Shown here one piece after another: positions 1 to 64,000 of a stretch of 64,000 bases of DNA. A model generated the notes under the pieces. The model was not told the origin of the DNA, searched no databases, and saw nothing but the letters and a program-made list of their open reading frames with translations. The DNA lies in assembly GCF_900169175.1 (NCBI RefSeq), contig NZ_FXZM01000006.1, positions 62,001-126,000 on the forward strand, read 5' to 3'. Origin of the DNA: Brevibacterium jeotgali. GTDB lineage: Bacteria; Actinomycetota; Actinomycetes; Actinomycetales; Brevibacteriaceae. Position 1 is the first letter of the stretch. Each line of letters opens with the position of its first letter. The position numbers and the translations under genes are program-made.

Positions 1-175
1 TCGAGCCGGATTTCACAGTGAAGCGATGGCCGATGCCCGTCATGGGCGCGACCACGACGGGGTAGACGGTTCCGTCCGTCACAGCGGCGATGAAGGCCTC
101 CCGAGCCGATTCCAGCGCGAGCGCCTCGTCGACCAGCTCCCGCGACACCGCCTCATCGACCACACGGATCGTCAT
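1..175 (-). CDS. Ornithine cyclodeaminase/mu-crystallin-like protein, N-terminal fragment (cut by window edge)
   Basis: Only the first 58 codons are in the window; the rest lies to the left. The visible sequence has the opening pattern of the ornithine cyclodeaminase/mu-crystallin family: a short beta strand, then ALALESAREAFIAAVTDG, then a GHRFTVKSG segment that would lie near the substrate pocket. Family members are NAD(P)-dependent enzymes acting on amino or imino acids. The ATG at 175 has GGAGGAGG five bases upstream, so it is preferred over the in-frame ATG at 190. The gene diverges from the DUF5058 gene across a 332-bp region that carries palindromes. Family assignment from so short a piece is tentative, and the substrate is unknown. 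Confidence 0.55.
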   Translation of the reverse strand, partial: MTIRVVDEAVSRELVDEALALESAREAFIAAVTDGTVYPVVVAPMTGIGHRFTVKSGS

Positions 176-205
176 CCCGGCCTCCTCCATGCCCAGCGTA
201 TGAAT

Positions 206-242
206 GCAGTCCGAAGACTGCCGTCCGAAGACTGCCTATGCT
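206..242. promoter_or_regulatory. Palindrome plus 14-bp direct repeat abutting a -10-like hexamer
   Basis: GCAGTC-CGAA-GACTGC (206-221) is a perfect 16-bp palindrome. Its core is repeated as a 14-bp direct repeat (GTCCGAAGACTGCC at 209-222 and 223-236), followed at once by TATGCT (237-242), a good -10 hexamer for the plus strand. The layout suggests an operator over a promoter that controls the divergent genes at 175 and/or 508. The regulator is unknown. Confidence 0.4.
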
Positions 243-385
243 GACCCTAGGCGATGCGGCTGGCAGGCCGCGGCCGGGCGATGCCTGACCTCTCCGTCTC
301 ACGCTGACGTCGTCGTCGCGGACCGGAGACGGTTCCATTTCCGAGCGCGAGGCAATACGATGCATGCCAAGGTGCTGGAACGGAC

Positions 386-405
386 GATCACCAACGACGG
401 TGATC
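386..405. promoter_or_regulatory. 20-bp palindrome upstream of the DUF5058 gene
   Basis: GATCACC-AACGAC-GGTGATC is a perfect 7-6-7 inverted repeat, 102 bp upstream of the DUF5058 start. It looks like a dimeric repressor or activator site. Apart from this and the palindrome at 206, I see nothing else in the 176-507 intergenic region. Confidence 0.35.
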
Positions 406-507
406 ACCTGACGACCACTGATGACCGCCTCGGTCGCGGTCTGTGGGACCAGCGCTCGCGGCCAACGGCTGCAAGACGACCAATCCCGATCACGGGAAGG
501 TGCAGCG

Positions 508-1251
508 ATGCTGCTGACCCAAGGATCCTCAACCGACATCGGCGCCGTCGCGAATGCACCCCTTCTGTGGGTGCTGGCTCTGGCAGTGATGGGCGTCGTC
601 GCGCTGCAGTCGATCATCTACATGGGCGCCGTCCGCAAGAACGCGGCAGCGGCGGACATGAGCCAGGCCGAGGTGCGCAAGGCCTTCCGTGCGGGCGGCG
701 TCGCCGCGATCGGCCCCTCACTGGCCGTCGTGCTGGTGGCCGTCGCGCTGCTTCCCCTCTTCGGCACCCCACCGATCCTCGTCCGCATCGGGCTGATCGG
801 TTCGGCCGCGACTGAGGTCGCATCGGCCGAGGTCGCAGCCAGGTCGATGGGCTCCGGACTGAGTGGCGGAGAATACGACGTGGACGTCTTCGTCGTCGCG
901 TTGACGGCGATGAGTCTGTCGGGCGCCATGTGGATGCTGGCCACCCTGATCATGACGCCGCTGCTCAAGCGCGGATCGGCCAAGCTGACCGAGGTGAATC
1001 CGGCGCTGATGTCGATCGTGCCGAGCGCCGCACTGCTGGCCGCGTTCGCCGCACTGACTCTGACGGAGTTCCCGAAGTCTGGGACTCACATCATCGCCGT
1101 GGCCGCGTCCGCGGTCACGATGGGCATCTGCCTGGCGATCGCCAAGGCCGCCGATATCAACTGGCTCCGCGAATGGGCCCTGGGCTTCGCGATCCTCGTC
1201 GGTCTCTTCTGCGCCTACTTCGCCCACAACTCCGGCCTGGGCGCCGCCTGA
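508..1251 (+). CDS. DUF5058 family membrane protein
   Basis: The 247-residue protein has about six hydrophobic segments (roughly 13-36, 68-90, 133-157, 176-192, 199-220, 226-243). After the first helix it carries the family pattern: a basic loop, then GPSLAVVLVAVALLPLFG and a GLIGSAATEVASAEVAA segment. I recognise this as DUF5058, whose function is not established. The ATG at 508 has GGAAGG seven bases upstream; longer upstream in-frame sequence is not protein-like. The next gene starts 13 bases after the stop and is also a membrane protein of similar size, so the two probably form a heteromeric membrane complex, perhaps a transporter. The substrate may relate to the amino-acid enzyme encoded divergently, but that is inference. 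Confidence 0.65.
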   Translation: MLLTQGSSTDIGAVANAPLLWVLALAVMGVVALQSIIYMGAVRKNAAAADMSQAEVRKAFRAGGVAAIGPSLAVVLVAVALLPLFGTPPILVRIGLIGSAATEVASAEVAARSMGSGLSGGEYDVDVFVVALTAMSLSGAMWMLATLIMTPLLKRGSAKLTEVNPALMSIVPSAALLAAFAALTLTEFPKSGTHIIAVAASAVTMGICLAIAKAADINWLREWALGFAILVGLFCAYFAHNSGLGAA

Positions 1252-1264
1252 TCGAGGAGGGACG

Positions 1265-2026
1265 ATGAGTACGGATATCGCCGCGCTCGACGCCGCGTAC
1301 ACCAAGACCACCGACCGCTGGGGCAGGATCACACTGCTGCTGGGGCTGCTGATCGCGACCTCGGTGCCCTTCTACCTGCTCTTCACCGTCGATCTCAACA
1401 TCACAGCAGGAAACGTCATCGGCGGGTTCCTCGCCGTGGCTGCCGTCTACGGAGTCTTCTGGGTGGTCGAGCCGCTGACCTACTATCCGATCCTCGGCCC
1501 GGCAGGCATGTATCAGGCCTTCATGATCGGCAACATCTCCAACAAGCTCCTCCCGTCGGCGATCGTGGCGCAGTCGACGATCGGGGCGAAACCGGGTACC
1601 AAGAAGGCGGAGTTCGCCGCCACCGCCGCGATCTGCGGAGCAGCCCTCATCCACGTCATCTCGATGCTGCTGCTGGTCGGGATCCTCGGAAGCTGGCTCG
1701 TGTCGATCACACCGCCGGGCATCACCGAGATCGCGCAGAACTACATCCTGCCGTCGATCCTCGGCGGCGTCACAGTGCAGCTGATCGCCACACTCAAGCA
1801 GGTGCGGGCAACCGTCATCGCGTTGTCCGCCGCAGCACTCGTGGTGTTCGTGCTGCTGCCCCTCGTTCCGGTGCTGGGTGCCGTGGGCATCGCGCTGGCG
1901 GTGATCATCACGATCATCGCCACCTGGCTCATGCGGCCCGCGAGCATGCGAGGCCCCGGCGGTAGAGGCCCCGGCAGCACGGGAGACGGCGAGCAGTCCT
2001 CGGGCGGTCAGGTGGGGATCAACTGA
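1265..2026 (+). CDS. Membrane protein, probable partner of the DUF5058 protein
   Basis: This 253-residue protein has about six membrane segments. Two lie near the N-terminus (about 21-41 and 50-68), a LTYYPILGPAGMYQAFMIGN stretch follows, and a hydrophobic C-terminal third ends in a Gly-rich, hydrophilic tail. The conserved-looking GPAGMYQAF.GNISNK.LPSA loop sits between helices and could line a pore. GAGGAGGGACG directly precedes the ATG, and only 13 bases separate it from the preceding stop, so co-transcription is very likely. I do not recognise a characterised family. Transport together with the DUF5058 protein is an inference from topology and pairing. Confidence 0.7.
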   Translation: MSTDIAALDAAYTKTTDRWGRITLLLGLLIATSVPFYLLFTVDLNITAGNVIGGFLAVAAVYGVFWVVEPLTYYPILGPAGMYQAFMIGNISNKLLPSAIVAQSTIGAKPGTKKAEFAATAAICGAALIHVISMLLLVGILGSWLVSITPPGITEIAQNYILPSILGGVTVQLIATLKQVRATVIALSAAALVVFVLLPLVPVLGAVGIALAVIITIIATWLMRPASMRGPGGRGPGSTGDGEQSSGGQVGIN

Positions 2027-2059
2027 ACCGAGAACCGTCCGCCCACCCGCCCGTCCGCC

Positions 2060-3541
2060 TCAGTCGGCGACCTGTTCTCCCGCCTCCTGGTCCTCCGGCT
2101 TCTGGATGAAGAAGGAGAGGACGACGGGGAGGATCGCGATGCATGCCGCGATGAGGAACGCGGCACGCGCACCCGGAGCGGCGGCATCCGCGGCGGGCAG
2201 CCCTGCTGCCTCACCCGAATGCAGTGCGGCGGAGTAGACCGCCACGAGGAGTGCGGTGCCTGCGGCTCCACCGACCTGCTGGAGGGTGTTGAGCACCGCA
2301 GAACCGTGCGAGTAGAGGTGTCGCTGGAGCGAACCGAGTGATGCGGAGAACAACGGCGTGAACGATGCGGCGAGGCCCAGAGACATCACGCTCTGGACCA
2401 CGACCAGCGTCCACGTGGGTGTAGCGGTGCCGACGGTCGAGTACACGAACATCGCCGCGGCGATCATGATGGTGCCCGGAACGAGCAGCACACGCGGTCC
2501 GCGCGCGTCGTAGATCCGGCCCATGAGCGGACCCAGCAGACCCATGAGGAGCGATCCCGGCAGCAGCACCATGCCGGACTGCGCCGCGGTGAGGCCGGCG
2601 ACGGTCTGGAGGAACAGAGGCAGCAGCGAGAAGGTACCGAACATCGCCAGGGCGACGATCGCCATCATGATGACGGACAGCACGTAGTTGCGCGACCGGA
2701 AGACCCGCAGGTCCAGCAGTGCGCGCTCCCTCTTCTGCAGGGACAGCTGCCGCCACACGAACACGACCAGGACCACGAGGCCACCGGCGATGGCGCCCCA
2801 CCCGATGAGCTGGACGGCCGAACCGGCATCATCGGTGCTCGCTCCGCCGAACTGGCTGAGGCCGTACACGATCCCGCCGAACGCCAGTGCGGACAGCAGG
2901 ATGGACGACACATCGATCGGCGCGCTGGTCGACTCGCCCAGGTTGGTCATCCACTTCGCGCCGAGACCCAGGGCGACGAGCGCGATCGGCAGGACGATGC
3001 CGAACAGCCACCGCCATCCGAGGTTGTCGAGGACGATGCCGGACATCGTCGGTCCGATCGCGGGGGCGAGCGAGATGACGAGGCCCACGCGGCCCATCAT
3101 GCGTCCGCGCGAGTGCGCGGGCACGACGTTCATCATGGTCGTCATGAGCAGTGGCAGCATGATCCCGGTGCCGGCGGCCTGCACGACGCGGCCCGCCAGC
3201 AGAGGGAGGAACCCGGATGCGACCAGGCAGAGCGCGGTGCCCGCAGAGAAGGTGGTCATCGCTGCCAGGAACACCTGGCGGGTCGTGAATCGCTGGAGGA
3301 CGAAGCCGGTCGTCGGGATGACGACTGCCATGGTGAGCATGAAGGCGCTCGTGAACCACTGTCCCTGCTCGGGCGGAATGTCCAGGGAGACGTTGAGCTC
3401 CGGGATGGCGATGGCCATCGTCGTCTCGTTGAGGATCGCCACGAAGGCGGCGATGAGCAGGAGCCAGATGACGCGCATGCCCGCGGGATCGATGTCATCG
3501 TTGCGCGACACTGCGCGCATGCTTCCGGTATCGGTGGTCAC
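2060..3541 (-). CDS. DHA2-family MFS drug:H+ antiporter
   Basis: A 493-residue, probably 14-helix major facilitator. N-terminal NETTMAIAIPELN resembles the helix-1 D/N motif of the DHA2 subgroup. GRVVQAAGTGIMLP and SLAPAIGPTMSGIVLDNLGW are the region around antiporter motif C, which marks proton-coupled drug export. Such proteins expel cationic dyes, antibiotics or biocides from the cytoplasm. The GTG at 3541 has GGAG eight bases upstream and is preferred. The upstream ATG at 3616 adds 25 polar residues and lacks a clear ribosome site. It converges with the 1265 gene (33 bp between the stops), so it is its own transcription unit. Substrate is not predictable. Confidence 0.88.
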   Translation of the reverse strand: MTTDTGSMRAVSRNDDIDPAGMRVIWLLLIAAFVAILNETTMAIAIPELNVSLDIPPEQGQWFTSAFMLTMAVVIPTTGFVLQRFTTRQVFLAAMTTFSAGTALCLVASGFLPLLAGRVVQAAGTGIMLPLLMTTMMNVVPAHSRGRMMGRVGLVISLAPAIGPTMSGIVLDNLGWRWLFGIVLPIALVALGLGAKWMTNLGESTSAPIDVSSILLSALAFGGIVYGLSQFGGASTDDAGSAVQLIGWGAIAGGLVVLVVFVWRQLSLQKRERALLDLRVFRSRNYVLSVIMMAIVALAMFGTFSLLPLFLQTVAGLTAAQSGMVLLPGSLLMGLLGPLMGRIYDARGPRVLLVPGTIMIAAAMFVYSTVGTATPTWTLVVVQSVMSLGLAASFTPLFSASLGSLQRHLYSHGSAVLNTLQQVGGAAGTALLVAVYSAALHSGEAAGLPAADAAAPGARAAFLIAACIAILPVVLSFFIQKPEDQEAGEQVAD

Positions 3542-3682
3542 GGCTGTGCTCCGAGTCTGTGAGTGGTGTTCCGGCGCACGGGCGGCAGGGCGACCATGGG
3601 TGCGTTCAGTGTTCATCAGGCGTCATCTGTGAAGTCGGGAGGTGCTGAGTTCACGCATCGCTCCAGCTCAGATGAGGGGACT

Positions 3683-3688
3683 ACTCTA
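3683..3688 (-). promoter_or_regulatory. Likely -10 element for the MFS gene
   Basis: Read on the minus strand this is TAGAGT, a typical actinobacterial -10 hexamer, about 140 bp upstream of the preferred start. No good -35 is visible. The rest of the 3542-3862 intergenic region shows no gene. Confidence 0.3.
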
Positions 3689-3862
3689 GCACCGTGCGAT
3701 TCGGACCGATAGACCCCCGAGTGTGACCCGCACCTCGGCCTCCGGGCTCAGTTCTCCCTGCAGGCGGGCCCCTCCTCCGGCTCACGAATCCGGTGCCCTC
3801 ACCGCGTGCTCTGCCGCGACTGCCGTTCGTGCGTCCTGCGCGTGTCCGCTCCTCTCGCGGCC

Positions 3863-5413
3863 TCAGCCCTCGCGCAGGAGGTAGCGCTGCACCTTCCCGC
3901 TGGGCGTCTTCGGCAGCGAATCGACGAAGTGCACGGTCCGGGGGTAGGCATGCTTCGAGTACTGGTCGCGGACGAAGGTCTGCATGTCCCTGCGGAGCTC
4001 GTCGGTCTCATCCACCCCGGTGGCCAGGACGACGAAGGCCTCGACGACCTCGCCGCGAATGCCTTCTGGATCCGGTCGACCCACGACCGCGACGTCGACC
4101 ACGGCCGGATGAGTGATCAGGACGCTCTCGACGTCGAAGGGACCGATCCGGTAGCCGGCTGCGAGGATCACGTCATCGTCACGGGCGGTGAAGTAGTAGA
4201 AGCCGTCCCCGTCGACCTTCCCGGTGTCCGCAGTGAGGTACCAGCGACCGTCGGTCGTGAACCGCTCTGCGGTCTTCTCCGGGGCGTCGTGGTAGCCGGT
4301 GAACCAGAGAAGCGGGCTGTTCTCCACATCGATCGCGATCTGCCCGTCGACGATGCCTGCGGAGTAGCCGGGCATCGGCTGACCCATCGAGCCGGTTCGC
4401 ACCGGCTGTGCGATGTCCGGATGCCAGTTGTTGTTGATGACCATGCCCAGCTCTGTCTGCCCGTAGTGGTCACGCACCTCGGTGCCCAGCGCGGTCTGCG
4501 CCCAGGACACGACGTCCGGGGTGAGCGGCTCTCCCGCCGACGAAGCTCGGCGCAGGTCGATCCCGGTGACCAGCTCGGACTTCGACAGCGTGCGGTAGAC
4601 GGTGGGGGCGCCGGCGAAGTTCGTCACGCCGAACTCCTTGATCACGGCGACGGTGGATTCCACGGAGAAGCCGGTCATGAGCTGGAGGCTGCGCCGCCCG
4701 GCGACCATCGGGCCGAGGATCCCGTAGTAGAGCCCGTAGGCCCACCCTGGATCCGCTGCGTTCCAGAAGACGTCGTCCTCGGCCACGTCGAGTGTGTAGT
4801 GGACATAGCAGTGGAACGCGGCGAGTGCCCGTGCCGGGACGGGCACCCCCTTGGGCCTGCCCGTCGTCCCGCTCGTGAACAGCTGGAGCATGGTGCCCTG
4901 CCCGCCGATGGCGACGTTCTCAGACACGGGGGAGGCCGCATCGATCTGTGCGTCCAGGTCGTCACCGACTTCGAGGACCTCGATGCCTGCGATCGGATCG
5001 AGCTTGGCGCTCTGCGTCGGTTCTGTCACGACGAGCTTCGCGGCGGACCCTTCGACGCGCATCTCGATCGCGCCGGTGGCGAAGGCCGTGAAGAGGGGAA
5101 CCTGGACGGCGCCCAGTCGCCAGATCGCCAGAAGCGTCTCGACGAGCTCGCGTCGCTTGCTCATGAGGACGGGCACTCGGTCACCCTCCCGCACGCCGTG
5201 ATCGGCGAGAACCGTTGCAAGCCTGCGCGACCGCTCAGTGAGCTGGCCGTACGTGACGTCCTCAGAGCCGAGGTCCCCGTCGATGTACGTGAACGCGACG
5301 GCAGTCGGGTCATGCCGATCGCAGACGAGGTGCGCGACGTCCGCGTCCGGAGTGTCGTAGGTGGCCAGCCAATCGGCGACATTCTGTTCGACGGACGGGG
5401 TCTGCGTGCTCAT
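3863..5413 (-). CDS. AMP-forming acyl-CoA synthetase/ligase
   Basis: A 516-residue ANL-superfamily enzyme that would activate a carboxylic acid with ATP to acyl-AMP and transfer it to CoA in the cytoplasm. The phosphate-binding motif LFTSGTTGRPKG lies near residues 178-189 and YGQTELG near 317. The hinge region DTGKVDGDGFYYFTARDDD precedes GYRIGPFDVES. The C-terminal KTPSGKVQRYLL supplies the catalytic lysine near residue 507. Length fits the medium-chain/acetyl-CoA synthetase-like group. The ATG at 5413 is preceded by AAGGAG. It is a single gene, 100 bp from the HNH gene. Chain-length specificity cannot be read from the sequence. Confidence 0.85.
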   Translation of the reverse strand: MSTQTPSVEQNVADWLATYDTPDADVAHLVCDRHDPTAVAFTYIDGDLGSEDVTYGQLTERSRRLATVLADHGVREGDRVPVLMSKRRELVETLLAIWRLGAVQVPLFTAFATGAIEMRVEGSAAKLVVTEPTQSAKLDPIAGIEVLEVGDDLDAQIDAASPVSENVAIGGQGTMLQLFTSGTTGRPKGVPVPARALAAFHCYVHYTLDVAEDDVFWNAADPGWAYGLYYGILGPMVAGRRSLQLMTGFSVESTVAVIKEFGVTNFAGAPTVYRTLSKSELVTGIDLRRASSAGEPLTPDVVSWAQTALGTEVRDHYGQTELGMVINNNWHPDIAQPVRTGSMGQPMPGYSAGIVDGQIAIDVENSPLLWFTGYHDAPEKTAERFTTDGRWYLTADTGKVDGDGFYYFTARDDDVILAAGYRIGPFDVESVLITHPAVVDVAVVGRPDPEGIRGEVVEAFVVLATGVDETDELRRDMQTFVRDQYSKHAYPRTVHFVDSLPKTPSGKVQRYLLREG

Positions 5414-5513
5414 CCTGCTCCTTCACGATCGGAGAGGCCGGGCGTGTGCCTGCTCTCGATCACAGTCTGGTGCATTGCGTCGCACGACGTGCAAGCGGGG
5501 GCGACGCATCATC

Positions 5514-8201
5514 TCAGAACGGTGGTGGGTCGTCATCGAATTCGTCTGCAGTCCCCTGGTCCGGAAGCTGCTTCGGAAGCTGATCCGGTCGGGACTGCGG
5601 CCCCCGGATGAGTTCGGGCGCCACGTGGCCCCACTGGATGAAGACCTTCCGCTGGGCGAGCTCATCATGGACCGCCGTCGCCATCTGTTCATCGATCCTG
5701 GACCGGTGAGGCCGTTCGTGCCGTCCCCGTCGATCCTCCTGCGGCCCTCCGAGTGCTGCGGACGTCTGGGATGTCCGGGATGCCTGGGGTTCACCCGACG
5801 AATCGCTGCCACCCACGGGCGTGGCTCTGAAGAAGACGGGGGTGTGGAGACTGCCGGCCATGCCGTCACCCAGGTCGACGTGCTCGATCCGCATCGGGAT
5901 GACCGTCTTGTACCGAACGAGCGGCGTCTCCGGGAACGTGACTCGCCTCTTCGCCTCGACCAGCTTCTGTTCAGCCACCGAGAGATTCAGAGCCGCGAGC
6001 TTCTGGTCCCTGTTCACGTCCCGCTCTTTGCGGCAGGTCGCATTCTCACGTGCGCGTACGCGTTCCTCTCGTTCATGGAGATCCCTGCGCGTCTGCTTCA
6101 CCCACTGGCGCAGGCGCCGCTGCTCCTGGAGGAACGGGTCCCGTTCCCTCTTCCTCGCGGCCTGCAGTTCTTCGCGCGCACGCTCCTCTTCCAGGAATTC
6201 CCTGCCCGCCTGCTCGAACACCGCAGATGCAGCGCGACGGTTCGAGACGGGGTCGACGACGACCCGTTCATCGATCGCGGCCCGTGCTGCCCGTCGCTCT
6301 TCGGTGTCGGCAGGCGCACAGGCGGCGGTCAGCACCCCTCCGTCATCGACCCGTGGGGCGATCGTGGTCGCCGTCGTGCCCAACGGAAGCACCCATTCGA
6401 CGCGGTCATAGCCGGTGCGCCTCATCCGGATGCGGCCTTCAGTCTTCGCCTGATGATGCGACGTACACAGTGGGTGGAGATTCGCCGGCTCCGTCCGACC
6501 ACCGCGTTCGGGATGGTCGTGGTCGAACGGGATCCCGTGGTCGATCTCGCATTCGCGTGCTGGTCTGCTGCACCCCGGAAGGGTGCACGTCTGCCATGCG
6601 CCCAGCACCGACAACCGAGTCGCTCTGTCGGGTTCATACCGGTGGGCCACATCATCGAGCACCTGACCCGTGGCGGGGTCGGTGAGCATCCGGTACCAGA
6701 ACTTCGAGGCGCCTGCGATGCTGCGGGCCATGTCCGCCGGCAGCGGATGGCCCTCGACCGTACCGGGCCGATCGTCCAGCCCGAGCAGCGTGGTCATGGG
6801 GACCGTCACCACGACCGCCGCCTGCTTCCGGAGAATCGTCGCGTCATCAGGGCACACGACATCCACACGGAAGCGCTCGGAGGAGTCGTCATCGGCGATC
6901 CTGGGTTCCAGCGCGGTCTGCGTCTGCGGTTGCGCTCCGATGAGGAGGTCGAACATCAGCTGTCGGAGTGTCCGCTCATCCGTCACCGTCAGCTCGCCCA
7001 GATCCGGCAGATCACCCGTGCCCGCCTGTGCGGTGGTGTCCGTGCGTGTGACGGTCATGCTCTTCAGCTGGTTCTTCAGGATCGCGCTGGCAGTGGCCTT
7101 CGTCTTCGCATGACGCGCTTCGATGACGGCGGCGGGCCCCTGCATGCAGTGCACCGCGAGACCGTCCGGCAGGTGCTCGACCCACACATCACGAGCAGAT
7201 CGGGCCCGTGCCGCCAGCACCGGCTCCGTATCGAACTGTGCGAGGAACGACACCGCGTGGCGCAGGAACTGGCCGAGCGAGTACCGCGGATCCAGACCGG
7301 CCAGGAACACATCGAGGGCCTGCAGATGCGCCAGCGGCAGATGCTTGAGTCTGCGCGTGAGAGCGTCGAATCGGTTGTACCGAACACGCCCGCTCAGGAT
7401 CGACCGCAGCAGCAGTGGCATCCCGACATACGCGGTCAGCGCCTGACCCAGTCGCCTGCGAGAATCACCCGTGCGCGCACTGAGCCGCACATTCAGCACG
7501 GCCTCATGCTCGCGCTCGAGGAGGTGCTCCGCACGCGGGAGGAACTTCTCCCGGCCCTCGAGGCTCGGCAGGCCGACCGCGGCGGTGAACGCATTCGGAA
7601 CGTTCCGCGCACTCGCCGCGGCACCCGACGCCACCGCTCGAGCACCCCCCGCGGAACCGGACGCCACTCCGCCCGAACCAGACTCCGCCCCACACGTATC
7701 CGACTCGCTTCCCGGCTGAGCACCGGACGACTTCTGGTGCTTCTCCAAAGGCACCGCACCGTCCCCTTCATCGGCGAAGAGTTCTGCAAGACGATCCGCG
7801 GATCGCCGACGCGACACAGCCAGCGACACCCCGATCGTGGCGAGCTGGACGAGTTCATAGGCGCGGAGACGATCGACGAGACCCGCATGTGCGGCCAGTT
7901 CATCCGCGGCCAGTTCACGAGTGCGTACGTCCTCAACCGCGGCCGGCGCGGAATCAGGGACGGGGACCGTTCTTTCGGCTCCCGTGTTGGGACCGCTGTC
8001 GGCGTCGCGATCGGTGCAGTTGCCACGGCCCACGTCGACGCCGCTGAAACGCACGTCGTTCAGCAGATCCCCGACGTCACCGAGCACAGGATGTCCATGT
8101 GTGACCGCAGCATGCACATCCGCCATCGAACGGAGGCCGTCTGCGACATGACGATGCGCGTTCGAAAGACGGTCATCCGAATGCTCCTGCGGTGCGGACA
8201 T
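5514..8201 (-). CDS. DUF222 (13E12-type) protein with HNH endonuclease domain and long C-terminal extension
   Basis: The N-terminal half is the DUF222 region typical of actinobacterial 13E12 repeat proteins. It is followed at about residues 535-585 by a complete HNH nuclease: CTLPGC, CEIDH.IPFDHDHP, NLHPLCTSHHQAKT. These residues give a Zn-stabilised beta-beta-alpha metal fold that cuts DNA. The biological role of the family is unsettled; many members are multicopy and some are DNA-damage inducible. Unusually, about 310 residues follow the HNH motif, including a very charged Arg/Glu-rich coiled-coil stretch. The ATG at 8201 follows AGGAGGGGAGCG and is preferred over an upstream in-frame start at 8273, which would place codons across the putative promoter. 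Confidence 0.85.
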   Translation of the reverse strand: MSAPQEHSDDRLSNAHRHVADGLRSMADVHAAVTHGHPVLGDVGDLLNDVRFSGVDVGRGNCTDRDADSGPNTGAERTVPVPDSAPAAVEDVRTRELAADELAAHAGLVDRLRAYELVQLATIGVSLAVSRRRSADRLAELFADEGDGAVPLEKHQKSSGAQPGSESDTCGAESGSGGVASGSAGGARAVASGAAASARNVPNAFTAAVGLPSLEGREKFLPRAEHLLEREHEAVLNVRLSARTGDSRRRLGQALTAYVGMPLLLRSILSGRVRYNRFDALTRRLKHLPLAHLQALDVFLAGLDPRYSLGQFLRHAVSFLAQFDTEPVLAARARSARDVWVEHLPDGLAVHCMQGPAAVIEARHAKTKATASAILKNQLKSMTVTRTDTTAQAGTGDLPDLGELTVTDERTLRQLMFDLLIGAQPQTQTALEPRIADDDSSERFRVDVVCPDDATILRKQAAVVVTVPMTTLLGLDDRPGTVEGHPLPADMARSIAGASKFWYRMLTDPATGQVLDDVAHRYEPDRATRLSVLGAWQTCTLPGCSRPARECEIDHGIPFDHDHPERGGRTEPANLHPLCTSHHQAKTEGRIRMRRTGYDRVEWVLPLGTTATTIAPRVDDGGVLTAACAPADTEERRAARAAIDERVVVDPVSNRRAASAVFEQAGREFLEEERAREELQAARKRERDPFLQEQRRLRQWVKQTRRDLHEREERVRARENATCRKERDVNRDQKLAALNLSVAEQKLVEAKRRVTFPETPLVRYKTVIPMRIEHVDLGDGMAGSLHTPVFFRATPVGGSDSSGEPQASRTSQTSAALGGPQEDRRGRHERPHRSRIDEQMATAVHDELAQRKVFIQWGHVAPELIRGPQSRPDQLPKQLPDQGTADEFDDDPPPF

Positions 8202-8220
8202 CGCTCCCCTCCTGGCAATC

Positions 8221-8262
8221 CCGAACGCCTTCGTTCGGATAGTTCTATTATGCACTCGAACG
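8221..8262. promoter_or_regulatory. Promoter/operator region of the DUF222-HNH gene
   Basis: CCGAACG-CCTT-CGTTCGG (8221-8238) is a perfect 18-bp inverted repeat 20 bp upstream of the start. A further CGAACG half-site lies at about 8257, and CATAAT on the minus strand between them is a good -10. The half-sites resemble the CGAAC...GTTCG arms of actinobacterial LexA boxes, but the spacing differs from the standard four-base gap. SOS control is therefore only a suggestion. I see nothing else in the rest of the 8202-8576 gap. Confidence 0.35.
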
Positions 8263-8576
8263 TCTCTGTGCACAAGAGGTTTGGAAGACGAGCACGATAT
8301 TCAGCCGAATCGGTGACCATGACCTGTGACTTCCGCCGTGGAATGGCGGTGCTCTTCAGGCGCTCAGTGGCGGCCTCCGCCCCCGCGGGTGAGAAGCACT
8401 GATCGCGAACGCCCCACGGTCCGCAAGCGGAACACTCACCGGGACAGCGACCTCAAGCGGATCGATCTGCGGGCGGTCAGCTCTCCGGATCAGCTGGGCT
8501 ATCGCCGATGGTGATCATCCCATCGCGAGGGTGCACGCGAGCCGCGTGGTCCTCAGTTACCGTGAGTGGGGATCCG

Positions 8577-9602
8577 TCAGCGCAGGTCGTCCGCGACGCT
8601 GATGAGCACCTTTCCGGTGACTCCGTCTTCAACGGCATCGTGAGCGGATGCCGTGTCCTCGAGTGAGAACCATGTCAGTGGCAGCCCGGATTCCGCGCCC
8701 ACGGGAAGAGCGCCCGCTTCGAGAGCGGCAGTGATGTCTTCCGCAGCGGCGGCTAGTGCCTTCCGCCCGACGGTGTAGAGCAGCAGTCCCTGCCAGCGAA
8801 CGTTCTTCGCGAAGCTAGTCACGATCGGAGCGGTGAACTCGTCGCCGTTGTTGTTCGCGTAGTAGGCGATGCTGCCGTGGTTGGCGAGCACCTCTACATC
8901 GAGCGCGGCGTTCTGAGCGGGCGCGACCTCGACAATGTGGTCGACGCCGCTCGGGGCGACGGAATATACCTTGGCCGAGAGCTCGCCATGCGGGTACTGA
9001 AAAACGTGATGCGCGCCCGCTGCGCGGGCAAGTGCTGCTTTTTCGTCGTTGCTGACAGTGGCAATCACGGTCGCACCCGCCCATACCGCCAGTTGGATCG
9101 CGGCGTGCCCGACGGCTCCTGCTCCGCCCTGCACCAGCACCACACGTCCTTCGAGGGTTCCGGGTGCGAGTCGCGCCGGGCCGAATTCGTGCACGGTGAG
9201 CGCACGGTGGGCGGTCATCGCGGGAACGCCCAGGCTGGCGGCGACGTCGAACCCGATACCCTCGGGCAGACGGACGACACGGTTTGCGGGTACGACCGTG
9301 AACTCCTGCGCAGTCCCCGTCGGACGCTGGTTGGCGGCGAGGAAGAGCCATACGCGGTCGCCGATCTTCAGGTCCTCGACGTCCGAGCCAACACCATCGA
9401 TGACGCCGGCGCCATCCTGGTTCGGGACAACCTCTCCGAACTCGACAGGCTTTTCGCCCGCGCGGGCCTTCCAGTCCGTTGGGTTGACACCCGACACGGC
9501 GACACGGACTCGCACCTCATCCGGGCCGGGCGCGGCAGGCTCGCGGTCGGTGAGTCCGAGGACTGACGAGGGGCCGGATCGGGGATAGACGATGGCTCGC
9601 AT
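8577..9602 (-). CDS. NADPH:quinone oxidoreductase-like medium-chain dehydrogenase/reductase
   Basis: A 341-residue zinc-independent MDR protein. The N-terminal GroES-like domain carries VAVSGVNPTDWKAR and the GDRVWLF strand. The Rossmann fold follows with the nucleotide-binding sequence VQGGAGAVGHAAIQLA. No zinc-ligand Cys/His set is visible, as in the quinone reductase/zeta-crystallin group that reduces quinones or alpha,beta-unsaturated carbonyls with NADPH. The ATG at 9602 begins MRAIVYPRSGP, the normal start for the family. A near-match to a SigR/SigH promoter lies immediately upstream, which fits a role in electrophile or thiol stress; that is inference. Confidence 0.85.
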   Translation of the reverse strand: MRAIVYPRSGPSSVLGLTDREPAAPGPDEVRVRVAVSGVNPTDWKARAGEKPVEFGEVVPNQDGAGVIDGVGSDVEDLKIGDRVWLFLAANQRPTGTAQEFTVVPANRVVRLPEGIGFDVAASLGVPAMTAHRALTVHEFGPARLAPGTLEGRVVLVQGGAGAVGHAAIQLAVWAGATVIATVSNDEKAALARAAGAHHVFQYPHGELSAKVYSVAPSGVDHIVEVAPAQNAALDVEVLANHGSIAYYANNNGDEFTAPIVTSFAKNVRWQGLLLYTVGRKALAAAAEDITAALEAGALPVGAESGLPLTWFSLEDTASAHDAVEDGVTGKVLISVADDLR

Positions 9603-9928
9603 GATGTGTGCAAGGCAGGAGCGGCGGCGAATATTCCGGTAATGCCTCTCGCAGACCCGTCGCAGGCGGAATCGTGCGGTCGACTCTCGTCACGAGACGG
9701 CGCATCCGAGTGCCGTCTGAGGAACCCTGACCGGACACTCTTGCCCTCGACCCTGATGGGCGCGGCTTCGAACTGACCGGCGAACGACTGTTCGGCCAGC
9801 TCCTGGGAACACGCAGCACACACCTTGCCACTGGCACACCCCACACCCACACGCGTGTCGTGATCAGCGCACCAGGCGCAGTGCTTCGAGCAACCACATG
9901 GAGGGCACCTGGTCGGCTCCGGTTTCAT
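9603..9928 (-). other. Possible decayed Cys-rich reading frame between the quinone reductase and the response regulator
   Basis: An ATG at 9928 with GGAG five bases upstream opens MKPEPTRCPPCGCSKHCAWC, followed by a second Cys cluster GCASGKVCAAC. This looks like a small zinc-ribbon protein. The frame has no stop before running 235 bp into the same-strand quinone reductase gene, so an intact gene is unlikely. It may be a degraded remnant or chance. No other gene is visible in the 9603-10025 gap. Confidence 0.2.
9612..9637 (-). promoter_or_regulatory. Near-match SigR/SigH-type promoter of the quinone oxidoreductase gene
   Basis: On the minus strand GGAAT (9637-9633), exactly 18 bases and then CTT (9614-9612) match the GGAAT-N18-GTT oxidative-stress promoter with one mismatch. 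Transcription would start a few bases before the ATG, giving an almost leaderless mRNA. Confidence 0.35.
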
Positions 9929-10025
9929 CGCTGCTCCACCAGCGGCGTAGCCGGCACAGGGCTGCACGACGGAGGCACATCGGTTGCCGGGTGTCCCCAT
10001 CAGGCCGATGCGCACCGCCCGGCAC

Positions 10026-10679
10026 TCACCCTCCCGGCGTCACGAGTCCCGATTCGTACGCGAGGACCACGAGCTGCGCCCGATCCCGTGCCCCCAGCTT
10101 CGCGCGCATCCGGCTCACATACGTCCGGATCGTCTCCGGGCTGAGGAACAGCGTCGCTGCGATCTCCGCATTCGTGCACCCACGTCCCACTTCGGCGAGC
10201 ACCTCCGTCTCCCGCTCGCTCAGGCCAGCCACCATCTCCGGCCGGTGCGCGGACCGCGACGCCTGGCGGAAGAGGATCCTGGTGAGGGACGGGTCCGCGA
10301 TCGAATCGCCCGACGCCACGTCCCGAATGGCCTGCCGCAGCCCGGGACCGTCGACGTCCTTGAGCAGGTAGCCGCTGGCGCCGGCGCGCACGGCCGCGAG
10401 CACGTCCTCCTCCGCGTCGAAGGTCGTGAGCACGAGGACCCGCACGTCGCCGAGTTCCCGGTCTCGTGAGATCTGCTCCGTCGCCGCGATCCCGTCGACC
10501 AGGGGCATCCTCAGGTCCATGAGGACGACATCCGGACGGGCGCGTCGTACGACGGCGAGGCCTTCGAGACCGTCACCTGCCTCACCGACGATCTCAATGT
10601 CCCCGTCCCGCGCCGCGAGCAGTGCGAGACCGGCCCGCACGAGCTCCTGGTCGTCGACCAGCACGATCCGCACCGTCAT
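10026..10679 (-). CDS. NarL/LuxR-type response regulator
   Basis: A 217-residue DNA-binding response regulator. The receiver domain has the acidic pair DD near residues 9-10, the phospho-acceptor Asp55 in VVLMDLRMP, a Thr in LTTFD and a Lys in YLLKD. The C-terminal LuxR helix-turn-helix begins LSERETEVLAEV and contains TNAEIAATLFLSPETIRTYV. It is phosphorylated by a partner HisKA_3 kinase, and the adjacent kinase gene overlaps it by four bases (ATGA), so the pair is translationally coupled. The likely target is the divergent membrane-protein/multicopper-oxidase operon, whose promoter region carries two direct repeats. Confidence 0.93.
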   Translation of the reverse strand: MTVRIVLVDDQELVRAGLALLAARDGDIEIVGEAGDGLEGLAVVRRARPDVVLMDLRMPLVDGIAATEQISRDRELGDVRVLVLTTFDAEEDVLAAVRAGASGYLLKDVDGPGLRQAIRDVASGDSIADPSLTRILFRQASRSAHRPEMVAGLSERETEVLAEVGRGCTNAEIAATLFLSPETIRTYVSRMRAKLGARDRAQLVVLAYESGLVTPGG

Positions 10680-12091
10680 CGTTCGCCCTCGCTCCTGGCC
10701 TCCGGCTCAGTCCTGAAGTCACTTCTCGACTCAGTCACAGGCTCAGCCACACCCCCGATCGGGAATGCCGCATCGACGACGAAGATGCCTCGCTCCCCGT
10801 GGCCCCATGTCACCTCGCCGCCCAGCTCCGCAGCGCGCGCTCGCAGCCCCACGAGGCCGGTGCCTCCTCCCTCACTCCGACCGGCATCCCGGTTCAGATC
10901 GTTCCCGGTGGCCCCATCGTTGAGGACACGGAGCCGGAGGAAGGCGTCATCGCCCGTCACCCCGCCACCTCCTGCTTCCGAGGGCCCGGGACCGCTCGTG
11001 AGAGCGATGCCGATGTGGTCCGGATCGGAATGGCGCAGCGCGTTCGTGGTCGCCTCCTGCACGATGCGGAAGGCCGCGGCGGCCACCTCGGAGGGCAGCC
11101 GCGCGTGGTCCGACAGGACGTCGACGCTCAGCCCCGCACCGCGGATCCGTGCGGCTATCTCATCGATCCGGATGTCGGTGACCGTGCGCTCATCGGCCTC
11201 GAGGCCGGCGGCGGGTCTGTCATCGCCGACGGCGCCGTCACCGACGATCGAATCCGGAGCAGGCACCGCCTGCGGACCACCGGCACCGCCTGGGACCGGC
11301 ACCTCGGGCGCGGGAGCCTCGGCCCCGGATCCGGCGGTGGGCGAACCGATCGCACGCACGGCGCTCCGAAGCTGTCCCAATGCCTGGGCTGCAGCCTCGC
11401 GAAGGTGACCCGCGCTCTCCGCGGCGGGTTCGTCTGCGGGCAACCGCTCGGACACCGCATTCGCGTGCAGTGACACGATCGCCAGGGAATGACCCAGCTG
11501 GTCGTGGAGTTCCCGTGCGATCCGGGTCCGGTCCTCCTCCTGGACGCGGTCTGCCTCGGCGCGTGCGGCCTCGGCGGCCATCCGGGTGCTGTGCTCCTGG
11601 CTCCGCTGGAGCGCACGCCGGGTCCCGATGACCTCGGCGAGCGCGACTGCCAGAGAGACGAGCACGACGTTGCTCAGCAGTTCGTATCCCAGAACCACTT
11701 CGACGGGATCGCCGTCGCGGATCCGGAAGAACGACGCGACGACGAACAGTACGCCCACTGTGATCAGCGCAAACGTCCGGTGCCCCGCCAGCGTCGTCGC
11801 CGTGACGATGACCAGCAACGGGAGGACGACGCCGATGCTCGGCAGCCCCACGATGTAGTAGGTGCACACGGCGAGGACGGCGAAGACCAGTGCGGTGCGG
11901 GGGAAGCGGTCGCGCGACAGGGTGAGGACCCCGAAACCCGCAGCGAAGCCGGCGGCGACTGCGATGTACGCCCCGTCGCGCTCGGCCCTCCAGCCGGTGG
12001 TCTCACCGACGAGTGCGAGGAAGAGGACCGCGTTCGCGACGGCGACCGCGAACAGGGCCGCCAGCACTCGCCGCCTCATCGTGGTGTCCAT
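10676..12091 (-). CDS. Membrane sensor histidine kinase (HisKA_3/NarL group)
   Basis: About 471 residues. Five or so N-terminal membrane helices come first, then a coiled linker and the HisKA_3 dimerisation helix RTRIARELHDQLGHSLAIVS, where the first His is the phospho-acceptor. An Ala/Pro/Gly-rich insert separates this from the ATPase domain, which has IVQEATTNALRHS (N box) and GGGTGLVGLRARAAELGG (G box). It autophosphorylates and signals to the adjoining response regulator. The ATG at 12091 is preceded by TACGAT with six bases between, which suggests a leaderless transcript. The longer GTG start at 12145 would read through the direct repeats and is less likely. Confidence 0.88.
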   Translation of the reverse strand: MDTTMRRRVLAALFAVAVANAVLFLALVGETTGWRAERDGAYIAVAAGFAAGFGVLTLSRDRFPRTALVFAVLAVCTYYIVGLPSIGVVLPLLVIVTATTLAGHRTFALITVGVLFVVASFFRIRDGDPVEVVLGYELLSNVVLVSLAVALAEVIGTRRALQRSQEHSTRMAAEAARAEADRVQEEDRTRIARELHDQLGHSLAIVSLHANAVSERLPADEPAAESAGHLREAAAQALGQLRSAVRAIGSPTAGSGAEAPAPEVPVPGGAGGPQAVPAPDSIVGDGAVGDDRPAAGLEADERTVTDIRIDEIAARIRGAGLSVDVLSDHARLPSEVAAAAFRIVQEATTNALRHSDPDHIGIALTSGPGPSEAGGGGVTGDDAFLRLRVLNDGATGNDLNRDAGRSEGGGTGLVGLRARAAELGGEVTWGHGERGIFVVDAAFPIGGVAEPVTESRSDFRTEPEARSEGER

Positions 12092-12123
12092 ATCAGCATC
12101 GTAGGGACTCGCCGCGACGAATC

Positions 12124-12156
12124 GGTGTCGCTTCTGGGCGTACACGGGTGTCGCTT
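12124..12156. promoter_or_regulatory. Two GGTGTCGCTT direct repeats, probable response-regulator operator
   Basis: GGTGTCGCTT occurs at 12124-12133 and 12147-12156, a 23-bp spacing of about two helical turns, in the divergent region between the kinase and the membrane-protein operon. This is how NarL-type dimers often bind. TACCGT ends seven bases before the ATG of the 12202 gene and could be its -10. Confidence 0.4.
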
Positions 12157-12201
12157 GCGGAGGGGAGCGGAGGGGTCGGCCCGATTCCTACCGTCGAAGA
12201 C

Positions 12202-12708
12202 ATGAACAGCACTCCTGACCGACAGTGGTCCGCACCCGAATCCTTCGAGCCCTCCCGTTCCGGACACACGCCCCACCCCGGACGCACGCCGACGCAGCCC
12301 GCACCGTCCATGCCGGACATCCGGCTGGTCGCCGGCCTCGGATCCCTCACCCTCCTCTACCCCATCCTCAACATCGCCACCGACCTCCTGGGCGTTCAGG
12401 CCCTGGCGCGGCTGCCCCTGAACTCGTGGCTGTGGCTCGCGATCGCGCTGACGTGGATTCTGGTCGTCTCGCTGACGCGTGCAGCGCAGCCCTTGCTCAC
12501 GCTCGTCTTCACGGGCGTCGCAGGCGGACTGTTCACCGCAGTCCTCGTCATCGGCATCCAGCTCTTCACCCCCGGCGGTCCGGGACTTCTCACGGCGCCG
12601 ATCGCGATCGTGTCGATCGTCGCGATGAACGCGGTGGGCGGTACCGTGTGCGGACTCATCGCGTGGGGGCTGCAGTCCGCCACCGCGAAGCGGAGATCGA
12701 CACCGTGA
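12202..12708 (+). CDS. Small integral membrane protein, first gene of the multicopper oxidase operon
   Basis: 168 residues with a Pro-rich polar N-terminus of about 40 residues, then four hydrophobic helices: GLGSLTLLYPILNIATDLLG, NSWLWLAIALTWILVVSLT, a long central helix, and the C-terminal GTVCGLIAWGLQSAT. I do not recognise a named family. A decayed paralogue is fused to a panB remnant at 15546-15956. Its TGA overlaps the GTG of the oxidase gene (GTGA), so the two are translationally coupled, and it diverges from the two-component system. It may be a cell-envelope accessory to the oxidase or the sensed output of the system; neither is shown. Confidence 0.75.
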   Translation: MNSTPDRQWSAPESFEPSRSGHTPHPGRTPTQPAPSMPDIRLVAGLGSLTLLYPILNIATDLLGVQALARLPLNSWLWLAIALTWILVVSLTRAAQPLLTLVFTGVAGGLFTAVLVIGIQLFTPGGPGLLTAPIAIVSIVAMNAVGGTVCGLIAWGLQSATAKRRSTP

Positions 12709-14216
12709 CCAGTGCTCCCTCCAGGCGACAGCTGCTGATGCTGACCGGTCTGGCCGGCATGACGATCCCCCTGGGGCTGACGGCCTGCTCTCCCTCACAG
12801 GGAGAGTTCGCGCCGGTCGGGACCGTGCCGCTGCCCATCCCGCCGCTCGCCGAATCCGAGGTCGTCGACGGGGTGAGGACGTTCTCCCTCACGGCTCAGA
12901 CGGGCGAGAGCACTCTCATCGCCGGTCGGCCCGAGGTGAGCACGCCCACCGTGGGCTACAACGGTGCCTTCCTGGGGCCGACCGTGCGGATGGCGGACGG
13001 CGAGAGCGTGCGGGTCGCCGCGGAGAACCGCCTCGACGTCATGACGACGCTCCACTGGCACGGGATGCACCTTCCGGCGGAGATGGACGGCGGTCCCCAC
13101 ACGCCCATCGAGGCGAGGTCGACGCGCACCGTCGAGTGGGACGTCCACCAGCCGGCCGCGACCCTCTGGTACCACCCGCACCCGCATGGGGAAACGGAGG
13201 AGCAGGTGCTCAAGGGACTGACCGGGCTGGTCATCGTCGACGACGAGGCGAGCCGAGCGTCCGGTCTGCCCGACGAGTATGGGGTCGACGATGTGCCGCT
13301 CATCCTTCAGGATCGGTTTCTCGATGAGGACGGTGTGATCCACCGGGTCGAGGGCGACAACGCCCTGGGCACCGTAGGTCAGACGCTGCTGGCGAACGGA
13401 GTGTCGGGCACCGAGTTCTCCGTCAGTGCAGAACTCGTGCGGCTGCGGATCCTCAACGGCAGCGCCGCACGGTTCCTCGACCTGAGCTTCGCAGATGACC
13501 GCGCGTTCTCGCTGGTGGGCACCGATGGCGGGCTGCTGACCGAACCGGTCGAACTCACGCGCCTACCGCTGTCACCCGGCGAACGCGCCGAGATGCTGGT
13601 CCGGTTCGCGCCGAACGACCGGGTGGAGCTGCAGACGGAGGAGCCTGAGATCCCCGGTGCCGGGTTCGCAGCCTCCATGGGCGACCAGACAGCAGGAGTC
13701 TTCGTCGTGTTCCGGGCCGAGTCGAGTCTTGCCTCAGCCCGCGCATGGCAATTGCCTCCCGATGGTCGGAGACAGCTCCACGAGGAGGACGCCGTGCGCA
13801 GGCGGGAGTTCGAGCTGCGGATGCCGTTCCTCAACCGCCGCGAAATGGACATGGAGCGGATCGACGCGATCGTACGCGTGGGTGACACGGAGGTGTGGGA
13901 GGTGACGACGCCTGATGCGTTCCCTCACAACTTCCACGTCCACGACGTGCAGTTCCGCGTCCTCGACATCGATGGAGGGAAGCCGCCGGTGTGGCTGCGC
14001 GGGTGGAAGGACACCGTGCCGCTGCATTCTGGCCAGCACGTGCGGCTCATCATGCGGTTCGAGGACTACACGGACCCAGCGGTGCCCTACATGATGCATT
14101 GCCACCTGCTGCAGCACGAGGACTCCGGGATGATGGGCCAGTTCCTCGTCACGGAGGACGGTGCCGGCCCGGATCGGATTGCGCTCCCGGAGACCGGCGG
14201 GCACGGACACCACTGA
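12705..14216 (+). CDS. Multicopper oxidase, probable Tat-exported lipoprotein
   Basis: 503 residues with three cupredoxin domains. The N-terminus SRRQLLMLTG followed by LGLTACS combines a twin-arginine signal with a lipobox, so the folded enzyme is probably exported and anchored on the outer face of the membrane. All copper motifs are intact: HWHGMH, WYHPHPHG, HNFHVHD and MHCHLLQHEDSGMM. These provide the type 1 and trinuclear centres of CotA/CueO-like oxidases, which oxidise phenols, Cu(I) or other metals with reduction of O2 to water. The GTG at 12705 overlaps the upstream stop and has GGAG nine bases before it. A link to copper or envelope stress through the neighbouring two-component system is plausible but unproven. 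Confidence 0.93.
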   Translation: MTSAPSRRQLLMLTGLAGMTIPLGLTACSPSQGEFAPVGTVPLPIPPLAESEVVDGVRTFSLTAQTGESTLIAGRPEVSTPTVGYNGAFLGPTVRMADGESVRVAAENRLDVMTTLHWHGMHLPAEMDGGPHTPIEARSTRTVEWDVHQPAATLWYHPHPHGETEEQVLKGLTGLVIVDDEASRASGLPDEYGVDDVPLILQDRFLDEDGVIHRVEGDNALGTVGQTLLANGVSGTEFSVSAELVRLRILNGSAARFLDLSFADDRAFSLVGTDGGLLTEPVELTRLPLSPGERAEMLVRFAPNDRVELQTEEPEIPGAGFAASMGDQTAGVFVVFRAESSLASARAWQLPPDGRRQLHEEDAVRRREFELRMPFLNRREMDMERIDAIVRVGDTEVWEVTTPDAFPHNFHVHDVQFRVLDIDGGKPPVWLRGWKDTVPLHSGQHVRLIMRFEDYTDPAVPYMMHCHLLQHEDSGMMGQFLVTEDGAGPDRIALPETGGHGHH

Positions 14217-14231
14217 GGCGCCAGAGGCTAC

Positions 14232-14259
14232 TTGATACAGCGTTCAACTATTCTAGGGT
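14232..14259 (+). promoter_or_regulatory. Strong sigma-A-type promoter
   Basis: TTGATA (14232-14237), 16 bases, then TAGGGT (14254-14259). Both hexamers are close to the actinobacterial housekeeping consensus. It would drive the coiled-coil protein gene with a leader of about 35 nt. Confidence 0.65.
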
Positions 14260-14298
14260 AAACTTCCTCCGATAATCGCCGTGACCGAAGGAAGCCTC

Positions 14299-14940
14299 GT
14301 GGACGATCCCAAGATCATTCCGACAGTGAGCGGACCAGGCCGGACACCTCACACCCACGCCCAACCGACCCCTCGGAACCGTGGACATCGGCGCACGATC
14401 ATCATCGCTGCCTTGTCGCTCGTGGTCGGGGTGCTCGCCGTCGGCATCCCTGCGCTCATGATGAGCGCAGACCACACGGACGAGATCGCGGCCGCGAAGG
14501 ATTCCGCGGACTCACTCCGCGGCGACATCGCGAATCTTGAGGGGGAGAACGAAGAGCTCCAGGGCCTGGTCGACGAGCTTGACGATGGATGGGCCGAGCA
14601 CGAGGACGCCATGAAGGATCTCGACGATCGCGAAGCAGAGATCGACGAACGGGAAGAGGACGTCACCGCACGCGAGGACGCGGTGGCGAAGACCGAGGAA
14701 GAGGCCGAGGCGAACTCCTTCTCCGGCGGAACGCACCGGGTCGGCACTGACATCAAGGCCGGAACGTACCGGAACAGCGGAGGCGACACCTGCTATTGGG
14801 CGCGGCTCAGCGGAGGCGGCGGCGAACTCGGAGACATCATCGCCAATGACAACCCGGGCGGTCCCGCAACCGTGACCATCTCTGCATCGGATTGGGGCTT
14901 CGAGAGCACACGTTGCGGTGAGTGGTCCCTGGTCGACTGA
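14299..14940 (+). CDS. Single-pass membrane protein with coiled coil and C-terminal Cys-containing domain
   Basis: 213 residues: a short cytoplasmic part, one membrane helix (IIIAALSLVVGVLAVGIPAL), a highly acidic coiled coil of about 75 residues, and a C-terminal domain with VGTDIKAGTYRNSGGDTCYW and a final CGEWSL. That C-terminal module recurs on actinobacterial lipoproteins and secreted proteins; the two cysteines could form a disulfide outside the cell. The GTG at 14299 follows AGGA at a seven-base distance, and an in-frame GTG at 14281 lacks a ribosome site. Function is unknown. It has its own promoter and no obvious partner. Confidence 0.75.
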   Translation: MDDPKIIPTVSGPGRTPHTHAQPTPRNRGHRRTIIIAALSLVVGVLAVGIPALMMSADHTDEIAAAKDSADSLRGDIANLEGENEELQGLVDELDDGWAEHEDAMKDLDDREAEIDEREEDVTAREDAVAKTEEEAEANSFSGGTHRVGTDIKAGTYRNSGGDTCYWARLSGGGGELGDIIANDNPGGPATVTISASDWGFESTRCGEWSLVD

Positions 14941-15002
14941 CGTACGAACCGGATCACTCCTGGTGCACTGGCCTGTCTCTGCCTGTCCGAACAACGACAC
15001 GG

Positions 15003-15012
15003 ATCACACCTG
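15003..15012 (+). promoter_or_regulatory. ATCACACCTG motif of the panB-type promoter copy
   Basis: ATCACACCTG ends 57 bases before the pseudogene GTG. The same ten bases end 59 bases before intact panB (20386-20395), so the panB copy included its promoter region. A related GGATCACTCCTGG lies at 14951-14963. Confidence 0.35.
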
Positions 15013-15069
15013 CGGAGCGGGACTCCATACTGTGAGGCCACTCATGCGGCTCCTACGGGAGGACCATCG

Positions 15070-15545
15070 GTGACTGAGACGACTGCAGCCTACGGATCGG
15101 GCCATGCCCCTGGGCCTGCGCCGACGAAGCGGTTGCGCGTCCCGCCCCTGCGGGTGATGAAGGAACGCGGCGAGAATGTGTGCGATGCTCACCAGCCAGG
15201 ACATGTACACCGCGCAGATCGTCGACGAGGCGGGAATCCCGGTCCTGCTGGTCGGTGACTCCGCTTCCAACAACGTCTACGGGCATGACTCGTCGCTGCC
15301 CGTGACGGTCGACGAACCGCTGCCGCTCGTGCTCGCCGCCAGCCGCTCGGTGATTCGGTCCCTGGTGCTCGCCGACCTCCCGTTCGGCTCCTATCAATGG
15401 TCTCCGGAGCAGGCGTTCCGCACCGCAGCACGGTTGATGAAGGAGACGGGCGCGGATCGGCTTCACTCCGCAGTCGGAGCATCAGTTGGGCGGCTACCGC
15501 ATGCAGGGCCGAGAATCCGCAGCGGATGCCCTCCTGGAGGAGGCT
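15070..15545 (+). pseudogene. Decayed panB copy, 5' part of a chimeric pseudogene
   Basis: Translation in pieces matches the intact panB at 20455: VTETTAAYGSG at the start, then, after a one-base insertion near 15176-15182, YTAQIVDEAGIPVLLVGDSA through FRTAARLMKETG. An out-of-frame internal deletion of roughly 28 codons removes the central substrate-binding part, and the text resumes as HQLGGYRMQGRESAADALLE. At about 15545 the panB similarity stops and a decayed copy of the 12202 membrane gene begins. The ribosome site GGAGGACCATCG and the start codon are preserved. No functional ketopantoate hydroxymethyltransferase can be made from it. Confidence 0.9.
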
Positions 15546-15956
15546 CGCGGCCGGTCCGGGCACGCTCACCCTGCTCTATCCCACCCTCAACATCGCGATC
15601 AACCTACTGGGGCTGGAAGGTGCATCCCGGCTGCCCATGAACGCGTGGCTGTGGCTGGCTATCGGGACGGCCTGGATCCTCACCGGCTGGCTCACCCGGA
15701 CACCCCAGCCCCTCCGCACCCTCCTCTTCACGCCCCTCCGCACCCTCCTCTTCACGTGGATCGCGGGAGGCTCCGTAACCGCCGCCCTCGTCGTCATCCA
15801 GCTGTTCGGATCCGGGGCGCCGGGCTCGCGACCGCACCGTTCGCAATCGCGTCGATCCTCGCGATGCATGCAGCAGGCGGTGTGATCTGCGGACTCATCG
15901 CGTGGGGTCTGCAAGCGGCGACAGTGAGGACGGCAGGGACAGGCACCGCACGCTGA
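15546..15956 (+). pseudogene. Decayed copy of the 12202 membrane gene, 3' part of the chimera
   Basis: The frame reads AAGPGTLTLLYPTLNIAINL and MNAWLWLAIGTAWILTGWLT, matching the 12202 protein from about its residue 48. A perfect 24-bp tandem duplication (15709-15756) adds eight residues (LRTLLFTP). A frameshift near 15820 moves the match to another frame, which ends GGVICGLIAWGLQAATV before the stop at 15956. The first 45 or so codons of the parent are missing, replaced by the panB remnant. Confidence 0.85.
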
Positions 15957-16158
15957 TCTTCCGGTCCACTCGTCTCTTCCGCCCACTCGTCGACAGGTGC
16001 CCGCCCACAGTCAAGGAGTCATCCACGGACAAGGTGTCGCCGATCGAACGGATTCCACCGGCTGGCAACGGCGCGCACACCCATCACTGAGGACGACGCG
16101 GAGCCTTCCGCAGGGGAGCCACGACGCGACACCAGCAGTGTCGCATGGCATCCACCAG
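15957..16158. other. Intergenic stretch between the chimeric pseudogene and the amt promoter
   Basis: About 200 bp without a recognisable gene or strong motif on either strand. Confidence 0.5.
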
Positions 16159-16188
16159 TTGCACTGCACGTAAACCATCAGTTACTGT
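16159..16188 (+). promoter_or_regulatory. amt promoter with overlapping palindrome
   Basis: TTGCAC (16159-16164), 18 bases, then TACTGT (16183-16188) form a promoter. GTAAAC-CATCA-GTTAC (16170-16185) is an imperfect inverted repeat over the spacer and -10, well placed for repression or activation by a nitrogen regulator. It does not match the GlnR or AmtR consensus well. Confidence 0.45.
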
Positions 16189-16196
16189 CGGCTCAT

Positions 16197-16213
16197 GCCA
16201 GTAGACGACTGGC
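16197..16213. promoter_or_regulatory. 17-bp palindrome in the amt leader
   Basis: GCCAGT-AGACG-ACTGGC is a perfect 6-5-6 inverted repeat just downstream of the probable transcription start. It could be a second operator or a small leader hairpin. Confidence 0.4.
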
Positions 16214-16240
16214 TTACAGGTATGAGCGAAGGAGTGGATG

Positions 16241-17575
16241 ATGGACGCTGCAGAGATCTCGTCCGGCGACACTGCGTGGGTGCTCACGAGCGCTGCGCTG
16301 GTGCTGCTGATGACGCTGGGGCTGTCGTTCTTCTACGGCGGCATGGTGCGCGCCAAGAGCGTGCTCAATATGGTGATGATGTCGATCGTCTCGATGGGGA
16401 TCGTGGGCGTCGTCTGGGTGCTGTTCGGCTTCTCGATGGTCTTCGGCGATTCCATCGGCGGCTTCGTCGGGAACCCGTTCGACTTCGCCGGCCTCACAGC
16501 ACTGCTGGGAGAGACTGCGGTCGTGGGCACCGTGCCGGCACTGGTCTTCGTCGGGTTCCAGGCCGCGTTCGCGATCATCGCGGTCGCGCTGGTGAGCGGT
16601 GCGGTCGCCGACCGCATGCGGTTCTCCGCCTGGGTGGTGTTCGCCGCGGTCTGGGCCGTGCTCGTCTACTTCCCGGCAGCCCACTGGGTGTTCGCAGTCG
16701 ACGGCCTCGTGTCCGAGTCCGGCGGTTTCATCGCCAATGACTTCGGAGCGATCGACTTCGCGGGCGGAACCGCGATCCATATCAACGCCGGTGCGGCCGC
16801 CCTCGTGCTGGCCGTCATCCTGGGGCCTCGGATCGGGCTGCAGCGCTCGCCCATGCGCCCGCACAGCCTGCCGCTGGTCATGCTGGGTGCCGGCCTCCTG
16901 TGGTTCGGCTGGTTCGGCTTCAATGCAGGATCCGCCCTTGCCGCAGACCACGTCGCGGCGCACGCGTGGGTCACCACGCTCGCGGCGCCGGCCGCCGGCA
17001 TGCTCGCCTGGCTGGTCGTCGAACGCATCCGCGACGGCCGCCCCACGTCACTGGGCGCGGCCTCGGGCGTCGTCGCCGGCCTGGTGGGCATCACGCCCGC
17101 CGCCGCTGCGGTCAGCCCGATGGGCGCACTGGCGATCGGCGCCGTATCCGGTGTCGGATCCGCTCTGGCGATCGGCCTCAAGAAGAAGCTGGGCTATGAC
17201 GACTCGCTCGACGTCGTGGGCGTGCACCTGGTCGCAGGACTCATCGGCACCCTGTCGATCGGATTCCTGGCCGATCCGGATGCCCCGGCCGAATCAGCCG
17301 GGCTGTTGTACGGCGGAGGCTTCGAACTGCTGGGCGTCGAGGCGCTGAGCTCCGTCGTCGTGCTCTGCTACAGCATCATCATGACAACCCTCATCGCGCT
17401 GGTCCTGCGCCGGCTCATGGGCGGGCTGCGGGTCAGCGCTCGTGAGGAGTCCTTCGGCATCGACGTCGCCGCTCACGCGGAGTCCGGCTACGACTACTCG
17501 CAGACGCCGCTCACAGCACCGGGCATCACGCGCAGCGTCGTCATCCCGGCACCGGTGCAGCAGGAGGTGAACTGA
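16241..17575 (+). CDS. amt: Ammonium transporter Amt/AmtB
   Basis: 444 residues with eleven expected membrane helices. The signatures DFAGGTAIHINAGAAALVLA (first pore His) and GVHLVAGLIGT (second pore His) are intact, as are FYGGMVRAKSVLN and FGFNAGSAL. The trimeric channel conducts ammonium/ammonia across the cytoplasmic membrane. The ATG at 16241 is six bases after AAGGAG; the adjacent ATG at 16238 is too close. The PII gene begins one base after the stop, the usual amtB-glnK pairing in which PII plugs the channel when nitrogen is ample. A nitrogen-responsive regulator probably acts through the palindromes upstream. Confidence 0.95.
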   Translation: MDAAEISSGDTAWVLTSAALVLLMTLGLSFFYGGMVRAKSVLNMVMMSIVSMGIVGVVWVLFGFSMVFGDSIGGFVGNPFDFAGLTALLGETAVVGTVPALVFVGFQAAFAIIAVALVSGAVADRMRFSAWVVFAAVWAVLVYFPAAHWVFAVDGLVSESGGFIANDFGAIDFAGGTAIHINAGAAALVLAVILGPRIGLQRSPMRPHSLPLVMLGAGLLWFGWFGFNAGSALAADHVAAHAWVTTLAAPAAGMLAWLVVERIRDGRPTSLGAASGVVAGLVGITPAAAAVSPMGALAIGAVSGVGSALAIGLKKKLGYDDSLDVVGVHLVAGLIGTLSIGFLADPDAPAESAGLLYGGGFELLGVEALSSVVVLCYSIIMTTLIALVLRRLMGGLRVSAREESFGIDVAAHAESGYDYSQTPLTAPGITRSVVIPAPVQQEVN

Positions 17576-17576
17576 C

Positions 17577-17915
17577 ATGAGGCTCATCACCGCCATCCTG
17601 CAGCCGACTGCACTGGACAGCGTCCAGATCGCGCTCGCGCAGCACGGCATCAACGGCATGACCGTCAGCGACTGCTCCGGCTGCGGCCGGCAGAGCGGGC
17701 ACCGCGAGGTCTACCGCGGTGCCGAGGTGACGATCGACTTCATCGGCAAGATCCGCCTCGAGATCCTCGTCGCAGACATCGATGCCGGACCGGTCATCGA
17801 CGTCATCGCGCAGACCGCCCGCACCGGCGAGGTGGGCGACGGCAAGATCTGGTCGACAGCCGTCGACGAGGTTGTCCGCATCCGCACCGGCGACCGCGGG
17901 GACGACGCCCTGTGA
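17577..17915 (+). CDS. glnK: PII nitrogen regulatory protein lacking the modifiable Tyr51
   Basis: 112 residues with the full PII fold: N-terminal MRLITAILQPTALDSVQ, the T-loop CGRQSGHREVYRGAEVTIDF, the B-loop ARTGEVGDGKIW and the C-terminal RIRTGDRGDDAL. PII senses ATP/ADP and 2-oxoglutarate and controls AmtB and nitrogen metabolism. In most bacteria Tyr51, directly after GAE, is uridylylated or, in actinobacteria, adenylylated by GlnD. Here that residue is Val, while Tyr46 remains. No glnD follows; the next gene is convergent. Control by metabolite binding alone is the natural inference. Confidence 0.93.
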   Translation: MRLITAILQPTALDSVQIALAQHGINGMTVSDCSGCGRQSGHREVYRGAEVTIDFIGKIRLEILVADIDAGPVIDVIAQTARTGEVGDGKIWSTAVDEVVRIRTGDRGDDAL

Positions 17916-17926
17916 TCCGCTCCGGT

Positions 17927-18595
17927 TCAGGAGGCGCCGTGCGGATCCGCCGGCTGGTCCTCGGACACGTTCACCGACAGGAAGCGCACAGGCGCATCGA
18001 TGATGCGGGCCGGGCCGTGGATGCCCTCCGCATCGAACAGGATGCCGTCGCCCACCTCCATGCGGAACGTCGTCTCCTGATGCCGGTAGTCCATCGAGCC
18101 CTCGACGACGTACACGAACTCCGACCCCATGTGCTGGAAGAGGGGAAAGGGCTGACTGTCCTCCGTCAGGGTGACCAGCAGCGATTCGAAGAGGCCGTGA
18201 TGTCGGATCACCTGCCCCAGCAGCTGATAGCGGTGTCCCAGGTTGCTGGCGCGCCGCACGGTCTCCGGAGCCTCGCCGGCCTTGGAGAACACGACCTGCG
18301 TCTCGTAGTCGGCCGCACGGAACAGGCTGGTGACCGGGATGCCCAGCGCCTTCGCCAGGGCGTCCACGGTCGCCAGACTGGCGGACGTCTGCGCGTTCTC
18401 GATCTTCGACAGCATCTGCCGACTGACACCCACACGGGCGGCAAGCTCCGACAGGGTGAAGCCCCGTGCATGGCGCATCTGCCGCGTGGTCTCCGCGATC
18501 GACTGCTCAAGAGACTTGGGCGGCGGAGACATCGGTCGTCCGCCTTCGACCTGAGGGCTCAGCTCGTGCCCGGGCGGTTCGTTGTTCGTTGCCAC
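17927..18595 (-). CDS. XRE-family transcriptional regulator with C-terminal cupin
   Basis: About 222 residues. An N-terminal lambda-repressor-type helix-turn-helix (RGFTLSELAARVGVSRQMLSKIENAQTSASL) is followed by a central segment and a cupin_2 barrel (SEFVYVVEGSMDYR, VGDGILFDAEGIHGPARI). Regulators of this layout bind small metabolites or metals in the cupin and often govern amino-acid or polyamine metabolism. The GTG at 18595 has GAAGG upstream; the ATG at 18532, just before the DNA-binding domain, is an alternative. It diverges from gdhA across 277 bp and converges on the PII gene, so it may regulate gdhA. That is inference from position. Confidence 0.85.
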   Translation of the reverse strand: MATNNEPPGHELSPQVEGGRPMSPPPKSLEQSIAETTRQMRHARGFTLSELAARVGVSRQMLSKIENAQTSASLATVDALAKALGIPVTSLFRAADYETQVVFSKAGEAPETVRRASNLGHRYQLLGQVIRHHGLFESLLVTLTEDSQPFPLFQHMGSEFVYVVEGSMDYRHQETTFRMEVGDGILFDAEGIHGPARIIDAPVRFLSVNVSEDQPADPHGAS

Positions 18596-18801
18596 AGATC
18601 CACACCTTCGATTGTCCGCAGCCCGACGGGCTGTCTCTGTCACAGCAATTCCCCTGCGTGCCGTGATCCGCGTCACTCCCCGAGACGGATCGCAGGAGCG
18701 TCTCACGATGCGCGTGTGCACCGATTGTAGTGCGCTCCACCAGCGGTGACGGCATGCCGCTCCCACCCTGCACGGAGCGTACGCACGTGCGTTCCACCAG
18801 G

Positions 18802-20213
<1,412 letters not shown>

Positions 20214-20216
20214 CGC

Positions 20217-20246
20217 GCAGCCGTCTGACAGGCAGCCGTCTGACAG
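20217..20246. repeat. 15-bp tandem direct repeat after gdhA
   Basis: GCAGCCGTCTGACAG occurs twice back to back (20217-20231, 20232-20246), with a partial third copy. It begins three bases after the gdhA stop. Confidence 0.6.
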
Positions 20247-20274
20247 GCGCTGCCTGACAGTCGTCGTCTGAAAC

Positions 20275-20318
20275 GCAGCCGCCGTCATACCCGCACTCCC
20301 GGGCATGGCGGCGGCTGC
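20275..20318 (+). terminator. GC-rich hairpin terminator of gdhA
   Basis: A 14-bp stem (20275-20288 with 20305-20318, one G-T wobble) and a 16-base loop. There is no U-tract, as is common in actinobacteria. Confidence 0.6.
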
Positions 20319-20385
20319 ATGACAGCGGCCGACTGACCCGTCACGGAGGACCTCTCCTCAGTGAGGGGTCCGGAAGATGACACGC

Positions 20386-20395
20386 ATCACACCTG
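20386..20395 (+). promoter_or_regulatory. ATCACACCTG motif upstream of panB
   Basis: The ten bases are shared with the pseudogene copy at similar distance to the start. TAGTCT, about 40 bases before the panB ATG, is a plausible -10. Confidence 0.35.
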
Positions 20396-20454
20396 GCGCG
20401 CCGGTTTTCCTAGTCTGAGTGAGGACACCAGCGACGGCGACCAGGAGGACCACG

Positions 20455-21303
20455 ATGACGGAGCAGACGGCACCCTACGGATCAGGCGGAGCATCGACCC
20501 CCGCACGACGGGCACGCGTGCGGATTCCGCACCTGCAGGCGATGAAGGATCGTGGGGAGAAGTGGTCGATGCTCACGAGCTACGACATGTACACCGCACA
20601 GATCTTCGACGAGGCCGGGATCCCCGTGCTGCTGGTGGGCGACTCGGCGGCGAACAACGTCTACGGGTACACGTCATCACTGCCGGTGACTGTCGACGAG
20701 CTGCTCCCTCTGGTGCGTGCGGTCAGCCGGTCCGTCTCCCGCCCGCTGGTGCTGGCGGACCTGCCGTTCGGGTCGTATCAGGAGTCGCCCGAGCAGGCCT
20801 TCCGGACAGCGGCTCGCTTCATGAAGGAGGCAGGTGCCCACGCGGTGAAGCTGGAGGGCGGACTGGAGATGGTTCCGCAGGTGGAGAAGCTCACGCGGAA
20901 CGGCATCCCCGTCATGGCGCACATCGGGTTCACTCCACAGGCGGAGCACCAGCTGGGCGGCTACCGGGTGCAGGGACGCGATGACGCTGCGGACACCCTT
21001 CTCGACGAGGCGAAGGCGCTCGAGGCCGCAGGGGCGTTCGGAATAGTGCTGGAGATGGTGCCGACCGCTGCCGCGCGCCGCATCACGGACGCGGTGTCCA
21101 TCCCCACTGTGGGGATCGGCGCGGGAAAGGACTGCGACGCCCAGGTCCTCGTGTGGCAGGACATGATGGGACTGCGCACCGGGCGGATGCCGCGATTCGT
21201 CAAGCAGTACGCGGACCTCGCGACGGTGATGACCGATGCCGCCCACGCATTCGCGTCGGATGTCGCACAGGGGACGTTCCCCGCGGAGGAGCACTCGTTC
21301 TGA
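20455..21303 (+). CDS. panB: 3-methyl-2-oxobutanoate hydroxymethyltransferase
   Basis: 282 residues, full length. The enzyme transfers a hydroxymethyl group from methylenetetrahydrofolate to 2-oxoisovalerate, giving ketopantoate, the first step of pantothenate and CoA synthesis. Diagnostic sequences are MLTSYDMYTAQIFDEAGIPV, VGDSAANNVYGYTSSLPVT, LPFGSYQESPEQAF, AVKLEGG and PTVGIGAGKDCDAQVLVWQD, carrying the Mg2+ ligands and catalytic Glu. The ATG at 20455 is preceded by AGGAGGACCACG. No panC or panD is adjacent. A decayed second copy lies at 15070-15545. Confidence 0.97.
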   Translation: MTEQTAPYGSGGASTPARRARVRIPHLQAMKDRGEKWSMLTSYDMYTAQIFDEAGIPVLLVGDSAANNVYGYTSSLPVTVDELLPLVRAVSRSVSRPLVLADLPFGSYQESPEQAFRTAARFMKEAGAHAVKLEGGLEMVPQVEKLTRNGIPVMAHIGFTPQAEHQLGGYRVQGRDDAADTLLDEAKALEAAGAFGIVLEMVPTAAARRITDAVSIPTVGIGAGKDCDAQVLVWQDMMGLRTGRMPRFVKQYADLATVMTDAAHAFASDVAQGTFPAEEHSF

Positions 21304-21402
21304 TCGACAGCCCCGCGTGGAGCTGGAACGCTGCACCAGTCCCCGGCCCGCAGGTGAGGTCCCTGGATCTCAGGCCAGAGAAGCCTCGGCCAGCTTCCAC
21401 AG

Positions 21403-21438
21403 AAAGGGCCCCGGCCGGTTTCCCGGGCCGAGGCCTTT
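21403..21438. terminator. Bidirectional terminator between panB and tRNA-Ala
   Basis: An inverted repeat running from AAAGGG to GCCTTT, with A/T bases at both ends, lies between convergent units and would stop both panB and the tRNA transcript. Confidence 0.55.
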
Positions 21439-21475
21439 CATCTACAACGAGCCACTGTCTCACGAGTTTCTCGAG

Positions 21476-21548
21476 TGGAGGTAAGGGGACTCGAACCCCT
21501 AACCCTCTGCTTGCAAAGCAGATGCGCTACCAATTGCGCCATACCCCC
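21476..21548 (-). tRNA. tRNA-Ala (anticodon TGC)
   Basis: A 73-base cloverleaf on the minus strand: acceptor stem GGGGGTA paired with TACCTCC, D-arm, anticodon loop containing TGC within CTGCTTTGCAAGCAG, and T-arm GGTTCGAGTCC. The discriminator is A and CCA is not encoded. Confidence 0.97.
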
Positions 21549-21563
21549 GTGCTGCATCACATC

Positions 21564-21683
21564 CTACACCTGATCGGTGTACTGTGCCCACTGCTCCTGC
21601 CTGCCGCGATTGCGGCTGCGGAGGACTCCCAGAGTCCCCGCTGCAAGTGCAGCGGATCCCAGAAGAGCGAACCATTTCTTCAC
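21564..21683 (-). CDS. DLW-39-like 39-residue protein
   Basis: A GTG at 21683, six bases after GGAGGAG, opens MKKWFALLGSAALAAGTLGV and the frame ends RQEQWAQYTDQV after 39 codons. Size, a hydrophobic N-terminal helix, a basic middle, a Trp in a polar tail and the position between gyrA and the tRNA genes all fit the actinobacterial DLW-39 family, whose function is unknown. The signature DLW reads EQW here. The gene sits between tRNA-Ile and tRNA-Ala on the same strand and may share their transcript. Confidence 0.8.
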   Translation of the reverse strand: MKKWFALLGSAALAAGTLGVLRSRNRGRQEQWAQYTDQV

Positions 21684-21707
21684 GGCACTCTCCTCCAGAT
21701 TGATGCG

Positions 21708-21781
21708 TGGGCCTAAGAGGACTTGAACCTCTGACCTCTTCGTTATCAGCGAAGCGCTCTAACCGCCTGAGCTATAGGCCC
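21708..21781 (-). tRNA. tRNA-Ile (anticodon GAT)
   Basis: A 74-base cloverleaf on the minus strand: acceptor GGGCCTA paired with TAGGCCC, anticodon GAT within CTTCGCTGATAACGAAG, and T-arm GGTTCAAGTCC. CCA is not encoded. Confidence 0.97.
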
Positions 21782-21835
21782 GTGGGTTCTTGCGAACCGA
21801 GAAGCAACTATACCGACCTCACCCCGCAGAACAAA

Positions 21836-21875
21836 ATCGGCCGGAGCGCGCCTTCCGAGGCATGCTCCGGCCGAT
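21836..21875 (-). terminator. Rho-independent terminator of the gyrB-gyrA-DUF3566 operon
   Basis: A perfect 12-bp stem ATCGGCCGGAGC/GCTCCGGCCGAT with a 16-base loop. On the minus strand it is followed by TTTTG, 14 bases past the DUF3566 stop. Confidence 0.8.
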
Positions 21876-21888
21876 CTGTCGGGCAGGC

Positions 21889-22893
21889 TCAGTCGTCCGT
21901 GAGGGTGAGGTGGAAGCCGCCCACGATCGATGCTCCGATGTTGTAGAGGAACGCGAACAGGGTCGACAGCGCCGTCATGAGCACGATGTTGACGAGAGCC
22001 AGGACGAACGCCGTCGCCATGACCCGTCCCAGGCTCACGAGTGCCAGCAGCTGGTCCGCGCTCTCTGCACCGGCGATCTCCGACAGAGTCGATTCGATGG
22101 TGCCCATGACACCGGTGGCCTGCAGCACGAGCCACAGCACGAGAGTGGCCACCAGCATCGCGATCGCGATCGCGAGCGACAGGAGGAACGACATCTTCAT
22201 GACCGACCACGGATCGATGCTCGCGATCGTGAGACGGACGGTGCGGGGTCCCTTCTTGGACTTCCCGCTCATCTTGACGCCGCCCGACGTGGCCTTCACC
22301 CCGCCGGCGTCGGACGCACCGGAACCAGCCGGGCCGGTGCCCGAGGAGTGGCCCATCCCCGCAACCGGGCTCGAGGCTGCTGCCGCACTGTGGTCCGGGC
22401 TCGAGACCGCCGGCTGCGCCCGGGTCTCAGCACCGCTGGCGGAGAGTCTCGTGCCCTGGGACGCAGAGCTCACCCGCGTCGGTGCCCCACCACTGCTGTG
22501 CGGGCCCGTTCCGTCCGCCCGCGGAGACCAGTCCGCAGCACCCCCACTCGAGGCCGCGCCCCCTGCCGAGGCGGCACCCCCCGTCGAGGTGCCGCCGGAC
22601 TGTGTGCCCCCCGGCTGCGTGCCCCCCGGCTGCGAGGCCCCCGCCTGCGAGGCCCCCGGCTGTGACCCGCCGGACTGCGAGCCACCGGCCGGTGTCCCGC
22701 CGCCGCTGCCCTGAGCGGAAGCAGTCGTACCGGCACTGCCGGTCGCTCCGCTGCCCGCACCCGCACTGTCGCCGGGGGCTTCCGCAGGGACTGCGGGCGC
22801 TTCGGCTGCGCCGCCGCTGGCGGTCAGGCGCGTCTTGCCCTTGCCGCTGGAGGTGCGGAGGATCTTCCCCGGCTTCTGCTCGTTGTCACTCAC
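21889..22893 (-). CDS. DUF3566 membrane protein encoded after gyrA
   Basis: 334 residues. The first two thirds are low complexity (Gly/Ser/Ala/Pro with [12 protein letters not shown]-like repeats). The C-terminal part is the DUF3566 domain: [20 protein letters not shown], two membrane helices separated by an extracytoplasmic loop, and [15 protein letters not shown]. The family is almost always encoded beside gyrA in actinobacteria; its role is unknown. The GTG at 22893 overlaps the gyrA stop (GTGA), so translation is coupled to gyrA. A clear terminator follows. Confidence 0.92.
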
Positions 22894-25532
22894 TGCTGCT
22901 CTTCACCTTCGATGTCGGCGTCCGGCTCGGGCGGAGTCGGATCGGAAAGGTCCGCCTCGACGGCTTCGGCTTCCGCGTCGGAGAGAGGGGCCTCTTCGGC
23001 CTCTGCCTCCACCACTTCCTCCGGGCCGCGCGTGACCGCGATGATGCGATCCTTCGTACCGGGCTTCGCGAAGACGACGCCCATGGTGTTCCGACCCTTG
23101 GCCGGGACTTCGTCGATGTTCGACCGGACCACCTTACCGCGCTCCATGACGACCAGGACCTCTTCGCGCTCGGACACGATCAGCCCACCCACCAGGTCTC
23201 CGCGCTGGTCGGTGATCTTCGCGACCTTGATGCCCATGCCGCCGCGGCCCTGGAGTCGGTACTCCTCGACCGGCGTCCGCTTCGCGAAGCCGGCTTCGGT
23301 CACGACGAACACGTACGTGCCCGGGGTGACCGTGTCCATCGTGAGGAGTTCGTCATCCTCGCGGAAGCGCATTCCGGTGACGCCGGAGGTCGCGCGGCCC
23401 GTCGCACGGATCGTGTCGTCCCCCGCGGAGAACCGGATCGACATGCCCTTGCGGGACACCAGGAGGAGATGATCCTCGCCGTCGACCAGCCGTGCGGAGA
23501 CCAGCTCGTCCGGGTTCCCATCGGCCATCTCCCGCAGATTGACGGCGATGACGCCGCCGGTGCGGTTCGAGTCGTACTCCGCCAGGCGCGTCTTCTTCAC
23601 GAGTCCGGACTTCGTCGCGAGTGCCAGGAACTGCGCCTCGTCGTAGTCCTTGATCGACAGGACCTGGGCGATGCTCTCCCCGGGCTGCAGCGCCAGCAGA
23701 TTCGCCACGTGCTGGCCCTTCGCATCGCGTGAGCCCTCCGGCAGCTCGTACCCCTTCGCACGGTAGACCCGGCCGGTGTTCGTGAAGAACAGGATCCAGT
23801 CGTGCGTCGACGTGACGAAGAACTGATCCACCACGTCGTCGACGCGCAGCTTGGCACCGGTGATGCCCTTGCCGCCGCGATGCTGTGCACGATAGAGGCC
23901 GGACTGGGTCCTCTTGACGTACCCGCCGCGGGTGATCGTGACGACGACCTCCTCCTCGGGGATGAGGTCCTCCATGCTCACATCTCCGTCGAAGCCCGCG
24001 AGGATGCGGGTCCGACGGTCATCGCCGTACTTGTCGACGATCTCCGCGAGCTCCTCGGAGACGATCGCGCGCTGGCGCTCCGGCCTGTCGAGGATGTCCT
24101 TGAAGTCCTTGATCTGCTCCTCGATCTTCTGGGCCTCCTCCTCGATGCGGAGGCGCTCCAGCGCGGCCAGACGACGCAGCTGCAGGTCGAGGATCGCGTT
24201 CGCCTGGATCTCATCGACGTCCAGCAGCTCCATGAGGCCGGTGCGGGCCTCATCGGAGTTCGGGGAGTTCCTGATGAGGGCGATCACTGCATCCAGCGCA
24301 TTCAGGGCCTTGAGATAGCCCCGCAGGATGTGCGCCCGCTCCTCGGCCTTCCGCAGCCGGTAGCGCGTGCGGCGGACGATCACGTCGATCTGGTGCTTGA
24401 CCCACAGCCGCAGGAACGCATCGATCGACAGGGTGCGCGGCACGTTGTCGACGAGCGCCAGCATGTTCGCAGAGAAGTTCTCCTGCAGCTGCGTGTGCTT
24501 GTAGAGGTTGTTGAGGACGACCTTCGCCACCGCATCCCGCTTGAGGACGATGACGAGCCGCTGTCCGGTGCGGCCGGACGACTCATCGCGCATGTCGGCG
24601 ATGCCCGCGACCTTGCCGTCCCGCACGTACGACGCGATCTTCGTCGCGAGCGTGTCCGGGTTGACCATGTAGGGCAGCTCCGTCACGACGAGGCACGTGC
24701 GGCCCTGGATCTCCTCGACCTCGACGACCGCACGCTGCGTGATCGATCCGCGTCCGGTCCGGTAGGCGTCCTCGATGCCCCTGCGGCCCAGGACCGTGGC
24801 ACCGGACGGGAAATCCGGTCCCTTGATGATCCCCAGCATCGCTTCGAGCGCCTCGTCGTTCGACGCCTCCGGGTGCGCGAGCAGCCACTGCGCCCCCTCC
24901 GCCACCTCGCGGAGGTTGTGCGGCGGGATGTTCGTCGCCATCCCCACCGCGATGCCGGACGAACCGTTCACCAGGAGATTCGGGAACCGGGACGGCATGT
25001 ACTCCGGTTCCTGATTGCGACCGTCGTAGTTGTCCTGGAAGTCGACGGTCTCCTCTTCGATGTCCCGGACGATCTCCATCGCGAGCGGAGCCATCTTGCA
25101 CTCCGTGTACCGGGGTGCGGCCGCACCGTCGTCACCGGGCGATCCGAAGTTCCCCTGTCCGGCCACCAGCGGGTAGCGCATGACCCAGCCCTGCACCAGA
25201 CGGACCATCGCGTCGTAGATCGCGGTGTCGCCGTGCGGGTGGTAGTGGCCCATGACGTCGCCCACCACACGGGCGCACTTCGAGAAGCTGCGATCCGGTC
25301 GGTACCCGCCGTCGTACATCGCGTAGAGGATCCTGCGATGCACGGGCTTGAGCCCGTCGCGGACGTCCGGCAGCGCACGGCCCACGATGACGCTCATCGC
25401 GTAGTCGAGGTAGGAGCGCTGCATCTCCATGTTGAGGTCGACCTTGTCGACCCGGTCGATCATCGTGAGGCCGTCGGCCTCCGGCGTCTCCGCCGGTTCC
25501 TGCTCTGGGGTGGGATTCTGCTCGTCTGCCAC
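22890..25532 (-). CDS. gyrA: DNA gyrase subunit A
   Basis: 880 residues. GyrA breaks and rejoins DNA through Tyr142 in [10 protein letters not shown], and the C-terminal beta-pinwheel wraps DNA using the GyrA box QHRGGKG. The quinolone-resistance region reads [10 protein letters not shown] (98-107), with Thr at the position of E. coli Ser83 and Asp at that of Asp87. The start is a GTG at 25532 with only a weak ribosome site. It lies 80 bp after gyrB, and that gap holds a perfect 28-bp palindrome. The long acidic C-terminus (about 45 residues) is typical of actinobacteria. Confidence 0.98.
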
Positions 25533-25575
25533 AGGGGCTCATCTCTCTTCTGTCACGTGCTGGGAAGGAGGCTGC

Positions 25576-25603
25576 TCCCGAGGTCCCGGCCGGGACCTCG
25601 GGA
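25576..25603. repeat. Perfect 28-bp palindrome between gyrB and gyrA
   Basis: The left arm TCCCGAGGTCCCGG is followed with no loop by its exact complement. It begins 10 bases after the gyrB stop. In RNA it would form a very stable hairpin without a U-tract, so it may be an attenuator, processing signal or mRNA stabiliser; as DNA it could bind a dimeric protein. Confidence 0.75.
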
Positions 25604-25612
25604 ACGGTCGCC

Positions 25613-27691
<2,079 letters not shown>

Positions 27692-27824
27692 GCCTGTTGG
27701 AGCACTCTGGGCGCATATCTACAGGCCATAGAAGGCCGATTTCCCGGATGTGCGCACCGGGAGACGAGGGGAATCTCAGCGACGGGGGTCTGAGGGCCTC
27801 AGAGACGATTGTGCGGCCTCCGAA

Positions 27825-27875
27825 GACGACGATGCGGTGGGTGCTCCGTCCGGAGCCGCCCACCGCGTCGTCGTC
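27825..27875 (-). terminator. Long hairpin terminator of cbs-metB
   Basis: A 17-bp stem (27825-27841 with 27859-27875, one wobble) capped by an inner GCTCC/GGAGC stem. It lies just past the metB stop. There is no U-tract. Confidence 0.65.
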
Positions 27876-27882
27876 GAACTGC

Positions 27883-29067
27883 TCAGAGTGCGTCGAGTGC
27901 CCGCTCCAGATCGGAGAGGAGGTCCTCGACCGTCTCGATGCCGACGGAGAGGCGGACGACCTCCTCCGGCACTGCGAGCTCCGTGCCGCGGACGGACGCG
28001 TGCGTCATCGCATCCGGGTAGTTGACCAGGGATTCGACGCCTCCCAGCGATTCCGCCAGTGTGAAGAGCCGCAGCGACTCCGCGAACCTCCGCGCCGTGG
28101 CCCCGTCTGCCAGCGCGAGTGAGACCATGCCGCCGAATCCGCTCATCTGGGACCGGGCCAGAGCGTGGCCGGGATGCGATTCGAGGCCGGGGTAGTAGAC
28201 GGTCCGCACCGTGTCGTGGCGATCGAGGAAGCCCGCGATGAGGCCGGCGTTGGCGCTGTGGCGCTCCATGCGGATCGCCAGCGTCTTCAGCCCACGGGTC
28301 GTGAGGAACGCGTCGTGGGGACCACTGATCGCGCCCGCTGCGAACTGCTGGAACTCGACCTTCTCCGCGAGTGCCGCATCGTTCGTCACGATCGCACCGC
28401 CCACCACGTCGGAATGTCCGCCCAGGTACTTCGTCGTCGAGTGGACGACGACGTCCGCGCCCAGCAGGAGCGGCCGCTGCAGAGCGGGGGACGCGAAGGT
28501 GTTGTCGACGACCACCAGAGCACCGGCCTCGTGTCCGATCCTCACGAGCTCCGCGATGTCCGCCACGCCCATGAGCGGGTTGGACGGAGTCTCGACCCAG
28601 AGCACCTGCGCGGGCGACTGCTGCAGGGAGGCCCGGACGGCCTCCGCGTCGGTCATGTCGACGATCCGCAGGCCGACGCCCCAGGGGCCCAGGATCTTGT
28701 CGACCAGGCGATGGGTGCCGCCGTAGACGTCGTTGCCCATGAGCACGGCGTCGCCGGGGGTGAGAGCGGCGCGCAGCAGCGCATCCTCGGCAGCGAGGCC
28801 GGACGCGAACGACAGGCCGAAGCGGCCTCCCTCGAGCGCGGCGAGCTGCTGCTGCAGTGCGGACCTGGTGGGGTTGGCGCTGCGCCCGTACTCGTAGCCG
28901 TTCCGCAGTCCGCCGATCCCGTCCTGGGCATAGGTGGAGGACACGTGGAGCGGCGGGATGACCGCACCGGTCGTCGGATCATGGTCCTGTCCAGCGCGGA
29001 TCGCCAGGGTGTCGAACCCCATGCTCGCCGCGGTCTGTGCGCCTTCTGTGTGATCCTGATCAGTCAC
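27883..29067 (-). CDS. metB: Cystathionine gamma-synthase/gamma-lyase family PLP enzyme
   Basis: 394 residues of the Cys/Met metabolism PLP family. The PLP lysine lies in VVHSTTKYLGGHSDVVGG. Other family sequences are GYEYGRSANPTRSALQ, FASGLAAEDALL, GNDVYGGTHRLVDK, WVETPSNPLM and ESLGGVESLVNYPDAMTHAS. The reaction is either cystathionine synthesis from an acyl-homoserine (forward) or cleavage to cysteine, 2-oxobutyrate and ammonia (reverse). Translational coupling to cbs (GTG overlaps the cbs TGA) favours gamma-lyase activity in reverse transsulfuration, although family members often do both. Confidence 0.9.
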   Translation of the reverse strand: MTDQDHTEGAQTAASMGFDTLAIRAGQDHDPTTGAVIPPLHVSSTYAQDGIGGLRNGYEYGRSANPTRSALQQQLAALEGGRFGLSFASGLAAEDALLRAALTPGDAVLMGNDVYGGTHRLVDKILGPWGVGLRIVDMTDAEAVRASLQQSPAQVLWVETPSNPLMGVADIAELVRIGHEAGALVVVDNTFASPALQRPLLLGADVVVHSTTKYLGGHSDVVGGAIVTNDAALAEKVEFQQFAAGAISGPHDAFLTTRGLKTLAIRMERHSANAGLIAGFLDRHDTVRTVYYPGLESHPGHALARSQMSGFGGMVSLALADGATARRFAESLRLFTLAESLGGVESLVNYPDAMTHASVRGTELAVPEEVVRLSVGIETVEDLLSDLERALDAL

Positions 29068-30083
29068 TGTGCTCCTCCTTCTGCGGCGTCGGCCGCACTG
29101 TTCGCGGTCTGCGCCGCGACGTCGTCTGCGCTCATGTGGCCCCGTTCGACCATCCAGTCGTCGTGGAAGATCTTGGCCATGTACCCGCGGCCGGAATCCG
29201 GCAGCAGGACCACGACCACCGCGTCGTCCGGCAGGTCCCGCGCGGCGCGCAGGGCCGCGACGACGGCCATGCCGCTCGAGCCCCCGACCAGGAGCCCCTC
29301 CTCCCGTGCCAGCCTGCGCGTCATCGCGAAGGACTCCGCGTCCGTGACCGTCTCGAAGCCGTCCGGGACGGCGGGGTCGTAGGTGTCCGGGATGTAGTCC
29401 TCGCCCACGCCTTCGACGTCGTAGCCGAATGCTTCGCCGCCTGCGTAGATCGACCCGTCGGGGTCCGCGACGATGACGCGGACCGCACCGCCCGACGCCT
29501 CCTTGAGGTACCGACCGGTACCGCTGACGGTGCCGCCGGTGCCCGCGCCGATGACGAAGTGGGTGAGCTTCCCCTCCGTGTCTCGCCAGATCTCCGGACC
29601 CGTCGACTCGTAGTGGCTGCGCGGACCGTTCTGGTTGGAGAACTGGTCGGGCTTGTAGCCGCCGGGGATCTCACGCGCCAGGCGATCGGACACGGAGTAG
29701 TAGGACTGCGGGTCATCGGGCGCGACGTTCGACGGGACGACGACGACCTCCGCCCCGTAGGCACGCAGCACCGCCCGCTTGTCCTCGGACACCTTGTCCG
29801 GGCACACGAAGACGCACCGGTAGCCGCGCTGCTGCGCGACGAGTGCCAGGCCCACGCCCGTGTTGCCGCTGGTCGGCTCGACGATCGTGCCGCCGGGCCG
29901 CAGCGCACCGGATTCCTCGGCCGCGTCGATGATGTTCACCGCGATGCGATCCTTGACCGAACCGCCCGGGTTGAAGAGCTCGACCTTCGCGAGGACGGTC
30001 GCGCCGATGCCCTCCGTCACGCGATTGAGGCGGATGAGCGGGGTATCGCCGATCAGATCGGTGACGCTGTTGGCAAAGCGCAT
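29064..30083 (-). CDS. cbs: Cystathionine beta-synthase, catalytic core only
   Basis: 339 residues of the fold-type II PLP family. The PLP lysine lies in NPGGSVKDRIAVN. TSGNTGVGLALV binds the carboxylate, GAGTGGTVSGTGRYLK binds the phosphate, and GGSSGMAV and LLPDSGRGYMAK are near the C-terminus. It condenses serine and homocysteine to cystathionine. Most actinobacterial Cbs proteins carry a C-terminal pair of CBS domains (total about 460 residues). Here the protein ends shortly after FHDDWMVERGHMS, so the regulatory module is absent. A cysteine-synthase-like activity is also possible. GAGGAG precedes the ATG; metB follows with a 4-bp overlap. Confidence 0.88.
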   Translation of the reverse strand: MRFANSVTDLIGDTPLIRLNRVTEGIGATVLAKVELFNPGGSVKDRIAVNIIDAAEESGALRPGGTIVEPTSGNTGVGLALVAQQRGYRCVFVCPDKVSEDKRAVLRAYGAEVVVVPSNVAPDDPQSYYSVSDRLAREIPGGYKPDQFSNQNGPRSHYESTGPEIWRDTEGKLTHFVIGAGTGGTVSGTGRYLKEASGGAVRVIVADPDGSIYAGGEAFGYDVEGVGEDYIPDTYDPAVPDGFETVTDAESFAMTRRLAREEGLLVGGSSGMAVVAALRAARDLPDDAVVVVLLPDSGRGYMAKIFHDDWMVERGHMSADDVAAQTANSAADAAEGGAQ

Positions 30084-30169
30084 GGGGCTCCTCGTCGTGG
30101 ATTCGTCGTCTTCGAGCATAGGCGGGTGGACCGGACGGCGCATCGTCCCGCTGACAGGCACACCCTCCG

Positions 30170-30892
30170 TCATCGCGTCGCCCAGATCAGCAGACCGACC
30201 GGTGCCAGTGCGAGGAGCCAGAAGACTGCGATCCACACGAATGGGGGCAGCGGGGTGAGGCGGCCCAGCACGGACGCGTCGGAGCCGCGGCCGCGCCGCC
30301 GGAGGTGGAGACGGCTGAGGTTCGCGATCGCGCGGACGCCTCCGGCCCATTCGAAGAGCCCGGCCGCCAGGAGCACGAGCAGGGTGACGGGCTCCGCGGC
30401 CCAGAGCAGGAGTGCGACGGTGCCCGCGATACCGGCCAGGGTCGAGCCCACCGCGATGAGCCCGCGCATGAACAGCAGTGCTGCGACGGACACGCCCAGG
30501 AGGACCGCCACCGCCGTCGTCGGCCAGACTCCGCTGCCGGTCACCCAACCGGCGGCCGCAGCGCACACCATGAGGGCTCCGACCAGGGGTGGGGCCGGGT
30601 AGCCCCAGAAGCTGGTCCAGGCGACGGAATCGGATCGGCCGGTCGAGGTCGTGAGACCCGAGTGATCCGCATTGACCCGGATGCGCATCCCAGTCCTGCC
30701 GCGCAGCGCCCCCGCGAGCGCATGGCCCAGCTCGTGGATCATCGTCACCCACACTCCGGTGACTCTCCAGATGCCGCCCGGCACGACCAGTGCGCCGGCG
30801 ATGACGACCGCTGCCGCCACGATGGACCACAGCTCATGACCGGCGAGCCGGTCCAGCAGACCGACGCCGAGGCCCTCCAGACCCTCCGTCAC
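30170..30892 (-). CDS. M50B-like membrane zinc metallopeptidase
   Basis: 240 residues, six or so membrane helices, with HELGHALAG near residue 53, the zinc-binding HExxH of site-2-type intramembrane proteases (M50B-like family). No PDZ domain is visible. The second metal ligand would lie in the C-terminal membrane region, but I cannot place it firmly. Substrates are unknown. The GTG at 30892 follows GGGAGG with six bases between. It lies 86 bp upstream of cbs with no obvious functional link. Confidence 0.8.
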   Translation of the reverse strand: MTEGLEGLGVGLLDRLAGHELWSIVAAAVVIAGALVVPGGIWRVTGVWVTMIHELGHALAGALRGRTGMRIRVNADHSGLTTSTGRSDSVAWTSFWGYPAPPLVGALMVCAAAAGWVTGSGVWPTTAVAVLLGVSVAALLFMRGLIAVGSTLAGIAGTVALLLWAAEPVTLLVLLAAGLFEWAGGVRAIANLSRLHLRRRGRGSDASVLGRLTPLPPFVWIAVFWLLALAPVGLLIWATR

Positions 30893-30936
30893 ACGTCACC
30901 TCCCGATCTGCACCCTGGGCTGCGATCGCGCAGCCA

Positions 30937-31545
30937 TCAGCCCCACGTATCCCGCGGTCCTCGTCCTCGCACACTCTTCCTTCCGCGGGTGAAGGAACGC
31001 TGAGCGGGTCCATGGATCTCGATGTCCTCGACCACGCGGCGTCCGATCTCGCGCTCGATCTTGTCGAGCAGGCCGTCCTTGAGGATCTTCAGCTGCGTCG
31101 CCCAGGTCGTCGAGGAGGTCCGCACGACGAGGGTGGGCGGATCGAACCGCTCGACGATGCAGTTCGCCGCGACGTCCCTCCCCACGAGGTCCGACCACCT
31201 GCTCGTCACCTGTGCCACGTCGAGACTCGTCTCCCATCCCCGCGTGTGCGCGATCTTCGAGAAGAGGCCCGCCAACGGTCGGGGATCGCGGGGATCGTGC
31301 CCCGAACCGGTGTAGGCGACCCCGCCATCGCCCCGGTCCGCTGCATCGGATCGTCCGTCATGCCATCGCTGCGAACTGCGCCGCGATCCCGCACCTGCGC
31401 GGGGTTCGACGTCCGCCATGCGCCGGACACGGTCGAGCGCGTCGAGGGCGGCGCCTGACAGCGGGGCACGGGTCCGATCGACGGAGCCGAGGCCGCCGCC
31501 GGCAGCGCCGCCCGGTCCGCCGGGCTCAGTCGTCCGAGGTGTCAC
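30937..31545 (-). CDS. dciA: DciA family protein (DUF721)
   Basis: 202 residues. The N-terminal half is polar and Arg/Gly-rich. The C-terminal DUF721 domain includes GWETSLDVAQVTSRWSDLVG and TLVVRTSSTTWATQLKI. DciA loads or operates the replicative helicase DnaB in bacteria that lack DnaC, and in actinobacteria the gene follows recF. The GTG at 31545 overlaps the recF stop by four bases, so the two are co-translated. Function is assigned by family and place in the dnaA-dnaN-recF cluster. Confidence 0.9.
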   Translation of the reverse strand: MTPRTTEPGGPGGAAGGGLGSVDRTRAPLSGAALDALDRVRRMADVEPRAGAGSRRSSQRWHDGRSDAADRGDGGVAYTGSGHDPRDPRPLAGLFSKIAHTRGWETSLDVAQVTSRWSDLVGRDVAANCIVERFDPPTLVVRTSSTTWATQLKILKDGLLDKIEREIGRRVVEDIEIHGPAQRSFTRGRKSVRGRGPRDTWG

Positions 31546-32687
31546 CGGGGACTCGCCACGGTCGTCAGATCGACGGTGCGGCCCACGAGCTCCTGCGGGA
31601 TCTCCGATCCGACCGCAGCGGTGATGAGCACCTGCTCCGCCTTCGCCACCAGGTCGGCGAGCCGGGCGCGGCGACCGGTGTCCAGCTCCGCGAAGACGTC
31701 ATCGAGCACGAGCACGGGCTGATCGTCCGGATTCCCGGAGTCCTCGCGGAGCAGATCCCAGCTGGCCAGCTGCAGAGCGAGCGCCAGAGACCAGCTCTCG
31801 CCGTGTGAGGCATAGCCCTTCGCTGGGACGTCTCCGATGAGCAGTTCGACATCGTCGCGCTGCGGTCCGACGAGCGTGAGACCCCTGTCGATCTCCTTCT
31901 CCCGCCGGGAGAGGACTGCCTCGACGATCACGTCGACGGCGCGCACGACGGCGTCGTCCGCATGCGGATCGATCGTCGAGTAATCGATCCGCGACCGATA
32001 CTCGGCGGATGCCAGCCGCCGCGATTCCCGTGCGTCGGCGGCCAGGGTGGAGAAGTGCGCTCCGATGTGCGGAGCGAGGTCCGACAGCAGTCGGCGGCGA
32101 CCGATCACCAGCGCGGCCGCGGCCTCGGCGAACGCGCGATCCCAGATGTCGAGAGTCGCTTCGAGGCCTGGGTTCGGATGCTGCTTGAGGCTCTTGAGCA
32201 GGGCGTTGCGCTGGCGCAGCGCCTTCTCCACGTCAGACAGCACGCCGGCGAAGCGCGGGTTGCGAGCGACGAGCAGGGAATCGAGCCAGTCGCGGCGCTC
32301 ACCCGGATCGCCCTTCACGAGTCCCAGGTCCTCGGGCGCGAAGACGACGCACGGAACGAGCCCCAGGATCTCCCTCACGCGGACTCCGGTGCGATTGATG
32401 CGCGCGCGATTGGCGCCCTTGGCCCTGATCGTGACCTCGGCCGTCACCTGCCGCTCGCCGCGATGCGCCTTCGCAGACACGATCGCCTGCCCCTGGCCTG
32501 CTCGCACGAGCGGCAGATCGTGGGGCACTCGGTGGGAGCGCAGGCGGGAGAGATACCCGATCGCTTCGACCAGATTCGTCTTGCCCCAGCCGTTGGGAGC
32601 GATGAAAGTCGTGACCCCGCGGTCCAGATCCAGATCGAGTGAGTCGTAGGACCGGAAGTCACGCAGGGCGAGTCTGCTCACCCACAC
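31542..32687 (-). CDS. recF: DNA replication and repair protein RecF
   Basis: 381-residue SMC-like ATPase. The N-terminal MWVSRLALRDFRSY is followed by a Walker A IAPNGWGKTNLVEAI near residues 29-43. A Trp occupies the position usually held by Gln/Ala/Ser. The signature and Walker B are in the C-terminal part (SLALALQLAS, PVLVLDDVFAELD). RecF loads RecA at gaps and arrested forks with RecO/RecR. The GTG at 32687 follows GGAGG at ten bases; a GTG six bases downstream is an alternative. It is 27 bp from dnaN and overlaps dciA. Confidence 0.97.
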   Translation of the reverse strand: MWVSRLALRDFRSYDSLDLDLDRGVTTFIAPNGWGKTNLVEAIGYLSRLRSHRVPHDLPLVRAGQGQAIVSAKAHRGERQVTAEVTIRAKGANRARINRTGVRVREILGLVPCVVFAPEDLGLVKGDPGERRDWLDSLLVARNPRFAGVLSDVEKALRQRNALLKSLKQHPNPGLEATLDIWDRAFAEAAAALVIGRRRLLSDLAPHIGAHFSTLAADARESRRLASAEYRSRIDYSTIDPHADDAVVRAVDVIVEAVLSRREKEIDRGLTLVGPQRDDVELLIGDVPAKGYASHGESWSLALALQLASWDLLREDSGNPDDQPVLVLDDVFAELDTGRRARLADLVAKAEQVLITAAVGSEIPQELVGRTVDLTTVASPR

Positions 32688-32714
32688 GCAGCGACCACCT
32701 CCGAACCCGGTGCG

Positions 32715-33857
32715 TCAGAATCGGATGATCGGCATGAGCAGGTAGCGGTACGAATCATCGTGCTCGCCCTCCTGCTCCTTCTGCCCCGTGATGACGACCG
32801 ACTTCTTGGGCTCTGTCATGGAGAACCTGACGAAGGGGTGCTCGATCTGCGCGAGTCCTTCGGAGATGAAGAGCGGGTTGAAGCCGGTCGTGATGTCTCC
32901 GCCGTTGATGGACGACTGCAGCGATTCCGATGCCTGCGCATCATCGCCCGCGCCGGCACGCAGAGTGACGGTGCCGTCTGCGAACTCGAAGCGGATCGGG
33001 GTGTTGCGCTCCGCGACGAGAGCGACGCGGCGGACGGCCTCCCGCAGTGCGGAGGTCTCGACGACCGCGGAGATCGGAGCGTCCTTGGGGAACAGGGACC
33101 GGACCTTCGGGTAGTCGCCCTCGATGAGCAGCGAGGTCGACTCACGACCATTGGCGGCGAAGGCGAGCATCTCCTTGCCGCCGGATTCCGACAGGCTGAT
33201 CCGGATGTCGCCGCCCATCGACTTCGCCGCGTCCGCCAGAGTCTTGCCGCGGATGAGCGCGTTGCGAGTGATGTCCGGAGTCGACGGGGACCACGTGAAC
33301 TCACGCACCGCGAGTCGGTAGCGGTCCGTCGCGAGCAGGGCGACCCGATCGCCCTCGATCTCGACCCGCACGCTCGTGAGGATCGGAACCGTGTCGTCCT
33401 TCGACGTGGCGATCGACACCTGGGAGACCGCGTGCTGGAACTCTGACGCGGCGACTGTGCCGGTCGCCTCCGGGATCGCCGGCAGCGCCGGATACTCGTC
33501 GACTGGCATCGTCATGAGGGAGAAGCGCGAGGAACCGCAGGTCAGATCGACCTTGCCGCCGTTGAGCTCCAGAGTCACAGCCTGGTTGGGCAGGGCCTTC
33601 GAGATGTCCGCCAGGAGCCGTCCGGAGACCAGGAACGTTCCGGGTGCTTCGACCTCTGCGCTGAACTCGGTGCGAGACGAGACTTCGTAGTCGAAGACCG
33701 CGAGTCGGACGGTTCCGTCCGACTCCGCCGTGATGAGGACACCCGTGAGGACCGGGGAGGAAGGACGCTGGGGCAGGGCCTTGGTCGTCCAGGTGACTGC
33801 CTCTGCGAGCACATCGCGCTCGACTCGGAACTTCACTTGCTCGGATGCTGCGTTCAC
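32715..33857 (-). CDS. dnaN: DNA polymerase III beta subunit (sliding clamp)
   Basis: 380 residues with the three-domain clamp fold. Recognisable sequences are KFRVERDVLAEAVTWTTKAL at the start, LLIEGDYPKVRSLFP, VALVAERNTPIRFEF and the C-terminal YRYLLMPIIRF, whose last residues line the protein-binding pocket. The dimeric ring tethers polymerase III and repair enzymes to DNA. The GTG at 33857 follows AGGAG; an upstream in-frame frame from 33947 runs into the origin region and is rejected. It is followed by recF and dciA on the same strand. Confidence 0.98.
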   Translation of the reverse strand: MNAASEQVKFRVERDVLAEAVTWTTKALPQRPSSPVLTGVLITAESDGTVRLAVFDYEVSSRTEFSAEVEAPGTFLVSGRLLADISKALPNQAVTLELNGGKVDLTCGSSRFSLMTMPVDEYPALPAIPEATGTVAASEFQHAVSQVSIATSKDDTVPILTSVRVEIEGDRVALLATDRYRLAVREFTWSPSTPDITRNALIRGKTLADAAKSMGGDIRISLSESGGKEMLAFAANGRESTSLLIEGDYPKVRSLFPKDAPISAVVETSALREAVRRVALVAERNTPIRFEFADGTVTLRAGAGDDAQASESLQSSINGGDITTGFNPLFISEGLAQIEHPFVRFSMTEPKKSVVITGQKEQEGEHDDSYRYLLMPIIRF

Positions 33858-34449
33858 GACACTCCTGCGGTTCGCACTGAGGACTTCTGACGGTGGGCGA
33901 GAGCCTGTCGACCAGACCCGCTGGCATGCGGACGGGCAGGAATGCACTCTACCCCACGCGGACCGGGGGCCGCACGGAGGACGGATGGCTCTACGGCGTG
34001 GTTCGTTGACATCGGCATGCGGTCGTGCTCCCCGCCCGGGGCAGGTGCGCGAAGCGTTCGAGGACGCGTCGTTCGAATATCCGCGGTGGCCGGTGTGCAG
34101 ATCTGCACAGCTGTCACCATGAGGTAGTCGTGCGAGAAGCGCATGATCGTGGGAGGTCGGTGCAGTGCGCGGTGGACCCTCTGAATCGCAATGAGTTGAA
34201 TAAGTTATCAGTAGTAGGCGCTGTGGAATCTGTGGACAGATGCACGGGATCGCCGTCGGCCTGCGGATCGGAGCCGTCGTGAGCAGGTGGACGGACTGTG
34301 CACGAGGACGGCATCACCGGTGCATGCCTGTGTAATCACATCGTTGTGACCCACAGGCTTCACCAGGCCGACGCGAGTCCGTCCCCCGTGCGGTCCACGT
34401 GCGCAGCGGCGTTTCCCACAGCGTTGTCCACAACTGTGCATTGCTCTTT
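33858..34449. other. Chromosomal origin region oriC (dnaA-dnaN intergenic)
   Basis: 592 bp without a gene. A perfect DnaA box TTGTCCACA lies at 34424-34432. CTGTCCACA (minus, 34231-34239), GATTCCACA (minus, 34222-34230) and TTTCCCACA (34412-34420) are close matches. An AT-rich stretch with TTGAATAAGTTATCAG near 34196-34211 is the best unwinding-element candidate. Location between dnaA and dnaN is the usual actinobacterial oriC position. Boxes were found by eye; exact limits are unknown. Confidence 0.75.
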
Positions 34450-36123
34450 TCATAGTCGATGCTGCTGTTTGATGCGGTTCGTGAGTTCGGTGACCTGGGT
34501 ATACAGGGCACGTCGTTCCGCCATCTGCGTCTTGATCTTCTTATTCGCGTGCATGACCGTGGTGTGGTCGCGCCCGCCGAACTCCTGGCCGATCTTCGGC
34601 AGCGACAGATCAGTGAGCTCGCGGCACAGGTACATCGCTATCTGCCGTGCGGTGGTCAGCGTGCGCGAACGGCTGCCGCTCTGCAGATCCTCGATGGAGA
34701 GGGTGAAGTACGACGCCGTCTGACCCATGATGTCCGCCGCGGTGATCTCCGGGGTGTCGTCCTGGGTGATGAAGTCCTTGAGGACCGTCTCCGCCAGACC
34801 GACGTCGATGACCTGGTCGTTGAGGTTGGCGAAGGCGGTGACGCGGATCAGTGCACCCTCCAGCTCGCGGATGTTCGACGACACGCGGCTCGCGATGTAT
34901 TCGAGCACATCCGGCGGCACGTCGAGCTTGTCCGTGAATGCCTTGTTCCTGAGGATGGCGAACCGGGTTTCGAGGTCCGGGGGCTGCACATCCGTGAGCA
35001 GGCCCCATTCGAAGCGGGAGCGCAGACGCTCCTCGAAGCCCTTCAGCATCTTGGGCGGCTGGTCCGCGGTGATGACGACCTGCTTCTCCTCGTTGTGCAG
35101 CGCGTTGAAGGTGTGGAAGAACTCCTCGATCGTCGCGTCTTTGCCCTGGAGGAACTGGATGTCATCGATCATGAGGATGTCGACCTCACGGTAGCGGCGC
35201 TGGAATGCCGGCCGCAGCGTGTTGGACGTCGTCTGGGACCCCACTGTGTTGATGAAGTCGTTGACGAACTCCTCGCTGGAGACGTACCGGACGCGGATCT
35301 CCGGGTAGAGCTGCTGCGAGTAGTGCCCGATCGCGTGGAGCAGATGTGTCTTGCCCAGCCCCGAGTCGCCGTAGATGAAGAGCGGGTTGTACGCCTTGGC
35401 GGGTGACTCCGCGACCGCGAACGCCGCTGCATGGGCGAAGCGGTTGGAGGCGCCGACGACGAAGGCGTCGAACGTGTACTTCGGGTTCAGGAGACTCGAG
35501 GAGGTCTTGCCGTCCGGACCGTGCGGAGCGGGGGTGCCGGTATGGGAGAAGGGGGCCGGGGACGAGCCGGACGCCCACTGCTGCCGTCCCTGCGGTGCCT
35601 GATCGGGGTTGTTCCCGACCTCCGCATGAGGCGGTGCTGCAGGTGCGGCCACGTCATCGGTGTCCTGTCCGGCAGCGGGTCCGGCACCGGATGCTGTGGC
35701 GGGATCCGCGCTGGGGGCGGGGCCGCCGTGGTCGAGTGAGCCCGTGTCAGGTGCTTCGTGCGGGGCAGGCGGTGCCTGTGCAGGTGGTGTCTGTGGTGGT
35801 GGTGTCTGCGGTGGTGCGGCAACGGGTGGAGCCGCTTCTGCCGGGGCCTCGGTGTACGAGGTGCCGACTGCGATCGCGAGGTTCACATCGTGGCCGACGA
35901 CCCGCCCGAACTCGCGGGTGAGGGGTTCGCGCAGGTCCGTCTCGAGATTGCGGCGATGCAGCTCCGAGGGGACGGCGAGGACGTAGATCGAGTCGCCGAT
36001 CATGCCCTTGGGCATGGCACCCGTGAGGAAGCCCTTGTGCTGTTTGAGGATGGCCGGATCGTTGAGGAGATTGGTGAGGACCTGCGTCCATATCTGCTCA
36101 GGATCGTTCTGTGTGGAGTCCAC
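34450..36123 (-). CDS. dnaA: Chromosomal replication initiator DnaA
   Basis: 557 residues. Domain I starts [13 protein letters not shown]. Domain II is a long Pro/Ala/Gly-rich linker of about 110 residues. Domain III has Walker [16 protein letters not shown] (near 251) and Walker [16 protein letters not shown]. Domain IV has [20 protein letters not shown] and the box-binding signature [15 protein letters not shown] (near 513). The GTG at 36123 follows GGAAGGACGAGG; the longer frame to 36222 is rejected. The upstream region holds at least six DnaA-box-like sites, consistent with autoregulation. Confidence 0.98.
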
Positions 36124-36202
36124 CCTCGTCCTTCCGACGTGCATGAGAGGCGTGTCATCCCCCAGCCCTGTTCGCCCACAGGTGTGGAAGAGCATCCGGA
36201 TG

Positions 36203-36322
36203 ACGTCCACATAGTTTTCCACAGTTTGTGCATAGCGACCACGTGAATCCCGGAATCATCCACATCAGTGGACAAGCATGTGGAAATCACACGCGTGTCG
36301 TTTGTGGACGTCCTTGTTCACG
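36203..36322. promoter_or_regulatory. DnaA-box cluster upstream of dnaA
   Basis: Near-consensus boxes: ACGTCCACA (36203), TTTTCCACA (36215), TCATCCACA (36256), and on the minus strand TTGTCCACT (36267-36275), ATTTCCACA (36279-36287) and ACGTCCACA (36303-36311). TTGTTCACG follows at 36314. Likely dnaA autoregulation and possibly part of a bipartite origin. Confidence 0.65.
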
Positions 36323-36512
36323 CAGCGTGTGTACAAGGTTGTGGGCACAGCAGTGGGAGAGGAACCGGGTCGTCCGACCACGTTTCCGGGTGATGGCGTC
36401 CTCTCCGCGTCTTCTCCGCGCCATGTGAGGGTCGGGTGCGCGTCACCGTCAGGACATGTGCGACGCTCCCAGGTGAGCGCCGTCACTGTTCGGGGGCCCG
36501 GTGGGGTGCGGT

Positions 36513-36542
36513 TTGACCGCTGCGACAGGGCACCCCTACGAT
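36513..36542 (+). promoter_or_regulatory. rpmH operon promoter
   Basis: TTGACC (36513-36518), 18 bases, TACGAT (36537-36542): a near-consensus housekeeping promoter with a leader of about 165 nt before rpmH. Between 36323 and 36512 I see nothing further. Confidence 0.6.
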
Positions 36543-36712
36543 GGGGTGTCCTGTGTTGCGGGCTTGTACCCCGGTGTGTGCGCACTTCCCTGTTCTCCCT
36601 CGACGCAGGAGTGGGTGGCCGAACGAATCGCGAACGCGATGGATCCGGCCTGCATCCCGCCTCAGTGGAACCACACGTCAGCTGTGTCTGACGACGATCG
36701 ATGGAGTGAGAA

Positions 36713-36850
36713 GTGAGCAAGCATACTTTCCAGCCGAACAACCGCAAGCGCGCCAAGACGCATGGCTTCCGCCAGCGCATGAGCACTCGTGCCGGCCGAG
36801 CGATCCTCGCATCGCGTCGCCGCAGGGGCCGCCGCGCCCTGTCCGCCTGA
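36713..36850 (+). CDS. rpmH: 50S ribosomal protein L34
   Basis: 45 residues: [20 protein letters not shown], then [18 protein letters not shown] and RRALSA. This is the complete, highly basic L34 of the large ribosomal subunit. The GTG at 36713 is six bases after GGAGTGAGAA's GGAG. It is the first gene of the rpmH-rnpA-yidD-yidC-khpB-rsmG cluster. Confidence 0.98.
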
Positions 36851-36877
36851 CCGCACGCCGGTTGAGGCCCCACCACC

Positions 36878-37294
36878 GTGCTGCCTCGTGAGAACAGGCT
36901 TCGTGATCCGGTCGACTTCCGCACTGCCTTCCGGGCGGGCGTGAAGGGGACCAGCGGCCACGCCCTGGCTCACGTGGTTCACACCCGCGAATCCCACGCC
37001 CCGCGCGTGGGATTCGTTGTTTCCAAAGCAGTCGGGAACGCGGTGGTCCGCAATCGGGTGAAGCGTCGCGCACGGGCGTGGGCGGCGGAGCAGATCAAAG
37101 ACCTCCGCACGGGAGACCTCCTGGTGATCCGGGCACTGCCCGCGGCTGCAGATGCGGACAGCACAGCACTCGCAGCATCCCTCGACCGTGCACTGCGCAC
37201 CGCCCTTCGGCGACTGCGGAAGCGGGACGAGGAGACCAGCAGGAGAGCGGGTGCCGGCATCGGTGACCCGACTGAACAGCGGCCGGGATCGTAG
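36878..37294 (+). CDS. rnpA: Ribonuclease P protein component
   Basis: 138 residues, basic. The family signature NAVVRNRVKRRARAW (the RNR motif that contacts the RNA subunit and the 5' leader) is intact, preceded by PRENRLRDPVDFRTAFRAG. It assists the RNase P RNA in maturing tRNA 5' ends. The GTG at 36878 lies 27 bp after rpmH. The C-terminal 25 residues are an extra polar tail. The yidD ATG follows the stop directly. Confidence 0.96.
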   Translation: MLPRENRLRDPVDFRTAFRAGVKGTSGHALAHVVHTRESHAPRVGFVVSKAVGNAVVRNRVKRRARAWAAEQIKDLRTGDLLVIRALPAAADADSTALAASLDRALRTALRRLRKRDEETSRRAGAGIGDPTEQRPGS

Positions 37295-37669
37295 ATGCGC
37301 CCGGGTGAGGACACGGAGTCCTCTCTGCCAGCACCGCCTGCGGGGCGGAGCGCTCGGATCGGCCACGTTCTGCGCGTCGCACCGCGGATGCCGTTCGTCT
37401 GGTTCATGCGGGCGTACCGTGTGGTCATCTCCCCCCTCTACGGTGATGTGTGTCGCTACTACCCCAGCTGCTCGAAGTACGCTCTTGATGCGTTCGAGGT
37501 GAAGGGCGCGGTCAGAGGCACGTTCATGGCGGCATGGCGAGTGCTCCGGTGCAACCCTTTCGCCCGCGGCGGGGTGGACCACGTCACCGGTTCGGTGCTC
37601 GAGCGCCGCAGCGCGGAGATCTGGGGGCGGGACGGCCCCGCGAACAATGGCAGAATGTACAAGCGGTAA
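37295..37669 (+). CDS. yidD: Membrane protein insertion efficiency factor YidD
   Basis: 124 residues. The core WFMRAYRVVISPLYGDVCRYYPSCSKYALDA, with its conserved Cys pair, and AAWRVLRCNPFARGG define YidD (formerly DUF37), an amphipathic protein on the inner face of the membrane that aids YidC-dependent insertion. The N-terminal 30 residues are an extension. Start and upstream rnpA stop are adjacent (TAG-ATG). yidC begins 55 bp later. Confidence 0.95.
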   Translation: MRPGEDTESSLPAPPAGRSARIGHVLRVAPRMPFVWFMRAYRVVISPLYGDVCRYYPSCSKYALDAFEVKGAVRGTFMAAWRVLRCNPFARGGVDHVTGSVLERRSAEIWGRDGPANNGRMYKR

Positions 37670-37724
37670 AGACTTCATGAGGGTCGTGGACGCGAGGATC
37701 GTGCCAGGACCAAGGAGAGAGTGA

Positions 37725-38702
37725 ATGGCCTTCTTCGATACGCTGCTCTACCCCCTGCAATGGGTGGTCGCATGGATCCTCGCGCTCTTCCATGAGCTGC
37801 TGACGTTCCTGGGTCTCAACCCCGCCAGCGGATTCACCTGGGTTCTGTCGATCGCCGGGCTCACGCTGGTGGTGCGCGGAGCGCTCGTCCCCCTCTTCGT
37901 GCGACAGATCAAGTCGCAGCGCAAGATGCAGATGATCCAGCCGGACCTGCAGCGCCTTCAGAAGAAGTACAAGGGCAAGAAGGACCAGTTCTCGCGTCAG
38001 GCGATGGTCGAGGAGCAGCAGGCGCTGTTCAAGAAGCACGGCACCAGCCCGTTCGCATCGTGCCTCCCGCTGCTCGTGCAGATGCCGATCTTCCTGAGCC
38101 TCTTCCGGGTCATCAACAACGTCCCGCAGATGGCGACCGGGGACATCGACCCAGTCGGCGGCATGACCGTCGAACTCGCGGAGCAGATGGATCAGGCGAT
38201 CGTCCTCGGGATCGAGCTGTCCTCCTCCTTCCTCACCGGAGACTGGTGGGTCAAGGCCGTCACTGCAGTCCTCATCGTCATCATGGCCGGCACTCAGTTC
38301 TGGACCCAGCGCCAGATGATGACGAAGAACATGTCCGACGCGGCCATGGACAACCCCTTCATGCAGCAGCAGAAGATGATGCTGTACCTCATGCCGGTGG
38401 TCTTCGGCATCGGCGGCATCTACTTCCCGCTGGGTGTCCTCATCTACTGGCTCGTGTCGAACACCTGGACGATGGTCCAGCAGATGTTCGTCATCCGCAG
38501 CATGCCCGCGCCCGGCTCGCAGGCCGAGCGCGATCTGATGGAGCGCCGCGCCCGCAAGGGCAAGCCCGCACTTCCCGGCGCAGAGCCCATCGAGATGAAG
38601 CCCGAGCCTGAGGCTGACGACACGTCCCAGGGGAAGACCAGTGGTCAGCGTCCGCAGCCCGTCAACGCGAAGCGCAAGAAGAAGAAGCGCAAGAAGCGCT
38701 AG
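37725..38702 (+). CDS. yidC: Membrane protein insertase YidC/Oxa1
   Basis: 325 residues, the short Gram-positive type without the large periplasmic domain. It has five membrane helices. The hydrophilic groove Arg lies in LVVRGALVPLFVRQIKSQ, and the helical cytoplasmic hairpin follows with QPDLQRLQKKYKGKKDQ. GTSPFASCLPLLVQMPIFLS and YFPLGVLIYWLVSNTWTMVQ are strongly conserved. The C-terminus is Lys/Arg-rich and may contact ribosomes. It inserts and folds membrane proteins alone or with SecYEG. RBS AAGGAGAG precedes the ATG. Confidence 0.97.
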   Translation: MAFFDTLLYPLQWVVAWILALFHELLTFLGLNPASGFTWVLSIAGLTLVVRGALVPLFVRQIKSQRKMQMIQPDLQRLQKKYKGKKDQFSRQAMVEEQQALFKKHGTSPFASCLPLLVQMPIFLSLFRVINNVPQMATGDIDPVGGMTVELAEQMDQAIVLGIELSSSFLTGDWWVKAVTAVLIVIMAGTQFWTQRQMMTKNMSDAAMDNPFMQQQKMMLYLMPVVFGIGGIYFPLGVLIYWLVSNTWTMVQQMFVIRSMPAPGSQAERDLMERRARKGKPALPGAEPIEMKPEPEADDTSQGKTSGQRPQPVNAKRKKKKRKKR

Positions 38703-38755
38703 ATGTGAGTGTGAGCGGGTCGCGCATGGGCGATCCGATACGACATGGAGGAACG

Positions 38756-39457
38756 ATGAGTGACGCGACGGAAACCACTGGATCCCCGATGACCGAAGAC
38801 GACCCGAGTGCGGAGCAGACGGATGTCGTCGGCGCGGCACACGATTCGCCTGCAGCTGACGCAGCTGACGCAGCTGACGCAGCTGATGCGGCTGACGCAG
38901 CTGATGCGGCATCGAGCAGCGCGGCGTCGTCCCACGGGACGGCCGCTGAGGACGACAGCGCCGATGCTCCGACCTCGCGCCCCAGCCGTACGGAGCTGCT
39001 CGAGGAGGAGGGCGACATCGCCGCCGACTACCTCGAGGAGCTGCTCGACGTGACGGACCTGGACGGGGACATAGACATCGACGTCGGGGACGGCCGCGCG
39101 CAGCTCGCGATCCTGAACGATGACGACGGAGCGGGACTGGACGTGCTCGTGGGTCGGGACGGACAGGTGCTCACGGCGCTGCAGGAGCTCACTCGCCTCA
39201 CGGTGCAGGCACAGACCGGCCAGCGGTCCTGGCTCATGCTCGACATCGACGGCTATCGCGACCGTCGCAAGGACGATCTGCGCCAGGTCGCCCAGGATGC
39301 TGTCGACTCTGTGCGGAACGAGGGTGGACCGGTCTCCCTCCGCCCCATGAACAGCTTCGAGCGCAAAGTCGTCCACGACGTCGTGGCGAAGGCCGGTCTC
39401 CGCTCTGAGTCCGAAGGCGACGGCGACGGACGACACGTCGTCGTCCACGCCGGGTGA
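38756..39457 (+). CDS. khpB: RNA-binding protein KhpB (Jag), KH-R3H domains
   Basis: 233 residues. An Ala/Asp-rich N-terminus with a run of Ala-Ala-Asp triplets leads to the Jag/KH-like domain (LEELLDVTDLDGDIDIDV and VLVGRDGQVLTALQELTRLT) and the C-terminal R3H domain (RPMNSFERKVVHDVVAKAGL). KhpB binds RNA, often with KhpA, and affects cell-wall growth and division in several Gram-positive bacteria. The ATG at 38756 follows GGAGGAACG. It is followed by rsmG after 10 bp. Confidence 0.92.
   Translation: MSDATETTGSPMTEDDPSAEQTDVVGAAHDSPAADAADAADAADAADAADAASSSAASSHGTAAEDDSADAPTSRPSRTELLEEEGDIAADYLEELLDVTDLDGDIDIDVGDGRAQLAILNDDDGAGLDVLVGRDGQVLTALQELTRLTVQAQTGQRSWLMLDIDGYRDRRKDDLRQVAQDAVDSVRNEGGPVSLRPMNSFERKVVHDVVAKAGLRSESEGDGDGRHVVVHAG
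38852..38911 (+). repeat. 9-bp tandem repeat in khpB
   Basis: Six-plus copies of GCAGCTGAC with C/T and A/G variants at 38852-38911 encode the Ala-Ala-Asp run. Copy number is likely variable between strains. Confidence 0.85.
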
Positions 39458-39467
39458 AGGGCACAGC

Positions 39468-40112
39468 ATGACGGAGGGAGCAGACGTGGAGGTCGAGCCC
39501 AGGCCTGTCTACACACAGGAGCTGTTCGGTGACCGCGTGGATCTCGCAGACCGCTACGCTCAGCATCTTGTGACCACGGGGGTCGAATGGGGTCTGCTGG
39601 GCCCGCGCGAGCTCCCCCGCGTCTGGTCACGGCATATCCTCAACTGCGCCGCTGCGGCATCACTGCTGGAGCCTGACGATGTCGTGGGTGACATCGGATC
39701 CGGTGCCGGCCTCCCAGGGATCCCCTGGGCTCTTGCTCGACCTGATGCGCGAATCGTCCTGATCGAGATCATGGAGCGGCGCGTGGAGTGGTTGCGCATG
39801 GTCGTCGACGACCTGGGCTTGGACAATGTCCGGATCGTACGAGCGCGTGTCGAAGAGCTGGTGGACGATGAGATCTTCACCGTCGTGACCGCGCGTGCAG
39901 TGAAGGCGATGACGACTCTCATAGAATGGTCCGTTCCCATCCTCGGTCCGCAGGGCCGGATCCTGGCGATCAAGGGGGCATCGGTCGATGCTGAACTGGA
40001 GAAGGCGGCTCGGCTGATCCGCAAGCGGAAGCTCATCGGACCCACTGTGCACAGGGTGGGCGGCGAGGGCCTTGAGACCCCCACAACAGTGGTGGAGCTG
40101 CGCCGTCGCTGA
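39468..40112 (+). CDS. rsmG: 16S rRNA (guanine527-N7)-methyltransferase
   Basis: 214 residues of the RsmG/GidB family. The SAM-binding Rossmann motif is VGDIGSGAGLPGIPWALARP. WSRHILNCAAA lies before it, and VTARAVKAMTTLIEW includes the family's conserved Ala-Arg-Ala-Val. It methylates G527 of 16S rRNA; loss gives low-level streptomycin resistance in known bacteria. The ATG at 39468 is preceded by AAGGG. The parA promoter region with a parS site follows over 262 bp. Confidence 0.96.
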   Translation: MTEGADVEVEPRPVYTQELFGDRVDLADRYAQHLVTTGVEWGLLGPRELPRVWSRHILNCAAAASLLEPDDVVGDIGSGAGLPGIPWALARPDARIVLIEIMERRVEWLRMVVDDLGLDNVRIVRARVEELVDDEIFTVVTARAVKAMTTLIEWSVPILGPQGRILAIKGASVDAELEKAARLIRKRKLIGPTVHRVGGEGLETPTTVVELRRR

Positions 40113-40253
40113 CTGATGCTCACAGTCAGGTATCGAATGTATGTTCTATAACTGTCCCGCTCGGATCGCGCCGACGGCTCCCGCTGTACTACTACGCCGA
40201 TAGCTCGCGTTGCTCTGTCGCTGCACGTCGCCGGGTTTCCCGGTGTCATGGAT

Positions 40254-40267
40254 GTTTCACGTGGAAC
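40254..40267. promoter_or_regulatory. parS site 1
   Basis: GTTTCACGTGGAAC, the exact parS form known from Streptomyces, lies 108 bp upstream of parA. A -10-like TAGAAT (40330-40335) lies between it and parA. Confidence 0.93.
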
Positions 40268-40374
40268 GCCGATGATGGACAGTGCCTTCTCATCAGCACG
40301 TCCTGAACCCCGAAGTCTGTGCCCCGACGTAGAATGTCGAGGTACCTTGGTTTAGCGAACGCGGAGTGATCCAC

Positions 40375-41271
40375 ATGCCTCTTATGGACGAGTCGACTCC
40401 GCTAGGAGCTCAGATCGCACGCGATCACAGCCGTGCGGAGCGACTTGCGTCGACGACCTTCCCCAGCCCTGATCAAACGAGAATCCTCACCATCGCCAAC
40501 CAGAAGGGCGGTGTCGGGAAGACGACGACGACCGTCAATATCGCAGCTGCCCTGGCTACCCACGGCCTCGAGGTCCTGGTGGTCGATATCGATCCGCAGG
40601 GCAATGCGAGCACTGCACTGAGCATCGATCACTCGACCGGCGTTGATGGGATCTATGAGGTCCTCATCGACGACTACGACATCTCTGAGGTCGTAGCCCA
40701 GTCGTCGGAGTTCGAAACACTGAAGTGCGTTCCGGCGACTATAGATCTTGCAGGTGCGGAGATCGATCTGGTGTCGAAGGTCGCGCGTGAGATGCGCCTG
40801 CACCGCGCGTTGACGAAGTACCTGGAAGAGCAGGACGAGGCCGGCCAGCGGGTCGACTACGTACTCATCGACTGCCCCCCGAGCCTGGGACTGCTGACGG
40901 TCAACGCCTTCGTCGCTGCTCGAGAGGTCTTCATTCCCATCCAGTGTGAGTACTACGCATTGGAGGGTGTGAGTCAGCTTCTGAAGAGCATCCAGATGAT
41001 CCAGCAGCACCTCAATCAAGAGCTGTGGATCTCCACGGTGCTCCTGACGATGTACGACGGCAGGACCCGTCTCAGCGCGCAGGTCGCCGAAGAGGTCCGC
41101 ACACATTTCGAGGATCAGGTCCTTCGAACCGTGATCCCCAGGTCCGTGCGCATCTCCGAGGCGCCGAGCTACGGCAGGACCGTCATCTCGTACGAACCCA
41201 GCTCCTCGGGTGCATTGTCCTATCGTGAGGCAGCTGAGGAGATCTCATTGAGAGGAATCAAGAATGGCTGA
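40375..41271 (+). CDS. parA: Chromosome-partitioning ATPase ParA (Soj)
   Basis: 298 residues. The deviant Walker [18 protein letters not shown] (near 41-57) carries the signature first Lys. Walker A' is [13 protein letters not shown] and Walker B is [17 protein letters not shown]. ParA dimerises with ATP, binds DNA nonspecifically and draws ParB-parS complexes apart. The ATG at 40375 is eight bases after GGAG; a GTG at 40366 overlaps that site. There is an N-terminal extension of about 35 residues before the ATPase fold. It overlaps parB by eight bases. Confidence 0.97.
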
Positions 41272-43006
41272 GAAGCGTCGCGGACTTGGACGGGGTCTGG
41301 GATCACTCATTCCCAGTCAGGAGACCGGTCGCCCATCGGATGTGTTCTTCCCTCCCAGTGAGCGGTCCGACGCGGACTCGCAGACGGAGCCCCAGGAGGT
41401 AGACGGAGAGAAGCTGCCGTCGGACCCGGCGGAATCCATGCGACGTGCCCAAGCGGGCCGCCGCACTGGTTCGGCGAAGCGTGCTCCAGCGAAGGGTTCG
41501 ATGGAGGAATCCTCCGACAGCACACCGGTAGCTGCAAAGACAACCGGCGCAGCCACGAAGTCTGCGAAGGGCTCTTCGCGGAAGCCTGTGGCCTCGTCGA
41601 CATCGGGTTCGTCGACATCGGGATCGTCGAGCCGGAATCGCTCGCGGTCGGCAGCGAACCCCTCCACCAGTGCATCGCAGAAGACCAAAGCCACGGCAAA
41701 CGACGCCGACAAGGCTGTCTCTTCTCACAGTAAATCGAACAAGACGCCGGTCCTTTCCACCGACAGCGGGGTGCAGCCGTCACCCGTCGTGGATCAGAGT
41801 GCTTCACTCAACGGATCACTGAACGATTCTGTACCGCCTGAGCCATCAGTTGATGGGGTGTACGTTTCACGTGAAACAGTTCGGGAGCAGGCAGCGGCGG
41901 AGCAGGCTCCGTCGGTTGTTGATGATGCTGAATCCCAGAACCCGGATGGTTCGATTACTGCGCATCCCGAGGACGCTGCCCTCCCCGAGGACGCTGCCCA
42001 CCCCGAGCGCGATTCGGCGGCCGGAGCGGTGGATGAGACCACTGAATCGGTGGACGGAGCGATGCCCCACCCCACTGAAGAGCTCGATGCGCACCCGCAG
42101 GAGGATGCGCCGGAGGCTGTGGCTACCGCAGACGTTTCACATGAAACCGAAGGCGAGGCCGACGACGCGTCGTCTGACTTGGTCCCGGTTCCAGGCACCA
42201 CGTTCGGTGAGATCTCGCTTGATCGCATCCGCCCGAACCCTCGTCAGCCACGTGACGTGTTCGATGAGGATGCACTCGATGAGCTGATCACGAGCATCCG
42301 TGAGATCGGCGTGCTCCAGCCGGTTGTGGTGCGTCGGCGTGCAGATGCGTCCGGTCAGTATGAACTGATCATGGGTGAGAGGCGCTTCCGCGCTTCGAAG
42401 GATGCTGGGAAGACCACGATCCCTGCAATCGTGCGGGAGACGTCGAATGACGATCTGCTCCGGGACGCGCTCTTGGAGAACCTGCACCGAGTCGACCTGA
42501 ACCCACTCGAGGAAGCGGCGGCGTACTCGCAGCTCCTGGAAGACTTCAACTGCACCCAAGAGGAGCTGTCGGAGAGGATCGGGCGTTCACGACCGCAGAT
42601 CTCGAACACGATTCGGCTCTTGAAGCTCCCAGCAATGGTGCAGAGACGGGTCGCTGCCGGTGTTCTGTCCAGCGGGCACGCCCGTGCGATCCTCGGCCTC
42701 AACGATGCCGCGAACATGGAAGTCCTCGCTCAGCGGGTCGTCGCTGAAGGACTGTCAGTACGGGCAACCGAGGAGGCGGTCGTCCTTCTCAACCGTGGCG
42801 AGCGATCTGCCGTTTCACGTGGAACACGGAAGCCTGATCCGGAGCTCGCAGAGCTGGCGCGGTCACTTGGTGATCGACTGGATACCCGCGTGAACCTGGT
42901 CATGGGCAAGCGAAAGGGCAAACTGTCGGTCGAATTCGCGAATGGAGAGGATCTCAGCAGGATTCTGTCTCTGCTCGGACTGGACGGCGGAGCGACCGAG
43001 GAATAG
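41264..43006 (+). CDS. parB: Chromosome-partitioning protein ParB with long N-terminal extension
   Basis: 580 residues; most homologues have 300-380. Residues 1-15 ([14 protein letters not shown]) match the ParA-contact peptide of ParB. Residues about 20-310 are low-complexity Ser/Thr/Asp/Glu/Pro/Ala. The ParB core starts near 312: [20 protein letters not shown]-site [12 protein letters not shown] and [17 protein letters not shown]. The helix-turn-helix follows ([18 protein letters not shown]), then the C-terminal dimer domain. ParB binds parS, spreads as a CTP-gated clamp and recruits SMC. Three parS sites lie inside the gene, in one frame, encoding VSRET, VSHET and VSRGT. Confidence 0.96.
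41864..41877. promoter_or_regulatory. parS site 2 (inside parB)
   Basis: GTTTCACGTGAAAC, the perfect palindromic consensus, encodes Val-Ser-Arg-Glu-Thr at codons 201-205 of parB. Confidence 0.95.
42134..42147. promoter_or_regulatory. parS site 3 (inside parB)
   Basis: GTTTCACATGAAAC, one central change from the consensus, encodes Val-Ser-His-Glu-Thr at codons 291-295. Confidence 0.85.
42812..42825. promoter_or_regulatory. parS site 4 (inside parB)
   Basis: GTTTCACGTGGAAC encodes Val-Ser-Arg-Gly-Thr at codons 517-521, in the segment between the DNA-binding and dimer domains. Confidence 0.92.
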
Positions 43007-43022
43007 CTGCAAGTAGATCTGG

Positions 43023-43060
43023 GCGCCCACTCACATCACGTGAGTGGGCGCTCTTTTTTG
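43023..43060 (+). terminator. parAB terminator
   Basis: A perfect 12-bp stem GCGCCCACTCAC/GTGAGTGGGCGC with a five-base loop, followed by TCTTTTTTG. Classical rho-independent terminator 16 bases after the parB stop. Confidence 0.93.
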
Positions 43061-43126
43061 TGTCATTCTGTCTGGTGGTACTCCGAGTCACCGGCTTGCA
43101 TCGCTCGCCGCGAGCATCGAGTGGCT

Positions 43127-43140
43127 GTTCCACGTGAAAC
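43127..43140. promoter_or_regulatory. parS site 5
   Basis: GTTCCACGTGAAAC, the exact reverse complement of the GTTTCACGTGGAAC form. Confidence 0.93.
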
Positions 43141-43320
43141 AGTCACTCGATCCCCACAACCGGACGGCCCTTCTCTGTGCGTCGAGTGGTGGTCTTGATG
43201 CGGCGACTATCCGCTTTCGATCACTGGTGCAGCGCGTCTCATGGCCGCGGCTTTGTCGTTTTGCCCGGTCGTCGAGGAAAGGTGGCAGGAATGTGCGGTG
43301 TTGACGCCCACGGCAGACGC

Positions 43321-43334
43321 GTTTCACGTGAAAC
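43321..43334. promoter_or_regulatory. parS site 6
   Basis: GTTTCACGTGAAAC, perfect palindrome. Confidence 0.95.
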
Positions 43335-43661
43335 GGGTCGAGATCCCTACGCTTTGTGCCTATTTGCGCGCCTCGGGAGGGGTCTTCTTAGAGAATGTGC
43401 AAAGATCGCAACGATGCGTGCGGCGTGCGTCGGGTCCGTTGTCGTGGGTGAGTCGGTCGTCGTGTCAACACAGTCTGATTGCCTCCTTTCCTGATTCTGT
43501 TGCTGCGCAGCTGCATCCCTCGTGGCGGCGTTATCGCGTTGAAGCCCGTCCGGCGCCCTGGCTGGTAGGTGCGCACGCAGGCAGACTGATGGATGTTGTT
43601 CCTGTCGGGCTAGCAGGCTCGAGGCCTCCTGGCCGGGGAACGTCGCGGCGAACCTTCTCTC

Positions 43662-43675
43662 GTTTCACGTGGAAC
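43662..43675. promoter_or_regulatory. parS site 7
   Basis: GTTTCACGTGGAAC. Confidence 0.93.
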
Positions 43676-43740
43676 TTCGCCGTACTCCTACCCTGCAGAG
43701 TGCAGCGAGGTGGCGTGCTCGGGCGACGCATCGCTACGTT

Positions 43741-43754
43741 GCGCCACGTGAAAC
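43741..43754. promoter_or_regulatory. Degenerate parS site 8
   Basis: GCGCCACGTGAAAC keeps the CACGTGAAAC half and loses three bases of the other arm. Probably a weak or former site. Confidence 0.5.
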
Positions 43755-44016
43755 ACGTCGGTCGCTGTGCCGTCGCTGCGAGCGCCGTACCCGCCGAGGA
43801 GCCGGCTCACCATAGGTCTGATACCAATGGCTCGTGTGGCGGCGAGTGTGATTGCCTAGTTCTCCAGCGAAGGTCAGTCGTGGGAGGTACTCCTGCGACC
43901 ATGGCAGACCGGGTCTGAAAGGTCACGGACCTGCGGAGATCGCAGAGCTCGCGGCCGGCACCGGTAGCGGTGTCAACGAGACATTTCGTTGATCTCGAGA
44001 AGCCCGCTACGGTCGT

Positions 44017-44030
44017 GTTTCATGTGAAAC
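44017..44030. promoter_or_regulatory. parS site 9
   Basis: GTTTCATGTGAAAC, one central change; it is the reverse complement of site 3. Confidence 0.85.
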
Positions 44031-44130
44031 GGTGGTGGCTGTGGCTCGATACCGATGATGTCTGACCGGGTAATGGGGCTTGAGGGCGTACTCGTGAGCT
44101 GTTCGCGGCAGAATCGCTCTGTGCTGTGCT

Positions 44131-44160
44131 GGGCAGGCCTGTGTAGGGCAGGCCTGTGTA
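44131..44160. repeat. 15-bp tandem repeat
   Basis: GGGCAGGCCTGTGTA occurs twice in tandem (44131-44145, 44146-44160), with a partial third copy after it. Confidence 0.75.
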
Positions 44161-44420
44161 GGGCGGGGCTGCTCGGTGGACTGGCTTGATCGGGTTGTGC
44201 CGGGATGGGCAGGTCTGTGGCGTCCTGTGTAGGCGTATGGGTTCGTGGGTGTGTACCCGAAGCGCGCCGGATGGTGAGGCTTTCCCAACTGCAGGCAGGT
44301 CGAGTGTTGGAGGCAGGGTACGGGGGTGTCTTCATCGATTCGCATACGCTGCAGCCAGTCCATTCTGTGCGTCTGCCCTTCAGGGTACTTTCTGAGTTTG
44401 CAGTCCGCGGTGTGACGAGT

Positions 44421-44434
44421 GCTTCACGTGAAAC
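44421..44434. promoter_or_regulatory. parS site 10
   Basis: GCTTCACGTGAAAC, one base from the consensus. Confidence 0.85.
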
Positions 44435-44894
44435 ATCATCAACGGGGCCGGAAGGCGAAATCCGAACCGGCAGTGACATTCGCCTGACGGTTGTGGGCCG
44501 TGCGCCAGGTGCTCTGTGTCATCCAGGAGCGGTGGCGTGCCATGAATCGCGAATGACCCGATGTATCAGTCACTGACCCGGTGGTGCGCGGCTGACCCCG
44601 TGCGTCGGCTACTGACCCGGTGTATCTGCCGCGCAGATGAGGTTCCTATCACCCGAATGTGTTTTGACGAGCCGTCACGCGTCCCCGATCAAGGACCCCT
44701 AGAACCGCCGGGCGGTGAGCCCAGCACGGGCAGCTCGCTAGGGCGTTGAGCACAACACCAGTGCCTCGCAGAGACACTGGCGTCGTCAAGGTGCGGTTAG
44801 GGCTGTCGTCAATCGGGCCGACCCGGTCGCGGCGTTCCTGGCAGAGAAGACACGGCAAGACGGAGACGTCGAAGAGTGGCGTGGCACAGACGGT

Positions 44895-44908
44895 GTTTCA
44901 CGTGGAAC
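44895..44908. promoter_or_regulatory. parS site 11
   Basis: GTTTCACGTGGAAC, the last site seen, 109 bp before the end of the amidase-like gene. Confidence 0.93.
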
Positions 44909-44940
44909 TAGGCTTGCGATACGGCGGTGTTCTGCTGCGC

Positions 44941-44962
44941 GACCCGCCTGTGACCCGCCTGT
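44941..44962. repeat. 11-bp tandem repeat
   Basis: GACCCGCCTGT occurs twice in tandem (44941-44951, 44952-44962), then a GTGGGCGGGT run that could pair with it as a hairpin downstream of the amidase-like gene. Confidence 0.6.
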
Positions 44963-45016
44963 GGGCGGGTGCGGCGCGACGCTGCTGCGCGTGAGGCAGG
45001 ACGTTCTGCGGGAGAG

Positions 45017-46171
45017 TCAGCCGCTGCTCTTGTCGTCGGCTGTGCGTGCGATCATATCGCGGAGTGCGGCAAGATCGACTGCCCCTGTCTCCGGGTCAGC
45101 CGCATCCGTGAGATAAAGACGCTGAAGAGCCACTGCGACCGATTCTGCAATCGAATCTCTGACCCGAGCAGAGTGCAGTCGTGCGCTGTCGTCGTCGTTG
45201 GTGATATAGCCGACGACGACGTGGACTGTGGGCGTCGAATACTCGTGCAGCGACTTCCACGAGCGGGCATGCGAGCCGCAGTCCAAGAAGTCGGTGCGGG
45301 ACAGGACCTCCCTCTGGATCAGTTCCGCGAGACGCTTGCCGATGGGAGAAGGCTGACCGGTCGCCGTACCGAAATAGAACGTTGCGACACCGTTCGCGCT
45401 CGGGTTGGTATGCATGTCCTGCGACACGCTGATGAGAGTGGAAGCCCGCGAATCCAAGAGATCCGATGCTGCGCGTTCGTTGGTGTCGAGAACGAAGGGC
45501 GAAGCTCCTACTGCTGCGAGCCGGCCCGAGATCCTCTGTGCGATATCCCTGGAGTAGTCGCCAGACTTCGCCGTATGCTGCGCGAGCTGTGCGTCATCTG
45601 CCATCGGGAGTGCGGGAGCGGAGTCGATGACGAATGTGCGGCCTGACAGGGACGGGCCGGACGACTGGAGGCGGGCCTTCTCCTGCAGCGCAAAGATGCT
45701 GCCGGATGCGCTTCCGCGCGACACTGCGTCAAGGCCACGGAGCGTGCGGGGGCCCGCGACCCCATCAACGGTGAGGCCGAGGTTCTTCTGCAGATCGCGG
45801 ACGGCGGCGTCAGTGGTCTCTGCGAAGTCGAAATCGATGCGTGAGGCGTACAGGCCCAGATCGGAGAGCTTGGTCTGCAGTTCCGCGACGTCGTCGCCTC
45901 GAAATGTACGCACAGGATCGAATCGGAGGATGCGGTCGCCCAGCTTGTGGCGCGCCAGCTCGATCTGCTCGAACGTCTGGGGACCGAGGATGCCGTCAGA
46001 GAACAGGCCCCTGCGCTGCTGGAAGTGCTTGATGGTCCCATCGAGGTCGCGATCGAACTCTGGGCTGTCGGCGTCTCCCACGTCGTACCCCAGGCGGGAC
46101 AGCTGTGCCTTCACGGTCAGCAGCACCGTGTCGGACGCTCCGAGCTGGAAGGTGGAGTTGTGGGGTGTCAT
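45017..46171 (-). CDS. cwlM: CwlM-like peptidoglycan amidase homologue, probably inactive
   Basis: 384 residues without a signal peptide: two peptidoglycan-binding repeats (about 15-72 and 88-150; GLFSDGILGPQTFEQ, GLTVDGVAGPRTLRGL) and an Amidase_3-like domain (about 178-370). In active Amidase_3 enzymes the zinc His residues lie in VIDPGHGG and SIHxN motifs. Here these positions read VIDSAPALP and ISVSQDMHTN, so at least the first His is lost. Mycobacterial CwlM, encoded at the same place beside trx and par genes, is a cytoplasmic kinase-regulated activator of MurA rather than an amidase. The same role is inferred here. Confidence 0.85.
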   Translation of the reverse strand: MTPHNSTFQLGASDTVLLTVKAQLSRLGYDVGDADSPEFDRDLDGTIKHFQQRRGLFSDGILGPQTFEQIELARHKLGDRILRFDPVRTFRGDDVAELQTKLSDLGLYASRIDFDFAETTDAAVRDLQKNLGLTVDGVAGPRTLRGLDAVSRGSASGSIFALQEKARLQSSGPSLSGRTFVIDSAPALPMADDAQLAQHTAKSGDYSRDIAQRISGRLAAVGASPFVLDTNERAASDLLDSRASTLISVSQDMHTNPSANGVATFYFGTATGQPSPIGKRLAELIQREVLSRTDFLDCGSHARSWKSLHEYSTPTVHVVVGYITNDDDSARLHSARVRDSIAESVAVALQRLYLTDAADPETGAVDLAALRDMIARTADDKSSG

Positions 46172-46241
46172 CGAACTCGTCTCTGGTGGGATGTAGGACG
46201 CGCTGACCCGTGGGACGGATCCAGGGGTCTTCCGATGGACG

Positions 46242-46277
46242 ATCAGGCGCCCGTTGATACTACAACGGACGCCTGAT
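46242..46277 (-). terminator. Hairpin terminator after trxA
   Basis: A 15-bp stem with one mismatch (46242-46256 with 46263-46277) and a six-base loop, between trxA and cwlM. cwlM therefore probably has its own promoter. Confidence 0.65.
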
Positions 46278-46317
46278 GCCCTGCTGAGGACCGAGTCTCT
46301 GTCTCGAGACCTGAAGA

Positions 46318-46638
46318 TCAGGCGAGAAGCGGCTCGATCTCTTCGAGCAGGGCCGGCTTGGGGCGTGCGCCGATGATCTGCTTGACGACCTCGCCGTTCT
46401 TGAAGAGGTAGAGCGCAGGGATCGATGTGATGCCGTACTTGCCAGCGGTCTGCATGTTGTCGTCGGTGTTGATCTTGACGACCTTCAAGCGGTCGGCGAG
46501 TTCTTCTCCCAGCTCATCGACGATGGGCGAGACCATGCGGCAGGGGCCGCACCAGGGCGCCCAGAAGTCGACGAGCACGGGCTTGTCGGCCTTCAGGACC
46601 TCGTCGGAGAAGGTTGCGTCTGTGACTTCCTGGGACAT
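46318..46638 (-). CDS. trxA: Thioredoxin
   Basis: 106 residues, full length. Active site WCGPC with Cys30 and Cys33, the buried Asp in VLVDFWAPW and cis-Pro in TSIPALYLF. It reduces protein disulfides in the cytoplasm and is recharged by TrxB, encoded 84 bp upstream. The ATG follows GAGGAGGACATC. It is transcribed with trxB from the SigR/SigH-type promoter. Confidence 0.98.
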   Translation of the reverse strand: MSQEVTDATFSDEVLKADKPVLVDFWAPWCGPCRMVSPIVDELGEELADRLKVVKINTDDNMQTAGKYGITSIPALYLFKNGEVVKQIIGARPKPALLEEIEPLLA

Positions 46639-46722
46639 GATGTCCTCCTCAGTTCTCGTCAGCGCTGCTGACGGATCAGGTGAGCGTGTGCTGCTGTCGG
46701 CATGAGAGTCGAACGGTGATTC

Positions 46723-47712
46723 TCAGGCGCCTGCGACGGCGACCGAGGGGGTCTTCGAAGCGTCCACTGCTGCAGGCGCCTGAGCACGGGAGGCCAAGTA
46801 GTGCTCCGCATCCAGCGCTGCGGAGCAGCCCGTACCGGCGGAGGTGATCGCCTGTCGGTACACGGGGTCGATCACGTCTCCGGCGGCGAAGACGCCCTCC
46901 ATGCTGGTGCGGGAGCTGCGACCCTCGACCTGGAGGTAGCCGTCCTCGCGGAGCGACAGCCGGTCCGCGAAGAGCGAGGTGCGCGGGTCGGAACCGATCG
47001 CTACGAACATTCCCGTGACGGGCAGATCGGACGTCGCCCCTGAGATCACGTTGCGAATCGTGAGTCCGGTGAGTGCCTCTTCGCCGTGGACTTCGGCGAC
47101 TTCCGAATCGAAGACGAACTCGATCTTCGGATCGGCCTTCGCACGGTCGTGCATGGTCTGTGAGGCGCGCAGCTCCTGGCGGCGATGCACGACGGTGACC
47201 TTCGAGGCGAACCGGCTGAGGAAGGTTGCCTCCTCCATCGCGGAGTCCCCACCGCCGATGACTGCGATGTGGTGATCGCGGAAGAAGAAGCCGTCGCAGG
47301 TCGCGCACCAGCTCACGCCGTGCCCGGACAGCTTCTTCTCGTTGGGGAGCCCCAGTTCGCGGTAGGCGGAGCCCGTTGCGAGGATCACGGATTCTGCGGT
47401 GTAGCGGGTTCCGAGGCCGGTCACGATCGCATGGGCGCCCGGCTCCAGCGTCAGCTCCGTGACGTCGTCATAGACGACGGTGGCACCGAAGCGCTCAGCC
47501 TGCTGTCGCATGTTCTCCATGAGATCGGGACCCTGGACTCCTTCCGGGAAGCCCGGGAAGTTCTCCACATCCGTGGTGTTCATGAGCTCTCCGCCTGCGG
47601 TGACGGACCCGGCGATGACGACGGGCTCCAGATTCGCACGGGCGGCATAGATCGCGGCGGTGTATCCGGCTGGTCCGGAGCCCACGATCACTAGACGATG
47701 ATGGGTTGTCAT
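46723..47712 (-). CDS. trxB: Thioredoxin reductase
   Basis: 329 residues, low-molecular-weight type. FAD site VIVGSGPAGYTAAIYAARA, redox-active CATC (Cys136, Cys139), NADPH site VIGGGDSAMEEATFLSRFA and C-terminal VFAAGDVID. It passes electrons from NADPH to thioredoxin. The ATG follows AGGAGGGAC. An excellent stress promoter lies about 30 bases upstream, which implies induction by thiol oxidation. Confidence 0.98.
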   Translation of the reverse strand: MTTHHRLVIVGSGPAGYTAAIYAARANLEPVVIAGSVTAGGELMNTTDVENFPGFPEGVQGPDLMENMRQQAERFGATVVYDDVTELTLEPGAHAIVTGLGTRYTAESVILATGSAYRELGLPNEKKLSGHGVSWCATCDGFFFRDHHIAVIGGGDSAMEEATFLSRFASKVTVVHRRQELRASQTMHDRAKADPKIEFVFDSEVAEVHGEEALTGLTIRNVISGATSDLPVTGMFVAIGSDPRTSLFADRLSLREDGYLQVEGRSSRTSMEGVFAAGDVIDPVYRQAITSAGTGCSAALDAEHYLASRAQAPAAVDASKTPSVAVAGA

Positions 47713-47739
47713 GTCCCTCCTAGACTTGTCAAGCAGGCA

Positions 47740-47765
47740 AACACGGTACTGGACCGCGATATTCC
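47740..47765 (-). promoter_or_regulatory. SigR/SigH-type promoter of trxB-trxA
   Basis: On the minus strand: GGAAT (47765-47761), exactly 18 bases, GTT (47742-47740). This matches the Streptomyces SigR/mycobacterial SigH consensus in all fixed positions, 28 bases before the trxB ATG. trxBA is the classic target of these factors. Confidence 0.85.
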
Positions 47766-47812
47766 GTGCCGGGAACCGTGCTGCGAGCCCAGGATCCCCG
47801 TCCGCAGCCGGA

Positions 47813-50560
47813 TCAGCTGATGTCGACTTCGTCGATCATCGCACGGTAGCCGCCGCCCTCAGCTGTGGCCTCTGTGAACCACAGGAAGACGTACTGTCCG
47901 ATCGCCGGCTCGTCCAGTTCGACGGTGACGTCCCCGTCGAGCTCGACCTCTTCGACGGTCTCTGCCTCCTCGACGTCGTCGGAGTCGCCGACCCGTACCT
48001 CCAGCAGCGACGTCCCGGTGGGAGCGAGGAAGTCCAGCTGGGTGATCTCCGATTCCTCTTCGAGCTCGACCATCAGGCCCACTCCCGATTTCAAGCCGCC
48101 CCAGTCAGGTGTGTTGTAGCGCTCGCTGCGCCATCCGCCGGACTCGCCGGGCATGACGAGCTCTGCCTCATCGGAGTTCTCCTCGTCGTCGCCCTCGGGG
48201 TCGATCGCGGTGATCTCGTCGATGACCGGTGCCGCCGCCTGTGGTTCGGGCTCCTCGGTCTCCTCGTCGGCAGGCGTCGATTGCTGCGTGGGTTCGGGCG
48301 CGGGAGCCGCCGTCTCGTTCGACGACCCGCCGAGCGTGATGATGCCGATGACGATCGCTGTGACGACGAGGAGCGCGAGCACGAGGAGTGTGACCGTCCG
48401 TCGTCTGCGGGCGCCTGCCGAACCGGACGCCGTCTGCGCGGGCCCGTCGCTGCCGGCCCCGCTACCGGCCCCGCTGCCGGCCGGACCTCCGGAGGACGAC
48501 GGGCTCGCCGCCGCCGAGGTGCCCTTCACCGCGGCGCCCTTCGCACCGGCAGTCTGCGGACCAGCAGTCCGCGCACCGGCAGTCTGCCCACCGGGTGCCT
48601 GCCCGCCGGTCGTCGGCTCTGCGGTCTCAGCCGCACCGCCCGCCTCTGACGACGTGCTCGTGGATGCCGCCGCGGTGGACGTCTGCGCTGTGCCGCTGCG
48701 ATCGGACTCCCTCTGCGATGACTCGCGCTGTCGTGTGCTCCGCGCTTCGGCGGCGATCACACGCTGCTGCGCGGCTTCCGCACGTCGGCGTTCGAGCGCA
48801 CGTTCGCGCTCGAACGCGATCCGCTGCTGCTCGATCTCCTCTTCGCGCGTCGTGAAGACACCGCCGAGGAACCACGAGCCGTCGTCCTCCGTCGATGCCT
48901 CTGACTCCGACGAACCGATCGGGTCTGCGTCATCAGCGGATGGGACCTCGGATGTGTCCGCGTCATCGTCGGCACCGGTCGCCACCGAATCCGGCGGCTC
49001 GTCGTCGGCGGCATCGTCCTCGGACAGGTCCGGGACGATCGGCAGCGACTGCGTCGAGACGTCTTCGGGCGGATCCCACAGCGCATCGCGATCGAGGATG
49101 GGCGCAGTGACGTCTCTGTCGTACTCGGTGGCGGAGAGGTCTTCGTAGGCGGTGTACGTCTGCTCCGGCGTCCACTCCTCGGTGTCGACGTCGGACAGAT
49201 CTTCGGCGCTGAGCGGGAACACGCTCGCCTCTCGCATCTGCATCCGCTCGTCGAGCTTCGTGACGACGCCGTCCGATCGTCCTGCGGAGTAGCCGGATGT
49301 GCCCGGCCGGCTCATGCCGATCCGCGCGAGTGCAGCCTGGATCTGGTCGGGGGTGGCCTGTCGCTGCAGCGGCGCGATGGGCGCAGTGGGGCGAGGCGGT
49401 GGTGTGGTCGTGGGCCGCGAACCCGTGCTGCCCATCCCGACGGTCGAGCCGGTCGCCTTCTTGCGTGCGACCGGTGCATCGGTGGAGAGGTTCACGGTCG
49501 GCTTCGCGCCGACCGTCCCGGCTCCGGTCGAGGTGCTGGCCGCCGCCGTCGCGTCAGTCTCCGGGGCTTCCGCGTCCGAGGTCCCGGTCGCCGCGTCCGC
49601 GGTCCCCGCCCCCGCGGCAGCGGACTGCGGGTCGGTCGCTGGAGCGGAGTCCGCAGTCTCTGCGACTGTCTCTGCGACGCGGCCGTCGGACGACGTGTGA
49701 CCCGGGACGGCGATGTCGTCGGCGAAGAGCTCTTCGTCGGGCAGCGGCGAGCCTTCGAGGTTCGCCAGGCTGTCGCGATTCCATTCGCGCAGGTACCGGA
49801 CGATCTCGCCCGGAGAGCGCGGCCCCGGATCGCTGAAGGAGGTGACTCCGGTGAGGAAGGCCGTGAGGTCTTCCGGGACGTCGGACCGCAGGGTCTCGAT
49901 CTCCACGACGCGCTGGTTCTTCCGCGGCGCGGCGGGCAGACCGGCGCGCGATTCGGGCTTCGGCCACTGACCGGACAGGCATGCGTACAGGATGTCGACG
50001 ATCGCGAGGGCATCCTCCCTCAGCGCAGTCGTATCGGTCTGCACCTCCAGCCCGAGCGCAGCCTCGGACAGCGCCGCGTCGATGGCGATCCCGTGGACCA
50101 CCACGTCGCCGTTCGTCATGATGCCGATCGACTCCGGTCCCAGGCACCGGTGGTGGAGTCCGCGGCGACCCGCGTGGACCAGCACTTCGGAGACCTCGCC
50201 GGTGACGGCACGGGCCTCCTCCGGGCCGATCGGTCCTGCTGAGAGCACCTCTGCCAGCGATGTCGCGGCAGTGCGCTCGCAGACGACATAGTCGACCGGA
50301 CGGCCGTCCTCGAGGTCCGCGGATCCGACGTCGAGCACGGAGGGGACGCGCGGATCGTTGACGAGGGCCAGGCGCCGACCGGAGTCCAGCAGACCGCCGG
50401 ACAGCTCTGCGTCAGCCGCGTAGAGGATGACGGGATCGTCGAGGATGGCGTCGAGAGCCAGGCAGACGACGCCCGATTCCGGGGTGTCGGCGAGCCAGGG
50501 CCTTTCGATTGCGGAGACGACGTATCTGTCTGCGATGACAGTACCGCGCTCGATCCGCAC
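47813..50560 (-). CDS. Membrane pseudokinase with discoidin-like ectodomain, separated from murJ
   Basis: 915 residues. The N-terminal kinase-like domain (about 1-255) lacks the catalytic set: VILYAADAEL at the VAIK position, HRCLGPESI at HRD and no DFG. A long low-complexity linker with an Arg/Glu coiled-coil stretch follows, then one membrane helix (TVTLLVLALLVVTAIVIGII). The acidic ectodomain ends GGGYRAMIDEVDIS and has a beta-rich discoidin-like pattern. In mycobacteria the same modules are fused to the MurJ/MviN flippase and bind FhaA. Here they form a separate gene 173 bp after murJ. The GTG at 50560 follows GGGAGGG; an ATG at 50605 is the alternative. Confidence 0.82.
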   Translation of the reverse strand: MRIERGTVIADRYVVSAIERPWLADTPESGVVCLALDAILDDPVILYAADAELSGGLLDSGRRLALVNDPRVPSVLDVGSADLEDGRPVDYVVCERTAATSLAEVLSAGPIGPEEARAVTGEVSEVLVHAGRRGLHHRCLGPESIGIMTNGDVVVHGIAIDAALSEAALGLEVQTDTTALREDALAIVDILYACLSGQWPKPESRAGLPAAPRKNQRVVEIETLRSDVPEDLTAFLTGVTSFSDPGPRSPGEIVRYLREWNRDSLANLEGSPLPDEELFADDIAVPGHTSSDGRVAETVAETADSAPATDPQSAAAGAGTADAATGTSDAEAPETDATAAASTSTGAGTVGAKPTVNLSTDAPVARKKATGSTVGMGSTGSRPTTTPPPRPTAPIAPLQRQATPDQIQAALARIGMSRPGTSGYSAGRSDGVVTKLDERMQMREASVFPLSAEDLSDVDTEEWTPEQTYTAYEDLSATEYDRDVTAPILDRDALWDPPEDVSTQSLPIVPDLSEDDAADDEPPDSVATGADDDADTSEVPSADDADPIGSSESEASTEDDGSWFLGGVFTTREEEIEQQRIAFERERALERRRAEAAQQRVIAAEARSTRQRESSQRESDRSGTAQTSTAAASTSTSSEAGGAAETAEPTTGGQAPGGQTAGARTAGPQTAGAKGAAVKGTSAAASPSSSGGPAGSGAGSGAGSDGPAQTASGSAGARRRRTVTLLVLALLVVTAIVIGIITLGGSSNETAAPAPEPTQQSTPADEETEEPEPQAAAPVIDEITAIDPEGDDEENSDEAELVMPGESGGWRSERYNTPDWGGLKSGVGLMVELEEESEITQLDFLAPTGTSLLEVRVGDSDDVEEAETVEEVELDGDVTVELDEPAIGQYVFLWFTEATAEGGGYRAMIDEVDIS

Positions 50561-50733
50561 CTGGTGCCCTCCCGATGAATAGCTCACGCCGCGATGGACC
50601 TTCATCGCAGGCGTCCTTCAGTTTATCCCGATGGATGTGCGTGGACTGGGAACCTCATGTCACGAAACCAGCACATGTACATCTCAGTAGCGAAACAGTG
50701 GCCGCCGTCGACGGTGCGGGTGTGTCCGGCTCC

Positions 50734-52389
50734 CTACGTGGCGAGCTTCGTCCGCACCGTCTGGATCGTCTGATGCAGCTCCCGCACGCGCAGCAGATAG
50801 CAGACGCCCAGATACACGGCGAGCATGACAGACGCACCCACCGCGCAGACGAGGAACGAGCCGGTCCAGCTGGAGTAGAGGTCTTCGTCGAGGTACCGCA
50901 TCCCCGCCGCGCCGACTGCGGAGGCGATGAGTGCCGCGATACCGAACTTCAGATGCGAGACGATGAGGTCCTTCGCTCCCAGGCGCTTCAGCTTGCGGCG
51001 CAGCAGTGTGGCGGAGACCAGTGCCGCGAAGACGTAGCCGATGCTCATCGACACGCCGATGCCCGCGAGGATCCACTGCCCCGGGAGCAGCAGACCGGAG
51101 GCGACCACGCCGATCGCCGTGAGAACGATCTGAGGCACCTGCACCCAGAAGGGAGTCTTCGCGTCCTCGTATGCGTAGTAGACGCGCTGGAGCAGGTAGT
51201 TCGCGCTGAACGGGATCAGACCGGCGACCATCGTCGCGATGACGGGGCCGATGGCGCGTGCCTGATCGAGCGCCCCGATCCCGCTCCCCTCGGCGACCGA
51301 CCCACCGCTGATCACCATCGCCGCGGGCGTCGACAGCGTGATGAGCGTGGCCGTTGCGAAGACGTTGACGAGGCCGACGAGCCTCAGCCCCAGACCCAGT
51401 GCGGCCCGCACCGAGGCCGTGTCCTTCTCCGCCGCATAGGTGCTGAGCGATGTGAAGAGAGCGGTGGCGAGCGACACCGCGACGAGTGAGTGCGGAAGCA
51501 TGAAGACGAGGTAGGACAGCGTGTACGCCGCGAGTGAGGCGCTCACCTCCCCGCTCGAGGACGAGGCGGAGGCCGCGACGCGGGACGTGACGATGAAGCC
51601 CAGCTGGCCGACGAGGACCGCGCCGAACGTCCAGGTCGCGATGTTCCCTGCGGTCCCCAGTCCCACACCCCGGAACCCGAACGTGGGCCGGAAGCTGAAA
51701 CCGATCCTCTTGAGCGGCCAGAGGAGGATGAAGGCCTGGCACACGACCCCGAGAGTCGCGGAGCCGGCGAGCACTGTGATCTTCGTGGCGTCCCACGTGC
51801 CGACCGCGTGCTCGCCTGCCCGACCCGTGCCGAAGAGGAAGATGAAGACTCCCAGTCCGGCGATCGCGATGACGTTGTTGAGCACCGGCGCCCACATGTA
51901 CGGGCCGAAGTTCGAATGCGCATTGAGCACCTGGCCGAGCATCGTGTAGAGCCCGTAGAAGAAGACCTGCGGCAGGCACCAGTAGGCGAAGGCGATCGCG
52001 AGCGCCTGCTTGTCGTCGCTCCACTCGGTCGACGAGTACAGACGGACCAGCAGCGGAGCCGCGAGCGTCGCGAGCACGGAGACTCCCGCGAGCACCATGA
52101 TCGCCAGGGTGAGGAGGCGGTTGACGAAGTCCTGCCCCCCGTCCGGGCGCTTCGCCGCCCGGATGATCTGCGGGACGAGCACCGCGTTGAGGATGCCGCC
52201 GGCCAGCAGCATGTAGAGGTTGTTGGGGACCTTGTTGGCCACGTCGAACGCGTCCGCGGTGCCGCCCACCGTCACACCGATCGCCGTGGCGAGCAGGATC
52301 GCCTTGGCGAAGCCCAGCAGGCGCGAGGTGAGTGTGCCCGCGGTCATGACTGCGGAGGATCTGGCGAGGGATGAGAGCCGTGCGGCCAC
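50734..52389 (-). CDS. murJ: Lipid II flippase MurJ (MviN family)
   Basis: 551 residues, about 14 membrane helices. Family sequences are ARSSAVMTAGTLTSRLLGFA, ADAFDVANKVPNNLYMLLAG and LVPQIIR near the N-terminus, and LQRVYYAYEDAKTPFWVQV in the second half. MurJ moves lipid II across the membrane for peptidoglycan synthesis. The protein ends after helix 14 and lacks the C-terminal pseudokinase found in mycobacterial MviN. The GTG at 52389 is preceded by GGAAGGACGTCA. It lies between the DUF6049 gene and the separate pseudokinase gene. Confidence 0.95.
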   Translation of the reverse strand: MAARLSSLARSSAVMTAGTLTSRLLGFAKAILLATAIGVTVGGTADAFDVANKVPNNLYMLLAGGILNAVLVPQIIRAAKRPDGGQDFVNRLLTLAIMVLAGVSVLATLAAPLLVRLYSSTEWSDDKQALAIAFAYWCLPQVFFYGLYTMLGQVLNAHSNFGPYMWAPVLNNVIAIAGLGVFIFLFGTGRAGEHAVGTWDATKITVLAGSATLGVVCQAFILLWPLKRIGFSFRPTFGFRGVGLGTAGNIATWTFGAVLVGQLGFIVTSRVAASASSSSGEVSASLAAYTLSYLVFMLPHSLVAVSLATALFTSLSTYAAEKDTASVRAALGLGLRLVGLVNVFATATLITLSTPAAMVISGGSVAEGSGIGALDQARAIGPVIATMVAGLIPFSANYLLQRVYYAYEDAKTPFWVQVPQIVLTAIGVVASGLLLPGQWILAGIGVSMSIGYVFAALVSATLLRRKLKRLGAKDLIVSHLKFGIAALIASAVGAAGMRYLDEDLYSSWTGSFLVCAVGASVMLAVYLGVCYLLRVRELHQTIQTVRTKLAT

Positions 52390-52452
52390 TGACGTCCTTC
52401 CGCAGGGGAAACGAGGTGCTCGGAGGTGGTGGGTGTTCGACGGTCCGGGTGG

Positions 52453-55140
52453 TCACCCGTCTTCTGCGCGGGCGACCGCCGCGTCGAGCTGATTCTTGGG
52501 GATCTTACGCCGCCCGCGGCGGAACGTCCTGAACAGGCCGCCCACCAGCACGAGCGCCAGAGCGGAACCGATCGCGATCGTTGCAGTGTTCTCCCAGTCC
52601 GCGCGCACACGGATCAGCAGCTCGGTGTTCTGCGGCAGCACGTCGCCGTCGACGGTGAGCAGTCGGACGGTCGAGTTGACGTCCGCGTTCGCGAGGCCGC
52701 GCACCGGTACATCCACGCTGCGGGACTCCTCGGGGCCCAGTGTGACGATGTCGGAGACTTCGGTGCTGAGCTGCGGGGTGGGCGATTCGACGTGCAGGCG
52801 CACCCGTGCGGTCCGGTCTGTCGAGTTCTCGATGCGGACGGGGATCATCGCCTGCTCACCGGTGACGAGCAGCACGGAGGACCCGGGCTCCGGGCGCACA
52901 CCCTCCGCGATCCTGTCGACCCATCCGGTCGCGTGCTCGGTGCAGGTGTCAGCGCGATCCGCTTCGATGACGCCCGTGCCCGTGCACACGAGCAGTGTCC
53001 GTGCCATGTCGCGGCGCGCGGCTTCCGCATCCGCGAAGGCGTGGGACGCCTCCGTTCCCGCCGTGTACTGCTCCTGCAGCGATGCGAGGTATGTGCTCGC
53101 ATCCGCTGCCTGCTTCCCGGCGTGAGCATCGGCCTCGGCTCCGAGCTCGCCCGGACCGCCGCCGGACCGGTCAGCGTCGGTTCCGCCAGCACCCGGCACA
53201 CCTGCTTCCGGTTCCGCGTCGGATGCATGCGTGCCGGCGACCTCGGGCATCTCGACGAGGGGGCCTCGGGCGACGGGTTCCGTGTCCATCAGCTGGTCGA
53301 GGGCGGCGCCGTTGACCCAGGGAGCACCGGCGAGCTCGTCCGCGAGGTCCGCCAGGCCGGTCCCGGCAGCCGTCCGCGGCAGGGTGAGGAGCAGCGAACG
53401 GGAGTCGAAGGGCCGCTCTGCGGTGACCGCTGCGGACAGGGCGAGGAACTGCCCCGGCGCTGCGGAATCCCCCGTGGAATGGGCCGCAGCCGCCTCAGAC
53501 AGTCCGGAATCGGCCACCAGCGTCCGCAGGACGGTCTGTTCGCCCGCGGACGCACCGTCCGTCGGATCCTCCGCGGCGCCGGGCTGTGGTCGGGCGCCGT
53601 CGACGGAGACCGCCGAGTTCGCCGACGACGTGTACCAGGTCAGCGACGGCTGCTGGGTGTCGGAGAGGATCACGGTCTCCGCGCCGGCCTCCGCGATCGC
53701 GTCGAGGTCCTCGGCGTGGACCGTCCCGGATGCCGGCCACAGCACGTCGGTGCTTCCTCCGAGGGTCGACTCGACGAGCTCGCGCTCCTCCATCGCCATC
53801 TGCGTGAGCGCGCTCATATCCGAGTGCCACAGCGAGGTGAGGTGCGCATCGGCCCACGGGAGGGCGACGATCTCGCGATCGTGCGCCAGCGCTGTGAAGT
53901 CCTCGTACCACTGAGTGAGGTGCGGGTAGGACTCCTGGACCTCATCGCTGGGCGCGGTGGGCAGGTCGCCGGCACCGTCGGGCGCCGTCGTCCCGTCGCC
54001 CTCACCGCCCGCGCCTCCGCTGTCGTCCTCTGCCGGGTCAGGGGTCTGCACGTCTGCACCGGGACGAGGCGCATCATTGTCTGCGGGAGCGTCCTGTGAC
54101 GGATCCTCTCCGTTCCCGGTGTCTTCCTGAGGCTCGTCGCCCTCCCCGGACTCTCCGAGCCCGTCGGCTCCGTCTGAGCCTCCTTGGTCCCCCGCTCCCT
54201 CGTCTGCTTCCGCTGCGAGGTCCAGAGCGGCGGTGACAGAGGCCAGCAGGCGCGGATCCACCGCGAGGACCGATTCCGGCAGAGTGTCCGCAGCGGTGAC
54301 CGCACGGCGGAGGGCACCGGCGTAGTCGCCTGTGGCGTCTGCATCCGCGGCCTGCTCGAGCAGTTCGGGCTCGATGAGAGGTCCCCCGTCCGTGTCCGTC
54401 GCGTCGAGGGTGATGGGGAGGACGGTCGTCACCTCGGTGCGATCGATGCCGGGATCCGGATGCCACACGGTGAAGGCGGGCGCGGTGGCGAGAACGCTGC
54501 TCGTGCCTGCTCCCGCAGGATTCTCCGGTTCTGCCGCGGCGGTCCCGCGAAGGGCTGCGCCCAGTCCGTACGCGCCCCACGTGCTCACGGCGGAGCCGCT
54601 GGTCCCGAACTGATCGGCGGGGATCGTGAACGTGAACTCCGTCTGCTCCCCGGGCTCGATGGTCGTGGGGAGGTCCGGCACCTCGAGAGTCGGTTCGTCC
54701 GAGTCCTCATCGCCCTCGTCGTCCTGGCCGTCGCCGGTGTCGTCAGGCGGTTCGGGAGGTTCGTCGTCAGAGCTCGCGAGCAGGACCGTCGCCGTCTGCT
54801 GCTCGACCCAGTCGTTCACGTCGTCGCGCATCGCGAGGCGGTTCGACGAGCGGACGAGGTCCACGCGGCTCGGTGAGAAGTCCGCGGAGGTCGGATTGAC
54901 GATGCGCCCGGTCACCGTGAGTGCTCCGTCGCGCTCCATCCACGGGCTCACCTCGTCGATGACGACGCGAGGTGAGGCGGTCGGGTCCTCGGTGGGGGCC
55001 TCGGCGCCGGCATCAGGCAGCTGCTGGGCACGGGCATCGGTGCCCCACGCGAGCGGTGTCAGTGCGAGTGCGCACGCAGCTGCACCCGCGGCCCATCGTA
55101 CGAGGGGAGTGCGGGTGCGGCGGCGGAGAGCGGACGGCAC
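52453..55140 (-). CDS. DUF6049 family secreted/membrane-anchored protein
   Basis: 895 residues. It has an N-terminal signal peptide (Arg-rich start, then AAGAAACALALTPLAWG, cleavage near ARAQ), a very large extracytoplasmic part with an acidic Gly/Asp/Glu-rich insert, and a C-terminal helix (IAIGSALALVLVGGLF) with a basic cytoplasmic tail. The family is encoded between the NUDIX gene and murJ in most actinobacteria (Rv3909 in M. tuberculosis) and has no established role; a cell-wall function is inferred from context. The GTG at 55140 lies nine bases after the NUDIX stop; the ribosome site is weak, so coupling is likely. Confidence 0.85.
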   Translation of the reverse strand: MPSALRRRTRTPLVRWAAGAAACALALTPLAWGTDARAQQLPDAGAEAPTEDPTASPRVVIDEVSPWMERDGALTVTGRIVNPTSADFSPSRVDLVRSSNRLAMRDDVNDWVEQQTATVLLASSDDEPPEPPDDTGDGQDDEGDEDSDEPTLEVPDLPTTIEPGEQTEFTFTIPADQFGTSGSAVSTWGAYGLGAALRGTAAAEPENPAGAGTSSVLATAPAFTVWHPDPGIDRTEVTTVLPITLDATDTDGGPLIEPELLEQAADADATGDYAGALRRAVTAADTLPESVLAVDPRLLASVTAALDLAAEADEGAGDQGGSDGADGLGESGEGDEPQEDTGNGEDPSQDAPADNDAPRPGADVQTPDPAEDDSGGAGGEGDGTTAPDGAGDLPTAPSDEVQESYPHLTQWYEDFTALAHDREIVALPWADAHLTSLWHSDMSALTQMAMEERELVESTLGGSTDVLWPASGTVHAEDLDAIAEAGAETVILSDTQQPSLTWYTSSANSAVSVDGARPQPGAAEDPTDGASAGEQTVLRTLVADSGLSEAAAAHSTGDSAAPGQFLALSAAVTAERPFDSRSLLLTLPRTAAGTGLADLADELAGAPWVNGAALDQLMDTEPVARGPLVEMPEVAGTHASDAEPEAGVPGAGGTDADRSGGGPGELGAEADAHAGKQAADASTYLASLQEQYTAGTEASHAFADAEAARRDMARTLLVCTGTGVIEADRADTCTEHATGWVDRIAEGVRPEPGSSVLLVTGEQAMIPVRIENSTDRTARVRLHVESPTPQLSTEVSDIVTLGPEESRSVDVPVRGLANADVNSTVRLLTVDGDVLPQNTELLIRVRADWENTATIAIGSALALVLVGGLFRTFRRGRRKIPKNQLDAAVARAEDG

Positions 55141-55148
55141 AGGAGAGC

Positions 55149-55661
55149 TCAGCGCCGGTCGGTCTGCAGCATGGAGACCAGCGAGCGGGCCGCCGCGACG
55201 ATACGGCGCTCGTTGGCGAAGGAGAGCCTCTCACCCAGCTCGTCGAGCGGCACCCATGCCGCCTCGACCGCCTCATGATCAGGGTCGTTCTCCACCGTGA
55301 TGGCGCCGCCGGTCGCACGGAGGAGGAAGTGGTGCACCACCTTGTGGATGCGATTGCCGGAGACGGAGAACCAGTAGTCGACGGATCCCAGGGGTGCGAT
55401 GACGCTGCCCACGATGCCGGTCTCCTCTGCGATCTCGCGACGTGCGGCCTCAGCGGAGGTCTCGCCGTCCTCGAGGTGGCCCTTCGGCAGGCACCACTCG
55501 AGACGACCGGCCCGATTGATGCGGGCGATGATCGCGACATCCAGTGTGGGGGCCTCGAAATCCACGACGATGCCGCCCGCGGAGGTCTCCTCCGTCGTGG
55601 AGGAGCGCACCGGGAACGGCCCCGGCTTCGGCATCCTCGGTCTGGGCATGGGTCGCGACAT
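55149..55661 (-). CDS. NUDIX hydrolase
   Basis: 170 residues. The Nudix box GHLEDGETSAEAARREIAEE continues into TGI and is complete, with the catalytic Glu residues that bind Mg2+. It is preceded by EWCLPK, the usual G/PK entry. Such enzymes hydrolyse nucleoside diphosphates linked to another group; the substrate is unknown. The ATG at 55661 is seven bases after TAGAGT on the minus strand, which suggests a leaderless mRNA; a GTG two codons earlier is an alternative. It heads the operon to DUF6049 and murJ and diverges from pcnA, as in mycobacteria. Confidence 0.9.
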   Translation of the reverse strand: MSRPMPRPRMPKPGPFPVRSSTTEETSAGGIVVDFEAPTLDVAIIARINRAGRLEWCLPKGHLEDGETSAEAARREIAEETGIVGSVIAPLGSVDYWFSVSGNRIHKVVHHFLLRATGGAITVENDPDHEAVEAAWVPLDELGERLSFANERRIVAAARSLVSMLQTDRR

Positions 55662-56105
55662 GGTCACACTCTAACCAAGCGCTCTGGAGATCCCCTGATG
55701 CCACGAGGGTGGGAGGTCGGGTAGGGACGTGGCCGAGTCGTCGTTCCCGCACACCCGCACAGTGAGTCGTCACTGGTGCACGCTTTCGCGGTCTGATGTG
55801 TGCTGCGGTGACGGGTCAGCGGGCATCCGCCCCACTTGACCCTCACAGAGTGAGAGGGTCTTCTCTGGATCGCAGGAGGTGGTCCGGATGACCGGAGTGA
55901 ATTATGTGAGGCGGGCGTTGACCGCGGACGACGGAGCCCTGCGGCTGCGGGCGGCGATGGAAGCGGGGACGCGACCGGACCCGGCGAGGGCGACGACAGT
56001 CCTCAGCCGTCCGGACGCTGAGCACTGTCCGCCGGGCCGGTAGGCTTGTGCGCGCTCCGGGCCCCGCAGGGCCACGGATGACGGCACCGATCAGGAGGAG
56101 ACAGC
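55662..56105. promoter_or_regulatory. Divergent NUDIX/pcnA control region
   Basis: No gene seen. TAGGCT at 56041-56046 is a possible pcnA -10. GACCCTC/GAGGGTC (55838-55844 with 55854-55860) forms a small hairpin followed by TTCTCT and could be a terminator or leader structure. Confidence 0.4.
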
Positions 56106-57560
56106 GTGGACGCAGCACAGGCGCACGCGAGGATGCTCGAGGCACTCGACGGGCTCTCCCACGTCCTCGACCCGCTGGCGCAGAGGTTCGCGGCCCGCGG
56201 CTATGAGCTCGCGCTGGTGGGCGGCTCTGTCCGCGACGCTCTGCTCGGCCGTGACATGCCCGATCTGGACTTCACGACCGATGCCCGCCCCGACGACATC
56301 TTGTCCACTATCAAGGGGTGGGCCGACGCGCACTGGGACATCGGGAAGCGCTTCGGCACGATCGGCCTGCGCAAGGGCGACCGGCTCATCGAGATCACGA
56401 CCTACCGGGCAGAGCAGTACGACGCGGACTCCCGGAAGCCCGTCGTGGCCTTCGGGGACACCCTCGACGACGACCTCGTGCGCCGCGACTTCACGATCGG
56501 TGCGATGGCCGTCCGCCTCCCCGGTCGCGTCTTCGTCGACCCGCACGGAGGTCTCACGGACCTCGCCGCCGGTGTCATCCGCACGCCCGGCACACCGGAG
56601 GACTCCTTCTCCGACGACCCGCTGCGCATGATGCGCGGTGCGCGCTTCTCCTCGCAGCTCGACTTCGCGGTCGCCCCCGAGGTCCGCGAGGCGATGACCC
56701 GCATGAGCGAGCGCATCGACATCATCTCCGCCGAACGCGTCCGCGATGAGCTCATCAAGCTGGTGACGGGCCTGCGACCACGGGCGGGCATCGAGCTGCT
56801 CGTCGACACCGGCATCGGCGACCACGTCCTCCCCGAGTTCGCCGCACTGCGCGATCAGCAGGACGAGCACAACCGTCACAAGGACGTGTACGAGCATTCC
56901 CTCACCGTCCTCGACCAGACCGTGGGGCTGGAGCCGAGGTACGCGGTGGACGATCCGGACGATCCGTCCGCGTTCGCCGCGCAGGACTTCATCGTGCGCT
57001 TCGCCGCGCTCATGCACGATGTGGGAAAGCCCAGGACACGACGGTTCGACGAAAACGGCGGTGTGACGTTCCACCACCACGACATCGTGGGCGCCAAGCT
57101 CACCGCGAAGCGGATGAAGGCGCTCGCCTTCGACAAGGACACGACGAAGAAGGTCGCGAAGCTCGTGGAGCTGCACCTGCGGTTCTACGGCTACGGCGAT
57201 GCCGGCTGGACCGACTCCGCCGTGCGCCGCTACGTGACGGATGCCGGTGATCAGCTGCGGCGCCTCCACATCCTCACCCGCTCGGACGTGACGACCCGCA
57301 ACAGGCGCAAGGCGCAGCGACTGGCGCGGAACTACGACGACCTCGAACACCGGATCGCGGCGCTGGAGGAGAAGGAGAAGCTCGACTCCATCCGCCCGGA
57401 GCTCGATGGGAAGCAGATCATGGACCTCCTCGGGATCCCGCCCGGTCCGCTCGTCGGGCAGGCATACCGCCATATGCTCGAGATCCGCATGGAGGACGGG
57501 ATCGTCGGACCGGAAGAAGCGGAGCGCCGCCTGCGCGAGTGGTACGCGCAGCAGGGCTGA
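56106..57560 (+). CDS. pcnA: CCA-adding tRNA nucleotidyltransferase
   Basis: 484 residues. Class II nucleotidyltransferase head: LALVGGSVRDALLGRDMPDL with the metal-binding Asp pair (DLDFTTDA), RRDFTIGAMAVRLPG and RMMRGARFSSQLDF. An HD domain follows (FAALMHDVGKPRTRRF). The protein adds or repairs the CCA end of tRNAs. Both tRNA genes in this window lack an encoded CCA, so this activity is needed. The GTG at 56106 follows GGAGGAGACAGC. The position opposite NUDIX-DUF6049-murJ is the conserved actinobacterial arrangement. Confidence 0.96.
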   Translation: MDAAQAHARMLEALDGLSHVLDPLAQRFAARGYELALVGGSVRDALLGRDMPDLDFTTDARPDDILSTIKGWADAHWDIGKRFGTIGLRKGDRLIEITTYRAEQYDADSRKPVVAFGDTLDDDLVRRDFTIGAMAVRLPGRVFVDPHGGLTDLAAGVIRTPGTPEDSFSDDPLRMMRGARFSSQLDFAVAPEVREAMTRMSERIDIISAERVRDELIKLVTGLRPRAGIELLVDTGIGDHVLPEFAALRDQQDEHNRHKDVYEHSLTVLDQTVGLEPRYAVDDPDDPSAFAAQDFIVRFAALMHDVGKPRTRRFDENGGVTFHHHDIVGAKLTAKRMKALAFDKDTTKKVAKLVELHLRFYGYGDAGWTDSAVRRYVTDAGDQLRRLHILTRSDVTTRNRRKAQRLARNYDDLEHRIAALEEKEKLDSIRPELDGKQIMDLLGIPPGPLVGQAYRHMLEIRMEDGIVGPEEAERRLREWYAQQG

Positions 57561-57704
57561 GCCAGCCTGCGGATCCGCAGACACCCCTGCCGGATCGGCG
57601 TATCCGAGCCTCCGACCTGGACTGATACCGCGGCTGATACATTTGCCGCAGACGTCGTGCGTGCGCATTCCCGCATGGCCGCCCCAGGATTCGAAGGAGA
57701 ACTC

Positions 57705-59573
57705 ATGGCCACAGTCCAGTCAGCCGATGACGGCGTACCGCAGGCGGATTCGGCCGGGACCGCCACGGAGCAGTTCCGCACCGTTCGAGACTCCCTCCTC
57801 ACCCATCGACTGGACATCGACGCCGCCCGCGCCGCCTTCGCGTGGCCGGAGTTCGAGCACTTCAACTTCGCCGCGGACTGGTTCGATCCCCTGGCCAGGG
57901 GGAACGATGATCCCGCACTGTGGATCATCGAGGGCGACGGCACCGAGCAGACGTGGTCGTTCGATCAGCTGCGCCGTCGGTCGAACCAGGTCGCCAACCT
58001 GCTGCGGAATGCCGGCGTGCGACGCGGCAGCCGCGTCATGGTGATGCTCGGCAACCGGGTCGAGCTGTGGGAGACGATGCTCGCCGGCATCCGCCTGGGC
58101 GCCGTGCTGCTGCCGACCACCGTGCAGCTGGGGCCCAAGGACCTGGAGGACCGCGCCGTGCGCGGCGAAGCCGACTTCGTCGTCGCCGCGGCCGAGGACG
58201 CCGCGAAGTTCGACGACGTGGACCGTGAGATCGTGCGCGTCGTCATCGACGTGCCCGACTCCTCAGCAGCCGCCGTGGGCGACGGCTCCGTGTCCTACGC
58301 GGACTCCGCTGCCGAATCCGACGAGTTCGAGACCGACGAGCTGACCCGGGCCGACGAGCTCCTCCTCCTCTACTTCACCTCCGGCACGACGTCGAAGGCG
58401 AAGATGGTCGCCCACACCCACACCTCCTACCCCGTGGGGCACCTGTCCTCGATGTACTGGATGGGTCTGGAACCCGGAGACCGCCATCTCAACATTGCGT
58501 CCCCCGGCTGGGCGAAGCACGCCTGGTCGAACTTCTTCACCCCCTGGATCGCGGGCGCCTGCGTCGTCATCGTGAACTACGCGCGGTTCGATGCGACCGA
58601 ACTCATGGGCGTGATGGATCGTGTGGGCGTGACGAGCTTCTGCGCTCCGCCCACGGTGTGGCGCATGCTGATCCAGGCTGATCTCAGCAGGCTCGAGACT
58701 CCGCCGCAGAAGGCACTGGGGGCCGGTGAGCCGCTCAACCCGGAGGTCATCGCGATCGTCGAGCGCGAATGGGGTGTGTCTATCCGTGATGGCTTCGGGC
58801 AGACGGAGACGACCCTGCAGATCGGCAATCCCCCCGGTCACCGGACGAAGCCCGGCGCGATGGGTGTCGCCATGCCCGGCTACGACCCCGTCCTCATCGA
58901 TCCCGCGACGGGTGAGGAGACGGCTGAGGGCGAGATCTGCCTGCGCATCGACCCGCGACCTCTGGGGCTGACGATCGGCTACTGGGGCGACGAAGCGAGG
59001 ACTGCCGAGGCGTTCATCGACGGCGTGTATCACACGGGTGACGTGGCGACGAAGGACGAGGACGGGGTCTACACGTACGTGGGGCGCGCCGACGACGTGT
59101 TCAAGGCCAGCGACTACCGCCTGTCGCCCTTCGAGCTCGAGAGCGTGCTCATCGAGCACGAAGCCGTCGCCGAGGCCGCGGTCGTGCCGTCGCCCGATCC
59201 GCTGCGCCTCGCGGTGCCGAAGGCCTACGTCGTGCTGCGCGGCGGGTTCGAGCCGACGGCGGAGACCGCCGAGGACATCCTCCGCTTCTGCCGGGAGAAC
59301 CTCGCCCCCTACAAGCGGATCAGGCGCATCGAGTTCGCTGACCTCCCGAAGACGATCTCCGGGAAGATCCGCCGCGTCGAGCTGCGGGCCCGCGAGCGGG
59401 AGCTCCACGGGGATTCCGGAAGCGTACCCTCCGCCGGTGCGGTGGTCGGATCAGGCGGGGCCGGATCCGCGGGAACCTCGGGTGCATCGACGGTCGACGG
59501 TGGGGATTCCGAGCATGCGGAACCTGGGGTCCGGGAATGGGCGGACACGGACTTTCCGGCGCTCAAGGGGTGA
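57705..59573 (+). CDS. AMP-forming acyl-CoA synthetase (medium-chain/acetyl type)
   Basis: 622 residues of the ANL superfamily: P-loop LYFTSGTTSKAKMVAHTHTS, GFGQTETTLQ, YHTGDVATKDEDGVYTYVGR, FKASDYRLSPFELESVL and the C-terminal catalytic-Lys motif PKTISGKIRRVELR. The N-terminal WPEFEHFNFAADWFDPLARG is the acetyl/medium-chain CoA synthetase linker. A Gly/Ser-rich tail of about 50 residues follows. It differs clearly from the ligase at 3863. The ATG at 57705 follows AAGGAG; a longer frame from 57657 is unlikely. Substrate unknown. Confidence 0.88.
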   Translation: MATVQSADDGVPQADSAGTATEQFRTVRDSLLTHRLDIDAARAAFAWPEFEHFNFAADWFDPLARGNDDPALWIIEGDGTEQTWSFDQLRRRSNQVANLLRNAGVRRGSRVMVMLGNRVELWETMLAGIRLGAVLLPTTVQLGPKDLEDRAVRGEADFVVAAAEDAAKFDDVDREIVRVVIDVPDSSAAAVGDGSVSYADSAAESDEFETDELTRADELLLLYFTSGTTSKAKMVAHTHTSYPVGHLSSMYWMGLEPGDRHLNIASPGWAKHAWSNFFTPWIAGACVVIVNYARFDATELMGVMDRVGVTSFCAPPTVWRMLIQADLSRLETPPQKALGAGEPLNPEVIAIVEREWGVSIRDGFGQTETTLQIGNPPGHRTKPGAMGVAMPGYDPVLIDPATGEETAEGEICLRIDPRPLGLTIGYWGDEARTAEAFIDGVYHTGDVATKDEDGVYTYVGRADDVFKASDYRLSPFELESVLIEHEAVAEAAVVPSPDPLRLAVPKAYVVLRGGFEPTAETAEDILRFCRENLAPYKRIRRIEFADLPKTISGKIRRVELRARERELHGDSGSVPSAGAVVGSGGAGSAGTSGASTVDGGDSEHAEPGVREWADTDFPALKG

Positions 59574-59776
59574 AGCGCATCACGATGTGATGTGATTCCG
59601 GCACGGCGAGGCGCATTCTGACCGCCCGGTGCGCGTTCAGGCGCTTACCATGAATGCGTGCTTGAATCGACGGGTTGTCGGCACGCTGGACGTGCATGCG
59701 ACTGCCGGGTCTCTCCCGCTGCAGTGATGTCCCGCTGTGCGATGACCCGTCCCACACCTCGACAGCGGAGGACTCC

Positions 59777-62248
59777 GTGACCCCACCCGAAACTCCTAGG
59801 CATGCCGGTTCGCAGAGCCGTCATCGCAGCGGCTCGACCGCTGCGAAGGCGGGTGCGAAGGCCAGTGCCGGCGCCGCCGCGACGGCGAACGGCGCCAAGG
59901 GCGCGTCCTCACGGTTCGCCCGCTGGGTCGGCTACCCCCGCCCCGGCCGGACAGGCTGGCGCAGGTGGGTCCCCGCTCTCCGCCATTGGGCTGTCGCAGT
60001 GCTGCTGTTCGTCGCGCTGGGACTGGGTGCCTTCGGTATCGGCTACGCGGTGACGGACGTCCCCGAGCCCAACGTGGAGGCCTCGGGCCAGACGTCGACC
60101 GTCTACTACCAGGACGGTGAGACGGAAGTGGGGTCGTTCTCCGCGGAGGATCGGACCAGCGTGTCGATCGACGAGATCTCTCCGGCTGTGCGGCAGGCTG
60201 CGATCGCAGCGGAGGACCAGTCGTTCTATGAGAACCGCGGGATCTCGTTCCGCGGTCTGACCCGGGCGGTGTGGGGCGTCGTGACCGACGACTACGCGGG
60301 CGGCGGATCGACCATCACCCAGCAGTACGTCAAGAACTTCTACCTCACCAATGAGCGCTCCATCGACCGCAAGGTCCAGGAGATGTTCATCTCGCTGAAG
60401 ATCGATCAGGAGCTCTCGAAGGACGAGGTCCTGGCGAACTACCTCAACACGATCTACCTGGGGCGCCAGAGCTACGGCATCGAGGTGGCGGCGAACAACT
60501 ACTTCGACAAGCCGGCGAGCGAGCTCGACGTGGCGGAGAGCGCCCTGTTGGCGGCGATGATCCAGCGCCCCGGCGCCGCCGACCCGGCAGAGGAGCCGGA
60601 GCAGTACGAGGACCGCTTCCGGTACGTGCTCGACGGAATGGTGAGGCTGGACTACCTCACCGAGGAGGAGGCGGCATCGACGGAGATGCCGGACGTCAAG
60701 GAGAACCCGAAGGACAATCAGTATCAGGGCCAGAACGGCTACCTGCTGTCGACCGTCATGAACGAGCTGAAGTCCGTGGGCTACACGGAGGACGAGCTCA
60801 ACCGCGGCGGCTTCGACATCGTGTCGACGTTCGACGAAGGCGCGGTGGAGGCCGCAGTGGACGCGGTCGAGGCGCTGCCGGAGTTGAACGACGGCATGCA
60901 CGTGGGACTGTCGTCCGTCGATCCGGCGACCGGAGGCGTCGTGGCGATCTACGGCGGAGAGGACTACCTGGAGCGGGCACAGAACTCCGCCACCCAGGAC
61001 ACGGCGCAGGCGGGATCGACCTTCAAGGTCTTCACCCTCGTGGCGGGCCTGGAGAACGGATTCCGCCTGACGGACTACTTCACCGGCACCAGCGGGACGA
61101 CCTTCAACTTCGACGGCACGCCGTGGACTGTCGGCAACTACGGCAACTCCTCCTACGGATCCGTGAGCCTGCTGCGGGCGACCCAGTCGTCGATCAACAC
61201 CGCGTACGCGCAGCTGAACATCGAGGTGGGACCGGAGAACACCATGGAGGTCGCACAGCGCGCGGGCTTCCCGGAGAACACTGTGGGGCTCGATACCAAT
61301 GCGTCGAACGTGCTGGGCACAGCGAGCCCGACGGTCACGCAGATGGCCGGTGCGTTCTCGACGTTCGCAGCGGAGGGCGTGCATCACCAGGTCCACTTCG
61401 TCGATTCGGTGACTGATCCCGAGGGAGAGGTCGTCCACGAAGCGGAGGCGAAGGGCGACCAGGCGATCGACCAGGCCGTCGCGGCTGAGACCTCCTACGC
61501 GCTGAGCAATGTGGTGACCGGAGGCTCCGGTTCGTATGCAAACAACCTCGGACGCCCGGCTGCGGGAAAGACCGGTACGTCGCAGAACGCGTATTCGGCA
61601 TGGTTCGCCGGGTACACCCCGAATCTGTCGACCGCCGTGTCGATCTTCCGTGAGGACGGGAACGGCAACCCGGTCGAGATCGGGCCGTACGGCGGTCGCG
61701 GTGAGATCACCGGAGGCTCCTTCCCGACGATGGTGTGGACCGATTACATGATCGGTGCGGTCGACGCGATGGATCTGCCGGTCGAGCAGTTCCCCGAGCG
61801 CGGTGAGCTGCCGCAGGTCGAGAAGCCGGCCAACGACTCCGGTGTTCCCGACCAGGCACCCGCCCCGGCCCCGCAGCCGCAGCAGCCGCAGCAGCCGCAG
61901 AACCCGGGCGGCAACGGGGGCGGTGGCGAAGGAGACTCCTCCGAGGAGGACTCCGGAGACGACGCTCGTGAAGAGGAGCCCGAAGAGCCTGAAGAGGACG
62001 AGGGCGACGAAGACGGCGGAGACGAGGACGGCGGTTCCGACGACGGCGGATCAGGCGGCGGCGACAACGACGGCGGCTCCGACGGTGGTTCCGACAGCGG
62101 CTCTGACGGTGGCTCCAACGGCGGCAGCGACGGCGGCTCCGACGGTGGTTCCGATGGCGGCTCTGACGGTGGCTCCAACGGCGGCGGTTCCGACAATGGT
62201 TCCGACGGTGGAGGGATTTTGCCGGACGACATCCCCACGACTGGATGA
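59777..62248 (+). CDS. Class A penicillin-binding protein (transglycosylase/transpeptidase)
   Basis: 823 residues: cytoplasmic Ala-rich tail, one membrane anchor (HWAVAVLLFVALGLGAFGIG), and a GT51 domain (IAAEDQSFYENRGISFRG with catalytic Glu, GGGSTITQQYVKNFYL). The transpeptidase domain has S414-T-F-K417, SSIN and K598-T-G-T-S. It polymerises and cross-links peptidoglycan outside the membrane. After about residue 690 a Pro/Gln, Glu/Asp and finally Gly/Ser/Asp-repeat tail of roughly 130 residues follows. The GTG at 59777 follows GGAGGACTCC. The following membrane gene matches the ponA-Rv0051 neighbourhood of mycobacteria. Confidence 0.93.
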   Translation: MTPPETPRHAGSQSRHRSGSTAAKAGAKASAGAAATANGAKGASSRFARWVGYPRPGRTGWRRWVPALRHWAVAVLLFVALGLGAFGIGYAVTDVPEPNVEASGQTSTVYYQDGETEVGSFSAEDRTSVSIDEISPAVRQAAIAAEDQSFYENRGISFRGLTRAVWGVVTDDYAGGGSTITQQYVKNFYLTNERSIDRKVQEMFISLKIDQELSKDEVLANYLNTIYLGRQSYGIEVAANNYFDKPASELDVAESALLAAMIQRPGAADPAEEPEQYEDRFRYVLDGMVRLDYLTEEEAASTEMPDVKENPKDNQYQGQNGYLLSTVMNELKSVGYTEDELNRGGFDIVSTFDEGAVEAAVDAVEALPELNDGMHVGLSSVDPATGGVVAIYGGEDYLERAQNSATQDTAQAGSTFKVFTLVAGLENGFRLTDYFTGTSGTTFNFDGTPWTVGNYGNSSYGSVSLLRATQSSINTAYAQLNIEVGPENTMEVAQRAGFPENTVGLDTNASNVLGTASPTVTQMAGAFSTFAAEGVHHQVHFVDSVTDPEGEVVHEAEAKGDQAIDQAVAAETSYALSNVVTGGSGSYANNLGRPAAGKTGTSQNAYSAWFAGYTPNLSTAVSIFREDGNGNPVEIGPYGGRGEITGGSFPTMVWTDYMIGAVDAMDLPVEQFPERGELPQVEKPANDSGVPDQAPAPAPQPQQPQQPQNPGGNGGGGEGDSSEEDSGDDAREEEPEEPEEDEGDEDGGDEDGGSDDGGSGGGDNDGGSDGGSDSGSDGGSNGGSDGGSDGGSDGGSDGGSNGGGSDNGSDGGGILPDDIPTTG
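62040..62215 (+). repeat. Gly-Gly-Ser-Asp coding repeat at the end of the PBP gene
   Basis: Irregular 12-bp units encoding variants of GSDGGSDGGSNG make up the last 60 or so codons. Such tracts often vary in length and could span the wall. Confidence 0.75.
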
Positions 62249-62279
62249 GACCCGCGCTGCCTGAGAACAGGTAGTCGAC

Positions 62280-62314
62280 CGAAGGTGGCCCCGCAGCACG
62301 CGGGGCCACCTTCG
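62280..62314 (+). terminator. Strong hairpin terminator after the PBP gene
   Basis: A perfect 15-bp stem CGAAGGTGGCCCCGC with its complement and a five-base loop, 31 bases past the stop. No U-tract. Confidence 0.75.
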
Positions 62315-62476
62315 GCGATTCACGACCCGCACAGTTCGCCAGACTGCCGAGTGAGCAGCACTCGAGTGATCTCATGGCACGTGGCGTCCGAGTCCTGCGC
62401 ACTCGAATTGCCCGTCCTTCGCGGTGGGTTCGTCCCCGTCGGTCCCGCGCGCTCCCGGACCCACTCCCGCGTCACT

Positions 62477-62482
62477 TAGGCT
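62477..62482 (+). promoter_or_regulatory. -10 element for a leaderless transcript
   Basis: TAGGCT is followed by seven bases and then the ATG at 62490, so transcription would start at or next to the start codon. Confidence 0.45.
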
Positions 62483-62489
62483 GGCCCGT

Positions 62490-64000
62490 ATGGACAGGAC
62501 CCCCGTGAACAGCAGGCACCCGGCGTCACCTGCGCACGTCGCCGCACCCCTGCTGGGCGGTGCAGGCACCCGCTTCGCCCGCACTGATCGCCGCGCTTCG
62601 GCCAGCCTCGCGTGGGTTCTTCTGGGGCTGCTCGGCCTCTCCGTGCTCGTGGGGCTGCTGCTGCAGGTGACGTGTCAGACGGGCGGCTACGAGCTGCCCC
62701 GTGCGGGGTTCCGGCTGTGTCAGTCGCCCGTGGCGCTGGCGATGGGCAGCGACGCGCTCCCGGACGCCGCAGGACGTGTCACCTCAGGCCTTGCCGGCTT
62801 CGCGCCTCTGACCTACTGGTTCGTCATCCTCATGTCGAGTCTGGGCGCCACCGCGGGAGAGGCCATGGGCTTCCTCCTGGTCCTCAATACCGCAGCGTTC
62901 GCCGCCATGGGGGTGGGCGTGCTCGCACTGGCCCGGGCGCTGGGCTTCGGCGCACCCCGTTCGCGTGCGGTGAGCCTGTCGTGGGCCATGGTCGCCTTCG
63001 TGTCCCCGGTGATCGTGTTCAGCATCGGCCAGTCACTGGACCCCGTCGGCGTCGCGCTCGCGGTCTGGGCCTGCGTCCTGCTGAGCGGCGCACGCACCAC
63101 CCCGACGCTGCTGTCCGCGGGTGCGATGCTCGCCGTGGCGGCCTTCACCGGTCCGCTCGGGCTCATCGTGCTGGTGGGGGTCCTCATCGGTGCTTCACGC
63201 GATCGGGGGAACGCGATCCTCGTGCTCGCCGGCTTCGCTCTCGCCTCGGGTCTCCTGACCCTGGCAGACGGACGGCTCCCCTCACGCCTGTCAGTCTGGA
63301 TGGCCGACGCGGTGGATCGCGGATCGATCGCCTCCGTCGTCCTGGCTCAGGGGTGGGGCGACGAACCCACCTTCGTGACGGGTCTGCTGGTCGTCTGGAC
63401 GCTGGGCGTCGTCGCGATCACCGCTATGGCCGCGTCGCGGATGATGCTCGCCCCCACAGCCGCCGCCGAGGTCGCAGACACCGATGCTGACAACGCCACT
63501 GCGGAAGACCTGTCCTCTTCCACGTCCTCTCGCCTGGATCTGCTGAGGAGGCTGGAGAAGACGGACGACGTCGCCCACCTGCAGCAGACGGTGCTCACCA
63601 TCACGGCCCTCCTGGCGCTGTCCGTGGTGGTGGCGCCCGGCTCGTCGACGTCGATGTCCCTGTGGCTGCTGCCGTTCGCCGCACTGTCGGTGCGTCTGCT
63701 CCCCGTGATGGGACTGTGGTTCCTCACAGAGCTCGGCTTCGCCATCGCGGTGCCGCTCGCGGATGTCACAGCACTGGACGAGTCTGCGGGACTGGATTCG
63801 ACGTGGATGGGGCTGCTGACCCTGCTGCGCTTCTTCGCACTGACCCTCATCATGGCCTTCGCGCTCGACGAGCTCTTCCGCGCAGGCCGCAAGCGGGTCG
63901 CACGACGGCAGGAGGCTGCGCGTGCGATGGAGCTGAACCCGGCGCCCGGTCAGGCGGGTGCGGAGACGGCGCCCGATCAGGCTCCTGAGGAATCGTCGGG
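62490..64000 (+). CDS. Polytopic membrane protein, Rv0051-like (runs off the window)
   Basis: The frame is open from the ATG at 62490 to the window end (503 codons). It reads MDRTPVNSRHPASPAHVAAP, a first helix (SLAWVLLGLLGLSVLVGLLL), then an extracytoplasmic loop with VTCQTGGYELPRAGFRLCQS and two cysteines, and at least eight more helices. The layout and position after a class A PBP gene match the mycobacterial ponA1-Rv0051 pair, a family related to polyprenol-dependent mannosyltransferases. A role in envelope glycosylation is only a suggestion. The end is Ala/Pro/Glu-rich, and the stop lies outside. Confidence 0.75.
   Translation, partial: MDRTPVNSRHPASPAHVAAPLLGGAGTRFARTDRRASASLAWVLLGLLGLSVLVGLLLQVTCQTGGYELPRAGFRLCQSPVALAMGSDALPDAAGRVTSGLAGFAPLTYWFVILMSSLGATAGEAMGFLLVLNTAAFAAMGVGVLALARALGFGAPRSRAVSLSWAMVAFVSPVIVFSIGQSLDPVGVALAVWACVLLSGARTTPTLLSAGAMLAVAAFTGPLGLIVLVGVLIGASRDRGNAILVLAGFALASGLLTLADGRLPSRLSVWMADAVDRGSIASVVLAQGWGDEPTFVTGLLVVWTLGVVAITAMAASRMMLAPTAAAEVADTDADNATAEDLSSSTSSRLDLLRRLEKTDDVAHLQQTVLTITALLALSVVVAPGSSTSMSLWLLPFAALSVRLLPVMGLWFLTELGFAIAVPLADVTALDESAGLDSTWMGLLTLLRFFALTLIMAFALDELFRAGRKRVARRQEAARAMELNPAPGQAGAETAPDQAPEESS

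Follow-up and report, generated by a model that had tools for sequence, protein, structure and literature searches.

The gene at 45017–46171 of the window, which is the whole 64,000-nucleotide stretch of the Brevibacterium jeotgali genome analyzed here, raises the question of what a protein with the fold of a peptidoglycan amidase does once its active site has eroded. The gene lies on the minus strand, starts with ATG, encodes 384 amino acids, and was identified as a cwlM orthologue from its open reading frame, domains, and orthologues. A cwlM orthologue was found in all 57 Brevibacterium genomes, and the best named match is that of Brevibacterium yomogidense (88% identity). Pfam searches placed two PG_binding_1 stretches and an Amidase_3 domain in one protein. 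The first repeat spans approximately residues 17–73 (45953–46123, minus strand; an approximate range from the structure model), the second covers residues 91–145 (45737–45901, minus strand), and the Amidase_3-fold domain extends over about residues 175–356 (45104–45649, minus strand; Pfam and structure model). The Amidase_3 match scores 61 bits (cut-off 27) and covers profile positions 64–173 of 174, the part of the profile around the first zinc histidine being absent from the match because that part of the protein is eroded.

An AlphaFold2 model (mean pLDDT 80, pTM 0.54, 50 sequences) consists of helical repeats and an amidase domain. The preliminary description had proposed a structural comparison with an active Amidase_3 protein, and the model superposes on solved amidases with VIA Z scores of approximately 16–22, including Rv3717 (Z 18.7–20.5, rmsd 2.5–2.9 over 168–173 residues); the Amidase_3 fold is kept. 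Taken together with CwlV and AmiC, Rv3717/Ami1 resembles CwlM in fold (Z 18.7–20.5, rmsd 2.4–3.0, 164–177 residues), but CwlM has its amidase domain fused to two PG_binding_1 repeats and lacks the zinc histidines, the catalytic glutamate, and the export signal of these enzymes. The absence of a signal peptide, already claimed in the preliminary description, agrees with inspection of the N-terminus (MTPHNSTFQLGASDTVLL), which has no hydrophobic core, and CwlM is presumably cytoplasmic.

The gene closes a same-strand run (all minus strand) consisting of murJ (50734–52389, 551 aa), a gene for a pseudokinase-like protein separate from MurJ (47813–50605, 930 aa), trxB (46723–47712, pyridine nucleotide-disulphide oxidoreductase), trxA (46318–46638, thioredoxin), and cwlM, whereas parA and parB are encoded downstream on the opposite strand. 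The pseudokinase-like protein was named from a PknB-type match over residues 79–183 that is weak, at 32 bits where the cut-off is 450. The neighborhood corresponds to the order murJ ... trxB trxA cwlM parB parA of Mycobacterium tuberculosis. The cwlM gene adjoins the replication origin. Eleven parS-like sites were counted between 40253 and 44909, beginning slightly upstream of parA, reaching a little past the 3′ end of cwlM, and lying mostly within or after parB, where 0.05 would be expected by chance at three or fewer mismatches to the parS consensus.

The likeness to mycobacterial CwlM (Rv3915 / MSMEG_6935) extends from domain order, gene order, the missing signal peptide, and the loss of both zinc histidines to a Thr-Gly pair near the C-terminus. 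A search for a threonine in this region had been suggested in the preliminary description, and T362-G363 (45083–45088, minus strand) aligns with the PknB phosphosite, given as T382 in M. tuberculosis and T374 in M. smegmatis by Boutte et al. (2016; PMC4946905) and Turapov et al. (2018; PMC6180346). The pair is aligned in all 57 Brevibacterium members. Outside the genus, among relatives in the order and class, it is aligned in 25 of 25 proteins without either zinc histidine, 32 of 50 with both, and 4 of 6 with one; with the genus included, all 82 sequences lacking both histidines carry it, a count uncorrected for relatedness. The tail in the window reads ETGA and contains neither a PTG nor a TGT string, one of which occurs in the tail of 50/57 Brevibacterium members; in Boutte et al. 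(2016), this string is a mapped variable trait and not a definition of CwlM. T362 is probably phosphorylated.

Candidate partners for such a switch are encoded in the genome. A single cluster, located on the same contig as the window, encodes FhaA (FhaA_N and FHA domains), a second FHA protein, RodA/FtsW-type and PbpA-type proteins, and two kinases, one with three PASTA stretches and one with a weak PASTA match. The gene names used for this cluster follow the M. tuberculosis cluster.

The enzyme that phosphorylated CwlM would activate is MurA, of which the genome encodes two: a type-1 enzyme (L093, 494 bits to TIGR01072) and a type-2 enzyme (L094, 417 bits). Against a MurA of family f22, a family that resembles named mycobacterial loci and was taken as Mycobacteriaceae, type-1 enzymes score at least 457 bits and other MurA at most 217.5; the MurA of the class fall into clearly distinct kinds. 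The type-2 gene is located just upstream of acyltransferase and glycerol-3-phosphate dehydrogenase genes (L347; contig C19, 2654–5822). With this second enzyme available, the type-1 MurA is not necessarily essential.

The distribution of CwlM follows that of type-1 MurA closely. Of the 149 genomes sampled from the order, 32 have both, 116 have neither, and one has CwlM only (concordance 148/149), and the class sample of 296 genomes, which shares genomes with the order sample, contains 188 with both, 101 with neither, three with CwlM only, and four with the MurA only (concordance 289/296). Type-1 MurA was called at E < 1e-150 with an alignment (A2) built solely from CwlM-bearing genomes; in the order, the called enzymes have best E values of 2.4e-174 or lower and the next MurA stands at 6e-104. 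CwlM was called at E < 1e-50 in the order (one protein as query) and at E < 1e-40 in the class (an alignment as query), and its absence was taken from the tallies of genomes. Five families (f6, f7, f15, f17, and f24) each include some genomes with both proteins and others with neither. The joint state switches nine times on an rpoB tree whose 30 genomes were all picked from the concordant ones; the tree was made by a quick method with SH-aLRT support only, the long branches of G002 and G003 meet in it, and the switches carry no direction of change. The eight discordant genomes are G016 from the order, which has CwlM only and is fragmented into 450 contigs, and G546, G548, G603, G583, G600, G651, and G658 from the class. 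Six of the eight are at most 92% complete, and G548 and G600 reach 100% and 98%, respectively. Family f105 (e.g., G547) has a MurA of intermediate score (approximately 1e-110 to 1e-115) and no CwlM, and this MurA may represent a third kind or else a type-1 enzyme that has become independent of CwlM.

CwlM-bearing genomes nearly always have a type-1 MurA whether the amidase site is intact or lost, and because type-1 murA and cwlM are located on different contigs in this genome, joint deletion or linkage does not explain the co-inheritance. The most economical interpretation is mutual dependence, in which type-1 MurA and CwlM require each other regardless of whether the amidase site is intact. 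No title or abstract opening in the open-licence literature was found to address this co-inheritance, which is new with respect to the literature found and is the part most worth pursuing.

The co-inheritance could nonetheless be indirect if the main client of CwlM were another partner, either FhaA or lipid II export via MurJ or the pseudokinase. In M. tuberculosis, according to Turapov et al. (2018; PMC6180346), CwlM binds the MurJ linker when it is not phosphorylated and FhaA when it is; FhaA, MurJ, and a pseudokinase-like gene are all present in the B. jeotgali genome, and cwlM ends the murJ strand run. However, the MurJ model match ends at residue 540 of 551, which leaves no room for the long M. 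tuberculosis linker (E541–F680), and what is one protein in M. tuberculosis, according to the same paper, is split here into two adjacent genes (47813–52389, minus strand). With no linker on MurJ and the pseudokinase-like part in a separate gene, the MurJ arm is probably either missing here or of another form. The location of type-1 murA on another contig also counts against an indirect association through linkage, and we regard another main client as unlikely.

Activation of MurA by CwlM remains the preferred reading, although the contact between the two proteins would have to differ from the mycobacterial one. Hunt-Serracin et al. (2025; PMC12723410) predict contacts in M. tuberculosis from CwlM E178 and E179 to MurA R346 and R355 and report that charged residues of the CwlM helix are required for MurA activation in vitro; they also report that mycobacteria with either of two conservative interface mutations grew normally and that the purified proteins showed no measurable binding. 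The counterpart of the R-E-E-E stretch of this predicted docking helix (M. tuberculosis residues 176–179) is Q-E-K-A at residues 163–166 (45674–45685, minus strand), so that the two glutamates read K165 and A166. Numbering transfers well between the proteins, as E209 and D331 of M. smegmatis land on the expected letters when counted back from the phosphosite.

Charges at the two faces of this interface covary among 66 pairs for which both sequences were fetched, a set that is not a random draw. Arginine or lysine occurs at MurA 346 in 39/41 pairs with an acid at CwlM 178/179 and in 13/25 without, and at MurA 355 in 38/41 and 10/25 pairs, respectively; the group without acids or basic residues includes G079, which has no MurA sequence, and without it the latter figures of each comparison become 13/24 and 10/24. 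In Brevibacterium, all ten pairs differ from the mycobacterial proteins in having no acid at CwlM 178/179 and no arginine or lysine at MurA 355, and R346 is kept in three and replaced in seven. Several families keep both arginines in MurA without the CwlM acids, and the covariation is carried by about two independent co-losses, in Brevibacterium and in family f113. At the docking place, 7 of 8 aligned non-type-1 MurA have a loop approximately 16 residues longer. Since the CwlM of the window is without the two glutamates and its MurA without the two arginines, the mycobacterial salt bridges cannot form in this pair, and the docking surface in Brevibacterium seems to have been rewired, as suggested by the loss of charges on both partners.

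The amidase site itself is extensively altered, and none of the four residues of an active enzyme (zinc His, Glu, and His, and the catalytic Glu) aligns in the CwlM of the window. By alignment with intact-site relatives, DPGH has become D183-S-A-P186, with P186 at the first zinc histidine position (45614–45616), and SLH has become S248-V-S250, with S250 at the second (45422–45424), as the preliminary description had stated. The observation was understated, since both acidic residues of the site are also gone: VELGY reads V-V319-V-G-Y, with V319 at the position of the catalytic glutamate (45215–45217), and READ reads K-S203-G, with S203 at that of the zinc glutamate (45563–45565; all minus strand), where the alignment is less sure because the stretch is rich in gaps. 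Both histidines and the catalytic acid are missing in 57/57 Brevibacterium genomes, whereas the zinc-glutamate column holds a glutamate in most members, albeit in the same unsure stretch. Family f22 also lacks both histidines, yet in 14/14 rows its two remaining active-site positions are still acidic. The amidase site of Brevibacterium CwlM probably holds no metal.

Whether CwlM might bind metal or cut peptidoglycan through an alternative site was considered, as amidase activity of M. tuberculosis CwlM has been reported (Deng, 2005, as cited in PMC4946905). H254 lies near the second histidine position, and 52/57 genus members retain H317, which precedes the catalytic position by two residues. 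However, H254 occurs in only 9/57 members, and among the His, Cys, Asp, and Glu residues from position 170 onward that are at least 90% conserved, H317 is the sole one new with respect to intact-site relatives, D359 in the tail being merely more conserved than in those relatives. CwlM also has no signal sequence, and the genome encodes a separate protein that carries the motifs DPGH, SLHAN, and VEAG and has a lipobox-like N-terminus. An alternative metal site was rejected on sequence conservation only, in which H317 is the one novelty, and such activity seems very improbable.

The separate protein with these motifs (L001; contig C4, 108841–109452) is a second Amidase_3 protein (102 bits) and is likely to be the true amidase of this kind in the genome.

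Despite the eroded site, cwlM is under purifying selection: comparison of the amidase domain with four Brevibacterium relatives gave dN/dS of 0.06/0.84, 0.14/1.39, 0.22/1.42, and 0.27/1.45, or ratios of approximately 0.07–0.19, the larger dS values being near saturation. The erosion of the site could suggest a decaying relic without function, but with dS well above dN and both the gene and its Thr-Gly tail in 57/57 genus members, this was rejected as hardly credible.

Loss of the site extends well beyond Brevibacterium and is by no means universal. Both histidines are present in 50 of 81 CwlM from elsewhere in the order and class, both are absent in 25, and only one remains in 6; in other classes of the phylum 36/44 keep both. 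On a CwlM tree the both-histidine state changes seven times within the class, at least five of these changes being forced by starred branches; the count covers 87 class rows only, with 14 of the 57 genus rows and 6 of the 14 f22 rows and with the 44 other-class rows outside it, and the tree is a quick one without a mixture model in which the ligand columns were kept. This distribution fits the study of Boutte et al. (2016; PMC4946905), in which intact and degenerate sites were mapped across actinobacterial families, a signalling role was proposed in most of them, and an E209A D331A mutant of CwlM still complemented growth. No paper on CwlM in Brevibacterium was found, two papers that contain both words having titles on other subjects, nor were biochemical data found for any Brevibacterium.

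The preliminary description had taken the degenerate site as support for a regulatory role outside mycobacteria. The role itself is well supported by the co-inheritance of CwlM and MurA, the Thr-Gly tail, the interface covariation, and a genome that encodes FhaA and a PASTA kinase. The argument from lost ligands is weak when taken alone: as 50 of 81 CwlM outside the genus keep both histidines, ligand loss is not diagnostic of regulation, and the degenerate site was rejected as proof of it. The case resembles that of EnvC, an inactive hydrolase homologue that functions as an enzyme activator (PMC4946905), although the targets of EnvC are periplasmic amidases and that of CwlM would be a cytoplasmic enzyme of biosynthesis.

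The protein is thus a CwlM orthologue, most probably a catalytically dead pseudo-amidase that activates type-1 MurA in response to a kinase and docks on it through a rewired surface. Its amidase site would no longer bind zinc or cut peptidoglycan; a PknB-type PASTA kinase would phosphorylate T362 in the C-terminal tail; and phosphorylated CwlM would activate type-1 MurA, which catalyzes the first committed step of peptidoglycan synthesis. The MurJ arm described for M. tuberculosis is probably missing from Brevibacterium. We lean, with somewhat less assurance, toward a broader view in which the amidase site is irrelevant to the CwlM–MurA pairing and has been lost several times, while CwlM is throughout Actinomycetes a near-obligate, dedicated activator of type-1 MurA. 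Lineages would keep both or lose both and rely on other kinds of MurA, type 2 having the extra loop at the docking place, and in Brevibacterium the site has been erased and the docking charges exchanged on both partners. If this is true, the PknB–CwlM–MurA switch would become a class-wide rule instead of a mycobacterial finding, accessible to study in harmless bacteria, and sequence alone would predict which MurA enzymes need an activator. The Brevibacterium pair would then represent a natural experiment, a CwlM and MurA lacking the salt bridges that activation of the M. tuberculosis enzyme requires in vitro.
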